Assembly (NCBI RefSeq): GCF_006912135.1
Contig: NZ_VIRS01000019.1
Span: 1-64,000, forward strand
DNA length: 64,000 bases
From: Cryptosporangium phraense
GTDB taxonomy: Bacteria > Actinomycetota > Actinomycetes > Mycobacteriales > Cryptosporangiaceae
Direction: 5' to 3'
Shown here piece by piece: positions 1 to 64,000 of this stretch (the first letter of the stretch is position 1; each line of letters begins with the position of its first letter). The notes beneath the pieces are model-generated. The model did not search any database and was not told where the DNA came from. It worked only from the letters and a program-made list of their open reading frames with translations. Both the position numbers and the translations under genes were made by a program.

Positions 1-176
1 CCGCCCAAGCATCGCGCGCTTCACCCCAACCGCGCCACCGGGCTGCCCGCGCCGACGTCCCAGCGGCGGCGCCGATCAGGGGGAGTAGGCGCTGCTGGCC
101 GCTCCTAGCGCGCTCGCCGAATTGCCCTAGTCACGCTTCATCCAACGCATGATCCAACCCAGGTGGCTTCAAGGAA

Positions 177-216
177 TGGTCAACTTACTTGACGGAATGG
201 TCAGGAAAGTTGACCA
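177..216. promoter_or_regulatory. 10-bp perfect inverted repeat with direct repeats
   Basis: TGGTCAACTT at 177-186 is repeated inverted as AAGTTGACCA at 207-216, with a 20-base spacer. GGAATGGTCA also occurs twice in direct orientation (173-182 and 194-203). The arrangement could be an operator or the remnant of an insertion-sequence end; no transposase gene is adjacent. Function is unknown. Confidence 0.35.
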
Positions 217-806
217 ATTCGAAAAGAACATCACTCCCATACCGCGGAGCACCGCAAGTAATCGCACGCGCCGAAGGCTGTCGCGGCACCTGCTGCCAAG
301 GCACCGTCACGCGAACCTCTGACCCACAGCGCCGCCCGCCCGACCTCGCATGTAGTCGAACGCCGCGACGAGCGCCGCCCCGATGCCCTGCGGCACCCGT
401 AGCACTGCGGTAATGGTGCGAAGGGATGGTCCGGCAGCGACGCTGCTGCAGCAGCGCTGCTTCGGTGGTGGTGCAGCGGCGGGCGCGGCCTCGGCGGTGT
501 TGCTGCAGCGGCGCCGCCGCTGCGGCGGTGCGCGGCTTCGGCGGCACGGCCTCGACGGCGCGGCTTCGGCCGTAACGCAGCGGCGGCCGCGGCGATGCTC
601 CCGGGGAGCGATGCAGCCCGCAGTAGCGGTGCAACGGCGGACTGCGGCAATGGTGCATCCGTAGCCCCACTGCTGCGGCGATACTGCTGCCGCGCCGCTC
701 GTGCGGCCACGCCGGTGCAGCAGCCAGACCGACGCCCCAGCTCTGTGATGCAGCGGCGGTGATGCTGCGCGGCCGCCCCGCAGCAGCGCCACTGCCCGCA
801 GGGCTG

Positions 807-891
807 TACTCCCGGCGGCGGTGCTGCGGCGGCATCACTCCCGGCGGCGGCGATGCCGCGGCATCACTCCCGGCGGCGGCGATGCTGCGAC
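807..891. repeat. tandem repeat, about 3 copies of a 27-29 bp unit
   Basis: Three head-to-tail copies share the core CTCCCGGCGGCGG. They lie at 807-833 (27 bp, more diverged), 834-862 and 863-891 (29 bp each, almost identical). The repeat sits in the noncoding low-complexity region beyond the 3' end of the YfhO-like gene. Confidence 0.75.
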
Positions 892-1028
892 GGCAGCGAT
901 GCCGAGAGCCGTGCTGCCCCGCCAGCCCGAAACCCCATCAGCCAAAAGCACGCCAGCCCAACACCCCAGCAGCACGCCAGCCCGAAAAGCCCGCCACCCA
1001 CCCAAGAACCCGCTACGCGGTACGCCCC

Positions 1029-3884
1029 CTACGCAGCATCAACGACCTCACCCCGCCGACGGCGATCCCTCCACCACCCACCAACAAAAACCCCAACCAC
1101 CCCCACCACAGCCGCCGCACTCAAATACGTCCCACCCCGGTGATAAGGCGTCCGATATGCCAGCGCCACCGTATGTACCCCAGCCGGCACCGCCACCGCC
1201 ACTACCCCATGATCAGCCGGCACCAACGAAGCCGGCTTCCCGTCAACGGTCACGCCCCAGTCCGTCTGCAACGCGTCCGCCACGACCAGGTACCCGGCCC
1301 CCGTCGCCGAGACCCGGGCCGAAATCGCATCCACACCGTCGTTCAGCACGGTGATCGAAGCCTTGCTCCCCGATTCGGCCGCCGGCCCGGCCGCATCCAG
1401 CACCACCTGATCAGCGCCCAACGAGCGCGAGTTCACCAGCGCGATCCGCCGAGCCGACGACGGCTCCACCACCACCGAATTCGCCCACCGGATCCTCGGG
1501 AGGGCGGTCAACCGCTGGTACACGACCGCGTCGCCCGCGTACGCCAGCCGCAGACCGTCGTCGGCGGGACGCACCACGGCCGCCGAGTTCCGCACGATCA
1601 TCGGCGTCTGCGAGTCCTGCGACACGACCGCGGTCAGCACCGTCCCGGCCGGTACGTTCTCCGCCGAGATCGGCACGGTGAAGGCCGCTCCGACGCCCAC
1701 ACCCTGCTGATTCCCACCCACCGCGAACACCTGACGCGACCCCCGCGCCACCTCTTTGCCCGCCGCGTCCCGCAGGCTCACCGTCACGTTCGCGTCGCGC
1801 ACCGGACGGAACGCGGTGGTCACGGTCAACGTCACGCCGCGCACCGGACCGGTCCCGGGCAGCGCGAGCCGCAGCGGCTGGTCACCGCTGATCGCCACGG
1901 TGCCCGACGACGCCGGGGCCGGCGTCACCGTGCCGAACACGTTGTCCCAGGGCGCGGTCACGAAGTACTTGATGCCGAGCCGATCGAACAGCGGCTGCTG
2001 GGCCATCTTGAGGTCGGACCGGAAATTGACGTAGGTCGGCGGGTCACCCAGCCCCCAGCCCGGCATGCCGTCCAGCGCCTCACCGAAGCGCTTGCCGACG
2101 AACTGGTGACCGTTCAGCGCCCGCAAGCGGTAGTACGAGTCCGACCCGACGAACATCGCCCCGCCGGCCGCGTAACGGTCGTCGCCGAGGTGCGACGCCA
2201 GGAACCGGTGCACGTCGGTCGTCGGGTAGAACGTGTCCTTGTCCGACTTGGGCCAGTACGGCGCCGCGAACGACAACGCCTGGACGACGACCAGCAGCGG
2301 GATCAGCATCGCCGCCGCGCCCATGAAGAAACGCGAAGACCGCCAGAGCACGAACACGGCCAGAACGCCCAGCGCGACGAACAGCCCGGCCCACAGAACC
2401 TGCGTATCGAACCAGGACACCCGCTCCGAGGCCCGCGACCCCGCGTGCGCGATCTCCGCCGCCCGACGACCCCGCCACAACAGCCCCGCCCCGACCACAC
2501 CGGCCCCGGAAAACACCAGCACCGGCCAAACCACAAAAACCCAGCCAGGAACCCGACGCAGAACGTCCGCTTCGACCACACGACGGACCAGCAGGTCGAA
2601 CCCGACCGCGGCCAACACGGCTAGCAAAAAGCACAAAACGCTACGAAGACGCCCGACGTAGTTGTCAGAGAACAACACCGGAAGCTTCTGCAGCAGAGCC
2701 AACGGCGGCCCACCCGCGTAGACCACACCCAACCCGAGAGCCGCCGCCACCACGAAGAACGACCAACCCCCACGAGGCAAGCGGGTCATCGCAGCCCGCG
2801 GCCAAGCCACCGCGACCAACACCAACAGCACCGCCACCGCCCCCAGATACATGGTCGACTCGACCAAGTTCGGAGACAGATACCAATACGGCCCGCGATA
2901 CGGATCGGTGGTCCCGAACGCCCACGGCGCGATCGCCGTCAACGCGGTCACCGGCGACAAATGATCCGACGGCGTCTGACCCCGCCCAGCGATGTACACC
3001 CCAGACATCGCCGACACGAACGGCAACAACTGCACAGCAGCCAGCGCCACCGCACCGGCCAGAGCAGCCCCAGCCCCGACCACCACCCCGACACCCTGCC
3101 GAAGAGGAAGCGAGAACACCCGCACGACCAGATACACGCCCGCGAACAGAATCGTGTACCCGGTCACCGCCGGGAATCCACCGAGCAGCATCGCCGCCAC
3201 GGCCAGGCACAGCAGCGCCCCGTCCCGCGCCCGGCGCGACACGATCAGCCGCTCCACACACCAGAACACCGCCGGGATGAACGCCGCCACCCTCGTCTGC
3301 GGCCAGTTCGTCCAGGCGATCATGAACGCGCTGCCGACGTAGATCAGCCCGCCGAGCCCGGCCGCCGCCCGCCCCAGCGAGAAACGTCGCAGGAACAGGA
3401 ACGTCGCTCCGGCCGCGACGATGATCTCGAGCAGCTTCACGTACCCGGGCGCCAGCTGACCGGGCAGGATCAGGTACGGCAGCGTCAGCGGGTTGTAGAC
3501 CGCGTTGTTCGGCGTCGACCCGAACGCGGCCCCACCGGCCTGATACGGATTCCACAGCCCGACGTCCCCGGACCGCAACAGCTCACCGAAGAGCGTCGTG
3601 TTCGGCACCACCGAGTCGACGGTGTCGTTGAGGTACGTGTTCGTCGGCTCGACGTCCGAGAGCGACGACGCGTACGGCGCCTTGTTCGCGATCATGTCGG
3701 TCGCCGCGAACACCTTCAGACCGAGCAGCGGCGAACCGATGCCGATCAGTGCGTACACGACGATCGTCGCGGCCACCACCGCGGTGAGCGCCCGCTGCCA
3801 ACGCGGTTCAGCCGCAACGAAAGGCTCCTCCGGCGACGGCTCCGGGGCCGGGGTTGCCACGACGGTGTCGGACCTTTGGCTCAC
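1029..3884 (-). CDS. YfhO-like large multi-spanning membrane protein
   Basis: A 951-residue integral membrane protein. A short cytoplasmic Pro/Glu-rich N-terminus is followed by a hydrophobic segment near residues 33-55, then a loop with acidic and Asn residues (ATDMIANKAPYASS), and about a dozen further membrane segments to about residue 570. A soluble, mostly beta C-terminal domain follows, with a last hydrophobic segment near 920-940. This layout matches the YfhO family, a GT-C-like fold implicated in Gram-positive bacteria in glycosylating lipoteichoic acid or other envelope polymers; a polyprenyl-phosphate-sugar donor is likely. The gene stands alone. Its codon use is uneven: about 2470-3170 and the 3' end near 1030-1250 use more G/T-ending codons than the rest. 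Family assignment is good; the substrate is unknown. Confidence 0.8.
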   Translation of the reverse strand: MSQRSDTVVATPAPEPSPEEPFVAAEPRWQRALTAVVAATIVVYALIGIGSPLLGLKVFAATDMIANKAPYASSLSDVEPTNTYLNDTVDSVVPNTTLFGELLRSGDVGLWNPYQAGGAAFGSTPNNAVYNPLTLPYLILPGQLAPGYVKLLEIIVAAGATFLFLRRFSLGRAAAGLGGLIYVGSAFMIAWTNWPQTRVAAFIPAVFWCVERLIVSRRARDGALLCLAVAAMLLGGFPAVTGYTILFAGVYLVVRVFSLPLRQGVGVVVGAGAALAGAVALAAVQLLPFVSAMSGVYIAGRGQTPSDHLSPVTALTAIAPWAFGTTDPYRGPYWYLSPNLVESTMYLGAVAVLLVLVAVAWPRAAMTRLPRGGWSFFVVAAALGLGVVYAGGPPLALLQKLPVLFSDNYVGRLRSVLCFLLAVLAAVGFDLLVRRVVEADVLRRVPGWVFVVWPVLVFSGAGVVGAGLLWRGRRAAEIAHAGSRASERVSWFDTQVLWAGLFVALGVLAVFVLWRSSRFFMGAAAMLIPLLVVVQALSFAAPYWPKSDKDTFYPTTDVHRFLASHLGDDRYAAGGAMFVGSDSYYRLRALNGHQFVGKRFGEALDGMPGWGLGDPPTYVNFRSDLKMAQQPLFDRLGIKYFVTAPWDNVFGTVTPAPASSGTVAISGDQPLRLALPGTGPVRGVTLTVTTAFRPVRDANVTVSLRDAAGKEVARGSRQVFAVGGNQQGVGVGAAFTVPISAENVPAGTVLTAVVSQDSQTPMIVRNSAAVVRPADDGLRLAYAGDAVVYQRLTALPRIRWANSVVVEPSSARRIALVNSRSLGADQVVLDAAGPAAESGSKASITVLNDGVDAISARVSATGAGYLVVADALQTDWGVTVDGKPASLVPADHGVVAVAVPAGVHTVALAYRTPYHRGGTYLSAAAVVGVVGVFVGGWWRDRRRRGEVVDAA

Positions 3885-3988
3885 GGGATTCTCGACTCCG
3901 GAATGCCTACCGCTGGGACGGGCCGAGAGTAACAGCCTCGTGTAAACCCTCCAGGATTGCCGAAGGCCTCAGCGGGAACCGCTCCGTC

Positions 3989-4996
3989 ATGCGCATCGCG
4001 GTGACCGGAGCCAGTGGAAATGTCGGAAGCGCCGTTGTTCGTGCGGCGCTGAGATCCGGTGCCGAGGTCGTCGGGGTGGTCCGGCGGGTCCCGCCGGACC
4101 GCGCCGCGCCTCCCGGCACGCAGTGGGTCCGCTGCGACATCGGTGCAGTTGATGCCGACGCTTCGCTGCGCGCCGCGTTCACCGGGGCGGACGCCGTCGT
4201 GCACCTGGCCTGGGCGATCCAACCGAGCCACGACCGCCGACGGTTGATCCGGACGAACCTGCTCGGCACCGAGGCCGTGATCGCCGCCGCCGAGGCCGCC
4301 GGGGTGCCACACCTCGTCCACGCGTCGTCGGTCGGCGCGTACTCGGCCGGGCCGAAGGACCGTTTGGTCGACGAATCCTGGCCCACCGACGGAATACCGT
4401 CCTCGTCCTACAGCCGGGACAAGGTCGCCGCCGAGCGGTTGCTGGACGCGGCCCAGAACCGGCTCGAGACCGTCACCCGCGTCCGGCCCGCGCTCGTCGT
4501 CCAGAAGCGCGCCGCCGCCGAACTGCTGCGCTACTTCCTGCCCGCGATCGCCCGGCCGGTCGCGCGGGTGCCGTTGCCGCTGCTGCCGCTCCCCGACCGC
4601 ACGGTGACCCAGGTCGTCCACGCGGACGACGTCGCCGACGCGGTGCTGCGGATCCTGGCCGCCCGGCCCGGCGGGGCGTTCAACCTGGCCCCGGCCGACT
4701 CGCTCGGCCCGGACGCGCTGGCGGCCGCGTTCGGCGGACGGCGGGTACCGCTCCCGGCCGGGCTACTGCGCACCGCGGCCACCGCGACCTGGACCACCCA
4801 CCTGCAGCCGGTCGACGTCGGCTGGGTCGACATGCTACTCGGTCACCCGCTGCTGGACAGCTCCCGGGCCCGGGGTGAGCTGGGCTGGTCGCCGCTGCAC
4901 ACCGCGGCCGACGCGCTCACCGACGTGATCGCGGGGATCCGCGCCAACGCCGGCGACCGCTCCCCGCTCCTCCGGCCCCTGAGAATCTTCAGCTAG
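3989..4996 (+). CDS. NAD-dependent epimerase/dehydratase (extended SDR)
   Basis: A 335-residue protein opening with MRIAVTGASGNVGSAVVRAA, the glycine-rich dinucleotide-binding motif of extended SDR proteins. The internal TVTRVRPALV region and the VHADDVADAV segment near residue 210 are typical of NAD-dependent epimerases acting on nucleotide sugars or related carbonyls. The active-site tyrosine probably lies in SSSYSRDKVAAE (SYSRDK, a YxxxK motif). The ATG at 3989 was chosen because the Rossmann motif begins directly there; the open frame extends 45 codons upstream without similarity. It diverges from the YfhO-like gene and overlaps the convergent DUF6480 gene by 8 bp. The substrate cannot be told from sequence. 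Confidence 0.85.
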   Translation: MRIAVTGASGNVGSAVVRAALRSGAEVVGVVRRVPPDRAAPPGTQWVRCDIGAVDADASLRAAFTGADAVVHLAWAIQPSHDRRRLIRTNLLGTEAVIAAAEAAGVPHLVHASSVGAYSAGPKDRLVDESWPTDGIPSSSYSRDKVAAERLLDAAQNRLETVTRVRPALVVQKRAAAELLRYFLPAIARPVARVPLPLLPLPDRTVTQVVHADDVADAVLRILAARPGGAFNLAPADSLGPDALAAAFGGRRVPLPAGLLRTAATATWTTHLQPVDVGWVDMLLGHPLLDSSRARGELGWSPLHTAADALTDVIAGIRANAGDRSPLLRPLRIFS

Positions 4997-5219
4997 ACGC
5001 CATCAAGAACACGCGGACGAGCATGAACAGAGCCACGAGCAGCACCATCAGCCCGATCGCCCCGATCACCACCCACGGCACCCACTTCGGCGCCGGCCCT
5101 TTCTCCTGATGCGTGATCGCCGACGTTCCCCCCTCCCCCGGCGGCGTCTCGCCCGGCGGCACCCCACCGCCCGGTTCCAACCCCGGTGTCCGGCTCGGAT
5201 CTGGCCCCTGCCAACTCAT
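4989..5219 (-). CDS. DUF6480-like small membrane protein
   Basis: A 76-residue protein with a Pro/Gly-rich N-terminal half (repeated PGE/PGG blocks) and one C-terminal transmembrane helix around residues 45-70 (VPWVVIGAIGLMVLLVALFM). This layout matches DUF6480, small actinobacterial membrane proteins of unknown role. The ATG at 5219 is preceded by a strong GGGAGGAG ribosome site, which decides the start over longer in-frame alternatives. It is convergent with the epimerase gene and divergent from the Rieske gene. Confidence 0.75.
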   Translation of the reverse strand: MSWQGPDPSRTPGLEPGGGVPPGETPPGEGGTSAITHQEKGPAPKWVPWVVIGAIGLMVLLVALFMLVRVFLMASS

Positions 5220-5282
5220 CCGTACTCCTCCCGATGGTGAGACCCGGGCCGTACCCGGTCGGTCGGAGTCCACACCCAATCG

Positions 5283-5307
5283 GTGTGATCGCCCGGCAGC
5301 TGGGTAA
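5283..5307 (+). promoter_or_regulatory. candidate SigB/SigF-type promoter of the Rieske gene
   Basis: GTGT (5283-5286), a 15-base spacer and GGGTAA (5302-5307) fit the GNNT-N14-16-GGGTA pattern known for actinobacterial SigB/SigF-family promoters. The -10 ends 9 bases before the ATG at 5317, which has no Shine-Dalgarno, so the transcript would be almost leaderless. The same motif recurs at other genes in this window. Confidence 0.45.
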
Positions 5308-5316
5308 CCGCCCCCC

Positions 5317-6213
5317 ATGTCGGTGATCCGAGCATTGTTTTCCCGCCTGGAGAACGCACGGCCCCTCGATCCCGTCGCCGAGGCCGTCGCAGGCGCTGTC
5401 CACTCGACCATCCCCAACGCCCGGGTAGCGGATCTCCTGCACGGACGCTGGCTGGGTCATCCCGTCCACCCGATCCTCGTGCAGGTACCGATCGGGGCCT
5501 GGGTCTCGGCCACCGCGCTGGACTTCACCCCGGGCGGCCGCCGGGCCGCGCGCCGGCTCGTCGGCCTCGGGCTGCTCGCCGCACCGGCCGCGATCGCGGC
5601 CGGTTTCGCGGACTGGGCCGACCTCGAGCCCGACCAGCGCCGGGTCGGGCTGGTGCACGCGGCCGCCAACACGGTCGGCGTGACGCTCTACGCCGCGTCG
5701 TGGTCGGCCCGCCGGAACGGGCACCACGTCAAGGGCGTCGGGTACGCGCTGCTCGGGCTGACCGCGGTCGGGCTCGGCGGCGCACTGGGCGGCCACCTGG
5801 CGTACTCGCAGGCCGGCGGCGTCAACCACGCCGAGGGCGCGATGCGCCGGGCCGGGGACCGCTGGTACGACCTCGGCCCGCTGGACGAGATCCCAGTCGG
5901 CGAACCCGTCCGTCGTGAGGTGGGCGACACCACGGTCGTGGTCGTCCGGCGTTCGCAGAACGGCGTCCACGTGCTGGCGTCCGAGTGCTCGCACGTCGGC
6001 GGGCCGCTGCATGAGGGCGAGGTCACCGACGGGCCGGGCGAGCCGCGGATCACCTGTCCGTGGCACGGGTCGGTGTTCCGGCTGGTCGACGGCGAGCCGC
6101 TGCGCGGCCCGGCGACGGCGTGCCAGCCGGTGTTCAAGACGGAGATAGCCGCGGGACGCCTTCGAGCCCGGGCGTACGCGGAAGGAAGCGTGTGGAAGAA
6201 CGCGGAAGTATGA
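5317..6213 (+). CDS. DUF2231 membrane protein fused to Rieske [2Fe-2S] domain
   Basis: A 298-residue protein. Residues about 40-175 form a DUF2231-type membrane domain with several hydrophobic segments and conserved His (RWLGHPVHPILVQVPIGAW). Residues about 195-290 are a Rieske domain: the cluster ligands are in CSH (near 226-228) and CPWHG (near 247-251). Known family members couple a haem- or quinone-interacting membrane domain to an iron-sulfur centre, so an electron-transfer role at the membrane is inferred. The start lies next to a SigB-like promoter, and no ribosome site is visible. The stop overlaps the CDGSH gene by 4 bp (ATGA), so the two are probably co-translated. Confidence 0.85.
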   Translation: MSVIRALFSRLENARPLDPVAEAVAGAVHSTIPNARVADLLHGRWLGHPVHPILVQVPIGAWVSATALDFTPGGRRAARRLVGLGLLAAPAAIAAGFADWADLEPDQRRVGLVHAAANTVGVTLYAASWSARRNGHHVKGVGYALLGLTAVGLGGALGGHLAYSQAGGVNHAEGAMRRAGDRWYDLGPLDEIPVGEPVRREVGDTTVVVVRRSQNGVHVLASECSHVGGPLHEGEVTDGPGEPRITCPWHGSVFRLVDGEPLRGPATACQPVFKTEIAAGRLRARAYAEGSVWKNAEV

Positions 6214-6401
6214 ACGACGACGTGACCGTGACGCTCTACGAGGACGGGCCGCTGCTCGTCCGGGGCGATTTCACGATCCGGACGCAGGACGGCGCCACGA
6301 TCGACCCGGAGCGGGCGACCGTGGCGCTGTGCCGGTGCGGGAAGTCCGGCCGCAAGCCCTTCTGCGACGGCACCCACAAACTCATCGGCTTCAAAGGCTA
6401 G
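6210..6401 (+). CDS. CDGSH iron-sulfur domain protein
   Basis: A 63-residue protein carrying the CDGSH signature: C-R-C-G...FCDGTH near residues 42-57, that is three Cys and one His binding a redox-active [2Fe-2S] cluster. The ATG overlaps the stop of the Rieske gene (ATGA), and 50 codons of open frame upstream show no similarity. Small bacterial CDGSH proteins are probably electron carriers or cluster donors. Coupling to the Rieske-DUF2231 protein suggests that the two clusters work together. Confidence 0.85.
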   Translation: MNDDVTVTLYEDGPLLVRGDFTIRTQDGATIDPERATVALCRCGKSGRKPFCDGTHKLIGFKG

Positions 6402-6404
6402 CCC

Positions 6405-6424
6405 CCGGGCCCCGAGGGGCCCGG
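6405..6424. terminator. GC-rich hairpin between convergent genes
   Basis: CCGGGCCCC (6405-6413) pairs with GGGGCCCGG (6416-6424) around a tiny loop. It fills the 26-bp gap between the CDGSH gene and the convergent gene ending at 6428, so it could end transcripts from both sides. There is no T-tract. Confidence 0.5.
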
Positions 6425-6427
6425 CCC

Positions 6428-7390
6428 TCAGGCCACCGCGGGCAGGCCCTGCTCCCAGCGAGCCAGGAGCCAGCCCGCCGCCTGATCGTCCAGGAAAAGC
6501 CCGACCGCCGCGCCGAACAGCACGTCCGGCGCCGAACCCGGGTGCTCGTCGACGTAACCGCCACACAAGTCGTGGGCCGCGATCTGCTCGTGCACCGCAT
6601 CCGCGGTCACGTGCTCGTCGTAGAACCGGGTCGCGGCCGCGTCACCGCCCAGCCGGCGCAGCGCGTTCCCGTACCGCCGGTTCGGGATCGACGACGTCAT
6701 CTCGAACGCCGCCAGGTGGCCCAGCAGCGCTCCCAGCCACCGCCGGTGCAGCCCGAACAGCGACATCAGGTTGCTGGTGGCGAGCGTCGGCGCCGACACG
6801 ACGTCGATGTAGGCGCCGTACCGGGTGTCGAGCCCGAGCCGGTCCATCGTCGTCCGGAACAGCGCGGAGTGCATCCGCTCCGGCCGGCCGCCGCCGTACT
6901 CGTCCGACTGGATCTCGACCAGTGCCGCCTTGGCCCGGCCGGACAGCCGCGGGATCCCCCAGCTGTGCGGGTCGGCCTCCTTCAGGTGGTAGATCGACCG
7001 GTGCACGACGAACTCGCGGAACTGGTCGAGGGTCGCCGACCGCTGCAGGTACCGGCTCATCGACGGCCCGGAGTCCGCGCTGGTCAGCTCGGTCAGCCCG
7101 GGCACCACGCCGGCCGCGGGCACGGACACCGCAGCCCGCACACCGTCGAGAAACCGGGTCTCCAGCGAAGCGCGCAGCCGCAGCAGGTCGACGTCCCACT
7201 CCAGGGACGGGTCGACCCCGTCGAACCCCCGGTAGTGCAGCTCGTACAGCATCCAGAGCGAGATCTGCAGGTCCTCGTCCAGCCATGGCTCGGGCCCGTC
7301 AGCCGGCCCCGTGACAACCGGAGCGCCGCCCGCAAGCAGCGCTTCGATGATTTCCGCACTCACCGCACCACGCGGCTCCGGTAGACGCAT
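6428..7390 (-). CDS. iron-containing redox enzyme family (heme-oxygenase-like fold)
   Basis: A 320-residue protein resembling the iron-containing redox enzyme family, which has a helical heme-oxygenase-like fold with a di-iron site. Candidate metal ligands are in the EIQSDEYGGG...MHSALF region near residues 170-190 and in the later FYDEHVTADAVHEQIAAHD segment near 260-280. Related proteins oxidise or cleave small substrates, but the reaction here is unknown. The ATG at 7390 has a GAGAGG ribosome site upstream. It lies 56 bp downstream of the metallo-beta-lactamase gene on the same strand, so the two are probably an operon. Confidence 0.75.
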   Translation of the reverse strand: MRLPEPRGAVSAEIIEALLAGGAPVVTGPADGPEPWLDEDLQISLWMLYELHYRGFDGVDPSLEWDVDLLRLRASLETRFLDGVRAAVSVPAAGVVPGLTELTSADSGPSMSRYLQRSATLDQFREFVVHRSIYHLKEADPHSWGIPRLSGRAKAALVEIQSDEYGGGRPERMHSALFRTTMDRLGLDTRYGAYIDVVSAPTLATSNLMSLFGLHRRWLGALLGHLAAFEMTSSIPNRRYGNALRRLGGDAAATRFYDEHVTADAVHEQIAAHDLCGGYVDEHPGSAPDVLFGAAVGLFLDDQAAGWLLARWEQGLPAVA

Positions 7391-7446
7391 CCGAGTTTCC
7401 TCTCCGATTCGGCGCCTCTTCGCACCGACCCGAACCGGAATGCCCG

Positions 7447-8253
7447 TCACTTTTGGTTCGAAACAGCAGGTGAGAGCGGAACCGTCTGACCGCGTCGAAG
7501 CTCCTGCACCCCGCCGATACCCCGCCGGGACGCCTCGGCCGTGAACGCCGCCAGCGGGGATTTGAACGCCCGGTAGTCGTCGTAGTGAACGGGGTAGACC
7601 GTCGACGGGCGGATCAGCTCCACCAGGTCGGCCCCCTGCTTCCCGTCCATCGTCACCAGGACGCCGAGCACCCGCGTGCCACCGAGGTGGACGAGTGCCG
7701 CGTCGATGCCGTCGAAGCGCTCGGCGATCTCGCCGAGCCAGGGTCGGTGCAGCGTGTCCCCGCTGATGTACAGCCGGAACGCCCGGTCCCCGTCCACGAG
7801 CAGGTCCACGACGCTGCCCATCACCGGTGGCAGCAACCGGTGGACGACGGCCGGCCCGTGCTGCCCGGGCACCGCGGTCACCCGGAGCGTCTCGTTCCCC
7901 CGGGTCGACTCCCAGGCCGTCCATGGCGACAGCGGCGCCGACGAACGGAACCCGCGACGAATCAGCCGCCGGGCCGCGTGCGGGGTCGTGACGATCGGCG
8001 TCGTGCGGTCGAGCCCCCGGGACGCCCGCCGGTCGAAGTGGTCGCCGTGCAGGTGAGAGAGCACGACGACGTCCAGCGGCGGCAGCGAGTCCAGCGCGAT
8101 CGCGGGCTCGGTCAGCCGTCGCGTGACCAGGCCGTAGCCGAGGTACGCGAACTCACCCCGGTGCAGGAAGTTGGGGTCGGTGAGGACCGTGAACCCGCCC
8201 AGCCGCAGCAGCACGGTGGCGTTCCCGACGAACAGCAAGCTTCCGATGGCCAT
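7447..8253 (-). CDS. metallo-beta-lactamase-fold hydrolase
   Basis: A 268-residue MBL-fold protein. The metal-binding motif HLHGDHFD is at residues about 67-74; further ligands are probably in SGDT (near 164) and the C-terminal HYDDY. The overall form (FVGNATVLLRLGGFTVLTDP at the N-terminus) is that of UlaG/RomA-like hydrolases rather than a true beta-lactamase. The substrate is not evident. A GGGGGG stretch lies just before the ATG. It is upstream of, and likely co-transcribed with, the heme-oxygenase-like gene. Confidence 0.85.
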   Translation of the reverse strand: MAIGSLLFVGNATVLLRLGGFTVLTDPNFLHRGEFAYLGYGLVTRRLTEPAIALDSLPPLDVVVLSHLHGDHFDRRASRGLDRTTPIVTTPHAARRLIRRGFRSSAPLSPWTAWESTRGNETLRVTAVPGQHGPAVVHRLLPPVMGSVVDLLVDGDRAFRLYISGDTLHRPWLGEIAERFDGIDAALVHLGGTRVLGVLVTMDGKQGADLVELIRPSTVYPVHYDDYRAFKSPLAAFTAEASRRGIGGVQELRRGQTVPLSPAVSNQK

Positions 8254-8280
8254 GCCCCCCGGGTAACCCCGGGGAGCGGG

Positions 8281-8787
8281 CTAAACGTCGCTCAGCGTGG
8301 CCCAGACCGTCTTGCCGTCGGAGTGGTTCTCGATTCCCCAGCGCTCGCTCACCCGGTCGATCAGCGGCAGACCGCGGCCGCGGAAGCTGACCATGTCCAG
8401 CGGCCGGGCCACCGGCTGGACGGTCGAGGAGTCGCGTACCCGCACGGTGAGCTCACCGTCGGACAGCTCGAGCACGACGGTGGACGACGTCCCGGCGTGC
8501 TCGACCGCGTTGGAAACCAGCTCGCTGACGACGAGTTGGGCGATCTCCGTCAGATCCGGCGAGAGATCCCAGTCGGCCGCTGCCTGTTGCAGGAACCGCC
8601 TGGCCGCCGCCGAGGCGGACGGGTCGGCCGGGACCGTGCAGTCCCGGGTGACCCGTGCCGGCCGGTCATCGACATGGCGCACGCCCGCCTCCGCTACCGG
8701 GTAGAAGTGGGCGCAGTGCACGCGGGGCAGCAGCGAGACGTTGTCCGGCACGTCCACCACCACCCTTCCGGGGTCATCACTCCGCAC
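8281..8787 (-). CDS. RsbW-like ATP-binding protein (HATPase_c_2)
   Basis: A 168-residue protein with a GHKL ATPase domain: N-box ELVSNAVEHAG near residues 89-99, and a GRGLPLIDRV G-box near 137-146. Such proteins are anti-sigma-factor serine kinases or related regulators in actinobacteria. The N-terminal 45 residues are extra and contain Cys/His pairs. The start is a GTG with a weak ribosome site. A SigB-like promoter (8809-8834) stands 21 bases upstream, which would allow stress feedback on the gene. No sigma factor is adjacent, so its partner is unknown. Confidence 0.8.
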   Translation of the reverse strand: MRSDDPGRVVVDVPDNVSLLPRVHCAHFYPVAEAGVRHVDDRPARVTRDCTVPADPSASAAARRFLQQAAADWDLSPDLTEIAQLVVSELVSNAVEHAGTSSTVVLELSDGELTVRVRDSSTVQPVARPLDMVSFRGRGLPLIDRVSERWGIENHSDGKTVWATLSDV

Positions 8788-8808
8788 ATTCTTTTCTGTG
8801 GCCAGGAG

Positions 8809-8834
8809 TTACCCAGGTTCTGCACAGGGCACAC
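8809..8834 (-). promoter_or_regulatory. candidate SigB/SigF-type promoter of the RsbW-like gene
   Basis: Read on the minus strand: GTGT (8834-8831), a 16-base spacer, then GGGTAA (8814-8809). It ends 21 bases before the GTG start at 8787. Spacing and sequence match the other copies in the window. Confidence 0.5.
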
Positions 8835-8896
8835 GCGCGGACGACGGCACCCTGCCGGACGCGAGTAACCTCTGTCACACCGAGGGGAGTTTTCCT

Positions 8897-9892
8897 ATGC
8901 GAGGTCGACCGCTCGTCGTCGTCGGCGCGTCCGCCGGTGGCGTGGAGAGCCTGCGAGCGGTGGTCCGCGGGTTTCCTCCGGATCTTGCGGCGGCCGTGCT
9001 GGTCGTGCTGCACACGTCGCCCGGCGGCACCAGCGTCCTGGCGTCGATTCTCGACCGGTCGGGTCCACTCCCGGCCACCACCGCGACGGACGGCGAGCAC
9101 CTCCGGCCCGGCCACATCTACGTCGCTCCGCCCGACCACCACCTCACGGTGACCGACGGGCACTGCCTACTCTCGCGCGGGCCCCGGGAGAACGGGAACC
9201 GGCCGGCCATCGACCCGCTGTTCCGGTCGGCGGTCCGGGCGCACGGCTCGGCCGTGGTCGGCGTCGTGCTCTCCGGCATGCTCGACGACGGAGCGGCCGG
9301 CCTCGCGACGATCACCCGGCACTCCGGCGCCGCCGTGGTCCAGGACCCCGAGGACGCGCTCTACGCCGGAATGCCCCGGGCGGCGCTGGCGGTCTGCGGC
9401 CACGCCACCGTCGCCCCGGCCGACAAGCTCGGCCCGATCATCGCCCTTCTCGTCGGCGACGAGCCGATCCCCGATCCGCATACCGTCGACCCGCTGCTCG
9501 AACACGAGACCGCGATCGCGGAGCTGAACATGGACGAACTCAACGACTCGGCCCGGCCGGGCGTCCCGGCCGGGCTCGGCTGCCCCGACTGCAGCGGCGC
9601 GCTGTTCGCGGTCACCGAGGGCCCGATGACCCGGTACCGCTGCCGGGTCGGCCACGCCTGGTCACCCGACAGCCTGCTCGATCGGCAGAACATCGCCGTG
9701 GAGGGCGCGCTCTGGATGGCGTTGCGCACGATGGAAGACAAGGCCGCGCTGCACCGGCGGCTCGCCGACTCGGCGTTCGAACGGGGCGCCCCGATGACCG
9801 CGAACGCCAACATCCAGGCGGCCGACGAGCTCGGCGAGTCCGCCCGGCTGATCCGTGACCTGCTGGCCCAGGAGCCACCGGGCCAGCCGTGA
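8897..9892 (+). CDS. stand-alone CheB-type methylesterase with C-terminal Cys motif
   Basis: A 331-residue protein. Residues about 1-190 are a CheB esterase domain: VGASAGGVESL carries the catalytic Ser, HTSPGG the His, and SGMLDDGAAG the Asp. There is no receiver domain at the N-terminus, so it is not a classical chemotaxis CheB. The C-terminal part has CPDCSG and, about 17 residues later, CRVGH, a likely small zinc ribbon, then a helical tail. The ATG at 8897 follows GAGGGGAG; upstream in-frame codons lack similarity. It is 51 bp before the CheR-like gene. The methylated partner is unknown. Confidence 0.85.
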   Translation: MRGRPLVVVGASAGGVESLRAVVRGFPPDLAAAVLVVLHTSPGGTSVLASILDRSGPLPATTATDGEHLRPGHIYVAPPDHHLTVTDGHCLLSRGPRENGNRPAIDPLFRSAVRAHGSAVVGVVLSGMLDDGAAGLATITRHSGAAVVQDPEDALYAGMPRAALAVCGHATVAPADKLGPIIALLVGDEPIPDPHTVDPLLEHETAIAELNMDELNDSARPGVPAGLGCPDCSGALFAVTEGPMTRYRCRVGHAWSPDSLLDRQNIAVEGALWMALRTMEDKAALHRRLADSAFERGAPMTANANIQAADELGESARLIRDLLAQEPPGQP

Positions 9893-9943
9893 CCCGCTCA
9901 CCCGTTACTCTGCGGGCACCATTGACGTCAGCGAGGAACAGAA

Positions 9944-11788
9944 TTGAGCGAGGACGACCCCGAGTTCGAGGCACTGCTCGATTTCCTCAAGGAGAGCAGA
10001 GGGTTCGACTTCACCGGCTACAAGCGGTCGAGCCTGATGCGACGAGTCGCCCGCCGGACGCAGGCGCTCAACCTGGAAGGCGGCTGGGCCGAGTACCTCG
10101 ACTACCTCCAGGTGCACCAGGACGAGTACACGATCCTGTTCAACACCGTGCTGATCAACGTCACCGGGTTCTTCCGCGACCAGGAGTCCTGGGTGCAGCT
10201 CCGGGGCGAGATCCTGCCCCAGATGATCGCGGCCAAGAAGCCGTCGGAGACCATCCGCATCTGGTGCGCGGGCTGCGCCACCGGTGAGGAGGCCTACAGC
10301 ATCGCGATGCTGCTCGCCGATCTGCTCGGCCCGGAGGAGTTCCGCGACCGGGTCAAGATCTACGCGACCGACGTCGACGACGAGGCCCTCTCGATCGCCC
10401 GGCAGGCCACCTACGGCGAGAAGGAGACCCGGGCGGTCCCGCAGGACCTGCTCGAGCGCTACTTCGAGCGCAACGGCGTCCGGTACGTGTTCGGGAAGGA
10501 CCTCCGGCGCGGCGTGATCTTCGGGCGCAACGATCTGGTGCAGGATGCGCCGATCAGCCGCGTCGACTTGCTGACCTGCCGTAACACGCTGATGTACCTG
10601 AACGCCGAAACCCAGTCGCGGGTGCTGGCGCGGTTCAATTTCGCGCTCAACGACACCGGCGTACTGTTCCTGGGCAAGGCGGAAATGCTGCTCAGCCACG
10701 GGCAGCTGTTCACGCCTCTCGACCTCAAACGGCGGTTCTTCCGAAAGGTTCCGCGTGCGGTACCGGGGCTCGGCGTGATTTCCAGCGGCAACAGCGCCCG
10801 CAACGCGCTGCACGACATGCTCGGCGCCGACCGGCTGCAGACCGAAGCGCTGCTGGCCGCTCCGGTGGCCACGATCGTCGTCACCGACGACGGCACGGTG
10901 GCCGGCGTCAACCAGCGGGCCGAGGCGCTGTTCGGCGTCTCCACCCGCGATCTCGGCCGGCCGTTCCTCGACCTCGATCTGTCCTACCGCCCAGTCGAGC
11001 TGCGCCCGCACCTGGAGGAGGTCCGGCGTGACCGGCGTCCGGTCTGGGTCCGCGACGTCGAGTGGGCCCGGTCGCCGGGCGAGAAGCTCTACCTCGACCT
11101 CCAGGTCGTCCCGCTGATCAGCTCGGACGGCACGCACGCGGGCGCGGCGGTGTTCGTCAACGACGTCACCCGCTACCGCAAGCTGCAGGACGAGCTCGAG
11201 TACGCGAACCGCCAGATCGAGACCGCGTACGAGGAACTGCAGTCCACGGTCGAGGAACTGGAGACCACCAACGAGGAACTCCAGTCCACGGTCGAAGAGC
11301 TCGAGACCACCAACGAGGAGCTCCAGTCCACGAACGAGGAGCTGGAGACGATGAACGAGGAGCTCCAGTCCACCAACGACGAGCTCCAGTCGATCAACGA
11401 CGAGCTGCGCGAGCGCACCGAGCAGCTCAACGACGCCAACGCGTTCCTCGAGTCGATACTGCGTAGCCTGCGCAGCGGCGTCATCGTCGTCGACTCGGAC
11501 CTGGTCGTCCGGGTCTGGAACCGGCAGTCCGAGGACCTCTGGGGCCTGCGTCCGGAGGAGGCGGTCGGGCAGCACCTGCTCAACCTCGACATCGGGATCT
11601 CCACCGATCAGCTCCGGCCGCTCGTCCGCCAGGTCCTCAACGGTGGTGACGAGCCGGAGGAGCTGCTGGTCGAGGCCATCAACCGGCGCGGTCGGACGGT
11701 CGAGGTCCGGGTCGGCGCCAGCCCGCTCGTCTACCGCGCGGGCCAGACCGCGGGGGCGATAGTGGTGATGGATCAGATCAGCGGGTAA
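9944..11788 (+). CDS. CheR-type methyltransferase with coiled coil and two PAS domains
   Basis: A 614-residue protein. Residues about 5-270 form CheR: an N-terminal helical part (FDFTGYKRSSLMRR), then the SAM-binding WCAGCATGEEAYSIAM. A PAS domain follows at about 300-410. Residues about 425-500 are a coiled coil of near-identical repeats (EELQSTVEELETTN type), then a second PAS at about 505-610. The start is TTG at 9944, with GAGGA upstream. This is the front half of the CheB/CheR-PAS-kinase hybrids known in other bacteria, here without a kinase domain. Together with the CheB gene it suggests a glutamate-methylation signal, but no chemoreceptor lies nearby. Confidence 0.85.
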   Translation: MSEDDPEFEALLDFLKESRGFDFTGYKRSSLMRRVARRTQALNLEGGWAEYLDYLQVHQDEYTILFNTVLINVTGFFRDQESWVQLRGEILPQMIAAKKPSETIRIWCAGCATGEEAYSIAMLLADLLGPEEFRDRVKIYATDVDDEALSIARQATYGEKETRAVPQDLLERYFERNGVRYVFGKDLRRGVIFGRNDLVQDAPISRVDLLTCRNTLMYLNAETQSRVLARFNFALNDTGVLFLGKAEMLLSHGQLFTPLDLKRRFFRKVPRAVPGLGVISSGNSARNALHDMLGADRLQTEALLAAPVATIVVTDDGTVAGVNQRAEALFGVSTRDLGRPFLDLDLSYRPVELRPHLEEVRRDRRPVWVRDVEWARSPGEKLYLDLQVVPLISSDGTHAGAAVFVNDVTRYRKLQDELEYANRQIETAYEELQSTVEELETTNEELQSTVEELETTNEELQSTNEELETMNEELQSTNDELQSINDELRERTEQLNDANAFLESILRSLRSGVIVVDSDLVVRVWNRQSEDLWGLRPEEAVGQHLLNLDIGISTDQLRPLVRQVLNGGDEPEELLVEAINRRGRTVEVRVGASPLVYRAGQTAGAIVVMDQISG

Positions 11789-11835
11789 CCGCGCGTGCGG
11801 CCTTTAGCCCCGTTTGTCGGCCTACCATCCGGCGG

Positions 11836-13785
11836 ATGCCGGACTCCCTCCTCACGCTCCACCCGCCTCGGCTCCACCGGCCACAGCGGACCGAACGGCT
11901 CCGGCTCTCGCACCGCCCCGCGCTCGACGGGCTGCGTGCGGTCGCGGTCGTCGTCGTGCTGCTGTTCCACGGTGGAGTGTCGTGGCTGCCCGGCGGCTGG
12001 CTCGGCGTCGACGCGTTCTTCGTCCTCTCCGGCTACCTGATCACGACGCTGCTGCTGGCCGAGCACGAGCGGACCGGCCGGATCCGGCTGGCCGCGTTCT
12101 GGGGCCGCCGGGCCCGGCGGCTGCTGCCCGCGCTGCTCGCGGTGGTGACCGCGGTGGTCGGGTGCGCGCACTGGCTGGTTCCGCCCGAGGAACGGCAACC
12201 GCTCGGTCCGGACGCGGTGAGCGCGCTGGCGTACGTCGCGAACTGGCGGATGCTGCACCGGGGCGACGGCTACGCGGCCCTCACCGCGTCGCCGTCCCCG
12301 CTCCAGCACACCTGGTCGCTCGCTCTCGAGGAGCAGTTCTACCTGCTCTGGCCGCTGGTGATCGTCGCCGCGCTGGCCTGGTGGCGCGGCCGGGGGCTGC
12401 TGCTGGGCACGCTCGTCGCGGCGGGCGCCTCGGCCGCCGCGATGGCCCTGCTCTACGTCCCCGACGCCGAACCGGCCCGGGCCTACTACGGCAGCGACAC
12501 CCGCGCGTTCGGGCTGCTGGCCGGGTGCGCGCTGGCGCTCGGCGCCCGGCGGTACCGGGCGGTGCACGCGGCCCCGCGGCGGTGGTCACTGCCGGTGGCG
12601 ATCGCGCTCGGGGTCCTCGCCGCCGCGCTGTTGCTGCTCGACGACAGCGGACCCGCGCTCTACCGGGGTGGTCTGCTCGCCGTCGTCGGCGCGGTCGCGG
12701 TCGTGATCGGCGCCGCCGATCGGCGTCCGGACGGACGGCTCGCCGCCGTGCTCGCGATCCGTCCACTGCCGGAGATCGGACGCGTCTCGTACGAGCTCTA
12801 CCTCTGGCACTGGCCGACGTTCCTCTTTCTGGACGCCGAGCGCAGCGGGCTGTCCGGCGTACCGCTGCTGGCCGCCCGATGCGTGGTCACCGCGGTGCTG
12901 GCGATGGCCACCTACCGGCTGCTCAGCCGGCCGGTCCGGATCCGCCGCTGGCCCCGGACCCGGCCGGTGCTCGTCACGCTCACCGCGGTCGCCGCCGTCG
13001 CGTCGGCGTCGATCGTGCTCACCCGGCCGGCGCAACCCCGGGAGCCGGCCCGCCCGGCCGCGCTGCCGAGCGTCCAGAGCAGTACCTTGCTCAGCCGACC
13101 GGGACGGGAACCGGGACCGCTGCGGATCACGGTCTTCGGCGACTCGGTCGCCAACAGCCTGGCCGTCGGCCTGCCCCGGCTGCGGAACGGGACGCTGACC
13201 AACCGGTCGCTGATCGGCTGCGGGATCGCCCGGTCGGGACGGGTGCACAACGCGGCCAGGACCCAGTCGCCCTACGCGCGCTGTCCGCGCTGGGACGCGT
13301 ACTGGGCCGCGGGCGTCCGGGCCGACCGGCCGGACTTGGCGCTGGTCGTGCTGGCCCGGTGGGAGGTGCTCGACCGCGAGCTGGACGGCCGCTGGCAGCA
13401 CATCGGCGAACCGGCGTTCGACGCGTACCTGCGCCGGGAGCTGGCGACGATGGTCCGGGTGCTGACCGCGGGCGGCGCCCGGATCGTGCTGGCGACCGCG
13501 CCGTTCAACCACCGGTACGAGCGCCGGGACGGCAGCCTCTACCCGGAGGACGACCCGGCCCGGATGGACGCCTGGAACCGGATGCTCCGGGACACCGCGG
13601 CGGCCGACCCGGCCCGGATCCGGATCGTCGACCTCGGGGCCCGGCTCTGCCCGGACGGACGGTATACCGCCGACGTCGACGGCGTTCACCTGCGCAGCGA
13701 CGGACTCCACCTCACGGCGGGCGGAGTCCGCGACTACGTGGCCCCGTGGCTCCTGCCTCAGCTCACCGAGGCCGCTTCCGGCTGA
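11836..13785 (+). CDS. acyltransferase with C-terminal SGNH domain (OafA/YrhL type)
   Basis: A 649-residue membrane protein. Residues about 25-370 are an acyltransferase-3 domain with about ten membrane segments; RPALDGLRAVAVVVVLLFH carries the conserved H after the first helix. A linker is followed by an extracytoplasmic SGNH-hydrolase-like domain at about 430-645 (FGDSVANS block I; DGVHLRSDGLHLT block V). Such proteins O-acetylate cell-wall or exported polysaccharides. The ATG at 11836 is 47 bp after the CheR stop. Its 3' end overlaps the convergent gene by 28 bp. The acceptor is unknown. Confidence 0.85.
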   Translation: MPDSLLTLHPPRLHRPQRTERLRLSHRPALDGLRAVAVVVVLLFHGGVSWLPGGWLGVDAFFVLSGYLITTLLLAEHERTGRIRLAAFWGRRARRLLPALLAVVTAVVGCAHWLVPPEERQPLGPDAVSALAYVANWRMLHRGDGYAALTASPSPLQHTWSLALEEQFYLLWPLVIVAALAWWRGRGLLLGTLVAAGASAAAMALLYVPDAEPARAYYGSDTRAFGLLAGCALALGARRYRAVHAAPRRWSLPVAIALGVLAAALLLLDDSGPALYRGGLLAVVGAVAVVIGAADRRPDGRLAAVLAIRPLPEIGRVSYELYLWHWPTFLFLDAERSGLSGVPLLAARCVVTAVLAMATYRLLSRPVRIRRWPRTRPVLVTLTAVAAVASASIVLTRPAQPREPARPAALPSVQSSTLLSRPGREPGPLRITVFGDSVANSLAVGLPRLRNGTLTNRSLIGCGIARSGRVHNAARTQSPYARCPRWDAYWAAGVRADRPDLALVVLARWEVLDRELDGRWQHIGEPAFDAYLRRELATMVRVLTAGGARIVLATAPFNHRYERRDGSLYPEDDPARMDAWNRMLRDTAAADPARIRIVDLGARLCPDGRYTADVDGVHLRSDGLHLTAGGVRDYVAPWLLPQLTEAASG

Positions 13786-14396
13786 ACGGGCGCCCCGGTG
13801 GACGCCGGGCCGGCGTCGTGGCCGAGGCCGGACAGGCGGAGCGTGCCGGCCGGGGCGATCCCGAGCCGCTCGGCCGCGAGCAGGAACGCCTCCGCGTACG
13901 GCGAGTGGACGGTCGAGTCGTGCACCAGGTCCCAGTCGATCTGCTCCCGCAACGCGCGGGCCAGCGGCAACACGGTCGACAGGTCGCAGTAGTGCTCGGT
14001 GAACGCCAGTAGCTTGTTGAGCAGCAGGTCGGTCGCGGCCAGCACCGGCATCCGCACCGCCTCGACCGGCATCTCCTCGGCCCGCTCGAGCATCTCGACC
14101 GTGACCTCGCGCTCCGACGGCCGGAAGATCAGGTCGACCAGGCAGTCGCCGTCGTACACCTTGACCAGCCAGTCCTCCGGCGGCTGCTCGGACCGGAGCC
14201 CGGCCTCGACGCACGCGCCGAGCGCGGACTGGACGTCCGACGGACGGATCAGGAAGTCCACGTCGTGCGTGGAGGCGGGCCCGCCTCTGGCGTAGACCGC
14301 GAATCCCCCGGCGAGTGCGAACGGCAGGTCCGCCGCCTTCAGAGTGCTCGCCACCCGCTTCATGGTCACGATCAGCGCGTCCGGGTCTCCGCTCAT
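13758..14396 (-). CDS. nucleotidyltransferase-like protein
   Basis: A 212-residue protein. The N-terminal part, LPFALAGGFAVYARGG then THDVDFLI near residues 22-50, has the GG and DxD pattern of the pol-beta-like nucleotidyltransferase superfamily, as in AbiEii or MNT-like proteins. The next Asp may lie in VYDGDCLVDLIF near residue 85. A helical C-terminal half follows. There is no adjacent antitoxin-like gene, so an AbiE-type toxin is not supported. The ATG has GGGGGAG upstream and a SigB-like promoter 31 bases before. It overlaps the acyltransferase 3' end. Confidence 0.65.
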   Translation of the reverse strand: MSGDPDALIVTMKRVASTLKAADLPFALAGGFAVYARGGPASTHDVDFLIRPSDVQSALGACVEAGLRSEQPPEDWLVKVYDGDCLVDLIFRPSEREVTVEMLERAEEMPVEAVRMPVLAATDLLLNKLLAFTEHYCDLSTVLPLARALREQIDWDLVHDSTVHSPYAEAFLLAAERLGIAPAGTLRLSGLGHDAGPASTGAPVQPEAASVS

Positions 14397-14426
14397 GGCT
14401 CCCCCTTACCCCCGTTGGTCTGCGGC

Positions 14427-14452
14427 ATACCCTGCCCCTTCGTCCCCGACAC
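14427..14452 (-). promoter_or_regulatory. candidate SigB/SigF-type promoter of the nucleotidyltransferase-like gene
   Basis: Read on the minus strand: GTGT (14452-14449), a 16-base spacer and GGGTAT (14432-14427), 30 bases before the ATG at 14396, which has a strong GGGGGAG ribosome site. Confidence 0.5.
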
Positions 14453-14565
14453 AGCCCGTCCGTGCGCGGTTCCGAGCTACCATCGGATTTCGAGGAATTC
14501 TTCGTAGCGGTCGGGGTAACTCCCGGCCGGTGGGTGCAGACCGTCGCCCGCGAAGCGAGGCTTGG

Positions 14566-15300
14566 ATGCTCACCTGCGAGATCGACCGGACGTCCCCGAT
14601 CACCGTCGTGGCGGTGGACGGTGACCTGCGGCTCGGCACCGTGTCCCAGGTGCGCGCGGCGCTGCTGAAATGCCTGGCCGAGTGCCCGGACGCCGTCCTG
14701 GTCGACCTCTCCCGCACCGTCATCGGGGCCCCGGTGGCGCTGACCGTCTTCGCCGCGGTGAGCCGCCGCGCCGCGGTCTGGCCGCCGGTGCCGCTGGTGC
14801 TCGCGGCCCGGCCACCGGGAGTTCGTCAGCAGCTCGCGACCGTGTCCCGGGCCTGGGGCCTCCCGGTGCACGAGTCGGTCGAGGCGGCGCTGAGCGCAGC
14901 GCCGTTCGGACCGCCACCGGTGCGGCGGGTCGAGCGGAGGCTCCGGCCGGGGACGATGGCCCTGCCGCAGGCCCGGACGCTGGTCGCCGACGCCTGCACC
15001 GAGTGGGGGCTCGGCGACTTCACGATGCCGGCCGAGCTGATCATGTCCGAGTTGGCCAGCAACGCGGTCCAGCACGCGGGCACCGACCTCACGGTCGCGG
15101 TGATCCTCCGGCGCGGTCTGCTGCACCTCACGGTGGCCGACGGGAACCCCGATCCGCCGCAGAAGCCGCGCGACTTCCCGTCCGTCGGCGCGCTCACTGG
15201 GCGCGGGTTGATGCTGGTGGAAGAGTTCGCGACGGCCTGGGGGCACCTGCCCATCGACGCAGGCAAAGTGGTCTGGGCGACACTGCGCGTGAGCGGCTGA
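14566..15300 (+). CDS. STAS domain fused to RsbW-like ATPase
   Basis: A 244-residue fusion. Residues about 1-110 look like a STAS (anti-sigma antagonist) domain, but the usual phosphorylated Ser motif is replaced by VDLSRTVIGAPVALTVF. Residues about 125-244 form a GHKL ATPase: ELASNAVQHAG is the N-box and GRGLMLVEEFATAWG the G-box. Anti-sigma kinase and antagonist are normally separate proteins, so this may be a self-contained switch. The ATG at 14566 follows GCGAGG; 74 upstream codons in the same frame have no similarity. No sigma factor is adjacent. Confidence 0.8.
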   Translation: MLTCEIDRTSPITVVAVDGDLRLGTVSQVRAALLKCLAECPDAVLVDLSRTVIGAPVALTVFAAVSRRAAVWPPVPLVLAARPPGVRQQLATVSRAWGLPVHESVEAALSAAPFGPPPVRRVERRLRPGTMALPQARTLVADACTEWGLGDFTMPAELIMSELASNAVQHAGTDLTVAVILRRGLLHLTVADGNPDPPQKPRDFPSVGALTGRGLMLVEEFATAWGHLPIDAGKVVWATLRVSG

Positions 15301-15343
15301 ACACTTCGGCATAGAAGCGTTCCGACCGGGGACATGAGCCGGT

Positions 15344-16306
15344 GTGCGAACCGATTACGTCCTGCCCGGTGAACTCGCGGGGCTCGCCCCCGCCGACGCG
15401 TTCCTCGCCGCCCGCAAGGCCGGCGTGCTCGATCTTCCGCTTCCCGGGGCCGGCCGGACCCGGGAGCGGTTCGCGGTGCTCGGCGCGCTCGGGCGCGCCG
15501 ACCCGGTGCTCGCCCGGCTGGCCGAGGGCCATGCGGACGCGGTGGCGATCCTGGCCGAGCTCGGCGGTCCGGAGCCCGGGGACGCGTCGTGGGGAGTATG
15601 GGCGGCGGTTCCCCGCTCGGTGACCGCGGTGCGCCGGGGCTCCGGGTGGGAGTTGACGGGGGACCGGCCGTGGTGCTCGGGGGCCGGGGTGTGCACTCGG
15701 GCGCTGGTCACCGCGGCCGGCGACGAGGGGATCCGGCTGTTCGCGGTCGACGTCGGCGGGCCCGGGGTCACACCGCTCGACGGCACCTGGCCCGCGGTCG
15801 GGATGGCCGGCAGCGACAGCCGGACCGTCCGGTTCGACCGGGCACCGGCCGAGCCGGTCGGTGACGTCGGCCAGTACGTCGCCCGGCCCGGCTTCTGGGC
15901 CGGTGGAGCCGGGGTGGCCGCCTGCTGGCACGGCGCCGCCGTCGGGGTGGCCCAGCCCCTGCTGGACGCCGGGACCGACCCGCACCTGCTGGCCCACCTC
16001 GGTGCGGTGGACACTGCGCTCGGGGCGTCGAGCGCGCTGCTGGACGAGGTCGCGGCCCTGATCGACGACGACTTCACCGCGGAGGCGCTGCGCCGGCCGG
16101 TCCGGCGGGTCCGGGCCGCCGCCGAGGCGGCCGCCACCGCCACGCTCGACCACGTCGGGCGGGCGCTCGGCGCGAAACCGCTCTGCCAGGACGCCGCCCA
16201 CGCCCACCGGGTCGCCGATCTCACGGTCTACCTCCGCCAGAGCCACGCCGAACGCGACCTCGCCGACCTCGGTTCCGATGTTCTCGAGAACGGATCCGGC
16301 TGGTGA
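15344..16306 (+). CDS. acyl-CoA dehydrogenase-like protein
   Basis: A 320-residue protein with the middle and C-terminal pattern of the acyl-CoA dehydrogenase superfamily: a beta domain with VTAVRRGSGWELTGDRPWCSGA near residues 92-112, then a helical domain (RAAAEAAATATLDHVGRALG near 255-275). It is shorter than the usual 380-400 residues because the N-terminal helical domain is reduced. FAD binding is probable and the substrate unknown. The start is GTG at 15344. It is the first gene of a four-gene cassette, overlapping the PIG-L gene by 4 bp (GTGA). Confidence 0.75.
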   Translation: MRTDYVLPGELAGLAPADAFLAARKAGVLDLPLPGAGRTRERFAVLGALGRADPVLARLAEGHADAVAILAELGGPEPGDASWGVWAAVPRSVTAVRRGSGWELTGDRPWCSGAGVCTRALVTAAGDEGIRLFAVDVGGPGVTPLDGTWPAVGMAGSDSRTVRFDRAPAEPVGDVGQYVARPGFWAGGAGVAACWHGAAVGVAQPLLDAGTDPHLLAHLGAVDTALGASSALLDEVAALIDDDFTAEALRRPVRRVRAAAEAAATATLDHVGRALGAKPLCQDAAHAHRVADLTVYLRQSHAERDLADLGSDVLENGSGW

Positions 16307-17016
16307 CCCCGCTGATCCACGGCACCGGCACGGCGGAGGAGCACTGGCGGGCCTGGGACACCGACTGGCCGCTCCTCGACCTGCCCGATGGAGCCCCGCT
16401 GGTCGTCGCGCCCCACCCGGACGACGAGGTCCTCGGCGCCGGCGGCCTGCTGGCCCGGCTTCCCGACGCCGAGGTCGTCGCCGTCACCGACGGCGAGGCG
16501 TCCCACCCCCACAGCACCGTGCTCACCCGGCCGGCGATGGCCGCCGTCCGCCGGACCGAGACCGACGAGGCCCTGACCCGGCTCGGACACCAGACGCCGA
16601 CGATCCACCGCCTGGCCCACCCCGACGGCGCGATCGACGAGATAGCGCTGACCACCGCACTCGAGCGGCTCCTGACCCCGGGCCGCTGGTGCCTGGCCAG
16701 CTGGCGCGGCGACGGCCACCCCGACCACGAGGCCGTCGGCCGCGCCGCCGCCGCGGCTTGCGCCACGACCGGCGCGATCCTGGTCGAGTACCCGATCTGG
16801 ACCTGGCACTGGGCCTCCCCGGGCGACCCCCGCGTGCCCTGGGACCGGTGCCGCCGCCTCCCGCTCAGCGACGCCGAACGCGCGGCCAAGCGGCACGCGC
16901 TCGACGCGTTCGTCTCCCAGACCCGGCCGCTGGGCCCCGACCCGGACGACGCCCCGATCCTGCCCCCGCACGTCCTGGCCCGCTTCGACCGGCCGGTGGA
17001 GGTGTTCTTCGCGTGA
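16303..17016 (+). CDS. PIG-L family N-deacetylase
   Basis: A 237-residue protein with the PIG-L/LmbE signature: PHPDDEVLGAGG near residues 37-48 and HPDHEAVG near 145-152, giving the His-Asp-His zinc site. Family members remove N-acetyl groups from N-acetylglucosaminyl conjugates, as MshB and BshB do. The start is GTG overlapping the upstream stop (GTGA). Its own stop overlaps the methyltransferase start in the same way, indicating translational coupling. The substrate is probably an N-acetylated sugar conjugate (inference). Confidence 0.85.
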   Translation: MTPLIHGTGTAEEHWRAWDTDWPLLDLPDGAPLVVAPHPDDEVLGAGGLLARLPDAEVVAVTDGEASHPHSTVLTRPAMAAVRRTETDEALTRLGHQTPTIHRLAHPDGAIDEIALTTALERLLTPGRWCLASWRGDGHPDHEAVGRAAAAACATTGAILVEYPIWTWHWASPGDPRVPWDRCRRLPLSDAERAAKRHALDAFVSQTRPLGPDPDDAPILPPHVLARFDRPVEVFFA

Positions 17017-17612
17017 GCCTGCCGACCGAATACTTCGACGAGATGTACCGGGCCGACGGCGACCCCTGGAAGTTCGAGACCCGCTGGTACGAGGAGCGCA
17101 AGTACGCGCTGACGCTGGCCGCGCTCCCCCGTCGGCGGTACCGCTCGGCGTTCGAGCCCGGTTGCTCGATCGGCGTGCTCTCGGCCGCCCTCGCGCCTCG
17201 CTGCGACGCGCTGCTCTCCACCGACGTCGCGGCCAAGGCGGTCGCCGCCACCCGCGCGCGGGTCCCGGCCGCCCGGGTCGAGCAGCGACGGATCCCCGAG
17301 GACTTCCCCGACGGTCCGTTCGACCTGATCGTGCTGTCCGAGGTCGGCTACTACCTGGACTCCGGCGCCCTGGCCCGGCTCGTCGACGCGACGGTCGCCG
17401 CGCTGGAACCCGGCGGCGACCTCGTCCTCGTGCACTGGCGTCACCCGGTCGCCGACTACCCGCTCGACGGCGACACCGTGCACGACGCGTTCGCCGGGCG
17501 TCCGGAGCTGGAACGGACGGTGGCGCACGTCGAGGACGACTTCCGCCTCGAGGTCTACGCCCGCACCCCGCCGGCCGCGCGGTCGGTCGCCGCGGCCGAG
17601 GGCCTGTGCTGA
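17013..17612 (+). CDS. NodS-like SAM-dependent methyltransferase
   Basis: A 199-residue class I methyltransferase. It begins YFDEMYRADGDPWKFETRWY, typical of NodS-type N-methyltransferases, followed by the SAM-binding FEPGCSIGVLSAAL near residues 48-61 and the acidic residue in LLSTDV. Then comes FDLIVLSEVGYYLD near 103-116. The GTG start at 17013 overlaps the PIG-L stop (GTGA). In the cassette it could methylate the amine freed by the deacetylase, as NodS follows NodB, but this is inference. Confidence 0.85.
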   Translation: MSLPTEYFDEMYRADGDPWKFETRWYEERKYALTLAALPRRRYRSAFEPGCSIGVLSAALAPRCDALLSTDVAAKAVAATRARVPAARVEQRRIPEDFPDGPFDLIVLSEVGYYLDSGALARLVDATVAALEPGGDLVLVHWRHPVADYPLDGDTVHDAFAGRPELERTVAHVEDDFRLEVYARTPPAARSVAAAEGLC

Positions 17613-18274
17613 CGCGGATCGCCGTCGTGGTGCCCGCCCACGACGAAGAACAACTGCTACCGGCCTGTCTGGACGCTCTGCGCGAAGCCAGCCGCCGCGC
17701 ACCGCTCCCCGTCGACGTGCTGGTCGTCCTCGACTCGTGCGCGGACGGATCGGCTCGCATCGCCGCCGAGGCCGGCGTCCGCACGATGGAGGTGCAGGCG
17801 CGGAACGCGGGTCAGGCCCGGGCCGCGGGAGCGGCCGCGATGCTCGCCGACGACGGCGGGAACACCTGGCTGGCCTGCACCGACGCGGACTCCCGGGTGT
17901 CGCAGGACTGGCTGGTCGAGCAACTGCGCCTGGCCGAGGCCGGGGCGGACGTGGTGACCGGCGTCGTCGACGTGGACGACTGGTCGGAGTGGCCGCCCTC
18001 GACCGTGTCGGCGTACCGGGACGCCTACCGGCGCGGGATCCGGGGCGAGCAGCACGCTCACGTGCACGGCGCGAACCTCGGCCTGACCGGCGACGCGTAC
18101 CGCCGGGCCGGCGGGTTCCGGCCGGTCGCGGTGGGCGAGGACCAGGCGCTGGTCCTCGCGGCCGCGGACGCGGGGCTGCGGGTGGTGGGCAGCACGCGGG
18201 TGCGCGTGCTGACCAGCGCACGCCGGGACGCCCGGGCCGCCGACGGCTTCAGCGGCTACCTGCACGCCCTGTAG
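17606..18274 (+). CDS. family 2-like glycosyltransferase
   Basis: A 222-residue GT-A fold protein. The nucleotide-sugar site starts with VVVPAHDEEQLLPACLDAL, and CTDADSRVSQDWL near residue 90 carries the DxD-like motif. GANLGLTGDAYRRAGGF near 150-166 is the acceptor-loop region of GT2 enzymes. The GTG start at 17606 overlaps the methyltransferase 3' end by 7 bp. It is the last gene of the cassette. The sugar and acceptor are unknown; no membrane segments are seen, so it is cytoplasmic. Confidence 0.8.
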   Translation: MLTRIAVVVPAHDEEQLLPACLDALREASRRAPLPVDVLVVLDSCADGSARIAAEAGVRTMEVQARNAGQARAAGAAAMLADDGGNTWLACTDADSRVSQDWLVEQLRLAEAGADVVTGVVDVDDWSEWPPSTVSAYRDAYRRGIRGEQHAHVHGANLGLTGDAYRRAGGFRPVAVGEDQALVLAAADAGLRVVGSTRVRVLTSARRDARAADGFSGYLHAL

Positions 18275-18283
18275 GGCTGTTGG

Positions 18284-18631
18284 TCATTCCGTGTCGGCGG
18301 TGGTGAGCCCGGTACCGCCCGGGTTCGTGAGGTCCGGTTCGCCGGGCTGCCGGCCGGACACACCCGAGCCGCCGGTCGGAACGCTGGAGTCGGCCGGGGG
18401 CAAACCGGTCGGCCCGCTCGGCAGCCCGGTGTCCCCGGATCCGCTACCCGGCGCTTCCCTGGCCGGCCCGGCTTCGACGTCCTGATCGCCGTGCTCGCGC
18501 TCGTCGGCCGCCGACGACAGCGTGCCGCTCTCGGCCGGAGCCTGCTCGGCGATCCCGGCGCCCGCACCGGGATCGTTCGGGTTCTCGACGTCGGCGTACG
18601 CCGGAGGCGGCTGGGTCTCGTCACTCGTCAT
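18284..18631 (-). CDS. low-complexity acidic hypothetical protein
   Basis: A 115-residue protein rich in Gly, Pro, Asp, Glu, Ser and Thr, with no hydrophobic segment and no domain I recognise; probably disordered. The ATG at 18631 has only a weak ribosome site. It lies 9 bp from the convergent glycosyltransferase and just downstream of another small gene. Codon use is GC-rich, so an overlapping artefact remains possible. Confidence 0.45.
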   Translation of the reverse strand: MTSDETQPPPAYADVENPNDPGAGAGIAEQAPAESGTLSSAADEREHGDQDVEAGPAREAPGSGSGDTGLPSGPTGLPPADSSVPTGGSGVSGRQPGEPDLTNPGGTGLTTADTE

Positions 18632-18674
18632 TCTGGGGACATGTCCACCGAGCAGACGGGGAAACACTGACGAA

Positions 18675-18887
18675 CTAGGGCCGGCCCCAGGTCGAGCGGA
18701 TCGCGGTGAGGTAGCCGTCTTCTCGGCGAGGTTCGCCGTGGAACGCGCCGGCCGTCGGCGGGGCGAAGAACGCGTGCCGCTCGGCCCGCGCCCAGGCCGC
18801 CGAAGCCGACACCCACCGCGACGCCCGCCGCCGCCACCCGGCCAGCCGCAGCGCGAAGCCGACCCGCGCAATCGAAACCTCGGTCAT
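18675..18887 (-). CDS. small Trp/Arg-rich hypothetical protein
   Basis: A 70-residue basic protein with several Trp and Arg (RLAGWRRRASRWVSASAAW) and no clear domain. The ATG at 18887 is preceded by AGGGGAGAAC, a good ribosome site, which is the main support. It lies downstream of the terminator at 18980-19010 on the same strand and so would need its own promoter. Confidence 0.5.
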   Translation of the reverse strand: MTEVSIARVGFALRLAGWRRRASRWVSASAAWARAERHAFFAPPTAGAFHGEPRREDGYLTAIRSTWGRP

Positions 18888-18979
18888 GACGTTCTCCCCT
18901 GTCGACGACGACCAGCTACCCGGGTCACGGGACCTCAATCCCCGGCTCGGAGCTGTATCGAGGGAGACCGAAAAAGAAT

Positions 18980-19010
18980 GGAGCCCTGCGCCGATCGGGC
19001 GCAGGGCTCC
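18980..19010 (-). terminator. Rho-independent terminator of the YihY-holin-DUF operon
   Basis: A perfect 13-bp stem (18980-18992 with 18998-19010) around a 5-base loop. Read on the minus strand it is followed by TTCTTTTT. It lies 14 bp after the stop of the DUF4235 gene, ending the minus-strand operon that starts at 21141. Confidence 0.9.
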
Positions 19011-19024
19011 ATTATGGAACACGA

Positions 19025-19294
19025 TCAGTCACCAGGCCAAGTCCCGGTGGAACGAGCCCAGGCCTGCGCGCCGGCCCGGTCGATCGCAGCCTTGACCACG
19101 CCGTAGATCGCACCCTGGATTGCGGACGCCAGTAGCACCTCGCGCCACGAGTATTCACTCTGGGTAGCGCCCGGCGCATCGTCCTCTCCGGCCACCCTCT
19201 TCCACACCTGCTTGAAGATGGCTCCGGCGACGAGCCCGCCGACCATACCGCTGGCCAGCCCGACCGGCCGGTAGGCGAGGGCGGAAGCCTTCAT
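19025..19294 (-). CDS. DUF4235 membrane protein
   Basis: An 89-residue protein matching DUF4235: a Gly-rich N-terminal membrane segment (VGLASGMVGGLVAGAIFKQVWK) and a second hydrophobic segment near residues 52-72. The role is unknown. Last gene of an apparent four-gene operon; the ATG overlaps the DUF3618 stop (ATGA). A terminator follows. Confidence 0.85.
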   Translation of the reverse strand: MKASALAYRPVGLASGMVGGLVAGAIFKQVWKRVAGEDDAPGATQSEYSWREVLLASAIQGAIYGVVKAAIDRAGAQAWARSTGTWPGD

Positions 19295-19698
19295 CGGCGG
19301 GCCGCCTTGCGCAGGATCCGCTCGGTCCTGGTCGTCGCCCGGCGGGACCGGATCGCGCGTCCACCCACGACCGCGGCCACCACCGCGACGACCGCACCGG
19401 CGACGGCGAGCAGCTTCGGCCGCGACTCCGGTGCCTTCAGCGTGTCGGCGGTCTGGCCTACCTGGACCTTGGCCTGGGCGGTCTTCTCGCCGGCCTTCTC
19501 GCGCAGCTGCGCGACCTTGACCTGGGCCTGCTCCTTGGTCTGGGCGACCTTGGCCTGGGCCTGGGCCTTCACGTCGGCCTTGGCGGCCAGCGCCTCGACC
19601 GTGTCACCGAGCTCGGCCCGGATCTCGGCGATCTCCGCGCGGAGCTGCGCCGGGTCCTTGGCGGGCTCGGTCGTGGCCGAACCCTTGTCGGCACTCAT
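19291..19698 (-). CDS. DUF3618 protein with Ala/Lys/Gln-rich helix and one membrane segment
   Basis: A 135-residue protein. The N-terminal AEIAEIRAELGDTVEALAAK block (residues about 20-40) is the DUF3618 signature. A long Lys/Ala/Gln-rich amphipathic helix with repeated AQ-KV units follows to about 85, then a transmembrane helix near 92-112 and a basic tail. The function is unknown; in actinobacteria the family often sits next to holin-X-like and DUF4235 genes, as here. The ATG at 19698 overlaps the upstream stop by 4 bp. Confidence 0.85.
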   Translation of the reverse strand: MSADKGSATTEPAKDPAQLRAEIAEIRAELGDTVEALAAKADVKAQAQAKVAQTKEQAQVKVAQLREKAGEKTAQAKVQVGQTADTLKAPESRPKLLAVAGAVVAVVAAVVGGRAIRSRRATTRTERILRKAARR

Positions 19699-20132
19699 CG
19701 GTGGACACTCTCCTTCACGGTGTTGATGTCCTTCTTCACGCCGCTGACGGCTTCGGCGGGAACCGGCGGCGTCGCCTGCTGGATCTCCTTCTTGCCGGTC
19801 AGCGCGAGCACGCCGGCGACGGCGAACAGCACGACGGCGATGATCAGCGCGGACGCCCACACCGGGAGGACGACGGCCAGCCCGGCGATCGCGGCGGTCA
19901 CCAGCGCGCCGACGCCGTACAGCGCGACGACACCCGCTCCGCCGAACATGCCGGCGCCGAGGCCCGCCTTCTTGCCCTTCTCGGTCAGCTCGAGCTGCGC
20001 GAGTCTCAGCTCGTCCTTGACGAGCGTGGAGACCTGATCGGACAGACGGGTGACGAGTTCGGCCGTCGACGCGTGCGCCGGGTCCAGACGCCCGGGAGAA
20101 GGGGTGGGCGCCGGCTCGGTCTGCGTTGCCAT
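19695..20132 (-). CDS. actinobacterial holin-X / phage holin superfamily-III-like membrane protein
   Basis: A 145-residue protein: a cytoplasmic N-terminal helix (LSDQVSTLVKDELRLAQLEL near residues 30-50), two membrane segments near 58-110, and a C-terminal charged helix. This matches the putative actinobacterial holin-X family (DUF1469-like). The genes around it are chromosomal envelope genes, not phage, so a lysis role is unlikely. It is 28 bp downstream of the YihY gene and overlaps DUF3618. Confidence 0.85.
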   Translation of the reverse strand: MATQTEPAPTPSPGRLDPAHASTAELVTRLSDQVSTLVKDELRLAQLELTEKGKKAGLGAGMFGGAGVVALYGVGALVTAAIAGLAVVLPVWASALIIAVVLFAVAGVLALTGKKEIQQATPPVPAEAVSGVKKDINTVKESVHR

Positions 20133-20160
20133 GGGACTCCTTCCATCAAAACTCGGAAAT

Positions 20161-21141
20161 TCAGGTGAGCGAGCCTTCGGTGCTCGGACCCACTTCGTCG
20201 GCCTTGGTAGCGCCCCGGCTGCCGAGGGGCTGTTCCGGCCCGGTGGTGCTGTCGACCGTGGTCTGGGCCTCCAGCTCGGCGTTCAGTTCGGCGCCGAACA
20301 GAATCGCCATGCAGGAGATGTAGAGCCAGAGGTTGAGGACGATTACCCCGGCGAGCGCCCCGTAAGTCTTGTTGTAGCTACCGAAGTTGTTGACGTAGAA
20401 CGAGAAGCCGGCCGACGCGATCAGCCAGAGGGCGGTGGCGACCACCGCACCCCAGGAGAGCCAGCGGAACTTCGCGTGCTGACGGTCGGGGGCGAACCGG
20501 TAGAGCAGGCTCAACCCGAACATCATGAGCACCGCGAGCAGCAACCACCGGCCGATGTTCACGGTCGCGCTGGCGAACGAGCCCAGGTGGACCGCATCCA
20601 TCACCGGCGGCACCACCGCGACGAGCAGAATCGCCACGACGAAGGCGACGATCGCGCCGAGCGTCATGAGGATGGCCAGTCCGCGCTTCTTCAGGAAGTT
20701 GCGCTCGTCGACCTCGTCGTACGCGGTGTTGACGGCCTGGATCATGCCGTTCATGCCACCGGACGCGCTCCACAGCACCGCGGCCAGCGAGATGATCAGG
20801 CCGATCGACAGCCCCTTGCCACTCGCGCCGGTCGCCGCCGTGATCGGGTCGGTGATCACCGATTTCACGTCGTTGGACAGGCTCGCGGTGAGGTCGTCGA
20901 TCTGGTCGGCGATCACGTCCGGGCTGGCTACCAGCCCGTACACGGTGATCGCGCCGATCGCTGCCGGGATCAGCGCCAGCCAGGCGTAGAACGCGGCCGC
21001 GGCGGCGGCGGTCGAGATCTGGTCGTCCTTGAACTCCCGGACCGTGCGGACCAGCACGTCTTTCCAGCCCCGGGCCGGAATCTGAGTGGGCTTCGTCGCT
21101 TGGCGTCCGCGCGTGTTCCCGCCCGCGGAGACAGCGGTCAT
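20161..21141 (-). CDS. YihY/BrkB-family inner membrane protein
   Basis: A 326-residue protein with six membrane segments and the family signature AAAAAFYAWLALIPAAIGA near residues 45-63, plus SGGMNGMIQAVNTAYDE near 125-141. The C-terminal tail is hydrophilic. Members were once annotated as ribonuclease BN; their real role is unknown, with a transport or envelope function likely. First gene of the operon ending at the 18980-19010 terminator. GGGTAT on the minus strand at 21194-21189 could be a -10, but no matching -35 is seen. Confidence 0.85.
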   Translation of the reverse strand: MTAVSAGGNTRGRQATKPTQIPARGWKDVLVRTVREFKDDQISTAAAAAAFYAWLALIPAAIGAITVYGLVASPDVIADQIDDLTASLSNDVKSVITDPITAATGASGKGLSIGLIISLAAVLWSASGGMNGMIQAVNTAYDEVDERNFLKKRGLAILMTLGAIVAFVVAILLVAVVPPVMDAVHLGSFASATVNIGRWLLLAVLMMFGLSLLYRFAPDRQHAKFRWLSWGAVVATALWLIASAGFSFYVNNFGSYNKTYGALAGVIVLNLWLYISCMAILFGAELNAELEAQTTVDSTTGPEQPLGSRGATKADEVGPSTEGSLT

Positions 21142-21380
21142 CCGGCTGCACCCCCTCCTGTACCGATCAGGCGTTCGTATGCCTCCCCATACCCCGGGTG
21201 ACGAATGTCAATGCCCGCTGAGTCGAATCGGTGCAGAGCAATGTCGGCGGATTGTCCGGTCCACCCTGTTATCTCGGCGTCAAAGTCCGTAGTCTGGTCG
21301 GGATGGAGTGGTTCAGCAGCCAGCCGCTTCCCCCCGTGCGCCTCGGCGTGCGCCCAGGTCGCGTCAGCGAGGGAGCCGCC

Positions 21381-21806
21381 ATGACCGCACCGGAAGCCGA
21401 ATGGACGTTGGCCGAACACGAGCACGGCGTCGAGGTCCGCACCGTGGCCGAGAGCACCGGCTCGCCGGTCCGCGAGACCCTCACCGTGGCCACCGCCCGG
21501 GGAGAGAGCGGGCTCACGACCGTGACCGTCGAGGGCGAGGTCGACATGCTCACCGCGCCGATGCTCAGCTCGGTGGTCGACGAAGAGCTCGACCGCGGGT
21601 GCGACCGCATGCTGATCGACCTACGCCCGGTGACGTTCCTCGGGTCGAGCGGGCTCACCGCGTTGATCGCGATGGCCCGCCGCTGCGCGGCCGATCAGAT
21701 CCAGCTGCGACTCGTCGCCGACGGCCCCAGCGTGCTGCGCCCGCTGGAGATCACCGGCCTGGCCACCGCGTTCACCACCGTCACCGACCCTCGGGACGCC
21801 TGGTAG
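21381..21806 (+). CDS. STAS-domain anti-sigma-factor antagonist
   Basis: A 141-residue protein. The STAS domain spans about residues 45-140. It has the phosphorylation site context IDLRPVTFLGSSGLTALIAM, where one Ser of SSG is the expected target of an RsbW-type kinase. The N-terminal 40 residues are extra and acidic. The ATG at 21381 follows GAGGGAG. It is convergent with the GT4 gene, 4 bp apart. It may belong to the same partner-switching network as the anti-sigma/sigma pair at 24276-25753. Confidence 0.85.
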   Translation: MTAPEAEWTLAEHEHGVEVRTVAESTGSPVRETLTVATARGESGLTTVTVEGEVDMLTAPMLSSVVDEELDRGCDRMLIDLRPVTFLGSSGLTALIAMARRCAADQIQLRLVADGPSVLRPLEITGLATAFTTVTDPRDAW

Positions 21807-21810
21807 AACG

Positions 21811-23076
21811 TCAGTCGGTCGTGACGTCGACCTCGTCCGGAACCTCTTCGTCGACGAGTACCGGAACCGGCAGCAGCCCCGCGTAGACGCGCTCGGTGTC
21901 GGCGGCCACCCGGGTCCACTCGTACCGCGAGCGCACCCGGTCCGCCCCGGCCACGCCGAACCCGAGATGACGCACCGGGTCGCCGAGCAGCGAGCGCACC
22001 GCGTCCGCCAGTTGATCCGGACGCCGGGGCGCCACGTGCAGACCGGTGACCCCGTCGACCACGACGTCGGTCGCGGGACCGACCGCGGTGACGACGACCG
22101 GCACCCCGCAGGCCATCGCCTCGAGGACGGCCGCCGCGCTACCGGGGCCGCGCCACGGGACGCAGACCGCCGCGTCGGCGGAGCGCAGCAGACGGGGGCG
22201 CGCCTCCGGGACCGCGTCGTCGTACTCGGTGGCGTCCCGGAAGTCGGTCCGGTCGACCACGCCGAGGTGGGCCGCACCCTTGCGCAGCCGCTCCACTTCG
22301 TCGATGTCACCGGGCCCGGCCAGTACCACCAGCTCGACCTCCGGCAGCCCGCGCAGGGCGGCGATCATGGTCTCGATGCCGCTCAGCGGCGAGATCTCGC
22401 CCACCACCAGCACCCGGGCGACGCTCGGGCGCGGGTCGACCGGGCCGCTGGGCTCGAAGCGGGCGGTGTCGACGCCGGCCGGAATCATCCGGACGCGGTC
22501 GCGCGGCGCGCCCATCCGGGTCAGTTCTTCGATCTCGTCGTCGCTGCGGGCGACGATCGCGTCGCTCGATCGGGCCAGCGCGACCTCGAGCTGGATCCGG
22601 TTCGCGAGCCCCGGGCTCACCGGACCGGCACCCCGGCGCTGCTCGGCACCGAACGCGCCGAACGTCTGGACCAGCGGAACCGGCGCCTCGGACGGCCCGC
22701 CGCCGATCAGTGCGGTCTCACGCAGTTGCCGTCGCGCGGCCGCCGCGGCCAGCCCGCCGCCCCACGAGTACGCGTGGATGACGTCCGGGAGGTCCTCGCG
22801 CCAGGCCGCGGCCAGCGCCTGCCCGAACGACCCGAGCAGCGGCGACACCTGGCTCTCGGGAACCGGACCGACCGGGCCGGCGTCGATCTGCCGGATCACC
22901 ACGCCCGATGACAGCCGCTCCCGTTCCGGCCGGGCCGAGTCCTCGCGCCTGGTGTAGATGACGACCTCGTGCTCCCGGCCGGCCAGCCCGGCCGCCAGCG
23001 AACGCAGATCACCGGCGAAGCCACGCTCACGGGCGGTGAGCAACTCTGCCGGCGGTGACACCAACGCGATTCTCAT
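21811..23076 (-). CDS. GT4-family glycosyltransferase
   Basis: A 421-residue GT-B fold protein. The N-terminal half starts MRIALVSPPAELL. The C-terminal half holds VLVVGEISPLSGIETMIAAL near residues 240-260 and the donor-binding EAMACGVPVVVTAVGPATDV near 340-359, typical of family 4 retaining enzymes using nucleotide sugars. The ATG at 23076 has GGAGGG upstream. It stands alone; product unknown, possibly a cell-wall or secondary-metabolite glycoside. Confidence 0.85.
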   Translation of the reverse strand: MRIALVSPPAELLTARERGFAGDLRSLAAGLAGREHEVVIYTRREDSARPERERLSSGVVIRQIDAGPVGPVPESQVSPLLGSFGQALAAAWREDLPDVIHAYSWGGGLAAAAARRQLRETALIGGGPSEAPVPLVQTFGAFGAEQRRGAGPVSPGLANRIQLEVALARSSDAIVARSDDEIEELTRMGAPRDRVRMIPAGVDTARFEPSGPVDPRPSVARVLVVGEISPLSGIETMIAALRGLPEVELVVLAGPGDIDEVERLRKGAAHLGVVDRTDFRDATEYDDAVPEARPRLLRSADAAVCVPWRGPGSAAAVLEAMACGVPVVVTAVGPATDVVVDGVTGLHVAPRRPDQLADAVRSLLGDPVRHLGFGVAGADRVRSRYEWTRVAADTERVYAGLLPVPVLVDEEVPDEVDVTTD

Positions 23077-23560
23077 GAACAACTGCCCTCCTGGAGCCGG
23101 TTCGGTAGGGACGAGTACCGCTCCGTACCCCACGCTAAGCCCGGCTGCCGTTCTGGTGCCTCCATTTCCGGCCCAAGTTCTGCCTACTCCTCTATTCGAG
23201 GACCGACAGCACAACCGGTGGATCTTCTATGTCACACGGTTGTTGCCGAGCCCGCCAGTCGGGGGCGCATGAGGACCGACCTACAAATCGTGCCGAAACA
23301 CGTGTGTGACCCCGGGAGGCCCGGGTATGGGTGCTGTGGCCCTCACAGCACCTGGTTGCGGCATTACCGCAGGCCACCTGCTGTAGGGCGGAGACGAGTC
23401 CGTCGCGTGCGGGTGCAGACCAGGCGCCCCGCGACGAGGAAATCGACGAGGAAATCAACGCCGGGAAACAGCATCCCAGGCGCTGGGCGATTGGCGAATC
23501 CCCTAACACCGATCGGCATAGGCGGCTCGCCCGCAGCGGCCGCCAGCGGAAGGAGCAAGC
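23077..23560. other. 484-bp intergenic region
   Basis: This gap between the divergent GT4 and SRPBCC genes has no gene I can support. It contains a candidate SigB-type promoter for the plus strand (23304-23328), a 12-bp tandem duplication CGACGAGGAAAT at 23432-23455, and a short dyad near 23350. The leader from the predicted promoter to the GTG at 23561 would be about 225 bases, long enough for regulation, but I see no riboswitch. Confidence 0.55.
23304..23328 (+). promoter_or_regulatory. candidate SigB/SigF-type promoter
   Basis: GTGT (23304-23307), a 15-base spacer and GGGTAT (23323-23328). It shares GTGTGA and the exact spacing with the promoter-like site before the Rieske gene. The only downstream gene is the SRPBCC gene at 23561. 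Confidence 0.45.
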
Positions 23561-24175
23561 GTGAGCACCATCGAGCGCTCCATCGACGTCCGAGTCCCGG
23601 TGTCCACGGCTTACAACCAGTGGACCCAGTTCGAGACGTTTCCCCAGTTCATGGAGGGCGTCGAGGAAATCACCCAGGTGACCGACCTCCGCACCCACTG
23701 GCGCACGAACATCGCCGGGGTCAAGCGCGAGTTCGACGCCGAGATCACCGAGCAGCGCCCCGACGAGCGGGTGGCCTGGAAGTCCGTCGACGGCGAGGAG
23801 CAGGCGGGCGTCGTCACGTTCCACCGCCTCGACGACGAGAACACCCGGATCATGCTGCAGCTCGACTTCCACCCCGAGGGCGTCGTCGAGAAGGCCGGTG
23901 ACGCGCTCGGGATCGTGTCGCACCGGGTCAAGGGCGACCTCGAGCGGTTCAAGACGTTCATCGAGGACCACGGCGCGGCCACCGGCGCCTGGCGCGGCGA
24001 CAAGGACGCGCCTCCGCAGCGGAACGCGCCCCGGACCGAGGAGGACCCGAACGCGATCGCCCACGGCGCACCGCCCGTGACGACGGCCGGCGGGATCGAC
24101 CCGGTCACCGGACGCTCCACGGTCTCGCACGACGAAGCCCAGCGCGCCCACGACGAGGGACGTCCGCTGACTTGA
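23561..24175 (+). CDS. SRPBCC-family polyketide-cyclase-like protein
   Basis: A 204-residue protein. Residues about 1-145 form a SRPBCC/START-like fold: it begins with a beta strand followed by VSTAYNQWTQFETFPQFMEG, the helix-loop typical of the polyketide cyclase/dehydrase group. The last 60 residues are hydrophilic and probably disordered. Such proteins bind hydrophobic ligands; in actinobacteria this subtype is often stress-induced. The start is GTG with GGAAGGAG upstream. A strong hairpin at 24186-24230 follows the stop. Confidence 0.8.
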   Translation: MSTIERSIDVRVPVSTAYNQWTQFETFPQFMEGVEEITQVTDLRTHWRTNIAGVKREFDAEITEQRPDERVAWKSVDGEEQAGVVTFHRLDDENTRIMLQLDFHPEGVVEKAGDALGIVSHRVKGDLERFKTFIEDHGAATGAWRGDKDAPPQRNAPRTEEDPNAIAHGAPPVTTAGGIDPVTGRSTVSHDEAQRAHDEGRPLT

Positions 24176-24185
24176 TCCGACCATC

Positions 24186-24230
24186 GGCCGGCCCGGGCGC
24201 AGACCGCAGTGGTCGTGCGCCGGGCCGGCC
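24186..24230 (+). terminator. strong GC hairpin after the SRPBCC gene
   Basis: The arms 24186-24201 and 24216-24230 pair over about 15 bp with one bulged C, around a 14-base loop. It lies 11 bp after the stop at 24175. No T-tract follows, so termination is likely but not certain. Confidence 0.55.
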
Positions 24231-24275
24231 GAGCCGGGCCTTGCCTACCCGGCCAACCGTGAAAGAGGGGATCCG

Positions 24276-24758
24276 GTGCCCGCGACTCTTCGCTCCGCAC
24301 AACCCGCGTTTTCGTCGTCTCCCGCCGCTGACCCCCGGTCGTCGACCGGGTCCGCTACCGCTCGGACCGCCGTCGATGACGCGGTCGAGGTGATCTGCCC
24401 GGCCACCGCCGAGCAACTTCCGGTCCTGCGCGCGATCGCCACGTCGATCGCGCTGCGCGCCGACGCCGACCTGGATCGGGTGGCCGACCTGCGGCTGGCC
24501 GTCGACGAGGCCTGCACGGCCCTGGTCCGCGCGGCCGGTCCGGGTGAGCCGCTGCACTGCCGCTTCACCTCCCACCCGGACGCCGTGGAGCTGGAGGTCG
24601 CGGTCTGGTCGGAGTACCCGGCGACGCCCGAGGACGAGATCGGGGCGCTGCTGCTGGCCAGCCTGACCGACCGGCTGGCCACCGAGATCCAATCCCTCGA
24701 CGACGGCTACGAGCTGCGCAGCTCGCTGCTGGTCAGCGTGCGGAGGGAACGCTCGTGA
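24276..24758 (+). CDS. RsbW-like anti-sigma factor
   Basis: A 160-residue GHKL ATPase of the HATPase_c_2 group. ADLRLAVDEACTALVRAA near residues 69-86 is the N-box helix, with a diverged Asp/Glu pattern. The G-box is poorly conserved, as in several SigF-type anti-sigma factors. The N-terminal 35 residues are Ser/Ala-rich. The GTG at 24276 has AGAGGGGA upstream. It overlaps the sigma-factor gene by 4 bp (GTGA), the classical arrangement for an anti-sigma factor binding its sigma. Confidence 0.85.
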   Translation: MPATLRSAQPAFSSSPAADPRSSTGSATARTAVDDAVEVICPATAEQLPVLRAIATSIALRADADLDRVADLRLAVDEACTALVRAAGPGEPLHCRFTSHPDAVELEVAVWSEYPATPEDEIGALLLASLTDRLATEIQSLDDGYELRSSLLVSVRRERS

Positions 24759-25753
24759 CCGATAGCGGCACCGGCACCGACCTCCGGGACCCCGAGCTCC
24801 GCACGGGCGACCCGGACGCCGAGCCGGAGCTGAGCCCCGAGGCCGACCTGGGCCTCCGCGGCCAGCGCGACCTCTGGGGCGAGTCCGACACCGCGTCCGA
24901 GGCCGAACCGCGCAAACGCCGCCGCGAACCGGCGGACGGCTACGCCTCGACCGCGCTCACCGCCCACCTCACCGAACGGGCCGGCAAGCGGCTCGACTAC
25001 GACGACTACTCGACCGTCGCTCCGCTGTTCGAGGAGTACGCCGGGTTGGCGTCCGACGACCCCCGGCGGGCCGAGCTGCGCGAGCAGCTCGTCACCGTGC
25101 ACCTGCCGCTGGCCCGGCACATCGCCCGGCGGTTCGCCAACCGCGGCGAGCGGCTGGAAGACCTCGCCCAGGTGGCGATGGTCGGGCTGATCCAGGCGAT
25201 CGACCGGTTCGATCCGTTCCGTGGCGTCGAGTTCCTGTCGTTCGGTATCCCGACGATCATGGGCGAGGTCCGGCGGCACTTCCGTGACCAGGGCTGGTCG
25301 GTGCGGGTTCCGCGTCGGCTCAAGGAGCTGCACCTGTCGATCAACGCGGCGGTCAGCGAGCTGTCCCAGCACAACGGGCGCGCGCCGACCGCGAGCGAGC
25401 TGGCGGCGCACCTCGGGCTCTCCCGCGAGGAGGTCCTCGAGGGCCTGGAGGCCGCGAACGCCTACCAGTCGACGTCGCTGGACACCCCGGTCGGCGCCGA
25501 ACCGGACGCGCCCTCGCTGGTCGACACGCTCGGCGGCGAGGACTCGGCGATCGACGCGGTCGAGTACCGGCAGGCGCTGGCCCCGCTGCTGGCGAAGATC
25601 CCGCCGCGGGAGCGCCGGGTGCTCGCGCTGCGCTTCTTCGGCAACCAGACCCAGACGCAGATCGCGGCCGAGATCGGCGTGTCCCAGATGCACGTCTCCC
25701 GCCTGCTGGCGGCGACCCTGGCCAAGCTCCGCTCCGGCCTGCTGGAGGAGTAG
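24755..25753 (+). CDS. SigB/SigF/SigG-family RNA polymerase sigma factor
   Basis: A 332-residue group 3 sigma factor. An acidic 85-residue N-terminal extension precedes region 2 (HLPLARHIARRFANRGERLE, then GVEFLSFGIPTIMGEVRRHF, near residues 112-170). Region 3 follows, then region 4 near 280-330 (FGNQTQTQIAAEIGVSQMHV, the HTH). This family reads GTTT/GNNT-N-GGGTA promoters in actinobacteria; copies of such a motif are found in this window. It is co-translated with the anti-sigma gene. The long acidic N-terminus is unusual. Confidence 0.9.
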   Translation: MTDSGTGTDLRDPELRTGDPDAEPELSPEADLGLRGQRDLWGESDTASEAEPRKRRREPADGYASTALTAHLTERAGKRLDYDDYSTVAPLFEEYAGLASDDPRRAELREQLVTVHLPLARHIARRFANRGERLEDLAQVAMVGLIQAIDRFDPFRGVEFLSFGIPTIMGEVRRHFRDQGWSVRVPRRLKELHLSINAAVSELSQHNGRAPTASELAAHLGLSREEVLEGLEAANAYQSTSLDTPVGAEPDAPSLVDTLGGEDSAIDAVEYRQALAPLLAKIPPRERRVLALRFFGNQTQTQIAAEIGVSQMHVSRLLAATLAKLRSGLLEE

Positions 25754-25756
25754 GCC

Positions 25757-26353
25757 CTACGCTCTGAGCGCGGCGAGCAGGGCCGCGTGCGCCGCCCGGA
25801 CGACGAGCTCGGGCGGCGTGCCGTCGGGCTGCTCGGTCCAGGCCACGCACGCCTCGTCGACGAACCCCAGGTACCCGCGCAGCGCGATCTCGAGCGCCGG
25901 GCCCGGTGCGCACCCGCCGGCCACCGCGTCCGCCCGCAGGACGTCCAGCACCTCGGCCCGGACGTCGGCGAACAGGGCCCGGACCGCCGGGTCGGCCGCG
26001 TGCCGTCCCCGGTAGAGGGCGATCCAACCCACCCGCCGTTCTCCCACGAACCCGACGAACGCGCCGATGCCCGCGCGGAGCCGCTCCGACGGCTCGGCCA
26101 CGTCGGCGACGGCCCGCAGGCGTCTCCGCAGGTCGTCCGCGGCCTCGGTCAGCACGGCGACGTACAGCCCGTGCTTGCTCCCGAAGTGGTGGTGGACGAG
26201 CGCCGGCGACGCCCCGACCTCCGCGGCCACGTCGGCGACCGAGACGTCGGCGTACGACGCGGCCGCGAACGCCCGGCCGCCGGCCGCCAGCAACTCGGCC
26301 CGTCGCTCGGCCGGGCTGAGCCGCCGACGGGGGCGTCGATCCGCGGTACGCAT
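25757..26353 (-). CDS. TetR-family repressor
   Basis: A 198-residue regulator. The HTH is near residues 38-58 (VSVADVAAEVGASPALVHHH); the helical C-terminal domain binds an unknown ligand and dimerises. It is divergent from the GH13 gene, and a 7-bp dyad (26363-26384) in the 46-bp gap is its likely operator, so it probably represses both genes. Confidence 0.85.
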   Translation of the reverse strand: MRTADRRPRRRLSPAERRAELLAAGGRAFAAASYADVSVADVAAEVGASPALVHHHFGSKHGLYVAVLTEAADDLRRRLRAVADVAEPSERLRAGIGAFVGFVGERRVGWIALYRGRHAADPAVRALFADVRAEVLDVLRADAVAGGCAPGPALEIALRGYLGFVDEACVAWTEQPDGTPPELVVRAAHAALLAALRA

Positions 26354-26362
26354 GGCGCTATC

Positions 26363-26384
26363 CTATTGACTCGCAACTCAATAG
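26363..26384. promoter_or_regulatory. probable TetR operator
   Basis: CTATTGA (26363-26369) and TCAATAG (26378-26384) form a perfect 7-bp inverted repeat with an 8-base spacer. It lies between the TetR start (26353) and the GH13 start (26400), overlapping where both promoters must be. Confidence 0.65.
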
Positions 26385-26399
26385 CGACGGGAGCGTCTC

Positions 26400-27626
26400 G
26401 TGAGCGGCTGGACCGAGCACGTGATCTGGTGGCACGTGTATCCCCTGGGCTTCCTCGGCGCCGAGAAGGAGGCCACCCCGGCGGTGCGGCACCGGCTCCC
26501 CCGCCTCGAGGGCTGGCTCGACTACCTGGTCGAGCTGGGGTGCAACGGTCTGCTGCTCGGCCCGGTCTTCCGGTCGTCGACACACGGCTACGACACCGTC
26601 GACCACTTCACGATCGACCCGCGCCTGGGCACGTCCGACGACCTGCGGTCGCTGATCGAGGCCGCGTCCGCCCGCGGGGTGCGGGTGCTGCTCGACGGCG
26701 TCTTCAACCACGTCGGACGGGACCACCCGCTGGTGCGCGAGCACCCGGGCTGGTTCACCGGCGGCACGTTCGAGGGCCACGACATCCTGCGTGAGCTGAA
26801 CCACGACAACCCGGCGGTCGCGGCCTACGTCGCCGACGTGATGCGCCACTGGCTGCGGGCGGGCGTCGCCGGGTGGCGGCTCGACGCGGCCTACGCGGTG
26901 GCCCCGGAGTTCTGGCGGAAGACCGTCGGGCCGGTGCGGGAGGAGTTCCCCGACGCCTGGTTCCTGGGCGAGATGATCCACGGCGACTACGCCGGTTACG
27001 TGGCCGCCAGCGGCATCGACTCGGTCACCCAGTACGAGCTCTGGAAGGCGATCTGGAGCTCGCTGGCCGACCGCAACCTGTTCGAGCTGTCGTGGGCGCT
27101 CAAGCGGCACGCCGAGTTCGCGGCCGCGTTCGTCCCCCAGACGTTCCTCGGCAACCACGACGTGACCCGGCTGGCCGACCAGGTCGGTGACGACCGGCAC
27201 CTCGGGCACGCGATCGCGGTGCTGGCGACCGTGCCCGGCGTGCCCAGCGTCTACGCGGGCGACGAGCAGGCGTTCCGCGGGCGGAAGGAAGACCGGCCGG
27301 GCGGCGACGACGCGGTCCGGCCGGCGTTCCCCGACTCGCCCGACGACCTGGCCCCGTACGGGTGGCCGGTCTACCGGCTGCACCAGGAGCTGTTCGGCCT
27401 CCGCCGACGCCACCCCTGGCTGACGCATGGGGGCCTCTCCGCCGAGCACGTCGCCAACGAGTCGCTCGTCTACCGCGTCACCGGGCCGGACGGGCAGCAC
27501 CTGCTGGTCGCGCTGAACGTCGGCGACGACCCGCTGCCGGTGCCGGGTGGGTACTCGGCCGGCGCCGGAACCCTGGAGAACGGTTCGGTGCCCGGACACG
27601 CGTTCGCGGTTCTGCTTCCTGGGTAA
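26400..27626 (+). CDS. GH13 alpha-amylase-family enzyme
   Basis: A 408-residue GH13 TIM-barrel protein. The conserved regions are visible: LLDGVFNHVG (region I), GWRLDAAYA with the nucleophile Asp near residue 160, FLGEMIHG with the acid Glu near 190, and FLGNHDVTR near 250. A short beta domain closes it. Members of this small subgroup act on alpha-glucans or short maltooligosaccharides; the exact specificity is unclear. There is no signal peptide, so it is cytoplasmic. The start is GTG with GGGAG upstream. Probably controlled by the divergent TetR protein. Confidence 0.85.
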   Translation: MSGWTEHVIWWHVYPLGFLGAEKEATPAVRHRLPRLEGWLDYLVELGCNGLLLGPVFRSSTHGYDTVDHFTIDPRLGTSDDLRSLIEAASARGVRVLLDGVFNHVGRDHPLVREHPGWFTGGTFEGHDILRELNHDNPAVAAYVADVMRHWLRAGVAGWRLDAAYAVAPEFWRKTVGPVREEFPDAWFLGEMIHGDYAGYVAASGIDSVTQYELWKAIWSSLADRNLFELSWALKRHAEFAAAFVPQTFLGNHDVTRLADQVGDDRHLGHAIAVLATVPGVPSVYAGDEQAFRGRKEDRPGGDDAVRPAFPDSPDDLAPYGWPVYRLHQELFGLRRRHPWLTHGGLSAEHVANESLVYRVTGPDGQHLLVALNVGDDPLPVPGGYSAGAGTLENGSVPGHAFAVLLPG

Positions 27627-27635
27627 CGCAGGGCC

Positions 27636-28100
27636 ATGCAGACCGTTCGCCTGTCGATCCCAGCGCCCCCGGACCGCGTGTTCGCCGTCCTCACCGACGG
27701 CTGGGCCTACGCCAGCTGGGTGGTCGGCGCCAGCCACATCCGGAACGTCGACGACGGCTTCCCGGCGGTGGGGACCCGGATCCACCACAGCGTCGGCGGG
27801 TGGCCGGCGATGGTCGAGGACACCTCCGAGGTGCTGGAGGTCGAGCCGGACCGGCTGCTGGTGCTGAAGGTGAAGGTCTGGCCGCTGTTCGGCGGCATCG
27901 TCCGGGTCGAGCTGGAGCCGGACGGCGAGGGGACGATGGCCGTCATGTCCGAGGAGTTCGTCGACGGGCCGGGCAAGTTCGTGCCCGAGCCGCTGATCGC
28001 CCCGCTGCTCAACGCGCGCAACCGGGAGTCGCTCCGGCGGCTGGCCGACCGGGCCGTGAACGACGACCGCTACGCCGCCGGCGGCGCCGAGCACCGCTAG
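27636..28100 (+). CDS. SRPBCC-family protein
   Basis: A 154-residue protein with the START-like fold: IPAPPDRVFAVLTDGWAYASW near the N-terminus is the usual beta-helix pattern, with IHHSVGGWPAMVEDTSEVLE in the middle. Ligand unknown. It is 9 bp after the GH13 gene and could be co-transcribed, though the functions seem unrelated. It overlaps the convergent FAD gene by 4 bp. Confidence 0.8.
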   Translation: MQTVRLSIPAPPDRVFAVLTDGWAYASWVVGASHIRNVDDGFPAVGTRIHHSVGGWPAMVEDTSEVLEVEPDRLLVLKVKVWPLFGGIVRVELEPDGEGTMAVMSEEFVDGPGKFVPEPLIAPLLNARNRESLRRLADRAVNDDRYAAGGAEHR

Positions 28101-29692
28101 CGGTACACCTGCTCGTTCAGCGCGCGGATCAGAGCGGCGTAGGTGGAGCCGCCGAGCGCGTTGCGCTTGAGCGCCGAGTGGGCCGCGTTGCTGCCCGGCC
28201 CGCCGTGCACGCCCCCGCCCGGGTGCGCGGACGCGCTGGCCAGGTACAGCCGGTCGATCGGGGTGTCGGCCCGGCCGAGCCCCGGCACCGGCCGGAAGAA
28301 CAGCTGCTGGTGGATGGCCGCGGTGCCGAGGTTGGCCACCCCCTCGGGCAGCGACGGGTTCCCGTGGGTGACCGCGTGCGTGCTCAGCACCCGGCGGGCG
28401 ACGATCCGGTCGGCGAAGCCCGGGGCGTGCTTCTCGAACAGCGCCTGGACCTTGTCGGCGTGCCGCTCGGTCTCGCCGGGCTTCCAGTCGTGCCCGTGCG
28501 GGACGTGCGTGTAGGCCCAGAGCGACTCGCCGTTCCCCGGTGCCCGGGACGGATCCGCTACCGCCATCTGGCCGGCCAGCACGAACGGGTGCTCGGGGAT
28601 GCGGCGACGGGCCAGGTCGGCGCCGTACTGGGTGAGCCCGTCGAGGTCGACGCCGAGGTGCACGGTGCCGGCCCGCCGGGCTTCCTCGGCCGTCCACGGC
28701 ACCCGGTCGGACAGCGCCCAGTCGATCTTGATGATCGCGTTGTCCCAGGCGAACCGGTTCAGGTCGTCGACCATCCGCGGGGGTAGGTGCTTCTCCCCCA
28801 CCAGCTCCCGGTAGAGGTAGGGCGCGGCGACGTCGGCGATCACGGCCTTGCGGGCCTGGATCAGCGCGCCGGACGCCGTCCGGACCCCACCGGCGTGGCC
28901 GCGCGCGACCAGCACCCGCTCGACCGGCTCGGAACAGCGCAGCATCCCGCCCGCCGCCTCCAGCCGGGAGACCAGCGCGCCGGTCAGCGCGCCGGCGCCG
29001 CCCTCGGGCACCGGGAAGCCGTGGAACTGGCCCAGCATCGCCAGCAGCCAGCCGAACACCGACGACGCGGCGCTCTCCGGCTGCAGGTCGGTGTGGAGCG
29101 CGTTCCCGGCCAGCAGGATCTTCGCGCCCTCCCCGGAGAACGTCTCGCTGACGTACTGCTTGACCGGCTGCACGGCGAACCGCGCGAACCGCAGCGCGTC
29201 CGCGACCCCGAGCGAGCCGAGCAGCCCGGCCGCCGCCCGGACCGGCGGGAACGGCTGGAACAGCGCGTTGATCAGCTGGTCGGAGACACCGCGGAACCGC
29301 TCGGCCTCGGCCCGCCAGGCGTCGCCGTCGCCGGGGGCGAACTGCTCGACCGAGGCCGCGGTCTCGTCCAGGTCGCGGGAGAGCACCGCGGCCCGGTCGT
29401 CCGGGAGGACGTGGGCCAGCACCCGCGGCGCGTTCAGCCAGCGCAGCCCGTGCCGCTCGAGCTCGAGCCCGGCCAGCACCGGCGACGCCCCGCCCAGCGG
29501 GTAGAACGCGCTGCACAGGTCGGCCGTGTAGCCGGGGCTGATCTCGTCGCTGCGGACCGCTCCGCCCGGCTGGTCGGCCGCCTCCAGTACGAGCACGTGC
29601 CAGCCCCGGTCGGCGAGCAGGTTCGCCGCGACGAGCCCGTTGTGCCCGGCGCCGACGACGACCGCGTCGACCGTCTCGGTCGGTGCGCTCAT
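28097..29692 (-). CDS. FAD-dependent oxidoreductase of the phytoene desaturase / PYROXD2 type
   Basis: A 531-residue flavoprotein. VVVGAGHNGLVAANLLAD near residues 11-28 is the FAD-binding dinucleotide motif. SVFGWLLAMLGQFHGFPVPE near 210-230 and YLASASAHPGGGVHGGPG near 490-507 match the carotenoid desaturase/isomerase-like amine oxidase group. The substrate is unknown; no other carotenoid genes lie here. Its ATG overlaps the SDR stop by 4 bp, so the SDR is upstream in the same operon. Confidence 0.85.
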   Translation of the reverse strand: MSAPTETVDAVVVGAGHNGLVAANLLADRGWHVLVLEAADQPGGAVRSDEISPGYTADLCSAFYPLGGASPVLAGLELERHGLRWLNAPRVLAHVLPDDRAAVLSRDLDETAASVEQFAPGDGDAWRAEAERFRGVSDQLINALFQPFPPVRAAAGLLGSLGVADALRFARFAVQPVKQYVSETFSGEGAKILLAGNALHTDLQPESAASSVFGWLLAMLGQFHGFPVPEGGAGALTGALVSRLEAAGGMLRCSEPVERVLVARGHAGGVRTASGALIQARKAVIADVAAPYLYRELVGEKHLPPRMVDDLNRFAWDNAIIKIDWALSDRVPWTAEEARRAGTVHLGVDLDGLTQYGADLARRRIPEHPFVLAGQMAVADPSRAPGNGESLWAYTHVPHGHDWKPGETERHADKVQALFEKHAPGFADRIVARRVLSTHAVTHGNPSLPEGVANLGTAAIHQQLFFRPVPGLGRADTPIDRLYLASASAHPGGGVHGGPGSNAAHSALKRNALGGSTYAALIRALNEQVYR

Positions 29693-30711
29693 CGGCGCGC
29701 CCGGCCGAAGACGGTGGAGGCGGTGGCCAGCGCGAGCACCGCGCCGCCGACGGCCAGCACGGCCGGCTTCCGCGAGGCCGCCCAGGCCTGCCAGCTGTGC
29801 GACTTGGCCTGGTCGTCGAAGATGCCGTGGGCCCCCCGGTCCTGGGTGTCGTCGAGCGGCTTGGCCAGGTTGTCCTTCCAGGCCCCGGCGTCGATCCGCT
29901 CCGACGTCTGCTGGCTGTCGACGCCCTTACGGGCGAGGTAGTGGTCGAGCAGCCGCGGGATGAACTTGTCGCCCCACCGGGTGGCGACCGTGATCAGGCC
30001 GACGTCCAGCATCCGCTGGCCGGTCTCGGACGCCCGGACGATCGCCTCGGCGCCCACCTCGGGCTGGTAGATCGGCGGCACCGGCTGGGGGTGCCGGGGC
30101 AGCCGGGTCCGGACCCAGCCGAACTGCGGCGTGTTCATCGCGGGCAGGTTCACCTGGCTGATCCGCACGTTGCTGCCGGTCGCGCGGAGCTCCACCCGGA
30201 GGGAGTCGGTGAAGCCCGCGACCGCGTGCTTGGACGCGCAGTACGGCGCCTGCAGCGGGATCGACCGGTAGGCCAGCGACGACCCGACCTGCACGATCGT
30301 GCCGGAGTCGCGCGTGCGCATCCGCTTGAGCGCGGCCAGCGTGCCGTTCACGAAGCCCAGGTACGTGACCTCGGTGACCCGCTTGAACTCGGCCGCGGTG
30401 ACGTCCCAGGTGTAGGCGAACACGCTGGCCATCGCGTTGTTCACCCAGACGTCGATCGGCCCGAGCTCGGCTTCGACCCGGGCGGCGGCCGCCTCCACGG
30501 CGTCCGCGTCGGAGACGTCGGTGGGGATGACGAGCGCGTCGGCCGCGCCGTTCTCCAGGGCCTGGGCACGGGCGGCGGTGAGGCCGGCGTGACCGCGGGC
30601 GATCAGCCCGAGCGCGGCCCCGCGCTTCGCGAACGCGAGGGCGGCAGCGCGGCCCACGCCTGCGCTGGCGCCGGTCACAACCACCACTGGGGCACCGGAC
30701 GCTGTCGGCAT
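29689..30711 (-). CDS. short-chain dehydrogenase/reductase with C-terminal extension
   Basis: A 340-residue SDR. VVTGASAGVGRAAALAF near residues 11-27 binds the dinucleotide; NNAMAS near 92 is the NNAG-like motif; the active site is SLAYRSIPLQAPYCASKHAV near 145-165 (YCASK). The C-terminal 80 residues are extra and end in a hydrophobic segment that may anchor it in the membrane. It is the first gene of a two-gene operon with the FAD oxidoreductase. The paired enzymes could act in lipid or isoprenoid metabolism (inference). Confidence 0.85.
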   Translation of the reverse strand: MPTASGAPVVVVTGASAGVGRAAALAFAKRGAALGLIARGHAGLTAARAQALENGAADALVIPTDVSDADAVEAAAARVEAELGPIDVWVNNAMASVFAYTWDVTAAEFKRVTEVTYLGFVNGTLAALKRMRTRDSGTIVQVGSSLAYRSIPLQAPYCASKHAVAGFTDSLRVELRATGSNVRISQVNLPAMNTPQFGWVRTRLPRHPQPVPPIYQPEVGAEAIVRASETGQRMLDVGLITVATRWGDKFIPRLLDHYLARKGVDSQQTSERIDAGAWKDNLAKPLDDTQDRGAHGIFDDQAKSHSWQAWAASRKPAVLAVGGAVLALATASTVFGRARR

Positions 30712-30733
30712 GGTCGTTCGTCTCCTCGGTTCG

Positions 30734-30762
30734 GCTCGGGTGCACCGACGAGGTGCCCGAGC
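30734..30762 (-). terminator. hairpin between the small gene and the SDR gene
   Basis: GCTCGGG (30734-30740) pairs with CCCGAGC (30756-30762), with further partial pairing inside. It lies about 20 bp after the stop of the gene ending at 30783. No T-tract, so modest confidence. Confidence 0.4.
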
Positions 30763-30782
30763 GATCCGGGGGGCAAACGGCC

Positions 30783-31115
30783 TCAGCCGGCGATTGTGAG
30801 CGCGTGCACCTCGCCGGAGAGGAGCAGGGTGCCGTCGAGCAGGCCGGCCACGAGGAGCTTCTGGCCGATCGGCAGCGCGGACAGGACCCGGCGACGACCG
30901 TCGACCGTGATCGTGGCGCCGTCGGTGAGCTGCACGACCAGCTCGGCGTGGACCCGGCGGCCGTCCTGGACGTCGACGATCGTCGCCGTGCCCTCGTTGA
31001 CGTCGACCGCGCTGATCGTGCCGATCAGCTCGACGTGCTGCCCCCGGCGACGACGGTCGCGGACGACCTGCGCGTCGGAGACGGCGGCGGTGGCGAAGAG
31101 CTGGTCGGACGTCAT
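30783..31115 (-). CDS. hypothetical beta-rich protein
   Basis: A 110-residue protein of unknown family. The predicted beta strands with alternating hydrophobic residues (HVELIGTISAVDVNEGTATI, then VHAELVVQLTDGATITVDG) suggest an OB- or SH3-like barrel. No catalytic motif is seen. The ATG at 31115 has a GGGAGATC ribosome site, which is itself one arm of a perfect 8-bp inverted repeat (31118-31157). Confidence 0.6.
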   Translation of the reverse strand: MTSDQLFATAAVSDAQVVRDRRRRGQHVELIGTISAVDVNEGTATIVDVQDGRRVHAELVVQLTDGATITVDGRRRVLSALPIGQKLLVAGLLDGTLLLSGEVHALTIAG

Positions 31116-31117
31116 CT

Positions 31118-31157
31118 GATCTCCCTCGGCTGCGAACCTGCTGACAACCGGGAGATC
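31118..31157 (-). promoter_or_regulatory. inverted repeat covering the ribosome site of the small beta-rich gene
   Basis: GATCTCCC (31118-31125) and GGGAGATC (31150-31157) are perfect inverted repeats with a 24-base loop. In the minus-strand mRNA the downstream arm contains the GGGAG Shine-Dalgarno two bases before the ATG, so the hairpin could hide it. It could equally be a protein operator. Confidence 0.45.
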
Positions 31158-31198
31158 GGGCCCGAACGGTCGCGCCCGAAGTGCGCTTCAGTCGCAGG

Positions 31199-32788
31199 TC
31201 AGGAGTGGCGGTAGGAGTCGCGGAGGGATCGGGCGGCGATGTCTCGGAGGACCCGGTCGGCGGCCTCGGCGCTCACCTCTCCCTCGCTGCGCAGGTTGAG
31301 CACCGCCGCCTGCTCGGCCTCGCGCAGGTGCTTCGACACCTTCGTGACGTCGAAGATCCGCTGCTGGACCTCGTCGGGCAGGTCCTCGCGGAGATCCGGC
31401 ACCGAGCGCGCGTACCGCTTCCGGACGGCGCCGGCCACCTCGTCGTCCACCCGGCCGTCGGCGTGGAGCTCGTCGAGACGGGCCAGGGCCGCACCGGCGG
31501 CCAGCGCGCGGGCGCGGCCGATGTCGTCCTGTTCCTCGTCCGACGACCGGACGCCGAGCGCCCGCACCAGCCAGGGCAGCGACAGACCCTGGCCGACCAG
31601 CGTCACGACGACGACCGCGATCGCTGCGAACAGCACCACCGGACGCCCGGGGAAGTCGTCCGGGAGGGCCAGCGCAGTGGCGAGCGTCACCACCCCGCGC
31701 ATCCCGGCCCAGGACACCACCACCGACTCGCGCCACCCGTGCCCCTGGTCGACGGATTTCCGCATCCGGCGGCCGGCCACCCACCCGAGCGGCAGCACGA
31801 ACAGCGCCCGGGTGGCGACCGCGGCCAGGCACACGGCCAGCGCCACCCCGGCGCCGTAGGTCGGCACGCCCGGGTCGGCCACGACCTTGACCAGCTCGAA
31901 CCCGACCAGACCGAACGCGAACCCGCCGATCAGCCAGTCGAGGACCCGCCAGACCGTGTTGCCGGCCAGGAACCCGGCGCCGGTGTACGCGTCGCTGCCC
32001 CGCTCGCCCAGCATCAGCCCGGCGACGACCACCGCGAGCACCCCTGAACCGCCCAGCTCCTCCATCGCCAGGTAGGCGCCGTAGGGCAGCAGCAGCGACA
32101 GCCCGACCTCGGCCCGAGGATCGGACAGGTGGCTGATCATCGTCCGCCCCAGCCATCCGACGAGCAGCCCGACCAAGGGCGCGACCAGCACCGATACCGC
32201 CAGCGTGCCGGCGCCGTCAGGTACCGAGAGCGAGCCGGTCAGTGCGGCCGACACGGCCATCGTGTAGACGACCAACGCGACCGCGTCGTTGATCAGACCC
32301 TCGCCCTCCAGCACCGAGACCAGCCGCTTCGGCAGCCCGAGCCGCCCGGCCAGCGACGTGGCCGCGACCGGGTCGGGCGGCGAGACGATCGCCCCCAGCG
32401 CGATCGCCGCCCACAGCGGCAGGCTCGGGTCGACCCAGCGGGCGACCACCGCGACCACCGCGGTCGTCACCAGGACCAGGCCGACCGCCAGCGCGAGCAG
32501 CGCCTTCCAATTCCGGGTGAAGTCCCGGCGAGAGCTGCGCTGAGCGGCCGCGAACAACAGCGGCGGAAGGAACAGTGGAAGGACCAGATCGGGGTCGATC
32601 AGCTCCCGCGGGGCATGCGGCAACAGGGCCAGCACCGCGCCGACGAGGGTCAGCGCCACCGGGGCCGGAACGCCGAACCGGTCGGCGAGCGGACTGACGA
32701 GGACGACCCCGAGGAGCAGGACCAGGACGATGACCAGAGAACTCACGGCCGGAGAGCTACCCCGTAACGAAAGCGAGAACCTACTCAC
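31199..32788 (-). CDS. Na+/H+ antiporter (CPA1 family)
   Basis: A 529-residue protein. Twelve or so membrane segments fill residues about 15-410. The ion-site motif is GEGLINDAVALVVYTMAV near residues 160-178 (NDA/ND Asp), preceded by SPPDPVAATSLAGRLGLP. The last 110 residues are cytoplasmic and regulatory. The family exports Na+ (or K+) in exchange for protons. The start is GTG at 32788 without a clear ribosome site; a later GTG at 32746 is possible. It is divergent from glgX. Confidence 0.85.
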   Translation of the reverse strand: MSRFSLSLRGSSPAVSSLVIVLVLLLGVVLVSPLADRFGVPAPVALTLVGAVLALLPHAPRELIDPDLVLPLFLPPLLFAAAQRSSRRDFTRNWKALLALAVGLVLVTTAVVAVVARWVDPSLPLWAAIALGAIVSPPDPVAATSLAGRLGLPKRLVSVLEGEGLINDAVALVVYTMAVSAALTGSLSVPDGAGTLAVSVLVAPLVGLLVGWLGRTMISHLSDPRAEVGLSLLLPYGAYLAMEELGGSGVLAVVVAGLMLGERGSDAYTGAGFLAGNTVWRVLDWLIGGFAFGLVGFELVKVVADPGVPTYGAGVALAVCLAAVATRALFVLPLGWVAGRRMRKSVDQGHGWRESVVVSWAGMRGVVTLATALALPDDFPGRPVVLFAAIAVVVVTLVGQGLSLPWLVRALGVRSSDEEQDDIGRARALAAGAALARLDELHADGRVDDEVAGAVRKRYARSVPDLREDLPDEVQQRIFDVTKVSKHLREAEQAAVLNLRSEGEVSAEAADRVLRDIAARSLRDSYRHS

Positions 32789-32890
32789 TCACGGCCCCCG
32801 GTCTGCGCGCCGACCCCCGGAGGGCGGAGGATTGCACCGGGCCTCGATGGGGCAGATCTCGATCCAGACACTTGTTCACGAGGAGGCACG

Positions 32891-35002
32891 ATGCAGGTGT
32901 GGGCCGGCACCAGTTACCCACTGGGTGCGACCTACGACGGCGTCGGCACGAACTTCGCGCTGTTCTCCGAAGCCGCGTCGAAAGTCGAAGTCTGCCTGTT
33001 CGACGACAGCGGCGCGGAGGAGAGATACGCCCTCCCCGAGGTGGACGGATTCGTCTGGCACGGGTACCTGGCCGGTATCCAGCCCGGCCAGCGGTACGGG
33101 TTCCGGGTCCACGGGCCGCACGACCCGCAGTCCGGCGTCCGCTGCAACCCGAACAAGCTGCTGCTCGACCCGTACGCGAAGGCGATCGACGGCGACGTCG
33201 ACTGGGACAACTCGCTGTTCGGCTACAACTTCGACTCGCCGAACGAGCGCTCGGACTCCGACTCCGCCCGCCACCTGCCCAAATGCGTCGTCGCGAACCC
33301 GTACTTCGACTGGGCCGACGACCGCTCGCCGCGCCACCAGTACCACGACACGGTCATCTACGAGACCCACGTCCGCGGACTGACCATGCAGCACCCGGGC
33401 GTGCCGAAGGCGCTGCGGGGCACCTATGCGGGCATCGGGCACCCGTCGGTCATCGAGCACCTGAAGAAGCTCGGGGTCACCGCGCTCGAGCTCATGCCCG
33501 TGCACCACTTCGTCCACGACCACTACCTGGTGGAGAAGGGGCTGCGTAACTACTGGGGCTACAACACGATCGGTTTCCTCGCCCCGTACTCCGGTTACAG
33601 CGGCACCGGCACCCGCGGCCAGCAGGTCCAGGAGTTCCGGGCCATGGTCAAGGCGCTGCACAACGCCGACATCGAGGTCATCCTCGACGTCGTCTACAAC
33701 CACACCGCCGAGGGCAACCACCTCGGGCCGACGCTGAGCTTCCGCGGTATCGACAACCGCACGTACTACCGGCTGGTCGACGACCAGCCCGAGTACTACA
33801 TGGACTACACCGGCACCGGCAACAGCCTGAACGTCCGCCAGCCGCACTCGCTGCAGCTGATCATGGACTCGCTGCGGTACTGGGTCACCGAGATGCACGT
33901 CGACGGGTTCCGGTTCGACCTCGCGGCGACGCTGGCCCGCGAGTTCTACGACGTCGACCGGCTCTCGACCTTCTTCGAGGTCATCCAGCAGGACCCGATC
34001 GTCAGCCAGGTGAAGCTGATCGCCGAGCCGTGGGACGTCGGGCCCGGTGGCTACCAGGTCGGCAACTTCCCGCCGCTGTGGACCGAGTGGAACGGCCGGT
34101 ACCGGGACACGGTCCGGGACTTCTGGCGTGGCGAGCCGGGCACGCTGGGCGAGTTCGCGTCCCGCATCTCCGGGTCGGCCGACCTGTACCAGCACGACGG
34201 GCGCCGCCCGGTGGCCAGCATCAACTTCGTGACCTGCCACGACGGGTTCACGCTGAACGACCTGGTCTCGTACAACGAGAAGCACAACACGGCCAACGGC
34301 GAGGACAACAAGGACGGCGAGAGCCACAACCGGTCCTGGAACTGCGGCGCCGAGGGCCCGACCGACGACAAGGCGATCCTCGAGCTGCGGGCCCGCCAGA
34401 GGCGGAACTTCCTGGCGACGATGCTGCTCTCCCAGGGCGTCCCGATGATCGGGCACGGCGACGAGCTGGGCCGCAGCCAGCAGGGCAACAACAACGCCTA
34501 CTGCCAGGACAGCGAGATCTCCTGGGTCGACTGGAAGGACGCCGACGAGGGGCTGACGCACTTCGTCCGGCAGCTGGCGGCCTTCCGGGCCGAGCACCCG
34601 GTGTTCCGGCGGCGCCGCTTCTTCGACGGACGCCCGGTCCGCCGCGGAGCCGGGACGCCGCTCAACGACATCGAGTGGTTCACGCCGGACAGCCAGGAGA
34701 TGACCGAGGACGACTGGGAGAGCGACTTCGGCCGCGCGATCATGCTGTTCCTCAACGGCGACGGGATCCGCGAGCTGGGCCCCCAGGGCGACCAGATCAC
34801 CGACGACTCGTTCGTGCTGTGCTTCAACGCGCACTGGGAGCCGATCGACTTCACGATGCCGCCCAGTGAGTACGCGACGAAATGGCGGGTGGCGATCGAC
34901 ACCTCCGCCCCGGACGACGGAGACGATCGAGTGGCCGAGGCCGGTGGAACGATCGCGGTCGAGTCGCGGTCGCTGCTCGTGCTGCAGCGGGTGATCTCGT
35001 GA
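32891..35002 (+). CDS. glgX: glycogen debranching enzyme GlgX
   Basis: A 703-residue protein. Residues about 5-110 form a CBM48/isoamylase N domain; the GH13 barrel follows. Conserved regions: DVVYNHTAEGN, GFRFDLAATL (nucleophile Asp near 340), LIAEPWDVGPGGY (acid Glu near 378), and TCHDGFTLNDL. The glgX-type debranching enzyme hydrolyses alpha-1,6 branches of glycogen trimmed by phosphorylase. The ATG has GAGGAGG upstream. It overlaps treY by 4 bp (GTGA), so debrancher, TreY and TreZ are made together, supplying linear maltooligosaccharides for trehalose. Confidence 0.95.
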   Translation: MQVWAGTSYPLGATYDGVGTNFALFSEAASKVEVCLFDDSGAEERYALPEVDGFVWHGYLAGIQPGQRYGFRVHGPHDPQSGVRCNPNKLLLDPYAKAIDGDVDWDNSLFGYNFDSPNERSDSDSARHLPKCVVANPYFDWADDRSPRHQYHDTVIYETHVRGLTMQHPGVPKALRGTYAGIGHPSVIEHLKKLGVTALELMPVHHFVHDHYLVEKGLRNYWGYNTIGFLAPYSGYSGTGTRGQQVQEFRAMVKALHNADIEVILDVVYNHTAEGNHLGPTLSFRGIDNRTYYRLVDDQPEYYMDYTGTGNSLNVRQPHSLQLIMDSLRYWVTEMHVDGFRFDLAATLAREFYDVDRLSTFFEVIQQDPIVSQVKLIAEPWDVGPGGYQVGNFPPLWTEWNGRYRDTVRDFWRGEPGTLGEFASRISGSADLYQHDGRRPVASINFVTCHDGFTLNDLVSYNEKHNTANGEDNKDGESHNRSWNCGAEGPTDDKAILELRARQRRNFLATMLLSQGVPMIGHGDELGRSQQGNNNAYCQDSEISWVDWKDADEGLTHFVRQLAAFRAEHPVFRRRRFFDGRPVRRGAGTPLNDIEWFTPDSQEMTEDDWESDFGRAIMLFLNGDGIRELGPQGDQITDDSFVLCFNAHWEPIDFTMPPSEYATKWRVAIDTSAPDDGDDRVAEAGGTIAVESRSLLVLQRVIS

Positions 35003-37275
35003 ACGCGGTTCGCGGCACCTACCGGGTGCAGGTGCAGCCGGCGTTCGACCTGCACGCGGCGGCCGGGCTGGCCGAGTACCTGCGCGACCTGGGCGCGACC
35101 CAGCTCTACTCGGCGCCGCTGCTGCAGTCCTCGCCGGGCTCGCAGCACGGGTACGACGTGGTGGACCCCTCGCACGTGAACACCGAGCTCGGCGGCCCAT
35201 CCGCGTTCGCCGAGCTGACGACGACGCTGCGGAAGCACGGTCTCGGCCTGGTCGTCGACATCGTGCCCAACCACGTCGGGGTCGCGGTGCCGCACGCGAA
35301 CCCGGCCTGGTGGGACGTGCTGAAGCTGGGGGCTTCCTCGGAGTACGCCCGGTGGTTCGACGTCGACTGGGGCCGGGGCCGCATCCTCATCCCGGTACTC
35401 GGGTCCGACGACGACGTCTCGGCGCTGACCGTCGAGGACGGCGAGCTGCGCTACTACGACCACCGGTACCCGATCGCGCCCGGAACCGGTGAGGGCACCC
35501 CGCAGGAGGTGCACGACCGGCAGCACTACCAGCTGGTCGACTGGCGCCGGGGCGACTCCGAGATCACCTACCGGCGGTTCTTCGCGATCGCCGACCTGGC
35601 CGGGCTGCGCGTCGAGGACCCGACGGTCTTCAACGCGACCCACGGCGAGATCCTCCGCTGGTACGCCGAGGGCGGCCTGGACGGGCTGCGCGTCGACCAC
35701 CCGGACGGCCTGCGCGACCCGGGCGAGTACCTCCAGCGCCTGCACATGGGCGCGCCCGACGCCTGGCTGGTCGTCGAGAAGATCGCCGAGCCCGGCGAGG
35801 AGCTCCCGGACTGGCCGATCGACGGGCTGACCGGCTACGACGCGCTCGGCGAGGTCGGCGCGCTGTTCGTCGACCCGGCCGCCGAGGACGCGTTCACCGC
35901 GCTCGACACCGAGCTGACCGGCGTCGCCACCGACTATCCGGGGCTGCTGTACGCGTCCAAGAAGGACGTCGCCACCGGAATGCTGCGGGCCGAGCTGCGC
36001 CGGCTGGCCCGGCTGGTGACCGGGGAGAACGCTCCCGAAGTGGAGGCGGCGCTGGCCGAGGTGCTGGCCGCGTTCCCGGTCTACCGGTCGTACCTGCCGT
36101 TCGGGGTGCACCACCTCGAGGAGGCGCTGGCGACCGCCCGCGAGAGGCGGCCCGACCTGGGCCCGGCGCTCGATGCGCTGGCCCCGCGGCTCGCCGACCC
36201 CGACGACCAGCTCGCGATCCGGTTCCAGCAGACCTCCGGCGCGGTGATGGCCAAGGGCGCCGAAGACACCGCGTTCTACCGGTGGACCCGGTTCGTCGCG
36301 CTCAACGAGGTGGGTGGTGACCCGCAGCGGTTCGGTGCACCGGTGTCGGACTTCCACGACGCCGCCGCCGTCCGGCACGCGTCCTGGCCCCGGGGCATGA
36401 CGACGCTCTCGACGCACGACACGAAGCGGTCGGAAGACGTGCGGGCCCGAATGGCGGTCCTGGCCGAGATCCCCGACGAGTGGGCCGACGTCGTCCGGCG
36501 CTGGCGGGAGCTGGCCCCGGTACCGGACGGATCGATCGCTCACCTGCTCTACCAGACGATCGCCGGCACCTACCCGATCAGCGTCGAGCGCCTGAAGGCG
36601 GCGATCGAGAAGTCGGCTCGGGAGGCCCGGACGATCACCTCGTGGAACCACCCGAACGAGGAGTTCGAGTCGGCCCTGAACGCGGCCATCGACACGTTGC
36701 TGGCCTCGTCCGAGGTGGCCGCGTTCGCCGAGCGGATCACCCCGTACGGCTGGAGCAACGCGCTCGGCCAGAAGCTGGTCCAGCTGACGATGCCCGGCAT
36801 CCCGGACACGTACCAGGGCACCGAGCTGTGGGACAACTCGCTGGTCGACCCGGACAACCGCCGTCCGGTCGACTTCGACGCCCGGCGCAAGCTGCTGGCC
36901 CGCCTGGACGACGGCTGGCTGCCCCCGGTGGACGCCGAGGGCGCGGCCAAGCTGCTCGTCACGTCGCGGGCGCTGCGGCTGCGCCGGGACTCGCCGGAGC
37001 TGTTCGAGTCCTACGCGCCGGTCGCCGTGACCGGACCGGCCGCCGCCCACGCGATCGCGTTCGACCGCGGTGGAGCGATCACGGTCGCGACCCGGCTGCC
37101 GGTCGGGCTGGAGCGCCGGGGCGGCTGGGGCGACACCGTGCTGGCGCTGCCCGACGGGGAGTGGCAGGACGAGCTGACCGGCTCCGTGTACTCGACCGGC
37201 GCCGACGGCCCGGCCGGTTTGGTCGACGTCCTTTCGCGGTATCCGGTGGCTCTCCTGAGGAGGGCGACGTCGTGA
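34999..37275 (+). CDS. treY: maltooligosyl trehalose synthase TreY
   Basis: A 758-residue GH13 enzyme. It isomerises the terminal alpha-1,4 bond of maltooligosaccharides to the alpha,alpha-1,1 bond. It begins TYRVQVQPAFDLHAAAGL, the typical TreY start. GLRVDHPDG carries the nucleophile Asp near residue 233; VVEKIAEPGEELP and the following GLTGYDAL near 258-280 carry the Glu; THDTKRSEDVRAR is near 473-485. GTG start at 34999, overlapping glgX; its stop overlaps the treZ start. Works upstream of TreZ, which releases trehalose. Confidence 0.95.
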   Translation: MNAVRGTYRVQVQPAFDLHAAAGLAEYLRDLGATQLYSAPLLQSSPGSQHGYDVVDPSHVNTELGGPSAFAELTTTLRKHGLGLVVDIVPNHVGVAVPHANPAWWDVLKLGASSEYARWFDVDWGRGRILIPVLGSDDDVSALTVEDGELRYYDHRYPIAPGTGEGTPQEVHDRQHYQLVDWRRGDSEITYRRFFAIADLAGLRVEDPTVFNATHGEILRWYAEGGLDGLRVDHPDGLRDPGEYLQRLHMGAPDAWLVVEKIAEPGEELPDWPIDGLTGYDALGEVGALFVDPAAEDAFTALDTELTGVATDYPGLLYASKKDVATGMLRAELRRLARLVTGENAPEVEAALAEVLAAFPVYRSYLPFGVHHLEEALATARERRPDLGPALDALAPRLADPDDQLAIRFQQTSGAVMAKGAEDTAFYRWTRFVALNEVGGDPQRFGAPVSDFHDAAAVRHASWPRGMTTLSTHDTKRSEDVRARMAVLAEIPDEWADVVRRWRELAPVPDGSIAHLLYQTIAGTYPISVERLKAAIEKSAREARTITSWNHPNEEFESALNAAIDTLLASSEVAAFAERITPYGWSNALGQKLVQLTMPGIPDTYQGTELWDNSLVDPDNRRPVDFDARRKLLARLDDGWLPPVDAEGAAKLLVTSRALRLRRDSPELFESYAPVAVTGPAAAHAIAFDRGGAITVATRLPVGLERRGGWGDTVLALPDGEWQDELTGSVYSTGADGPAGLVDVLSRYPVALLRRATS

Positions 37276-38987
37276 CGAGCTTCTCGCTGTGGGCCCCCAC
37301 GCCGTCCCGCGTCCGGCTGCGGGCCGGGGGCCGGGACACCGACATGCAGGGCTCCCCGGACGGGTGGTGGCGGGCCGAGCTCCCGGACGCCGGCCCCGGC
37401 ACCGACTACGGCTTCGTGCTCGACGACGACGCCCAGCCGCTGCCCGATCCGCGGGCGGCCTGGCTGCCGGACGGCGTCCACTCGCTGTCGCGGGTGTACG
37501 ACCAGTCGGCGTACGAGTGGGGCGACCAGGCCTGGACCGGGCGCCGGCTCGCGGGCAGCGTCGTCTACGAGCTGCACGTCGGCACGTTCACGCCGGACGG
37601 GACGTTCGACGCGGCGATCGAGCGGCTCGACCACCTGGTCGAGCTGGGCGTCGACCTGGTCGAGCTGCTGCCGGTGAACGGCTTCAACGGCGAGTACAAC
37701 TGGGGCTACGACGGCGTCGCCTGGTACGCCGTGCACGAGCCGTACGGCGGCCCCGACGGCCTCAAGCGGTTCGTCGACGCGTGCCACGGCCGGGGGCTGG
37801 GCGTCGTCCTGGACGTCGTCTACAACCACCTCGGGCCGTCGGGCAACTACCTGCCCCGGTTCGGTCCGTACCTCAAGGCGGGCAGCAACACCTGGGGCGA
37901 CCTGGTCAACCTCGACGGGCCGCAGTCCAACGAGGTCCGCCGGTACATCCTCGACAACATGCTCGGCTGGCTCCGCGACTTCCACGTCGACGCCCTGCGC
38001 CTGGACGCCGTGCACGCGCTGGCCGACACCCGGGCCGCGCACCTGCTCGAGGAGGCCGCCCGCGAGGTCGACGTCCTCTCGACGCACCTGAACCGGCCGC
38101 TCTCGCTGATCGCCGAGTCCGACCTGAACGACCCGCGGCTGATGGCCCCGTTCGAGGCCGGCGGCTACGGCCTCACCGCGGCCTGGGACGACGACGTCCA
38201 CCACGCCCTGCACGCGCTGATCACCGGCGAGCGCACCGGCTACTACGGCGACTTCGGCGCGTTCTCGACGCTGGCCACGGTACTCACCGGGGCGTACTTC
38301 CACGCCGGCACGTACTCGACGTTCCGGCGTCGGGTGCACGGCCGCACGGTCGACCGGCACAACACGCCGGGCCACCGGTTCGTCGTGAGCCTGCAGAACC
38401 ACGACCAGATCGGCAACCGGGCCACCGGCGACCGGCTCTCGGCCACGCTCTCCCCCGGCCTGCTGACGATCGGCGCCGCGCTGATGCTGACGTCGCCGTT
38501 CACGCCGATGCTGTTCATGGGCGAAGAGTGGGGCGCGAGCACCCCCTGGCAGTTCTTCACCAGCCACCCGGAGCCGGAGCTGGCGCAGGCCGTCGAAAAG
38601 GGTCGCAAGGCCGAGTTCGCCGAACACGGCTGGGGCGACGACGTCCCGAACCCCCAGGATCCGGAGACGTTCCAGCGGTCGAAGCTGTCCTGGGCGGAGC
38701 TGTCCGAGCCACCCCACAAGGGCCTGCTCGACACGTACCGGGAGCTGATCCGCCTGCGCCGGGAGGTCTCCGACCTGACCGACCCGCGCCTCGACAAGGT
38801 CTCGGTCGAGTACGACGAGGAGGCCCGCTGGGTCGTCGTCTACCGGGGCGACCACCACGCGGTGGCGGCCAACCTCTCCTCCGAGCCCCGGTCCGTGCCG
38901 ATCCACCGGGACGTGACCGCCACCCTCTTCGGCCCGGAGTGGACCGGCACCCTGCCCCCCGAGTCCGTCGCGATCCTCAAGCTCTAG
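37272..38987 (+). CDS. treZ: maltooligosyl trehalose trehalohydrolase TreZ
   Basis: A 571-residue GH13 enzyme that hydrolyses the bond next to the trehalose unit made by TreY. Residues about 1-90 are an N-terminal beta domain (SLWAPTPSRVRLR); the barrel holds DVVYNHLGPSGNY, LRLDAVHALAD (nucleophile near 243), LIAESDLND (acid Glu near 279), and QNHDQIGNR near 375. The length is normal for TreZ. GTG start at 37272 overlaps treY by 4 bp. The three-gene unit gives trehalose from glycogen without OtsAB. Confidence 0.95.
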   Translation: MTSFSLWAPTPSRVRLRAGGRDTDMQGSPDGWWRAELPDAGPGTDYGFVLDDDAQPLPDPRAAWLPDGVHSLSRVYDQSAYEWGDQAWTGRRLAGSVVYELHVGTFTPDGTFDAAIERLDHLVELGVDLVELLPVNGFNGEYNWGYDGVAWYAVHEPYGGPDGLKRFVDACHGRGLGVVLDVVYNHLGPSGNYLPRFGPYLKAGSNTWGDLVNLDGPQSNEVRRYILDNMLGWLRDFHVDALRLDAVHALADTRAAHLLEEAAREVDVLSTHLNRPLSLIAESDLNDPRLMAPFEAGGYGLTAAWDDDVHHALHALITGERTGYYGDFGAFSTLATVLTGAYFHAGTYSTFRRRVHGRTVDRHNTPGHRFVVSLQNHDQIGNRATGDRLSATLSPGLLTIGAALMLTSPFTPMLFMGEEWGASTPWQFFTSHPEPELAQAVEKGRKAEFAEHGWGDDVPNPQDPETFQRSKLSWAELSEPPHKGLLDTYRELIRLRREVSDLTDPRLDKVSVEYDEEARWVVVYRGDHHAVAANLSSEPRSVPIHRDVTATLFGPEWTGTLPPESVAILKL

Positions 38988-39741
38988 CGCGCTTGATTCC
39001 GGCCCAGAGGTCGCGGGCGGCTTTCCGGCTCGTCTCGGTCGGCTTCAGCACGTGACCGATGTCGTCCGGGTGCTCGGCCGGGGCGTTGCCGACGTGTTCG
39101 GCCAGCGCCACGGCCAGCTCCCGGAGCCGGACGTTGTACCGCTGGCTGGCCTTGTCGAGCACCTGGAAGGCCTGCGGCGCGGACAGCCCGGCGGTGGCCA
39201 TCACCGCCCCCTTGCACTGCTCGATCACCCGCCGGTACTGCACCATCTTCGCCATCTGGTCGGCGCGCATCGACTCGCGCTGGCAGAACACCACGGTGGC
39301 CAGCGAGTGCGACACCATCGGCTCGATCCGGTCGAGCACCGCGACGGTCTTCTCGGTCGGCTCCCGGTCGAGGTAGAGCGAGAACTGCGACGGGCCGCCC
39401 TCGTCCCACGAGCCGGGCATCGCGACCGCACCGACCGGCGCGACGACGCCGGGCAGGAACGTGTCGCCCAGCGCCCGGCGCAGCGCCGGGAACTCCTCGT
39501 CCGAGCCCAGATCCTTGCTCAGCACGCTCTGCTCGGTCTGGTGCGCCCGGACCACCGGGCCCTCCCCGAGCTCCCACTGCAGCCGGTCCAGTTGCTCGGC
39601 GATACCCGTGCTCGCGAACACCGTGATCGTGCCGTCCCGGACGAACGAGACACCGGCTCCGGTCGCCCCGGCCACCTCGTCCATGGCGTAGGCCAGCAAG
39701 CGTTCGACGAGCGCTTTACCTGAGGTGTTGTCGTCATCCAC
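38977..39741 (-). CDS. GAF-ANTAR transcription antiterminator
   Basis: A 254-residue regulator. Residues about 10-150 form a GAF sensor domain; the ANTAR RNA-binding domain is near 165-220 (YRRVIEQCKGAVMATAGLSA, then AFQVLDKASQRYNVRLRELA). ANTAR proteins bind dual-hexaloop RNA and prevent termination. I chose GTG at 39741, which has GAGGGGAAAC upstream; a TTG at 39774, overlapping the antiporter stop, is an alternative giving 265 residues. It overlaps the treZ 3' end by 11 bp. Its RNA targets cannot be seen. Confidence 0.8.
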   Translation of the reverse strand: MDDDNTSGKALVERLLAYAMDEVAGATGAGVSFVRDGTITVFASTGIAEQLDRLQWELGEGPVVRAHQTEQSVLSKDLGSDEEFPALRRALGDTFLPGVVAPVGAVAMPGSWDEGGPSQFSLYLDREPTEKTVAVLDRIEPMVSHSLATVVFCQRESMRADQMAKMVQYRRVIEQCKGAVMATAGLSAPQAFQVLDKASQRYNVRLRELAVALAEHVGNAPAEHPDDIGHVLKPTETSRKAARDLWAGIKRARA

Positions 39742-39770
39742 GTTCGTTACGTTTCCCCTCGGCGTCCGGG

Positions 39771-41279
39771 TCAATCACGGGGGGTTGGCACGTCACCGCC
39801 GTGCTCGCCCCACCAGCGGGCGAGCGCGCCCGACCGGCTCACCGCCCGCAGGCGTCGCTCGGTGGCCCGGCGGTCGGCGGTGGTCGTCACCACCAGGAAC
39901 TGGTCGCCGGTCCGGAACCGGGTGTGCTCGTCCGGCACCGAACTCCGGCCGTCGCGGACCAGCAGCGTCACCACCGCGCCGTCCGGCAGGCGCAGGTCGG
40001 TCACCCAGACGCCGGCCAGCCGCGACCGCGGCGGGATCGCCACCGCCAGCAGGTCGGCCCGGAGCTCGTCCAGCGGCGCGGCCTCCACGACGACGTCCCG
40101 GGCCTCGTCCGGGGCGGCGACGCCCAGCCGGCGGGCCAGGAACGGCAGCGTCGGCGCCTGCACCAGCGTGAAGATCAGCACGAGCAGGAAGACGACGTCG
40201 AACAACCGGGCGCGCCCGGCCAGGGGCGCCACCGCCGGGATCGTCGCGAGCACGATCGGCACCGCCCCGCGCAGCCCGGCCCAGCTCAGGAACGCCTGTT
40301 CCCGCCACGGCAGCCGGAACGGCGACGCCGAGAGCAGCACCGAGAGCGGACGCCCGATCAGCAGCAGCGCGAGCCCGACGACCAGCGCCGGCACCAGCGC
40401 GTCGTCCAGCCGTCCGGGGCTGGCCAGCAGGCCGAGCAGCACGAACAGCCCGATCTGGGCCACCCAGGCGACGCCCTCGGCGAACCCGAGCGTCGCGTTC
40501 CGGTGCGGCAGCGACGCGTTCCCCAGCACCAGCCCGCCGACGTAGACGGCCAGGAAACCGCTGGCGTGCAGGAACCCGGCCGTCCCGAACGCCAGCAGCG
40601 GGATCGCGATCGCGCTCACCGGATAGAGCCCGGACGCCGGCAGCGCGACCCGGTTGAGCAGCCACTGCCCGGCGAACCCGATGACCAGCCCGATCAGCGC
40701 GCCGGCGATGAGCTCGTAGACGACGAGCCCGCCGACCTCCCAGACCGACGCCGACTCCCAGGCGTCCGACGCGACGACCGTCACCAGGATGACCGTCGGC
40801 GGGTCGTTGAAGCCGGACTCGGCCTCCAGCGTGGCGCTCAGCCGACGCCGGAGCGGCAGCCGGCGGAGCACGGAGAACACCGCGGCGGCGTCGGTGGAGG
40901 ACACCACCGCACCGATCAGCACCGCCATCCGCCAGTCCAGACCGAGCGCGAAGTGCGCGCAGACCGCCACCACCGCGACACTGACCAGCACGCCGACGGT
41001 CGAGAGCACGACCGAGAGCCAGGCCACCGGACGGATGTCGTGCCAGCGGGTGGTCAGACCACCCTCGGCCAGGATGATCGCGAGCGCGGCGAAGCCGACG
41101 AGCTGGGTCAGCTCGGCGTCGTCGAACCGGATGCCGAGGCCGGCCTCGCCCAGCGCCAGACCCACCAGGAGGAACGCCAGCAGACCGGGGATGCCCGCCC
41201 GGGACGCGACTCGGACCGCGATGACGGCGGCGAGCAGCACCGCCGACCCGCCGAGCAGGTAGACATTGAGCAGATCCAT
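39771..41279 (-). CDS. K+/H+ antiporter (CPA1/CPA2 type) with C-terminal RCK_C-like domain
   Basis: A 502-residue protein with about 13 membrane segments in residues 5-390, including SSTDAAAVFSVLRRLPLRRR and ESGFNDPPTVILVTVV near 125-165, the ion-site region of NhaP2-type potassium/proton antiporters. The last 90 residues form a TrkA-C-like regulatory domain (RLAGVWVTDLRLPDGAVVTL). The ATG at 41279 is divergent from the penicillin-binding protein gene, with a 104-bp gap. Its stop touches the ANTAR gene. Fits osmotic and ionic stress handling along with TreYZ. Confidence 0.85.
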   Translation of the reverse strand: MDLLNVYLLGGSAVLLAAVIAVRVASRAGIPGLLAFLLVGLALGEAGLGIRFDDAELTQLVGFAALAIILAEGGLTTRWHDIRPVAWLSVVLSTVGVLVSVAVVAVCAHFALGLDWRMAVLIGAVVSSTDAAAVFSVLRRLPLRRRLSATLEAESGFNDPPTVILVTVVASDAWESASVWEVGGLVVYELIAGALIGLVIGFAGQWLLNRVALPASGLYPVSAIAIPLLAFGTAGFLHASGFLAVYVGGLVLGNASLPHRNATLGFAEGVAWVAQIGLFVLLGLLASPGRLDDALVPALVVGLALLLIGRPLSVLLSASPFRLPWREQAFLSWAGLRGAVPIVLATIPAVAPLAGRARLFDVVFLLVLIFTLVQAPTLPFLARRLGVAAPDEARDVVVEAAPLDELRADLLAVAIPPRSRLAGVWVTDLRLPDGAVVTLLVRDGRSSVPDEHTRFRTGDQFLVVTTTADRRATERRLRAVSRSGALARWWGEHGGDVPTPRD

Positions 41280-41383
41280 TGACCGTAGGCTCTACCATTC
41301 GCTGGGTCCGTCGGCACAACGCGGATCGTGCTGTTACGGAGTTTTGTCTTCCTTGTTCCCATTGCTGAAACTAGCCTTGAGGC

Positions 41384-43672
41384 ATGGGGAAGCGGGGCAA
41401 AGACCGGCGAGTCAAACTTTTCGCGATTGCCCTATGTGGACTCCTGACCGGGATCGTGGTCGCGGCCGCCGCCTTCCCGGTCGTCGCGGTCACCGGGCTC
41501 ACCGCGAAGTCGGCCTCGGACGAGTTCGAGAACCTGCCCAGCGACCTGGCCACCCCGCCGCTACCGCAGACGTCGTACCTGGTGGCCTCGGACGGCTCGC
41601 CGATCACGTCGTTCTACGCCGAGAACCGCACGCCGGTGTCGATCTCCGAGATCCCGCAGAAGATGCAGGACGCGATCGTCGCGGCCGAGGACGCCCGGTT
41701 CTACAAGCACAACGGCATCGACGCGCCCGGCATCATCCGGGCGTTCGTCCGCAACCAGCAGGCCGGTGACATCCAGCAGGGTGCCTCGACGCTGACCCAG
41801 CAGTACGTCCGGAACGTGCTGTCGTACGCGGCGAACACCGCCACCGAACGGAAGATCGCCACCGAGGACACGGTCGGCCGGAAGGTCCGCGAGGCCCGGT
41901 ACGCGATCGCGCTGGAGAAGCAGCTCACCAAGCAGCAGATCATCGAGCGGTACCTGAACATCGCGTTCTACGGCAACGGCGGCTACGGCATCGGCTCGGC
42001 CGCCCAGCGGTACTTCTCCAAGACGCCCGAGCAGCTGACGCTCCCCGAGGCCGCGATGCTGGCCGGCATGGTCCGCAGCCCCACGTCGTACGACCCGATC
42101 AGCGGCGACGCGGAGGCGGCGAAGACGCGCCGGAACTACGTGCTGACCCGGATGGCCGACCTCGGCTACATCACCCGCACCGAGGCCAACGAGGCCATCG
42201 CGACCGACCTCGTGCTGCACCCGAAGAAGCCCCAGGGCTCGTGCGTCAACGGGAACCCGCTCTACGGTTTCTACTGCGACTGGTTCCTGGACTGGTGGAA
42301 GTCGAACCCCGCGTTCGGGCGCAACCGCACCGAGCGCGAGCAGAACCTGAAGACCGGCGGGTACAAGATCGTCACCTCGCTCGACCCGGCCACCCAGCGG
42401 GCCGCCCAGAAGGCGGTCGACGAGCAGGTCAGCCGGTCGAGCAACTTCGCCACCGGCGTCGTCGTCGAGCAGCCCGGCACCGGGCGGGTCACCGCGATGG
42501 CGATCAACCGCACGTACAGCCTGAAGAAGAACCCGGGCGGCAAGTCGGCCCCGAACACCGTCAACCCGCTGCTCACCGGCACCAACGTCTCCCCCGGCTA
42601 CCAGGCCGGTTCGACGTTCAAGCTGTTCACGCTGGCCGCGGCGCTGGAGAAGGGCTATCCGCTCGGCACGAAGATCTACTCGCCGTCGCGGATCAAGACC
42701 CAGTTCCGGAACGCCACCGGCCCGGTGGCCTGCGACGGCGACTACTGGTGCCCGAAGAACGCGGCCGCCCGGATGGCCGGCACCCACACGATGTGGTCCG
42801 GCTTCGGCGAGTCCGTGAACACGTACTTCGTCCAGCTGGAGGAACGCGTCGGGGTGAAGAACGCGGTCAACATGGCCGAGCGGCTCGGCGTGACGTTCCG
42901 CTCCAGCGCCGACTACGACCAGCGCACCGCGGTGCAGTCCAACCCGAACGCCTGGGGCTCGTTCACGCTGGGAACGGCGCTGGTCACCCCGCTCGACATG
43001 GCGACCGCCTACGCGACGATCGCGGCCCGGGGCAAGCGCTGCGACCCGACCCCGCTGCTCTCGCTGGCCGACCGCAACGGACGTCAGATCGCGTTCGGCA
43101 ACCCGACCTGCAAGCAGGTGCTCGCGCCCGACATCGCCGACGCGGTGGCCGACGCCGCCCGCTGCCCGGTGGGCGACAGCGCGGCCGGCGGCTGCGCCCG
43201 GAACAACGGCGTGACCGCGGCCCGGGTCGGCGGGGCGTTCGTCCGGCCGATCGCCGGGAAGTCCGGCACCACCGACGAGAACAAGGCGGCCTGGTTCGTC
43301 GGCTTCACCCCGAACCTCGCCGCCGCGGTGTTCTTCTCCGACCCCGACAACCCGTCCAAACGTCCGGTGCCGAACTACCGGGTGCCGGCGTCGGTGTTCA
43401 TCAAGACGATGCAGACCGCGCTGAGCACGGTGCCGCCGAAGAACTTCGTCGGCCCCTCCACGCTGCGCAAGTACGGCGCCGACGGGTCCCCGCCGACGCT
43501 GAAGAGCGACCCGAGCGTCGGTGGCGGTCCGGTCGATCCCGATCAGCAGCGGCGCGACCGCGACCGCGAGCGGTCCCGAGACCGTGACCGTGAGCGTGAT
43601 CGCGACCAACAGGGCGGCGACGACGAGGAAGAAGACGACACCCGGACGACGAACACCCCGACTCCACGGTGA
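41384..43672 (+). CDS. class A penicillin-binding protein (bifunctional transglycosylase/transpeptidase)
   Basis: A 762-residue protein. A single N-terminal membrane helix (residues about 11-35) anchors it. The GT51 transglycosylase domain is near 80-260 (EDARFYKHNGIDAPGIIRAF; the second Glu in TLTQQYVRNVL region). The transpeptidase domain is near 350-690 with the active-site Ser in GSTFK (near 410), SVN (near 485) and KSGTT (near 627). The C-terminal 55 residues are a very charged Arg/Asp/Glu repeat tail. It polymerises and crosslinks peptidoglycan outside the membrane. It stands alone. Confidence 0.9.
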   Translation: MGKRGKDRRVKLFAIALCGLLTGIVVAAAAFPVVAVTGLTAKSASDEFENLPSDLATPPLPQTSYLVASDGSPITSFYAENRTPVSISEIPQKMQDAIVAAEDARFYKHNGIDAPGIIRAFVRNQQAGDIQQGASTLTQQYVRNVLSYAANTATERKIATEDTVGRKVREARYAIALEKQLTKQQIIERYLNIAFYGNGGYGIGSAAQRYFSKTPEQLTLPEAAMLAGMVRSPTSYDPISGDAEAAKTRRNYVLTRMADLGYITRTEANEAIATDLVLHPKKPQGSCVNGNPLYGFYCDWFLDWWKSNPAFGRNRTEREQNLKTGGYKIVTSLDPATQRAAQKAVDEQVSRSSNFATGVVVEQPGTGRVTAMAINRTYSLKKNPGGKSAPNTVNPLLTGTNVSPGYQAGSTFKLFTLAAALEKGYPLGTKIYSPSRIKTQFRNATGPVACDGDYWCPKNAAARMAGTHTMWSGFGESVNTYFVQLEERVGVKNAVNMAERLGVTFRSSADYDQRTAVQSNPNAWGSFTLGTALVTPLDMATAYATIAARGKRCDPTPLLSLADRNGRQIAFGNPTCKQVLAPDIADAVADAARCPVGDSAAGGCARNNGVTAARVGGAFVRPIAGKSGTTDENKAAWFVGFTPNLAAAVFFSDPDNPSKRPVPNYRVPASVFIKTMQTALSTVPPKNFVGPSTLRKYGADGSPPTLKSDPSVGGGPVDPDQQRRDRDRERSRDRDRERDRDQQGGDDEEEDDTRTTNTPTPR

Positions 43673-43702
43673 ATCGGATTCCCTATCCAATCGGTGGGAT
43701 CG

Positions 43703-43729
43703 ATGTGACATCCCGCTAGGGGCGGGTAA
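43703..43729 (+). promoter_or_regulatory. weaker SigB/SigF-like promoter of cysD
   Basis: ATGT (43703-43706), a 17-base spacer and GGGTAA (43724-43729); the -35 is one base off the other copies. The -10 ends 10 bases before the ATG at 43740, for which no good ribosome site exists, so a leaderless transcript is possible. Confidence 0.35.
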
Positions 43730-43739
43730 CAATGAGCCC

Positions 43740-44672
43740 ATGGGGACACGCGTCGCCGGGCTGATCCCGGACCACACCGCCCCCGGCGCCCTGGACCTGC
43801 TCGAGGCCGAGGCCATCCACGTGCTCCGCGAGGCCGCGGGGCAGTTCGACCGGGCCGCGCTGCTGTTCAGCGGCGGTAAGGACTCCGCGGTCCTGCTGCA
43901 CGTCGCCACCCGGGCGTTCGCCGGTGCGCCGCTGCCGTTCCCGCTGCTGCACGTCGACACCGGCCACAACTTCGCCGAGGTGCTCCAGTTCCGCGACCGG
44001 CGGGTCGCCGAGACCGGCGCGCGGCTGGAGGTCGCGCACGTCGAGGAGACGATCGCGGCCGGCCGGGTGCCCGACGTCGCCGCCGGCCAGTCGCGCAACG
44101 CGCTGCAGAGCCGCACGCTGCTCGACGCGATCGAGCAGCACCGGTTCGACGCGCTGATCGGCGGCGGCCGCCGCGACGAAGAGAAGGCCAGGGCCAAGGA
44201 GCGGGTGTTCTCGCTCCGCGACACGTTCGGCGGCTGGGACCCGCACCGCCAGCGGCCCGAGCTCTGGCGCCTCTACAACGGCGTGCATCAGCCGGGCGAG
44301 AACGTCCGCGTCTTTCCGCTCTCCAACTGGACCGAGCTCGACGTCTGGCGCTACATCGCCCGCGAGCGGCTGCCGCTCCCGGCCCTCTACTACGCCCACG
44401 ACCGGGACGTCGTCGAGCGCGACGGGATGCTGCTCGCGATCACCGAGTGGTCGTCGGACGCCGACCGGGCGGCCGCGTCGACCAGGCGCGTCCGGTACCG
44501 CACGGTCGGCGACGCGATCAGCACCGGCGCGGTCGAGAGCAACGCCACCGACGCGGACGCCGTCCTGACCGAGGTGACGCTGGCCGAGCAGTCCGAGCGC
44601 GGCGCGACCCGGGCCGACGACCGCACCAGCGACGCCGCCATGGAGGACCGCAAGCGGGAGGGCTACTTCTGA
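43740..44672 (+). CDS. cysD: sulfate adenylyltransferase subunit 2
   Basis: A 310-residue protein. FSGGKDSAVLLHVATRAF near residues 43-60 is the PP-loop ATP pyrophosphatase motif; SRNALQSRTLLDAIE and GGRRDEEKARAKER match CysD. With CysN it makes adenosine 5'-phosphosulfate from sulfate and ATP. ATG at 43740; the frame is open further upstream without similarity. It is coupled to cysN by a TGATG junction. No cysC or cysH lies nearby. Confidence 0.95.
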   Translation: MGTRVAGLIPDHTAPGALDLLEAEAIHVLREAAGQFDRAALLFSGGKDSAVLLHVATRAFAGAPLPFPLLHVDTGHNFAEVLQFRDRRVAETGARLEVAHVEETIAAGRVPDVAAGQSRNALQSRTLLDAIEQHRFDALIGGGRRDEEKARAKERVFSLRDTFGGWDPHRQRPELWRLYNGVHQPGENVRVFPLSNWTELDVWRYIARERLPLPALYYAHDRDVVERDGMLLAITEWSSDADRAAASTRRVRYRTVGDAISTGAVESNATDADAVLTEVTLAEQSERGATRADDRTSDAAMEDRKREGYF

Positions 44673-45910
44673 TGGGGGTCACCGGTCTTCTCCGTGTCGC
44701 GACCGCCGGCTCGGTCGACGACGGCAAGAGCACACTGGTCGGGCGGCTGCTCTACGACGGCAAGGCGGTGCTGGCCGACACCCTGCAGGCGGTGTCCTCG
44801 GCCAGCCGGGCCCGCGGCTCCGAACTCGACCTCTCGCTGCTGGTCGACGGCCTGCGCAGCGAGCGCGAGCAGGGCATCACGATCGACGTCGCCCACCGCT
44901 ACCTCTCGACGCCGGCCCGGGACGTGATCCTGATCGACTGCCCGGGTCACGTCGAGTACACCCGCAACACGGTCACCGGCATGTCGTCGGCCGACGTAGC
45001 GCTGCTGCTCGTCGACGTCCGCAACGGGTTGGTGGAGCAGACGCGGCGGCACGCGGCCGTGGCCGCGCTGCTGCGGGTGCCGCACCTGATCCTGGCCGTG
45101 AACAAGATCGACCTCACCGGCTACGACCAGACCGCGTTCGCGCAGGTCGTGACCGACGCCGAGGCCTACGCGAAGGAAGTCGGGATCGCGCGGGTCACCG
45201 CGGTGCCGGTCAGCGCCAAAGCCGGAGACAACGTGTCGGTTCCGTCGCCGAGCACCCCCTGGTACGAGGGGCCGACGCTGCTGCACCTGCTGGCCTCGGT
45301 CGAGGTACCGGTCCGGGCCGGGGCGCCGCTACGGCTTCCGGTGCAGTGGGTCGCGCCCGGCCGCCGGTACACCGGGACGGTCGCCTCCGGCGTCCTGCGC
45401 CCCGGTGACGACGTCGTCGTCCAGCCGTCCGGACGCCGGACCCGGGTGCGGACGCTCGAGGACGCCGACGGAGAGCTGGACGCCGCCGGCGAGGGGGCGG
45501 CCGCGGCCGTCACGCTCGCCGACGACCTGCACGTCGGCCGGGGCGAGCTGATCGCGGCCGCCGACGCGCCGGCCGACGTCGTCCGGGAGTTCGTCGCCGA
45601 CCTGGCGATCCTCGGTGAGCGCCCGGTGCGGGCGGGTGACCGGGTGCTGGTCCGGCACACCGGCCGGGTGGTCCGCGGGCTGGTCCGCGAGGTCACCGAC
45701 ACGGTCGACATCGACACCGGACGCCGCCGCCCGGCCGACCGGCTGGAGACCAACGACATCGGCCGGGTGACGATCGCGGTCGCCGAGCCGCTGGCCGTCG
45801 ACCCCTACGGCCTCGACCGGACCACGGGAGCAGCGCTGCTCCTGGCCGAACGCACCGGTGACGCGATCGCCGCCGCGCTGGTGCGCCGACCGGAGCAGGG
45901 AGACCGATGA
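44672..45910 (+). CDS. cysN: sulfate adenylyltransferase subunit 1 (GTPase)
   Basis: A 412-residue translation-factor-like GTPase: AGSVDDGKSTLVGRLL near residues 12-27 (G1), DCPGHVEY near 90 (G3), NKIDLT near 145 (G4). GTP hydrolysis drives APS synthesis by CysD. It lacks the C-terminal APS kinase (CysC) domain found in fused CysNC proteins. The ATG shares a base with the cysD stop (TGATG); its stop overlaps the sulfotransferase by 4 bp. Confidence 0.95.
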   Translation: MGVTGLLRVATAGSVDDGKSTLVGRLLYDGKAVLADTLQAVSSASRARGSELDLSLLVDGLRSEREQGITIDVAHRYLSTPARDVILIDCPGHVEYTRNTVTGMSSADVALLLVDVRNGLVEQTRRHAAVAALLRVPHLILAVNKIDLTGYDQTAFAQVVTDAEAYAKEVGIARVTAVPVSAKAGDNVSVPSPSTPWYEGPTLLHLLASVEVPVRAGAPLRLPVQWVAPGRRYTGTVASGVLRPGDDVVVQPSGRRTRVRTLEDADGELDAAGEGAAAAVTLADDLHVGRGELIAAADAPADVVREFVADLAILGERPVRAGDRVLVRHTGRVVRGLVREVTDTVDIDTGRRRPADRLETNDIGRVTIAVAEPLAVDPYGLDRTTGAALLLAERTGDAIAAALVRRPEQGDR

Positions 45911-46848
45911 CGCTGCCCGATTTCCTGGTCATCGGCGTCCCCAAGGCGGGGACGACCGCCCTGCACGCCGCGCTGGTGCACCACCCCGAGCTGTACCTCT
46001 CGGCGGTGAAGGAGCCGAAGTACTTCCTGTCCGACGGGCCGCCGCCGGCCCGGGGCGGCCCCGGAGACGCCCAGACCTACCAGGAGCACGTCTGGCGGCG
46101 CGCGGACTACGAGGCGCTGTTCGCCCCGGCCCCGCCGGGCACCCGCACCGGTGAGGCCACCCCGTTCTACCTCTACGACCTCGACGCCCAGGCCCGGATC
46201 GCCCGCACGATCCCCGACGCCAAGCTGATCGTCGTGCTGCGCAACCCGGTCGATCGCGCGCACTCGAACTGGTACCACCTGTGGGCGGCCGGCCTGGAGT
46301 CCGAACGCGACTTCGTCACCGCCTGCGAGGCCGAACCGGCCCGGAAGGCGGCCGGCTGGGCGCACTTCTGGCACTACCTCGGCCAGGGACGCTACGGCGA
46401 ACAGCTCCGGCATCTCTTCACGCTGTTCGACCGCGAGCAGGTGCTGCTGATGCGCTACCGCGACCTGCGGGACACGCCGGTCGAGGCACTCGATCGGGTC
46501 TGCGCGTTCCTCGGCGTGCGCACCGGGGTGCTGACCGCGGTGCCGTCGTCGAACGTCACGCCGTACGTGCCGGACACTCCCGTCAACGCGGTTCTTCGGA
46601 CCGCTCTACGCACCGGGGGCCGGTTCGGGCAGCACTTCCCGGTGCCGCTGCGGCTGGCCGCCCGGGGCCCGCTGCTCACCGTGCTGCACCGGCAGAAGGG
46701 GCACCGGCCGCGCCTCATGCCGGCCGAGCGCGCGACGATCACCCCGTACTTCACCGAGGACATCGAGTTACTGGAGAAAGTGACCGGCGAGTCGTACCAG
46801 GACTGGCTGGACCTCGAGAACCCACCGCCGGCACACCGAAGGAGATAG
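45907..46848 (+). CDS. sulfotransferase
   Basis: A 313-residue PAPS-dependent sulfotransferase. The 5'-phosphosulfate-binding motif is VIGVPKAGTTALHAAL near residues 8-23, and the 3'-phosphate site LIVVLRNPVDRAHSNWYHLW is near 103-122. It transfers sulfate from PAPS to a hydroxyl of an unknown acceptor. ATGA overlap with cysN. Being in one operon with the sulfate-activating enzymes argues that the operon serves sulfation rather than cysteine synthesis; the APS kinase making PAPS would have to be elsewhere. Confidence 0.85.
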   Translation: MTLPDFLVIGVPKAGTTALHAALVHHPELYLSAVKEPKYFLSDGPPPARGGPGDAQTYQEHVWRRADYEALFAPAPPGTRTGEATPFYLYDLDAQARIARTIPDAKLIVVLRNPVDRAHSNWYHLWAAGLESERDFVTACEAEPARKAAGWAHFWHYLGQGRYGEQLRHLFTLFDREQVLLMRYRDLRDTPVEALDRVCAFLGVRTGVLTAVPSSNVTPYVPDTPVNAVLRTALRTGGRFGQHFPVPLRLAARGPLLTVLHRQKGHRPRLMPAERATITPYFTEDIELLEKVTGESYQDWLDLENPPPAHRRR

Positions 46849-46851
46849 CGC

Positions 46852-47727
46852 GTGATACCTCGCTGGGATGGAGCGACCGTCGTCGTCGAACCCCCGGACA
46901 GCCGCACCGGTTCCTGGGCCGGGGCCCCGAGCGCGGTCCTCGTCGACGGCACGTTCTACCTGGCGTACCGGCTGCGGCTGCCGATCGGCGCGGGACGCGG
47001 CTACGTGAACGTCATCGCCCGCTCCGGCGACGGGGTGAACTTCGAGCCGGTGGCCGAGGTCCGCCGGGAGGAGTTCGACTCGGACTCGCTCGAGCGTCCG
47101 GCCCTGCTCCGGGCGCCGGACGGACGCTGGCGGCTCTACGTGAGCGTGGCGACGCCGGGCACCAAGCACTGGCGGGTCGTCCTGCTGGAGGCCGACACCC
47201 CGGAGAAGCTGCCGCTGGCCGCGCCGCGGACCGTCCTGCCCGGGAACGAGACGACCGGCGTCAAGGATCCGGTGGTCGTGCACGCGGCCGGGCGGTGGCA
47301 CCTCTGGGCGTCGGTCCACCCGCTGGAGTCCGACGAGCACGCCGACCGGATGACGACCGAGTACGCGACGAGCCCGGACGGCGTCGAGTGGACCTGGCAG
47401 GGCACGGCGCTGGCCGGGCGTCCGGGCGAGTGGGACGCGCGCGGGGTGCGGTTCTCGTCGGTCGTGGTGACCGGGTCGGACGCGGTGGCCCTCTACGACG
47501 GCCGGGCCACCGCCGAGGAGAACTGGGAGGAGGCCACCGGCCGCGCGATCGGCACGCTCGGCCCGGACGGCCTGTTCTCGGCGTTCACCGCCGACCCGCG
47601 ACCGCCGACGCGCTCCCCGTTCGCGCCCGGCGGCCTGCGGTACGTCTCGGTGATCCCCGGCGTCCGGGTCTACTACGAGGGGACGCGCGCCGACGGCGCG
47701 CACGAACTCCGGACCGAGCCGCTCTAG
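46852..47727 (+). CDS. five-bladed beta-propeller protein, glycosidase-like
   Basis: A 291-residue protein. Repeated strand patterns (GAPSAVLVDGTFYLAYRL; ERPALLRAPDGRWRLYVSVA; KDPVVVHAAGRWHLWASVHP) indicate a five-bladed propeller of the GH43/GH32/GH130 kind. Asp residues sit where such enzymes have catalytic carboxylates, but I cannot assign a family. No signal peptide, so it is cytoplasmic. GTG start with AAGGAG upstream, 3 bp after the sulfotransferase. It may act on, or bind, the sulfated glycan (inference). Confidence 0.7.
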   Translation: MIPRWDGATVVVEPPDSRTGSWAGAPSAVLVDGTFYLAYRLRLPIGAGRGYVNVIARSGDGVNFEPVAEVRREEFDSDSLERPALLRAPDGRWRLYVSVATPGTKHWRVVLLEADTPEKLPLAAPRTVLPGNETTGVKDPVVVHAAGRWHLWASVHPLESDEHADRMTTEYATSPDGVEWTWQGTALAGRPGEWDARGVRFSSVVVTGSDAVALYDGRATAEENWEEATGRAIGTLGPDGLFSAFTADPRPPTRSPFAPGGLRYVSVIPGVRVYYEGTRADGAHELRTEPL

Positions 47728-48044
47728 TTCGCGGAGATCTCGACGACGACGTTGTCGGCGGTGATCGACTGCACGCTGACGTTGAAGCCGTCGGACTGGG
47801 CGTCCTGGCCGACCGGCACCGTCACCTGCTGACCGGCCACCTCGACGGTGGCCTGGCTGTTCTGGACGTTCACCAGCTTGGCCTCGACGCCCAGCACCGA
47901 GACGCTGGCGTCGACCCCGCGGTCGAACGTGATCGTGCACGAGTTGAGGTTGCAGTTGGTCTGCGAGTTCTCTCCGCCGCAGCCGGCGAGGAGGCCGACG
48001 GCGAGCACGGCGGCGGTGGCAAGGGCGGCCAGGTGTCTGGTCAT
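47724..48044 (-). CDS. small lipoprotein
   Basis: A 106-residue exported lipoprotein. The signal peptide (MTRHLAALATAAVLAVG) ends in the lipobox LLAGC, so Cys near 22 is lipidated. The mature part is small, beta-rich and has a Cys pair (CNLNSC). Function unknown. It overlaps the propeller gene by 4 bp at the 3' end and lies downstream of the FAD oxidase. Confidence 0.75.
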   Translation of the reverse strand: MTRHLAALATAAVLAVGLLAGCGGENSQTNCNLNSCTITFDRGVDASVSVLGVEAKLVNVQNSQATVEVAGQQVTVPVGQDAQSDGFNVSVQSITADNVVVEISAN

Positions 48045-48061
48045 GTACCCAGGGTAAGAAG

Positions 48062-49429
48062 TCAGCTCAACACCGGGTGGTTGCTGCGGACAACACCGAA
48101 CGGGTCCCGTTCCTGCTTGATCGCCCGGAGGCGGGCCAGCACGTCCGGCGGGAACGCGGCCACCGGGCTCTCCTCCGATCCGAGGAACGTGAAGAAGATC
48201 CGCCCGCTGGCGTGCGGGGCCAGCGCCTGCGCCATCAGCCCGTGGTGCGTCTCGATCTGCTCGGCCATCCCCGGCCCCATCGGCATGCCGATCGCGTTCA
48301 GGCTGAACCTCTCCTCGAGGTGCCCGACCGCGCCTCCGGTCCCGGTGGGGCGGGCCAGCGCGCCGCCGAGGTGACGCAGCTGCACCGACGTCAGCGGTGA
48401 CCCGCTGTGCGGGCCGGCCAGGCCGAGCAGCGTGTCGGCGGCGTCGTCGGTGAGCTCGGGCAGCAGCGCCGCGTACTCCATCGCCGGCACCGGGTCGAGC
48501 GGCTCGGCGGCGACCGAGCCCAGGTCCGCGACCTGCAGCGTCCCGACCGTGTCGAGCAGCGTCCCCGGCACCTTCAGCAGCGGCGCCAGCAACTCGCGGC
48601 CGCTGATCAGCCCGCCCAGGTAGGTCGCGTCCACCGCCACCATCGCGCGCCCGCGCAGGAACTCCGGCAGCTCGGGGATCGCCGGGAAGCGCAGCAGCGT
48701 GTACCAGAGGCTCAGCTCCTCCGGCGCCATCGCGACCGTCTCCCGGTACGCCTCCAGCACCTCGGCGGCCCGCTCGACCGGCCAGAGCAGCCGTCCGCCG
48801 TACAGCAGGGGCGCCGGGTACAGGTCGAACTCCAGCTCGGTGACCAGCGCGAAGTCGCCGCCGCCACCACGCAGCGCCCAGAACAGCTCCGGGTCGCTCG
48901 CGGCGTCGATGCGGTAGCGCTCGCCGGTGGCGTCCACGACCTCGGCCGACCGGACCGCGTTGGCGGCGAAGCCGTACTTGCGGCCGAACCACGACAGCCC
49001 GCCACCCAGCGTGAAACCGACGACGCTCGGGCCGGTGGAGCTGCCGGCCAGGCCGGTCAGCCCGTGCGCCCCGGCGCGGCCGAGCACGTCGGCCCAGCCG
49101 GCCCCGGCGGCGACGCGGGCCGTCCGCGCGACCGGATCGATCTCGGCCGTGCGTAAGGCCCCGGTGCGGAGCAGGATCGTGTCGCGCAGCGCGGTGGTGG
49201 CGCCGTGGCCGACCGGCTGCGCGGCGACCGAGAGCCCGTTCCGGGCCGCGTACCGCACGGTGGCGGCCACGTCGGCCGCGTCGGAAGCGAGAACGACCGC
49301 CCGCACCTCCTGCTGCACGCGCAGGTTCCACGGACGCCGGGCCACGTCCCACCCGGAGTCGCCCGGGGTGAGCACCTGCCCGCGGACCATGCGGTTCAGG
49401 TCGGTACCGACGGCGTCGGTGGTGATCAT
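48062..49429 (-). CDS. FAD-binding oxidoreductase (BBE/berberine-bridge-like, PCMH fold)
   Basis: A 455-residue flavoprotein. VRAVVLASDAADVAATVRYA near residues 42-61, then SVAAQPVGHGA near 67-77 (the His that commonly tethers FAD), and GGGLSWFGRKYGFAANAVRS near 142-161 are typical of the PCMH-type FAD domain. The C-terminal NHPVL resembles the BBE domain end NHNI/NP. The reaction is an oxidation of unknown substrate. ATG at 49429 has GAGGGAAG. A strong dyad (49441-49470) lies just upstream. Confidence 0.85.
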   Translation of the reverse strand: MITTDAVGTDLNRMVRGQVLTPGDSGWDVARRPWNLRVQQEVRAVVLASDAADVAATVRYAARNGLSVAAQPVGHGATTALRDTILLRTGALRTAEIDPVARTARVAAGAGWADVLGRAGAHGLTGLAGSSTGPSVVGFTLGGGLSWFGRKYGFAANAVRSAEVVDATGERYRIDAASDPELFWALRGGGGDFALVTELEFDLYPAPLLYGGRLLWPVERAAEVLEAYRETVAMAPEELSLWYTLLRFPAIPELPEFLRGRAMVAVDATYLGGLISGRELLAPLLKVPGTLLDTVGTLQVADLGSVAAEPLDPVPAMEYAALLPELTDDAADTLLGLAGPHSGSPLTSVQLRHLGGALARPTGTGGAVGHLEERFSLNAIGMPMGPGMAEQIETHHGLMAQALAPHASGRIFFTFLGSEESPVAAFPPDVLARLRAIKQERDPFGVVRSNHPVLS

Positions 49430-49440
49430 CGTTCTTCCCT

Positions 49441-49470
49441 CACTGCTCGTTGTTCGACAACGAAACAGTG
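49441..49470. promoter_or_regulatory. extended dyad in the divergent promoter region
   Basis: CACTG (49441-49445), TCGTTGT (49447-49453), spacer TCG, ACAACGA (49457-49463) and CAGTG (49466-49470) make a two-part, near-symmetric inverted repeat. It is 12 bases upstream of the FAD oxidase start on one side and about 100 bases from the GNAT gene on the other. A regulator of this site is not encoded next to it. Confidence 0.5.
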
Positions 49471-49567
49471 GGTCAAGCGGCTTGGCGCCGACTTGATCCG
49501 CGCTTGGGGACGGAAATCCTAGTGGGATCCAAGTCGCGCCCAAGGCCGCCTCGCGATCCTCTGGATC

Positions 49568-49996
49568 GTGACGGCGGACATGGTGGTGCTGCGGATCTCG
49601 CCCCCGGCCGCGCCGGACCCGGCGACGGACCTCCTGCGCCGGTGCGCGCTCGACGCTCCCGACGGGCCGCGGTTCCTGCTGGTCGACGTCGCCGGTGAGG
49701 ATCCGCACCGGGCCCTGGCGGCCGCGGTCGTGCTCGCCGTGCGTCCGGGCCGGGCCCGGTTGGTCGCCCTCGCGGTCGACCCGGATTTCCGCCGCCGCGG
49801 TCTGGCCACCCGCCTCATGTCGGACGTCCGGCGAAGCCTGAATGGGGCCGGAACGGTGCTCGAGCTCTGTATCGAGGCCGATGGGCGATTGACGAACATC
49901 CTGCACGGACTCGGCTTTGCGGAGGATCCCGGGCCGGAGAACGCCGATTACGCTGCCGACACTGGGGGGCGTCGCTGGGTGTCCCGAGACACCTGA
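49568..49996 (+). CDS. GNAT-family acetyltransferase
   Basis: A 142-residue GNAT protein. RARLVALAVDPDFRRRGLAT near residues 60-79 gives the acetyl-CoA-binding R/Q-x-x-G-x-G/A pattern (RRRGLA). Short for the family but complete. The GTG at 49568 lacks a clear ribosome site. It is 12 bp upstream of the SARP regulator. Substrate unknown. Confidence 0.75.
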   Translation: MTADMVVLRISPPAAPDPATDLLRRCALDAPDGPRFLLVDVAGEDPHRALAAAVVLAVRPGRARLVALAVDPDFRRRGLATRLMSDVRRSLNGAGTVLELCIEADGRLTNILHGLGFAEDPGPENADYAADTGGRRWVSRDT

Positions 49997-50008
49997 AGCG
50001 GGGGGCCC

Positions 50009-53386
<3,378 letters not shown>

Positions 53387-53390
53387 TTGC

Positions 53391-53672
53391 TCAGCGATCG
53401 GCTTCCGGCGGGCGCTGGAGGCGGTACTCGACCTCCAGCCCGAGGACCATCCGGTCTAATTCATCAACTTTACGGCGCATTTCATCGACGATCAGCTGGA
53501 GTTCCCGCCGCTGGCTGCGCCGAGCGGGTCGGCCGTCCGGCGGCGGGCTCTCCGCCGCGCTCGCTATTCGCTGGTAGTGATTCCCCACGTCGTCGAAGTA
53601 GCGCCGAAGACGCTGCGTTCTTTCCCACCGCTCGGTGGGACCGGTGCCGATCCACCCGGCCAGGGGCCGCAT
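53391..53672 (-). CDS. hypothetical coiled-coil protein
   Basis: A 93-residue charged protein. A helical segment (QLIVDEMRRKVDELDRMVLG near residues 60-79) looks like a short coiled coil. No domain is known. The ATG at 53672 has no clear ribosome site. It is convergent with the SARP gene, 4 bp away. Its heptad pattern supports a real gene; otherwise it is tentative. Confidence 0.45.
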   Translation of the reverse strand: MRPLAGWIGTGPTERWERTQRLRRYFDDVGNHYQRIASAAESPPPDGRPARRSQRRELQLIVDEMRRKVDELDRMVLGLEVEYRLQRPPEADR

Positions 53673-53727
53673 CCGGTCGGCCAGAAACTGGCTCTGGTGA
53701 CACCGATGGCGGCCGTCCGGGCTGTTC

Positions 53728-54327
53728 TCAGGCCGCGACCGGGGCCGGGTCGTGGGTCCGAGCCACCCGCAGCCCGATCACGAACAGGGCGGCATAGGCC
53801 AGGAAGTCGCTGAGCAGAGCGAATTGCGAGGGCAGGACGAACGAGCCGAACGGCGAGGCGATCAACAGCACCCCGACCCACCACGCGAATACCTTGGCCC
53901 TGATCACGGCGACGCCCAGGCCGATCAGACCGATCAGCATGAGCACCAGGGCGACGCCCTCGAACACCCCCCACCCGGGCACGCTGGTCGGGATCCCGCC
54001 GTGGTGCAGCACGTAGGGTTTGACGAAGGCCTCCAAGCAACCCTCGCAGATGTTCAGCATCACGAGGGCCGCGTAGAGGCCGACGTAACCGATCAGCGTC
54101 AGCCGTGCGGCCCGGCGACCCTGGGCGATCAGGACGGCCGGTAAGCCGAGCACGATGAGCAGGTCACCGGCGAGCGCGATGCCGTACAGCGGTGTCCACA
54201 GCGGATCGTCGTACCGGGCGTCGCCGGAGCCACCGACGAACAGGAGCCCGGCCAGGTAGCCGAGGCTGGCCACGGCACTCCCCACGAGCAGGGTGAGGCC
54301 GGCCAGACGAGCGCGGTCGAGGGGCAT
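53728..54327 (-). CDS. six-span membrane protein of unknown family
   Basis: A 199-residue membrane protein with about six hydrophobic segments and small hydrophilic loops, among them CEGCLEAFVKPYVLHHGGIP with two Cys and two His that might bind metal. No known family seen. ATG at 54327 with GAGGATCC upstream. It lies between the coiled-coil gene and the divergent sensor kinase. Confidence 0.65.
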   Translation of the reverse strand: MPLDRARLAGLTLLVGSAVASLGYLAGLLFVGGSGDARYDDPLWTPLYGIALAGDLLIVLGLPAVLIAQGRRAARLTLIGYVGLYAALVMLNICEGCLEAFVKPYVLHHGGIPTSVPGWGVFEGVALVLMLIGLIGLGVAVIRAKVFAWWVGVLLIASPFGSFVLPSQFALLSDFLAYAALFVIGLRVARTHDPAPVAA

Positions 54328-54557
54328 GGGATCCTCCGAACTCGGTCACCGCGGCCCTGACTGGCGCGGCGCTGACCAAAGGTTGGTGCTCGACCGTGGA
54401 CCAAGGCGTCCAGCGCGAGGCATGCACCCGAGAGCCGGAGGTCGGGTCAGAACGTCGTCGACGTGCGACCTGAGAAGGGCGACCATGCTCCTCAGGTACG
54501 ACGCCCTGAGTAGGGACCAGCGGTTACCGTCGGCCTCCGAGCCGACGAGGGGGGCCG

Positions 54558-55721
54558 ATGCCGAGCTACTTACGCCACGACGTCGCCCTTGCTGCGATCG
54601 TCACCGCCTTCGCCCAGCTGGATCTGCGGCTGAACCTCGACAACTCGCAGCATTACGGCTCGCAGCTGGTCTCCGCGCTGGTGACCCTGGTGATCACCGG
54701 CGTGCTGGTCTTCCGGCGCCGCGCCCCGGTCGCAACGGCAGTCACGGTCGCGGTCGCGGTGGCCGGGCCGGAGCTGTTCACGCAGCTGACGTTCCAGCTC
54801 TGGGGCGACTTCCTGCCGATCCTGATCGCCGCCTACTCGGTGGCCCGCTACGCGGACCGGAAGGGCGCGCTGATCGGCGCCGGCGCCGCCGCGCTGGCCC
54901 TGGCCGTGTGCATGCTGCGGCTTCCCGCGCTGCGCACGGTGGAGAACCTGCCGTTCGCGATCGTCCCCTACCTCGTGTCGGTCGTGGCCGGACGTGGGAT
55001 CAGACACCGGCAACGTCAACATGACGCCGAGCGGGGGCGGGCCGAACGGCTGGCGGCCGAACGCGAGGAGTCGATCCGGGCGGCGCTGGCCGAAGAGCGC
55101 GGCCGGATCGCTCGCGAGTTGCACGACATCGTCGCGCACTGCGTCAGCGTGATGGTCGTGCAGGCCGGCGCGGCGGAGGATCTCCTCGACCGCGACCCGG
55201 AGGCCGCGCGGGCGCCGTTGCGTTCGGTGCAGGAGACCGGCCGTGACGCCGTCGGCGAGCTGAGCCGGATGTTGGGCCTGCTCCGCCGCGCTGACCTGGG
55301 GATGGCCGCGACCCTGGCCCCGCAACCAGGCATCGCGGAGCTGTCCGCGCTGGTCGAGCAGGTCCGTGCGGCGGGCCTGCCGGTTCAGATGACCGTCGAC
55401 GGAGAGCCGCGCCCGTTGCCGCCCGGCGTCGAACTGACCGCCTACCGGGTCGTCCAGGAGGCGCTGACCAACACGTTGAAGCACGGCGGACCGGCCCGCG
55501 CCTCGGTTGCGGTGTGCTACGCCGACGAAACGCTGACGATCGAGGTGATCGACACGGGCAGGTCCGGCTCGACCGGCTCCGAACCGGTGGTCGGGACCGG
55601 GCACGGGCTGCTGGGCATGCGCGAACGAGTTGGCCTCTACGACGGTGAACTGACGGCCGGCCCGCGCTCCGAGGGCGGCTTCGGAGTCAAGGTGGAGCTA
55701 CCCCTGGAGGCGGCGCGATGA
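54558..55721 (+). CDS. NarL-type sensor histidine kinase
   Basis: A 387-residue kinase. Four membrane segments in residues about 10-150, then the HisKA_3 dimerisation domain with RGRIARELHDIVAHCVSVMV (phosphorylated His near 194) and a HATPase domain (N-box VVQEALTNTLKHGG near 300; G-box GTGHGLLGMRERV near 350). The stimulus is unknown. ATG at 54558. It overlaps the response regulator by 4 bp (ATGA). Confidence 0.9.
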   Translation: MPSYLRHDVALAAIVTAFAQLDLRLNLDNSQHYGSQLVSALVTLVITGVLVFRRRAPVATAVTVAVAVAGPELFTQLTFQLWGDFLPILIAAYSVARYADRKGALIGAGAAALALAVCMLRLPALRTVENLPFAIVPYLVSVVAGRGIRHRQRQHDAERGRAERLAAEREESIRAALAEERGRIARELHDIVAHCVSVMVVQAGAAEDLLDRDPEAARAPLRSVQETGRDAVGELSRMLGLLRRADLGMAATLAPQPGIAELSALVEQVRAAGLPVQMTVDGEPRPLPPGVELTAYRVVQEALTNTLKHGGPARASVAVCYADETLTIEVIDTGRSGSTGSEPVVGTGHGLLGMRERVGLYDGELTAGPRSEGGFGVKVELPLEAAR

Positions 55722-56392
55722 TCCGCGTGCTGCTGGTGGACGACCAGGCGCTGGTCCGAGGCGGCTTCCGCTCGATCCTCGCCGGTCAGGACGACATCGT
55801 CGTGGTGGGCGAGGCAGCCGACGGCGCGGAGGCGATCGAGCAGGCGCTGCTCACCTCCCCGGACGTCGTCGTGATGGACATCCGAATGCCCCGGTTGGAT
55901 GGCATCGAGGCCACCCGGCGGCTGTTCAGCGATGCCCGCTTGACCGCCCATGTGCTCATGCTCACCACGTTTGACCTGGACGAGTACGTCTACGCGGCGC
56001 TCCGCGCGGGAGCCAGCGGCTTCCTGCTCAAGAGCGCGCCACCGCGGGAGTTGGCCGGCGCGATCCGGACCGTCGCGGCCGGCGACTCGCTGCTCGCCCC
56101 GGAGATCACCCGACGGATGATCGAGGAGTACGTGCGCCGGCCGCGTCCCGGCACCCGCCCGGACGTCGAGCGGGCCCTGGATCGGCTGACTTCGCGCGAG
56201 CGGGAGGTGCTCGGCCTGATCGCCGGCGGCCGCTCCAACGCGGAGATCGCGGCGGTGCTGTTCCTCAGCGAGCCGACCGTCAAGACGCACGTCACCCGGA
56301 TTCTGGCGAAACTGGGCCTGCGCGACCGGGTGCAAGCCGTGGTCTTCGCCTACGAGTGCGGCCTCGTCCGCCCCGGCTCAGAAACCTGCTAG
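55718..56392 (+). CDS. NarL/LuxR-type response regulator
   Basis: A 224-residue regulator. The receiver's phosphorylated Asp is in VVMDIRMPRLDG near residue 53; the LuxR HTH is near 155-215 (LTSREREVLGLIAGGRSNAE). It is co-translated with the kinase. It is convergent with the FAD monooxygenase, 16 bp apart; its targets are unknown. Confidence 0.9.
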   Translation: MIRVLLVDDQALVRGGFRSILAGQDDIVVVGEAADGAEAIEQALLTSPDVVVMDIRMPRLDGIEATRRLFSDARLTAHVLMLTTFDLDEYVYAALRAGASGFLLKSAPPRELAGAIRTVAAGDSLLAPEITRRMIEEYVRRPRPGTRPDVERALDRLTSREREVLGLIAGGRSNAEIAAVLFLSEPTVKTHVTRILAKLGLRDRVQAVVFAYECGLVRPGSETC

Positions 56393-56408
56393 CGGTGTCC
56401 GTCGTCGG

Positions 56409-57569
56409 TCAGGCGTAGTCGGGGAGTTCGAGGCCATTGATCGCTCGGTCGATCAGGTCCATGTCCCACTCCTCCGGGCCGAGCGCGTCCGAGCGGGAGA
56501 CGTCGAGACTGCGGGCGTGCAGCCGCCCGATCTCCTGGTTGGCCTCGACGAACGGGCGCATCCGCTGTTCGTAGGCGGCGAACCCCTTCTCCGCGTCCCA
56601 CCCGGCGGCGGCCAGCTCCCCGGCCAGCAGATAGGCCCCCACCAGCGCCAGCCCGGTCCCCGCCCCCGACAACGGCGACGAACAGAACGCCGCGTCGCCG
56701 AGCAGGCCGACCCGGCCCGACGACCAGCGATCCATCACCACCTGGGCGACCTGGTCCAGATAGAAGTCCGGGGTGTCGTCCAAGTGCGCGAGGATCCGCG
56801 GAGCCAGCCAGCCCAGCCCGGCCGTCTGATCGCGCAGCAGACGCTTCTGCGCCGGGACGTCCCGATAGTCGATCTCGCTGGCGTCGGAGAGGAACGAGAA
56901 CATCGCCATCGCGCGGGTGGCGTCCTGGATCGGCCGCAGGCCGGCCGACCGGCCGGTCTCGGCCTCCTGGTAGTCGATCAGCCAGCGGTCCAGCCCGAAC
57001 TCGTTGGGCACCGTGTAGAACGCCATCATGCGGCCCAGATGGCGGACGAACCGCTCCCGCGGCCCGAAGACCATCGCCCGCAGCGAGGAGTGCAGCCCGT
57101 CGGCCCCGATGACCAGGTCGAAGCGGCGGCGGTCGCCGCCGGCCAGAACCACGTCGACCCCGTCGGCGTCCTGACCGAGCTCGGCGATCCGGTCACCGAA
57201 GACGTATTCGACGCCGTCGTGGGTGTCCTCGTACAGCACCCGGGACAGGTCCCCGCGCAGGATCTCGATCTCGGCGATGAAGCCGTCGCCGCCGTCGTCG
57301 TCCGCGCGGAAGGTCTCCAGCACCTGTCCGTCCGCGTCGACGATGTAGGCCCCCGCGGTGTCGGTGCGGGCCGCGCGGACGGCCTCGTCCAGGCCCATCC
57401 GCCGGACGACCTCCCGGGCCACCCCGCGCGCGTCCACCGCTTGCCCACCCGGACGCAGTTCGGGCGCCCGCTCCACCACCGTCACGTCGGCGCCGCGTCG
57501 GCGTAGCCAGTGGGCCAGGGCCGGCCCGGCAATGCTCGCCCCGGCCACCAACACCCGTGCGTTACTCAT
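56409..57569 (-). CDS. FAD-dependent monooxygenase (PHBH type)
   Basis: A 386-residue flavoprotein monooxygenase. VLVAGASIAGPALAHWLRRR near residues 5-24 binds FAD; DLVIGADGLHSSLR near 150 is the DG motif; GRVGLLGDAAFCSSPLSGAG near 275-294 is the GD motif. Hydroxylates an unknown, perhaps aromatic, substrate with NAD(P)H. ATG at 57569 with GCGGGAGCG upstream. It is divergent from the Nei gene. Confidence 0.85.
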   Translation of the reverse strand: MSNARVLVAGASIAGPALAHWLRRRGADVTVVERAPELRPGGQAVDARGVAREVVRRMGLDEAVRAARTDTAGAYIVDADGQVLETFRADDDGGDGFIAEIEILRGDLSRVLYEDTHDGVEYVFGDRIAELGQDADGVDVVLAGGDRRRFDLVIGADGLHSSLRAMVFGPRERFVRHLGRMMAFYTVPNEFGLDRWLIDYQEAETGRSAGLRPIQDATRAMAMFSFLSDASEIDYRDVPAQKRLLRDQTAGLGWLAPRILAHLDDTPDFYLDQVAQVVMDRWSSGRVGLLGDAAFCSSPLSGAGTGLALVGAYLLAGELAAAGWDAEKGFAAYEQRMRPFVEANQEIGRLHARSLDVSRSDALGPEEWDMDLIDRAINGLELPDYA

Positions 57570-57703
57570 GACGCTCCCGCTCCGCCGACCGAGCCACCCG
57601 GCCGATCGTACGGTCCGGCCGACGGGTTTCTCAGCCGTCCCGCGGGGCAACGACTAGCGCGTGAGTTCGAACCCCGCCGCGCAGCGCGAAGGCTGACGAG
57701 CCG

Positions 57704-58522
57704 GTGCCCGAGGGAGACACCGTGTTCCTGCTCGCGCGCCGCCTGAACGACCGGCTGCGCGGCCAGCTCGTGCAACGCTCGGACTTCCGCGTACCCCGCC
57801 ACGCCACCGCCGACCTGCGCGGCGCCACGCTGCTGGCCACCGACACCCACGGCAAACACTTGCTGACCAGGTTCGACGACCCCCGCAGCGGGCCGCTCAC
57901 CCTGCACACCCACCTGCGGATGGACGGTTCCTGGACGGTGCTCGGCCCGGGTAAGCGACTGCCCCGCCGGCTCCTGCCGGACGTCCGGATCCTCTTGGAC
58001 TTCGCCGACGGCCGCAGCGCGGCCGGTCTCAAGCTTCCCGTCGTCGAACTGGTGAAGACGGCCGACGAGGGACGGCTGACCGCTCACCTCGGCCCCGACC
58101 CGCTGCGCGACGACTGGGACCGCGACCTGGCGATCGCCCGGCTGACCGCGGACGCGGACCGGCCGGTCAGCGCCACGCTGCTCGACCAGACGCGGATGGC
58201 CGGCCTGGGCAACCTCTGGGTCAACGAGGTGTGTTACCTGCGCGGGATCTCGCCCTGGACCCCGATACGGAACGTCGACGTGCCCGCGCTGGTCGACCTG
58301 GCCACCCGGCTGCTGCGGTTCTCGGTCAGCACGCCGGGCGCCACCCAGGTCACGACCGGCGACCCGCGGCCCGGGAACTCCCACTGGGTCTCCGGACGGG
58401 CCGGGCGTCCGTGCCGGCGCTGTGGCACCCGGATCGAGGTGGTGGCCGAGGTCAGCGGTGACCCCGAACGCCGGCGTACCTGGTGGTGCCCGCGCTGCCA
58501 GCCCGGACCCGGGCCCGGCTGA
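57704..58522 (+). CDS. nei: endonuclease VIII-like DNA glycosylase (Nei/Fpg family)
   Basis: A 272-residue Fpg/Nei protein. Starts MPEGDTVFLLARRLNDRL: Pro2 and Glu3 are the catalytic pair. LDQTRMAGLGNLWVNEVCYL near 160-179 is the H2TH region; the C-terminal zinc finger is CRRCGTRI...WWCPRCQ. It excises oxidised pyrimidines and cleaves the strand. Start GTG at 57704. TGATG junction with the next gene. Confidence 0.9.
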   Translation: MPEGDTVFLLARRLNDRLRGQLVQRSDFRVPRHATADLRGATLLATDTHGKHLLTRFDDPRSGPLTLHTHLRMDGSWTVLGPGKRLPRRLLPDVRILLDFADGRSAAGLKLPVVELVKTADEGRLTAHLGPDPLRDDWDRDLAIARLTADADRPVSATLLDQTRMAGLGNLWVNEVCYLRGISPWTPIRNVDVPALVDLATRLLRFSVSTPGATQVTTGDPRPGNSHWVSGRAGRPCRRCGTRIEVVAEVSGDPERRRTWWCPRCQPGPGPG

Positions 58523-58764
58523 TGACGCGAATCGAGGCGGCCATCATCGACCTGCTGGCCCAGCGCGCTCCGGAGGCGACGATCTGTCCCTCCGAAGTCG
58601 CCCGGCAACTGGGCGGCAAGGACTGGCGGCCGATGATGGAACCGGTGCGCGCCGCCGCCCGGCGTCTGGTCGCGGCCGGGGAGGTCGAGATCACCCAGTC
58701 CGGCGAGGTGGTCGACCCGGAAACGGCCAAGGGCCCGATTCGGATTCGTCGCACTCAGAGCTAG
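58522..58764 (+). CDS. DUF3253 protein
   Basis: An 80-residue protein matching DUF3253: a small winged-helix-like fold (TRIEAAIIDLLAQRAPEATI, then SEVARQLGGKDWRPMMEPV). Function unknown. ATG overlaps the Nei stop (TGATG), so the two are co-translated. The link to base-excision repair is inferred only from this. Confidence 0.85.
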   Translation: MTRIEAAIIDLLAQRAPEATICPSEVARQLGGKDWRPMMEPVRAAARRLVAAGEVEITQSGEVVDPETAKGPIRIRRTQS

Positions 58765-58844
58765 ATGACCAACACGTTCGGTTCGTCACGCGGTGGATGG
58801 GTATCTCCACGAAGGAATCGTCCGCAGCAGCGAAGGGTCATTCG

Positions 58845-59402
58845 ATGGCCGCTCCCGACCTCCGCTCGCTCTTCCGCTCCGGCCCGGCGCGAACGGCGGC
58901 GATCATCGTCGTGCTGGTCGTGGCGATGCTGCTCGTCCGCGGGGCCACCAAGGACGACGACACCGGCTCGGCGTCCGGAACCGCGCAACCGTTGGCGCCG
59001 GCCCAGGGGGCCGGCGACCGGCCGGTGGACGGCGACGGGCAGGTGACGATCGGCTCCACCGTCATCGTGCCCCACCCGGCCGACGACGGCGGCGACCTGC
59101 GTTCCTACCGTGGCCAGCAGGCCGAGGGCCAGCAGGTGCTGGTGCTCTCGGTGCCGGCCGACGAGGGCTTCTGGGTGGGCAGCGGCCCGCTCGACCGGAT
59201 CTGGGTGCAGATGTCCGGCCCGGGCGAGTCCGGCTTCGTCGTCCAGTCGGGTCAGCACGTCAGCTTCACCGGCACCGTCGTCGAACACGACCGCGGGTTC
59301 GCCGACCGGGTCGGCGTCAACATGCTCGAGGGGGCCGCCCGGCTGACCTCGGAGGGCGCCCACCTGGAGGTCCCCCGCTCGACCGTCGTCCTGGCTGGGT
59401 GA
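58845..59402 (+). CDS. membrane-anchored hypothetical protein
   Basis: A 185-residue protein with one N-terminal membrane helix (residues about 18-35, AAIIVVLVVAMLLVRG), a linker rich in Asp, Gly and Ala, and a beta-rich extracytoplasmic domain (residues about 65-180) ending in EVPRSTVVLAG. The C-terminal strand pattern resembles an OB fold. No known family. The ATG at 58845 has GAAGGG 8 bases upstream; an ATG at 58797 is an alternative. Confidence 0.6.
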   Translation: MAAPDLRSLFRSGPARTAAIIVVLVVAMLLVRGATKDDDTGSASGTAQPLAPAQGAGDRPVDGDGQVTIGSTVIVPHPADDGGDLRSYRGQQAEGQQVLVLSVPADEGFWVGSGPLDRIWVQMSGPGESGFVVQSGQHVSFTGTVVEHDRGFADRVGVNMLEGAARLTSEGAHLEVPRSTVVLAG

Positions 59403-59478
59403 GCGCCCCGGCCGCGCTCGCCAGCTTCCTAGCCGGCAAAGCCCTCTGCCGGCGGCCGGTCTTCGGACACGACCCAGT

Positions 59479-59498
59479 CCGGCCGCTTACGCGGCCGG
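59479..59498. terminator. 8-bp stem-tetraloop hairpin
   Basis: CCGGCCGC (59479-59486), loop TTAC, GCGGCCGG (59491-59498). It lies after the 58845-59402 gene and at the end of the small minus-strand frame at 59487. No T-tract on either side. Confidence 0.35.
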
Positions 59499-59642
59499 CC
59501 GCTGGTCCGGACGGCGGGACTTGCCCCAGCGAACGGTCTCGCGAGGCCGGGAGATCAAAGCGTGTGCGGCCGGCGCCCCCGCTATCGCGAGGCCCATCCA
59601 CGGCATCCCGGCGGCCGCGCCGCCGTAGACGCGAATCCGCAC
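59487..59642 (-). CDS. tentative 51-residue small protein
   Basis: A 51-residue frame starting GTG at 59642, two bases after the stop of the disrupted gene, so the two could once have been an operon. It has a hydrophobic centre (AAGMPWMGLAIAGAPAAHAL) and a basic tail. No ribosome site is clear. Coding status is uncertain. Confidence 0.25.
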   Translation of the reverse strand: MRIRVYGGAAAGMPWMGLAIAGAPAAHALISRPRETVRWGKSRRPDQRPAA

Positions 59643-59690
59643 CTTTAGATCGACGTCATTTCGCGCGGCTGCTGCTCCGCCAGCAACGGC

Positions 59691-59696
59691 ACTAGA
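59691..59696 (+). repeat. 6-bp target-site duplication, left copy
   Basis: ACTAGA directly precedes the left end of the IS481-family element; the same six bases follow its right end. IS481-type elements are known to insert at NCTAGN. Confidence 0.8.
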
Positions 59697-60437
59697 TGTG
59701 CTGTCCAAGGACATTGGCACAGTTGTGACGACACGCTGTAGGTGGTGATGGACGGCGAGGGTCTCCTGGTCGTGGAGTGGAGCTGCTGAGAACCAGTTCC
59801 ACGAAACCGGGAGGCCTTCGTGTCCCACGCTAATGCCGCACTGACTCCTCGCGCACGCCTGAAACTCGGTCGGCTGGTCGTCGAGGAGGGATGGTCGGTG
59901 GCGCGGGCAGCCGAGTATTTCCGAGTCGCCTGGCGCACGGCGAAACGCTGGGCCGATCGCTAGGCAGCTATCGGCGAGGCCGGAATGCAGGACCGGTCCT
60001 CACGGCCGCATCGCAGTCCCTCGCGCACTCCGCTGCCTGTAATCGTGCATCTCCGCTGGAAACAGCGTCTGTCCCCAGTAGCGATCGGCGCCCGGCTCGG
60101 GATGCCGGCCTCCACGGTCCACGCCGTGCTGACCCGCTGCCGGCTGCATCGGCTCTGGCACCTCGACCGCGTCACCGATGAGCCGATTCGCCGCTACGAA
60201 CACGACCGGCCCGGCGCGTTGATCCACGTCGATGTGAAGAAGTCGATGTGAAGAAACTCGGCAACATTCCCGACGGCGGCGGCCACCGCTATCTGGGCCG
60301 CCAGCTCTACACCTCAGAAAACGACCGCCGCAAAGCACTACCGTCCTGGCTGCACCACTACAACCAACACCGACCCCACTCCGCGATCTCAGGCCGACCA
60401 CCCATCACTCGGTTGACCAACCTGCCTGGACAGCACA
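59697..60437 (+). mobile_element. decayed IS481-family insertion sequence, 741 bp
   Basis: Its perfect terminal inverted repeats are TGTGCTGTCCA (59697-59707) and its complement TGGACAGCACA (60427-60437). ACTAGA flanks both ends as a 6-bp target duplication at an NCTAGN site, characteristic of IS481. A complete element of this kind is usually about 1.1 kb, so roughly a third is missing. The transposase frame is broken in several places, so it cannot move by itself. It sits in a small membrane-protein gene downstream of valS. Confidence 0.85.
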
Positions 60438-60442
60438 ACTAG
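59820..60442 (+). pseudogene. IS481-family transposase, broken
   Basis: The frame starts GTG at 59820 with GGGAGG upstream. The N-terminal HTH (LVVEEGWSVARAAEYFRVAW) is normal, but codon 48 is TAG at 59961 where relatives have a Tyr codon. The frame continues to a 14-bp tandem duplication at 60228-60255 that shifts it, then HVDVKK-LGNIPDGGGHRYLGRQ joins directly to a C-terminal LPSWLHHYNQHRPHSAIS. The middle of the DDE catalytic domain, with the second Asp and the Glu, is deleted. The last codons AAC TAG come from the target site, not the element. Confidence 0.85.
60228..60255 (+). repeat. 14-bp tandem duplication in the transposase pseudogene
   Basis: GTCGATGTGAAGAA occurs at 60228-60241 and again at 60242-60255. 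In intact relatives it occurs once (encoding HVDVKK); the extra copy shifts the frame by 14 bases and gives a stop at 60249-60251. Confidence 0.85.
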
Positions 60443-60443
60443 A
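60438..60443 (+). repeat. 6-bp target-site duplication, right copy
   Basis: ACTAGA directly follows the right end of the IS481-family element and matches 59691-59696. Its TAG serves as the stop codon of the transposase frame. Confidence 0.8.
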
Positions 60444-60611
60444 GCCAGCGCCAATATGCCGAAGGTCGCGGATAACGCGAGCAACCACAGCGACGTCGCC
60501 CTCGCCCATGCGGGATGAAGATCTCGATTGCTGGTAGCAATCCAACCGAGCGCGGCCACTGTGGGGTTGGTCAGCCATCATCGAGCTCCTCACGTGGAAC
60601 TTCCGAGTCGC

Positions 60612-63080
60612 TCAAGGATGCAGGGTGACCGTCAGCTCGGTGCTCGACCCCGTCACCACGAGCTCGGCCGCGTGGGACGCGTCCTGGAGATCCGCCGCGA
60701 CCGCGCGGATCGCCTCGGCCAGCTCCGGCGGCGCGGCCACCTCGATACGCCCCACCTCGGCGCGAGGCGACAGGCGCGCCGCGGACTTCTCCTTTCGGAT
60801 CGCGGCTATCGCCTGCGACGCCGCCGCCATCACACCCGCATCACCCCCGCCCGCGAACGGCAACTCCGCCGACGACGGCCACGGCGCCCGGTGGATCGAC
60901 CCCTCGTGGCTCCAGGACCACGTCTCCTCGGTGACGTACGGCAGCATCGGTGCCAGCAGCCGCAACACCACGTCCAGAGCCCGCCGCAGCGCCACCCGGG
61001 CCGAGTCCGACCCGCCGTACGCGCGCGCCTTCACCAGCTCCAGGTAGTCGTCACAGAACATCCAGAAGAACCGTTCGGCGCGCCCGAGCGCGGCCGCGTA
61101 GTCGAGCGCCTCCAGCGCCGAGGTGCACGACGCCACCACCTCGTCCAGCGCCGCCAGCAACGCCAGGTCCAGCGGCTCGGTGACCGTCGGAGAAGACGGC
61201 ACAGGCACCAGCAGCACGAACCGACTCGCGTTCAGGATCTTCGTCGCCAACCGACGACCGATCTTCATCTGCTTCACGTCGAACGCCGTATCCGTGCCCG
61301 GACGCCCACTCGCCGCCCAGTACCGCACCGCGTCCGCGCCGTACTCGTCCAGCAGATGGGTCGGCGTCACCACGTTGCCCTGCGACTTCGACATCTTCTT
61401 GCGGTCGGGATCGAGGATCCACCCGGACAGCGCCGTCGCCTTCCAGGGCAGCACGCCGTGCTCCAGCTGCGCCCGCACCACGGTGTCGAACAGCCACGTC
61501 CGGATGATGTCGTGGGCCTGCGGACGCAGATCCATCGGGAACGTCGACGCGAACCGGTCGGAGTCGGTGAGCCAGCCGCTCACCAGCAACGGCGTCAACG
61601 ACGACGTCGCCCAGGTGTCCATCACGTCGGGGTCGCCGACGAACCCGCCCGGCTCGCCGCGCTGCGACTCCACGAACCCCGGCGGGCACGACGAGGCCGG
61701 GTCCACCGGGAGCGACGCCTCCGACGCGAAGATCGGGCTCCCGTAGTCGGTGGCCCCGTCGGCCGAGACCGGGTACCACACCGGGAACGGCACGCCGAAG
61801 AACCGCTGCCGGCTGATCAGCCAGTCCGCGTTCAGCCCGCGCACCCAGTCGTCGTACCGCGACTTCATGTACGCGGGCACCCACTCGAGCTCCGCGCCCC
61901 GCGCCAGCAGCGCGTCCCGCGAAGCCAGCGTCCGGATGAACCACTGCCGGCTCGTCACGATCTCGAGCGGCCGGTCGCCCTTCTCGTAGAACTTCACCGC
62001 CCTCGTCGTCGGCCGCGGGTCGCCCCGCAGCGCGCCGGCCTCACGCAACCGGTCGAGGAGGAGCTCCCGGGCCGAGAACAGCGTCTTCCCGACGAGTTCG
62101 TCCATGAGCTTCTGCGCCGACGGCGTCGGGAAGTCGAGCGGAAGGATCCGCCCGTCCCGGCCGACGATCGGCCGCGTCGGCAGCTGCGCTTCCCGCCACC
62201 AGAGCACGTCGGTGACGTCGCCGAACGTGCACACCATCGCGATCCCGGTGCCCTTGTCGGGATCGGCCGCCGGGTGCGCGACGACCGGCACCTCCACGTC
62301 GAACAACGGGGTGGCCACGGTAGTCCCCACCAGGTCGCGGTACCGGTCGTCGGACGGGTGCGCCACCAGCGCCACGCAGGCCGGCAGGAGCTCGGGCCGG
62401 GTCGTCTCGATCAGCACGTCCCCGAACGCCAGCGTGTAGTACGACCCGCTGACCTCCTTATCGACCACCTCGGCGTTCGCCACCGCGGTCCGGAACGTCA
62501 CGTCCCACATCGTCGGCGCCTCGGCCTGGTACGCCTCGCCCCGGGCCACGTTCCGCAGGAACGCGGCCTGCGAGATCCGCTGGGCGGCCGCGCCCACCGT
62601 CGTGTAGGTCATCGACCAGTCGACGGACAGCCCCAGCCGCCGCCACATCCGCTCGAACGCCTTCTCGTCGGTGGCGGTCAGTTCCTCGCACAGCTCGACG
62701 AACCTCCGCCGGGAGACCCGGGGCCCTTCCTCCGACGGCGAGTACGGCAGCGACGGGTCGCACGTCACCCCGTAGTAGTTCTGCACCCGGCGCTCGGTCG
62801 GCAGCCCGTTGTCGTCCCAGCCCATCGGGTAGAACACGGCCTTGCCGCGCATCCTTTGGTAACGGGCGATCACGTCGGTGTGGGTGTAGCTGAACACGTG
62901 CCCCACGTGCAGCGACCCGCTCACGGTCGGCGGCGGCGTGTCGATCGAGTACACGTCCGACCGCGCTACCGCCCCGGAGAAGCGGTACAGGCCGGCCGCC
63001 TCCCAGGCGTCCGACCACTTCGTGTCCAACCCCTCCAGCGAGGGCTTCTCCGGCGGCAGCGTGTTCACGAAAACAGTCAA
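60612..63080 (-). CDS. valS: valyl-tRNA synthetase, archaeal-type short form
   Basis: An 822-residue class I synthetase. The HIGH motif is in PTVSGSLHVGHVFSYTHT near residues 51-68 and KMSKS in DPDRKKMSKSQGN near 565-577. WDDNGLPTERRV near 95 is the valine-type active site. The editing domain lies at about 200-350. It ends without the C-terminal coiled-coil arm of the usual bacterial ValRS (about 880-950 residues), which, with the WDDNGLPTER motif, suggests the archaeal-like lineage found as a second ValRS in some actinobacteria. Attaches valine to tRNA-Val in the cytoplasm. The ATG is at 63080. It is followed by the response-regulator gene's 3' end upstream. Confidence 0.9.
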   Translation of the reverse strand: MTVFVNTLPPEKPSLEGLDTKWSDAWEAAGLYRFSGAVARSDVYSIDTPPPTVSGSLHVGHVFSYTHTDVIARYQRMRGKAVFYPMGWDDNGLPTERRVQNYYGVTCDPSLPYSPSEEGPRVSRRRFVELCEELTATDEKAFERMWRRLGLSVDWSMTYTTVGAAAQRISQAAFLRNVARGEAYQAEAPTMWDVTFRTAVANAEVVDKEVSGSYYTLAFGDVLIETTRPELLPACVALVAHPSDDRYRDLVGTTVATPLFDVEVPVVAHPAADPDKGTGIAMVCTFGDVTDVLWWREAQLPTRPIVGRDGRILPLDFPTPSAQKLMDELVGKTLFSARELLLDRLREAGALRGDPRPTTRAVKFYEKGDRPLEIVTSRQWFIRTLASRDALLARGAELEWVPAYMKSRYDDWVRGLNADWLISRQRFFGVPFPVWYPVSADGATDYGSPIFASEASLPVDPASSCPPGFVESQRGEPGGFVGDPDVMDTWATSSLTPLLVSGWLTDSDRFASTFPMDLRPQAHDIIRTWLFDTVVRAQLEHGVLPWKATALSGWILDPDRKKMSKSQGNVVTPTHLLDEYGADAVRYWAASGRPGTDTAFDVKQMKIGRRLATKILNASRFVLLVPVPSSPTVTEPLDLALLAALDEVVASCTSALEALDYAAALGRAERFFWMFCDDYLELVKARAYGGSDSARVALRRALDVVLRLLAPMLPYVTEETWSWSHEGSIHRAPWPSSAELPFAGGGDAGVMAAASQAIAAIRKEKSAARLSPRAEVGRIEVAAPPELAEAIRAVAADLQDASHAAELVVTGSSTELTVTLHP

Positions 63081-63089
63081 CCCGGCCGG

Positions 63090-63731
63090 TCAACGACTTT
63101 CCAGGTAGCGGAGCACGGCCAGGACCCGGCGGTGGTCGGTGCGGTCCTGGGGCAGGTCGAGCTTGGTGAAGATCGCGGTCACGTGCTTCTCGACGCTCCG
63201 CGCGGCCAGGTGCAACCGCTCGGCGATCGCGATGTTCGAGCGCCCCTCGGCCAGCAGGCCCAGGATCTCGTGCTCCCGCGCCGACAGCCGCTCCAGGCCC
63301 GCGTCCGTCGGCCGCACCGCGATCAACTGCCGGACCACCTCGGGGTCGAGCGCGGTCCCGCCCTCGGTGACGCGCCGCAGCGCGTCCAGAAAATCGCGGG
63401 TCCGGACGATGCGGTCCTTCAGCAGGTAGCCGATGCCGGTCGGATGCTCGGCGAGCAGCTGGCGGGCGTAGCCCGTCTCGACCCACTGCGAGAAGACCAG
63501 CACGGGGGTGCCACCACCGCGGATCGTCACCGCGGCCCGCAGACCTTCGTCGGTGTGGGTCGGCGGCATCCGGACGTCGACGATCGCCGCGTCCGGGGCC
63601 GACGCGGCCACCGCGGCGAGCAGGTCCTCGGCGTTGTCGACCGCGGCCACCACCTCGATGTCGTGGTCGGACAGCAGCAGCCGCACCCCGTCGCGGAGCA
63701 GCGGGTTGTCCTCGGCGATGACCACACGCAC
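63090..63731 (-). CDS. NarL/LuxR-type response regulator
   Basis: A 213-residue regulator. The receiver's phosphorylated Asp is in DAAIVDVRMPPTHTDEG near residue 52; the LuxR HTH near 145-205 is preceded by ERLSAREHEILGLLAEGRSN. GTG start, 3 bp after the kinase stop. It is 9 bp upstream of valS, whose transcription may depend on this operon. Confidence 0.9.
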   Translation of the reverse strand: MRVVIAEDNPLLRDGVRLLLSDHDIEVVAAVDNAEDLLAAVAASAPDAAIVDVRMPPTHTDEGLRAAVTIRGGGTPVLVFSQWVETGYARQLLAEHPTGIGYLLKDRIVRTRDFLDALRRVTEGGTALDPEVVRQLIAVRPTDAGLERLSAREHEILGLLAEGRSNIAIAERLHLAARSVEKHVTAIFTKLDLPQDRTDHRRVLAVLRYLESR

Positions 63732-63734
63732 GCC

Positions 63735-64000
63735 TCAGCCCTCCGGTGGGAGCGTCATCGTGACGGTCGTGGGTCCGCCGGCCGGGCTGTCGATCGCGAA
63801 CGTCCCGCCGAGCGCGACCGCGCGCCGGTGCAGCCCGGCCAGCCCGGTCCCGCTCCCGGCCCGGGCTCCGCCGCGACCGTCGTCGGTGACGGTCAGCCGT
63901 ACGGACCCGTCCGCGCTGCGCAGGTCCACCCGGGCCCGGGTGGCTCCGGCGTGCCGCGACACGTTCGTCAGCAGCTCCCCGACCGTGAAGTACACCGCGG
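63735..64000 (-). CDS. sensor histidine kinase, C-terminal part (cut by window end)
   Basis: The frame is open to the window end at 64000. The visible 88 residues are a HATPase domain: FTVGELLTNVSRHAG is the N-box and DDGRGGARAGSGTGLAGLHR the D and G boxes. It is the partner of the response regulator 3 bp downstream. The sensor and dimerisation domains lie outside the window. Confidence 0.9.
   Translation of the reverse strand, partial: AVYFTVGELLTNVSRHAGATRARVDLRSADGSVRLTVTDDGRGGARAGSGTGLAGLHRRAVALGGTFAIDSPAGGPTTVTMTLPPEG

Follow-up and report, generated by a model that had tools for sequence, protein, structure and literature searches.

We undertook a computational analysis of four overlapping genes in a window of 64,000 nucleotides from Cryptosporangium phraense (contig NZ_VIRS01000019.1, positions 1 to 64,000), and the best reading of this cassette is a previously undescribed pathway to an N-methylated amino-sugar conjugate, which is perhaps a stress protectant. 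As a whole, the proposal that the four genes are one unit whose short pathway of glycosylation, deacetylation, N-methylation and flavin oxidation leads to a product for osmotic, drying or oxidative stress has a probability that we place just on the favorable side of even. A soluble GT2 glycosyltransferase (GT) would glycosylate an acceptor, most likely with an N-acetylhexosamine supplied as a nucleotide sugar. A PIG-L enzyme would then strip the acetyl group, a family-level assignment that the replacement of this enzyme by a CE4 deacetylase supports, and a NodS-like enzyme, also assigned at the family level and supported by its fusion to the deacetylase, would methylate the freed amine. A flavoprotein with the acyl-CoA dehydrogenase (ACAD) fold would oxidize the conjugate, and for this step an O2-using monooxygenase or oxidase is more probable than an acyl-CoA dehydrogenase. 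The product may be a small molecule or a glycan for survival of osmotic, drying or oxidative stress. The cassette has a fixed gene set and recognizable chemistry, yet no published function was found for it in the literature covered (most subscription papers being out of reach and supplements not included).

Gene layout and conservation

The four genes lie at positions 15344–18274 of the window, all on the (+) strand and each with a GTG start, and successive genes overlap by 4, 4 and 7 bp. The features are as follows:

15301..15343, + strand: 43-bp gap between the upstream HATPase-type gene (stop ends at 15300) and the cassette
15344..16306, + strand: ACAD-fold flavoprotein gene, first in the row (320 aa; PF02770)
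16303..17016, + strand: PIG-L/LmbE (CE14) zinc N-deacetylase gene (237 aa; PF02585)
17013..17612, + strand: NodS-family class I SAM methyltransferase gene (199 aa; PF05401)
17606..18274, + strand: GT2-family glycosyltransferase gene, GT-A fold (222 aa; PF00535)

The coordinates, direction, GTG starts and 4–7 bp overlaps given in the original prediction were all reproduced in the sequence, and its PIG-L, NodS-like and GT2-like labels were borne out by Pfam scores above cut-off (PF02585, 69.8 bits versus 28.2; PF05401 (NodS), 46 versus 24; PF00535, 61 versus 23.3). Since the genes overlap, they probably constitute one transcription and translation unit; a consensus scan of 15301..15343 found no sigma-70-like promoter.

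That the genes are neighbors by chance was rejected. All four were present together in 73 of 80 loci, which were the best 80 of 241 methyltransferase matches and were fetched by methyltransferase similarity alone, and it was the original prediction itself that had proposed the search for this gene order across genomes. These data support the conclusion that the four genes form one conserved unit. The gene orders in the 73 complete loci were ACAD-PIGL-MT-GT (40), GT-ACAD-PIGL-MT (32) and ACAD-GT-PIGL-MT (1), and the seven incomplete loci (ACAD-MT-GT, 2; PIGL-MT-GT, 2; MT only, 2; GT-ACAD-MT, 1) include five with less than 8 kb of sequence around the methyltransferase. The ACAD and PIGL genes overlap in 55 of 72 loci and the PIGL and MT genes in 64 of 75, with 13 of those 64 being in-frame fusions, counts in which individual overlaps are approximate because start codons in the relatives were picked by script. 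No fifth widely conserved gene was found beside the cassette in the 80 loci: the flavoprotein, GT and methyltransferase clusters each span 27–30 taxon labels, and other gene clusters occur in five at most. Gene-tree distances for the 73 loci have pairwise correlations of r = 0.64 to 0.81, which partly reflect common species history, and 0 of 500 permutations were as high.

The methyltransferase was present in 49 of 396 sampled Actinomycetota genomes (~1 in 8), and the cassette is present also in Pseudomonadota, Deinococcota and one cyanobacterial plasmid. In separate genome samples, also anchored on the methyltransferase, the stretch contained this gene together with the flavoprotein, a GT and a deacetylase in 19 of 20 cases among the longer actinobacterial stretches and in 13 of 20 among the proteobacterial ones; PIG-L or the GT was undetected in some loci of these samples and of the 80-locus set. 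The further actinobacterial sample consisted of 19 genomes chosen from the 49 positives (10 being inferred Rubrobacteraceae) and one of the window's genus, and the Pseudomonadota sample of 20 of 30 genomes, those with the strongest methyltransferase matches except G041. In 8 of the 30 Pseudomonadota loci the methyltransferase adjoins neither a flavoprotein nor a deacetylase gene, and the weak methyltransferase matches there (E 2e-31 to 9e-27) are probably other NodS-domain proteins. Groups that withstand drought and radiation, among them Deinococcus, Rubrobacter and Acinetobacter, share the cassette.

Stress genes near the cassette

The stress role is suggested by gene neighborhoods in Pseudomonadota and by published Acinetobacter expression, rather than by data from actinobacteria. 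In Pseudomonadota, a stress marker (trehalose, catalase, Ku/LigD or DUF421 genes, a set chosen after viewing the same loci) was near the cassette methyltransferase in 11 of 20 stretches versus 0 of 17 control stretches. One of the 11 marker-positive stretches (L151) has the methyltransferase alone, and the count for those with the flavoprotein is 10 of 19. Plasmid loci had a marker in 5 of 11 cases. The stress-gene link in actinobacteria is weak: a marker was near in 13 of 80 loci versus 0 of 20 controls (p = 0.065) and in 1 of 20 of a second actinobacterial sample, and none was identified in the neighborhood of the window's cassette.

In Acinetobacter baumannii, the expression table of PMC5660220 has the four-gene operon ACICU_02432-02435 down 31- to 62-fold in two colistin-dependent mutants, with otsA and otsB falling together with it, and lpxC or lpxA is altered in these mutants. 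In the flanking-gene list of PMC6240043, genes with the cassette's names stand in a row next to the photoreceptor gene blsA. Judged by names and order, both are the same cassette, and the accessible parts of these two papers give that table and that list and no function. The A. baumannii locus that we fetched has all four genes at 33–41% identity to those of the window, and its names and order suggest that it is ACICU_02432-02435. The cassette goes unmentioned in the accessible main text of the stress and desiccation papers PMC12742793, PMC13232832, PMC6181384, PMC7142981, PMC10325922 and PMC9239045, and the accessible parts of PMC11760712, PMC7660261 and PMC3788728 hold nothing bearing on it.

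At one locus, treZ (partial), malQ, treY, glgX and the flavoprotein, PIG-L and methyltransferase genes lie on one strand, with open reading frames that overlap or abut. Since the cassette is found with treXYZ in some bacteria and with otsBA in others, and these trehalose routes are unrelated, its product could be trehalose-based. A new class of stress protectant, in the form of an amino-sugar glycoside that is N-methylated (possibly N-oxidized) and perhaps has trehalose or a trehalose precursor as its base, is in our view a rather improbable product. If a protectant is indeed made, part of the survival of drying and oxidation in several hardy bacteria would be explained.

The glycosyltransferase and a possible link to surface glycans

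Structure prediction, which had been proposed for all four proteins, gave a confident GT-A fold for the GT (AlphaFold2 pLDDT 93.8) with GT2-type structural neighbors, and D93-A94-D95 and E178-D179 (DxD and catalytic acid) are invariant in 39 sequences. The nearest profile relatives are PcManGT (40.6 bits) and undecaprenyl-phosphate sugar transferases (36.9 bits), and the structural neighbors include the surface-glycan and teichoic-acid GTs WrtF, TarS and TarP. Both sets of relatives favor an alternative in which the cassette adds and modifies one amino sugar on a surface polysaccharide, lipid-linked glycan or lipopolysaccharide and no free small molecule is made, as do three more GT genes in both Novosphingobium loci and the tabulated drop of the Acinetobacter operon in colistin-dependent lpxC/lpxA mutants (PMC5660220). 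This alternative is unlikely, although it carries appreciable weight, as no other gene, export genes included, accompanies the cassette in more than five taxon labels, the window's four proteins have no strongly hydrophobic 19-residue stretch (best 1.38), and the cassette hosts differ widely in envelope. On the Kyte-Doolittle scale, no stretch of 19 residues in the window GT itself exceeds 1.18, and 18 of 78 related GTs have one above 1.8; the QxxRW motif is absent from the window GT and present in 1 of the 78. Searching with the GT structure returned GT2 enzymes of a general kind, and the case for a relation to compatible-solute GTs (glucosyl-3-phosphoglycerate synthase, 25 bits) gained nothing from it.

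Proposed deacetylation and N-methylation

The zinc motif of the PIG-L protein (HPDDE ... HxDH; H38-P39-D40-D41-E42 and D137, H139, D141, H142) is invariant in 42 sequences, and its nearest profile relatives are TT1542 and the diacetylchitobiose, bacillithiol and mycothiol deacetylases. In the inferred Rubrobacteraceae (one actinobacterial family), PIG-L was undetected and a CE4 (NodB-superfamily) deacetylase is in the row at all 10 of the longer loci, 9 of which also have the GT, the flavoprotein and an additional FAD oxidoreductase; the Rubrobacter CE4 protein matches PF01522 at 92 bits. Two of 15 loci of this family with short flanks are without a CE4 gene inside the flank, and one locus under another taxon label (f23) also has such a gene. 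The CE4 deacetylase in the place of PIG-L is good evidence for N-deacetylation as a genuine step of the pathway, and the swap between two deacetylase families constitutes a natural experiment that names this step. Together with this replacement, the PIG-L/methyltransferase fusions in 13 of 75 loci place the two enzymes in one pathway.

The nearest profile relatives of the methyltransferase are the uncharacterized 4isc, then NodS, then phosphoethanolamine N-methyltransferases; its PDB matches include 4isc at 167 bits and NodS (3ofj) at 45 bits, and on these sequence matches it is probably an N-methyltransferase. The entry 4isc, which we take to be from P. syringae, is of the same family as the cassette's enzyme and is a structural entry only, with no function given. 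Given the fusions, the CE4 replacement and the nearest relatives of both enzymes, the leading reading is, as originally predicted, that an amino sugar is first N-deacetylated and then N-methylated. A substrate other than an amino sugar, with PIG-L acting on some different N-acyl compound and the cassette making or degrading an unrelated metabolite, is about as improbable as the trehalose glycoside. At least one PIG-L relative with another reaction, 4-oxalmesaconate hydratase (31.5 bits), is among the profile matches, but the nearest named relatives are amino-sugar deacetylases, the GT is conserved together with PIG-L, and an acetamido sugar is the substrate that best suits an exchange of PIG-L for a CE4 polysaccharide deacetylase.

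Deacetylation of an amino-sugar conjugate has counterparts in the assembly of mycothiol (MshA/MshB) and bacillithiol (BshA/BshB), where a GT-made GlcNAc conjugate is deacetylated by a PIG-L enzyme, as proposed for the cassette. The cassette differs from both in having a GT2 rather than a GT4, no ligase, and an added methyltransferase and flavoprotein. NodB and NodS likewise carry out N-deacetylation and then N-methylation of an amino sugar, with a methyltransferase of the same family, and NodB belongs to the CE4 superfamily matched by the deacetylase of the Rubrobacteraceae-type loci, whereas the window deacetylase is PIG-L and not CE4 (NodB-type). In contrast to the Nod-factor genes, the cassette has no NodC-type chitin-oligomer synthase or NodA and has the added flavoprotein; Pfam found no NodA acyltransferase among the window's four genes. 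Against the NodS equivalog NF041650 the methyltransferase reaches 56.9 bits, well below the cut-off of 300. Membership in the Nod-factor pathway was rejected on that score, on the GT type and on the absence of a conserved extra gene, so that the close parallel first drawn was lost (the GT being without QxxRW or a hydrophobic segment) and the chemical one kept, with the suggested ending in oxidation being plausible. TMG-chitotriomycin contains N-trimethylglucosamine, and nothing relevant to it as a precedent was found in the literature covered.

The flavoprotein

Only PF02770, the middle domain (34.4 bits versus a cut-off of 33.3), of the three-domain acyl-CoA dehydrogenase signature (PF02771, PF02770 and PF00441) was matched in the window protein, and a Deinococcus relative matches PF02771 and PF00441. 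The AlphaFold2 model is confident (pLDDT 94.9) and has the complete acyl-CoA dehydrogenase fold. The top Foldseek rows are DszC, MsuC and TdsC. In the profile search, 11 PDB sequences reach E ≤ 1e-6, and DszC, TdsC, MsuC or KijD3 account for 7 of them. DszC, TdsC and MsuC are ACAD-fold flavin monooxygenases, and KijD3 and DnmZ are amino-sugar N-oxygenases. All five have in common with the cassette flavoprotein the overall fold and the missing Glu of the EGT motif, and DszC and TdsC also a K-x-W/F-C-S-G-A-like motif, although the cassette protein is shorter than DszC/KijD3-type enzymes and has ~20% identity to them. At the head of the profile search, however ranked by type the others may be, stand two "acyl-CoA dehydrogenase type 2 domain" proteins, and in fold Z-scores monooxygenases and true acyl-CoA dehydrogenases are tied, with ColB1 in the top row.

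The catalytic Glu of the C-terminal EGT motif was found in 0 of 20 aligned cassette flavoproteins, versus an EGT motif in 7 of 15 ACAD-like proteins of the window's own genome (26 loci, 8 repeats, 18 distinct, with three in long open frames omitted, one of which ends in EGT). Some acyl-CoA dehydrogenase classes carry the catalytic Glu at another place. The flavoprotein is probably a flavin-dependent oxygenase or oxidase and not a canonical acyl-CoA dehydrogenase, and the original description of it as acyl-CoA dehydrogenase-like stands as a family label, with the missing EGT Glu and the monooxygenase-type profile matches speaking against it as an activity. A true acyl-CoA (or acyl-carrier) dehydrogenase whose pathway yields an N-acylated, Nod-factor-like lipid conjugate is very improbable: the fold (Z-scores of 31 to 32 to ColB1 and to short-chain acyl-CoA dehydrogenases) speaks for it, as does the fact that the 11 profile matches include ColB1, a dehydrogenase, and an acyl-CoA dehydrogenase from Thermus, but the EGT count, the length of 320 residues (~40–100 fewer than the matched chains of 362–416) and the lack of a widely conserved acyltransferase or carrier gene nearby speak against it.

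The Deinococcus flavoprotein has an extra N-terminal part of ~400 residues, with no Pfam match and no PDB sequence match at 0.01. As an impression only, this extension resembles a glycosidase.

Conservation of the cassette

The cassette of Cryptosporangium phraense is a real, conserved and undescribed pathway module, and a better one than was first described. The claim of four overlapping genes in one direction with GTG starts was borne out at 15344–18274 (+), where Pfam and NCBIfam models identified the following features, which overlap successively by 4, 4 and 7 bp:

15344–16306, +, ACAD-fold protein (flavoprotein), GTG start; domain match to the middle domain only
16303–17016, +, PIG-L deacetylase, GTG start
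17013–17612, +, NodS-family methyltransferase, GTG start
17606–18274, +, GT2 glycosyltransferase, GTG start

Neither a sigma-70-like promoter nor a terminator was seen in 15100–18700. To either side lie genes for a HATPase-type protein and for DUF3618, Holin-X, BrkB and STAS proteins, the DUF3618, Holin-X and BrkB genes forming a row on the opposite strand (19291–21141, –). Within 11836–14396, an acyltransferase-3/SGNH gene overlaps the end of an opposite nucleotidyltransferase-like gene (13758–14396, –) by 28 bp.

The search for the same gene order across genomes that accompanied the original prediction was carried out by scanning genome contigs with the methyltransferase alone and taking the best 80 of 241 loci, 73 of which carry the complete set in a span of a few kilobases. 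Two orders predominate in these 73 loci, with the glycosyltransferase last in 40 and first in 32. When the flanking ORFs of the same best 80 of 241 loci were clustered, the flavoprotein was found under 30 of the taxon labels that we assigned on the basis of record titles, the glycosyltransferase and the methyltransferase under 27 each, and PIG-L, including fused forms, under 22; every further cluster was confined to five labels or fewer. Distances between loci correlate among the four gene trees (r = 0.64–0.81, 73 loci), a figure to which the species history shared by the loci contributes. Within short flanks, a flavoprotein gene accompanies the methyltransferase at 28 of the 30 best actinobacterial loci (the window included) and at 22 of the 30 best proteobacterial ones, and all four functions occur in 19/20 longer actinobacterial and 13/20 longer proteobacterial stretches, chosen from the methyltransferase-anchored sample.

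Predicted deacetylation and methylation

The proposed logic of amino-sugar deacetylation followed by methylation is well supported at the family level, as judged from profiles, gene fusions and the exchange of one deacetylase for another. Across 42 sequences the PIG-L zinc motif does not vary. Among named structures, the PIG-L profile matches diacetylchitobiose deacetylases best, and bacillithiol and mycothiol deacetylases come lower. The methyltransferase profile ranks 4isc first, NodS next (90 bits) and then phosphoethanolamine N-methyltransferases. PIG-L and methyltransferase form a single open frame in 13 of 75 loci (L038:2411–3733 and 12 others, mostly in Microbacteriaceae genera).

The strongest single piece of evidence for a genuine N-deacetylation step is the replacement of PIG-L by an unrelated N-deacetylase, a CE4 (NodB-superfamily) enzyme, in f32, a family-level group taken as Rubrobacteraceae since the match coordinates of genome G416 equal those in a Rubrobacter indicoceani plasmid:

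L187–L196 and L106:5960–10611, Rubrobacteraceae-type version: CE4 deacetylase, flavoprotein, methyltransferase, FAD oxidoreductase and GT2, without detected PIG-L

In all ten longer f32 loci the CE4 gene is in the same gene row and PIG-L was not detected; nine also have the flavoprotein, the glycosyltransferase and the extra FAD oxidoreductase, and in L191 just CE4 and methyltransferase were seen. A CE4 gene was within short flanks in 13/15 f32 loci and in one locus of another group (f23). The Rubrobacter protein matches PF01522 at 92 bits and contains TFDDGPD, HxxxH and RPPW stretches, which we take to be CE4-type motifs.

The flavoprotein

The AlphaFold2 model of the flavoprotein (pLDDT 94.9) covers the whole ACAD fold in 320 residues, versus 362–416 in structurally matched chains. 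DszC, MsuC and TdsC led the Foldseek search, with KijD3 at rank 14. Structural alignment with VIA-align gave Z 32.4 with ColB1 (rmsd 2.3, 311 aligned) and Z 30.8 with DszC 4jek (rmsd 2.5, 311 aligned); fold alone cannot decide the class, because the Z-scores of monooxygenases and true dehydrogenases differ by no more than about two units. The sequence profile leans towards monooxygenases: seven of the 11 PDB sequences at E ≤ 1e-6 are TdsC, DszC, MsuC or KijD3, the two best scorers are named acyl-CoA dehydrogenase type 2 domain protein, and the other two are ColB1 and a Thermus acyl-CoA dehydrogenase. In addition, the Glu of the EGT motif, usually catalytic in acyl-CoA dehydrogenases, is absent from all 20 cassette members in an alignment that included 15 ACAD-like proteins from the same genome (EGT in seven, GGT in three, neither in five). 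From this leaning and the missing Glu we infer the type of oxidation, and the flavoprotein is a predicted oxygenase or oxidase. Suggestive precedents are KijD3 and DnmZ, two enzymes that oxidise the nitrogen of amino sugars.

Deinococcus flavoproteins (L101:5042–7291, L102:2193–4532) are extended at the N terminus by about 400 residues; the extension had no Pfam or PDB sequence match in L101, and its residues recall a glycosidase barrel.

The glycosyltransferase

The glycosyltransferase model (pLDDT 93.8) has a GT-A fold, and its DxD and catalytic acid are invariant among aligned relatives; QxxRW and a strongly hydrophobic segment are both absent from the window's protein. Structurally it resembles GT2 enzymes in general (WrtF: Z 22.2, rmsd 2.8, 193 aligned), and fold, motifs and neighbours point to no particular donor or acceptor.

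Distribution

The methyltransferase profile matched 49/396 Actinomycetota genomes (E ≤ 1e-30) and 30/299 Pseudomonadota (E ≤ 1e-25), 22 of these 30 beside a flavoprotein. It also matched 3/4 genomes of the window's genus. Among annotated plasmids, the whole set occurs on two from Acinetobacter, two from Novosphingobium and one from Deinococcus radiophilus, and by similarity on a Nostoc plasmid, with the glycosyltransferase on the other strand in the latter two species. Flavoprotein, PIG-L and methyltransferase were seen on D. radiodurans and Roseomonas plasmids; a Cupriavidus plasmid has flavoprotein, methyltransferase and glycosyltransferase with a separate PIG-L gene near, and a Paraburkholderia plasmid methyltransferase and glycosyltransferase alone. 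Metagenome-assembled contigs labelled Acidobacteria, Dormiibacterota and Myxococcaceae have three, three and four cassette genes; the last lies closest to Pseudomonas in each of the four gene trees and may be misassigned.

In the Novosphingobium version (L105:3057–9412, L208), an HPII-type catalase and three extra glycosyltransferase genes surround flavoprotein, PIG-L and methyltransferase. A. baumannii NZ_CP077849.1 (3.66 Mb) is labelled a plasmid yet appears chromosome-sized, and has two annotated resistance genes about 4.5–7 kb from the cassette.

Stress-related neighbours

Stress markers (trehalose, catalase, Ku/LigD or DUF421 genes) occur near the cassette in 11/20 Pseudomonadota stretches (12–19.5 kb) versus 0/17 same-genome controls (Fisher p = 2e-4), an association that is a lead rather than a clean test, because these same loci supplied the markers and the control stretches were located close to contig starts, two of them being short. 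One marked stretch (L151) has the methyltransferase without flavoprotein, and its exclusion gives 10/19. Proteobacteria-derived markers were near the cassette in 13/80 actinobacterial loci versus 0/20 controls (p = 0.065) and in 1/20 of a second actinobacterial set; none of the window cassette's listed neighbours is such a marker.

In L139 a single strand carries, in this order, treZ (partial), malQ, treY, glgX, flavoprotein, PIG-L and methyltransferase, and their ORFs overlap or abut. In L146 and L153 the flavoprotein comes after otsBA in the same orientation, and trehalose synthesis genes are close to the cassette on the two Acinetobacter plasmids. The available part of one study describes an A. 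baumannii operon, ACICU_02432–02435 (glycosyltransferase, methyltransferase, LmbE and acyl-CoA dehydrogenase-like), whose expression was down 31- to 62-fold in two colistin-dependent mutants, where otsA and otsB fell as well (PMC5660220). The available part of another places a glycosyltransferase, methyltransferase, LmbE and acyl-CoA dehydrogenase row beside the photoreceptor gene blsA in A. baumannii (PMC6240043). A substrate, a product and a stress role are what we infer for the cassette.

Two proteobacterial loci next to treY and malQ have another PIG-L gene after the cassette (L137:7523–8287, L139:10308–11120). A long ORF with the appearance of a sucrose-synthase-type glycosyltransferase (L154:5075–7459) lies upstream of a related methyltransferase–flavoprotein pair, in a stretch shared with DUF421 and catalase genes.
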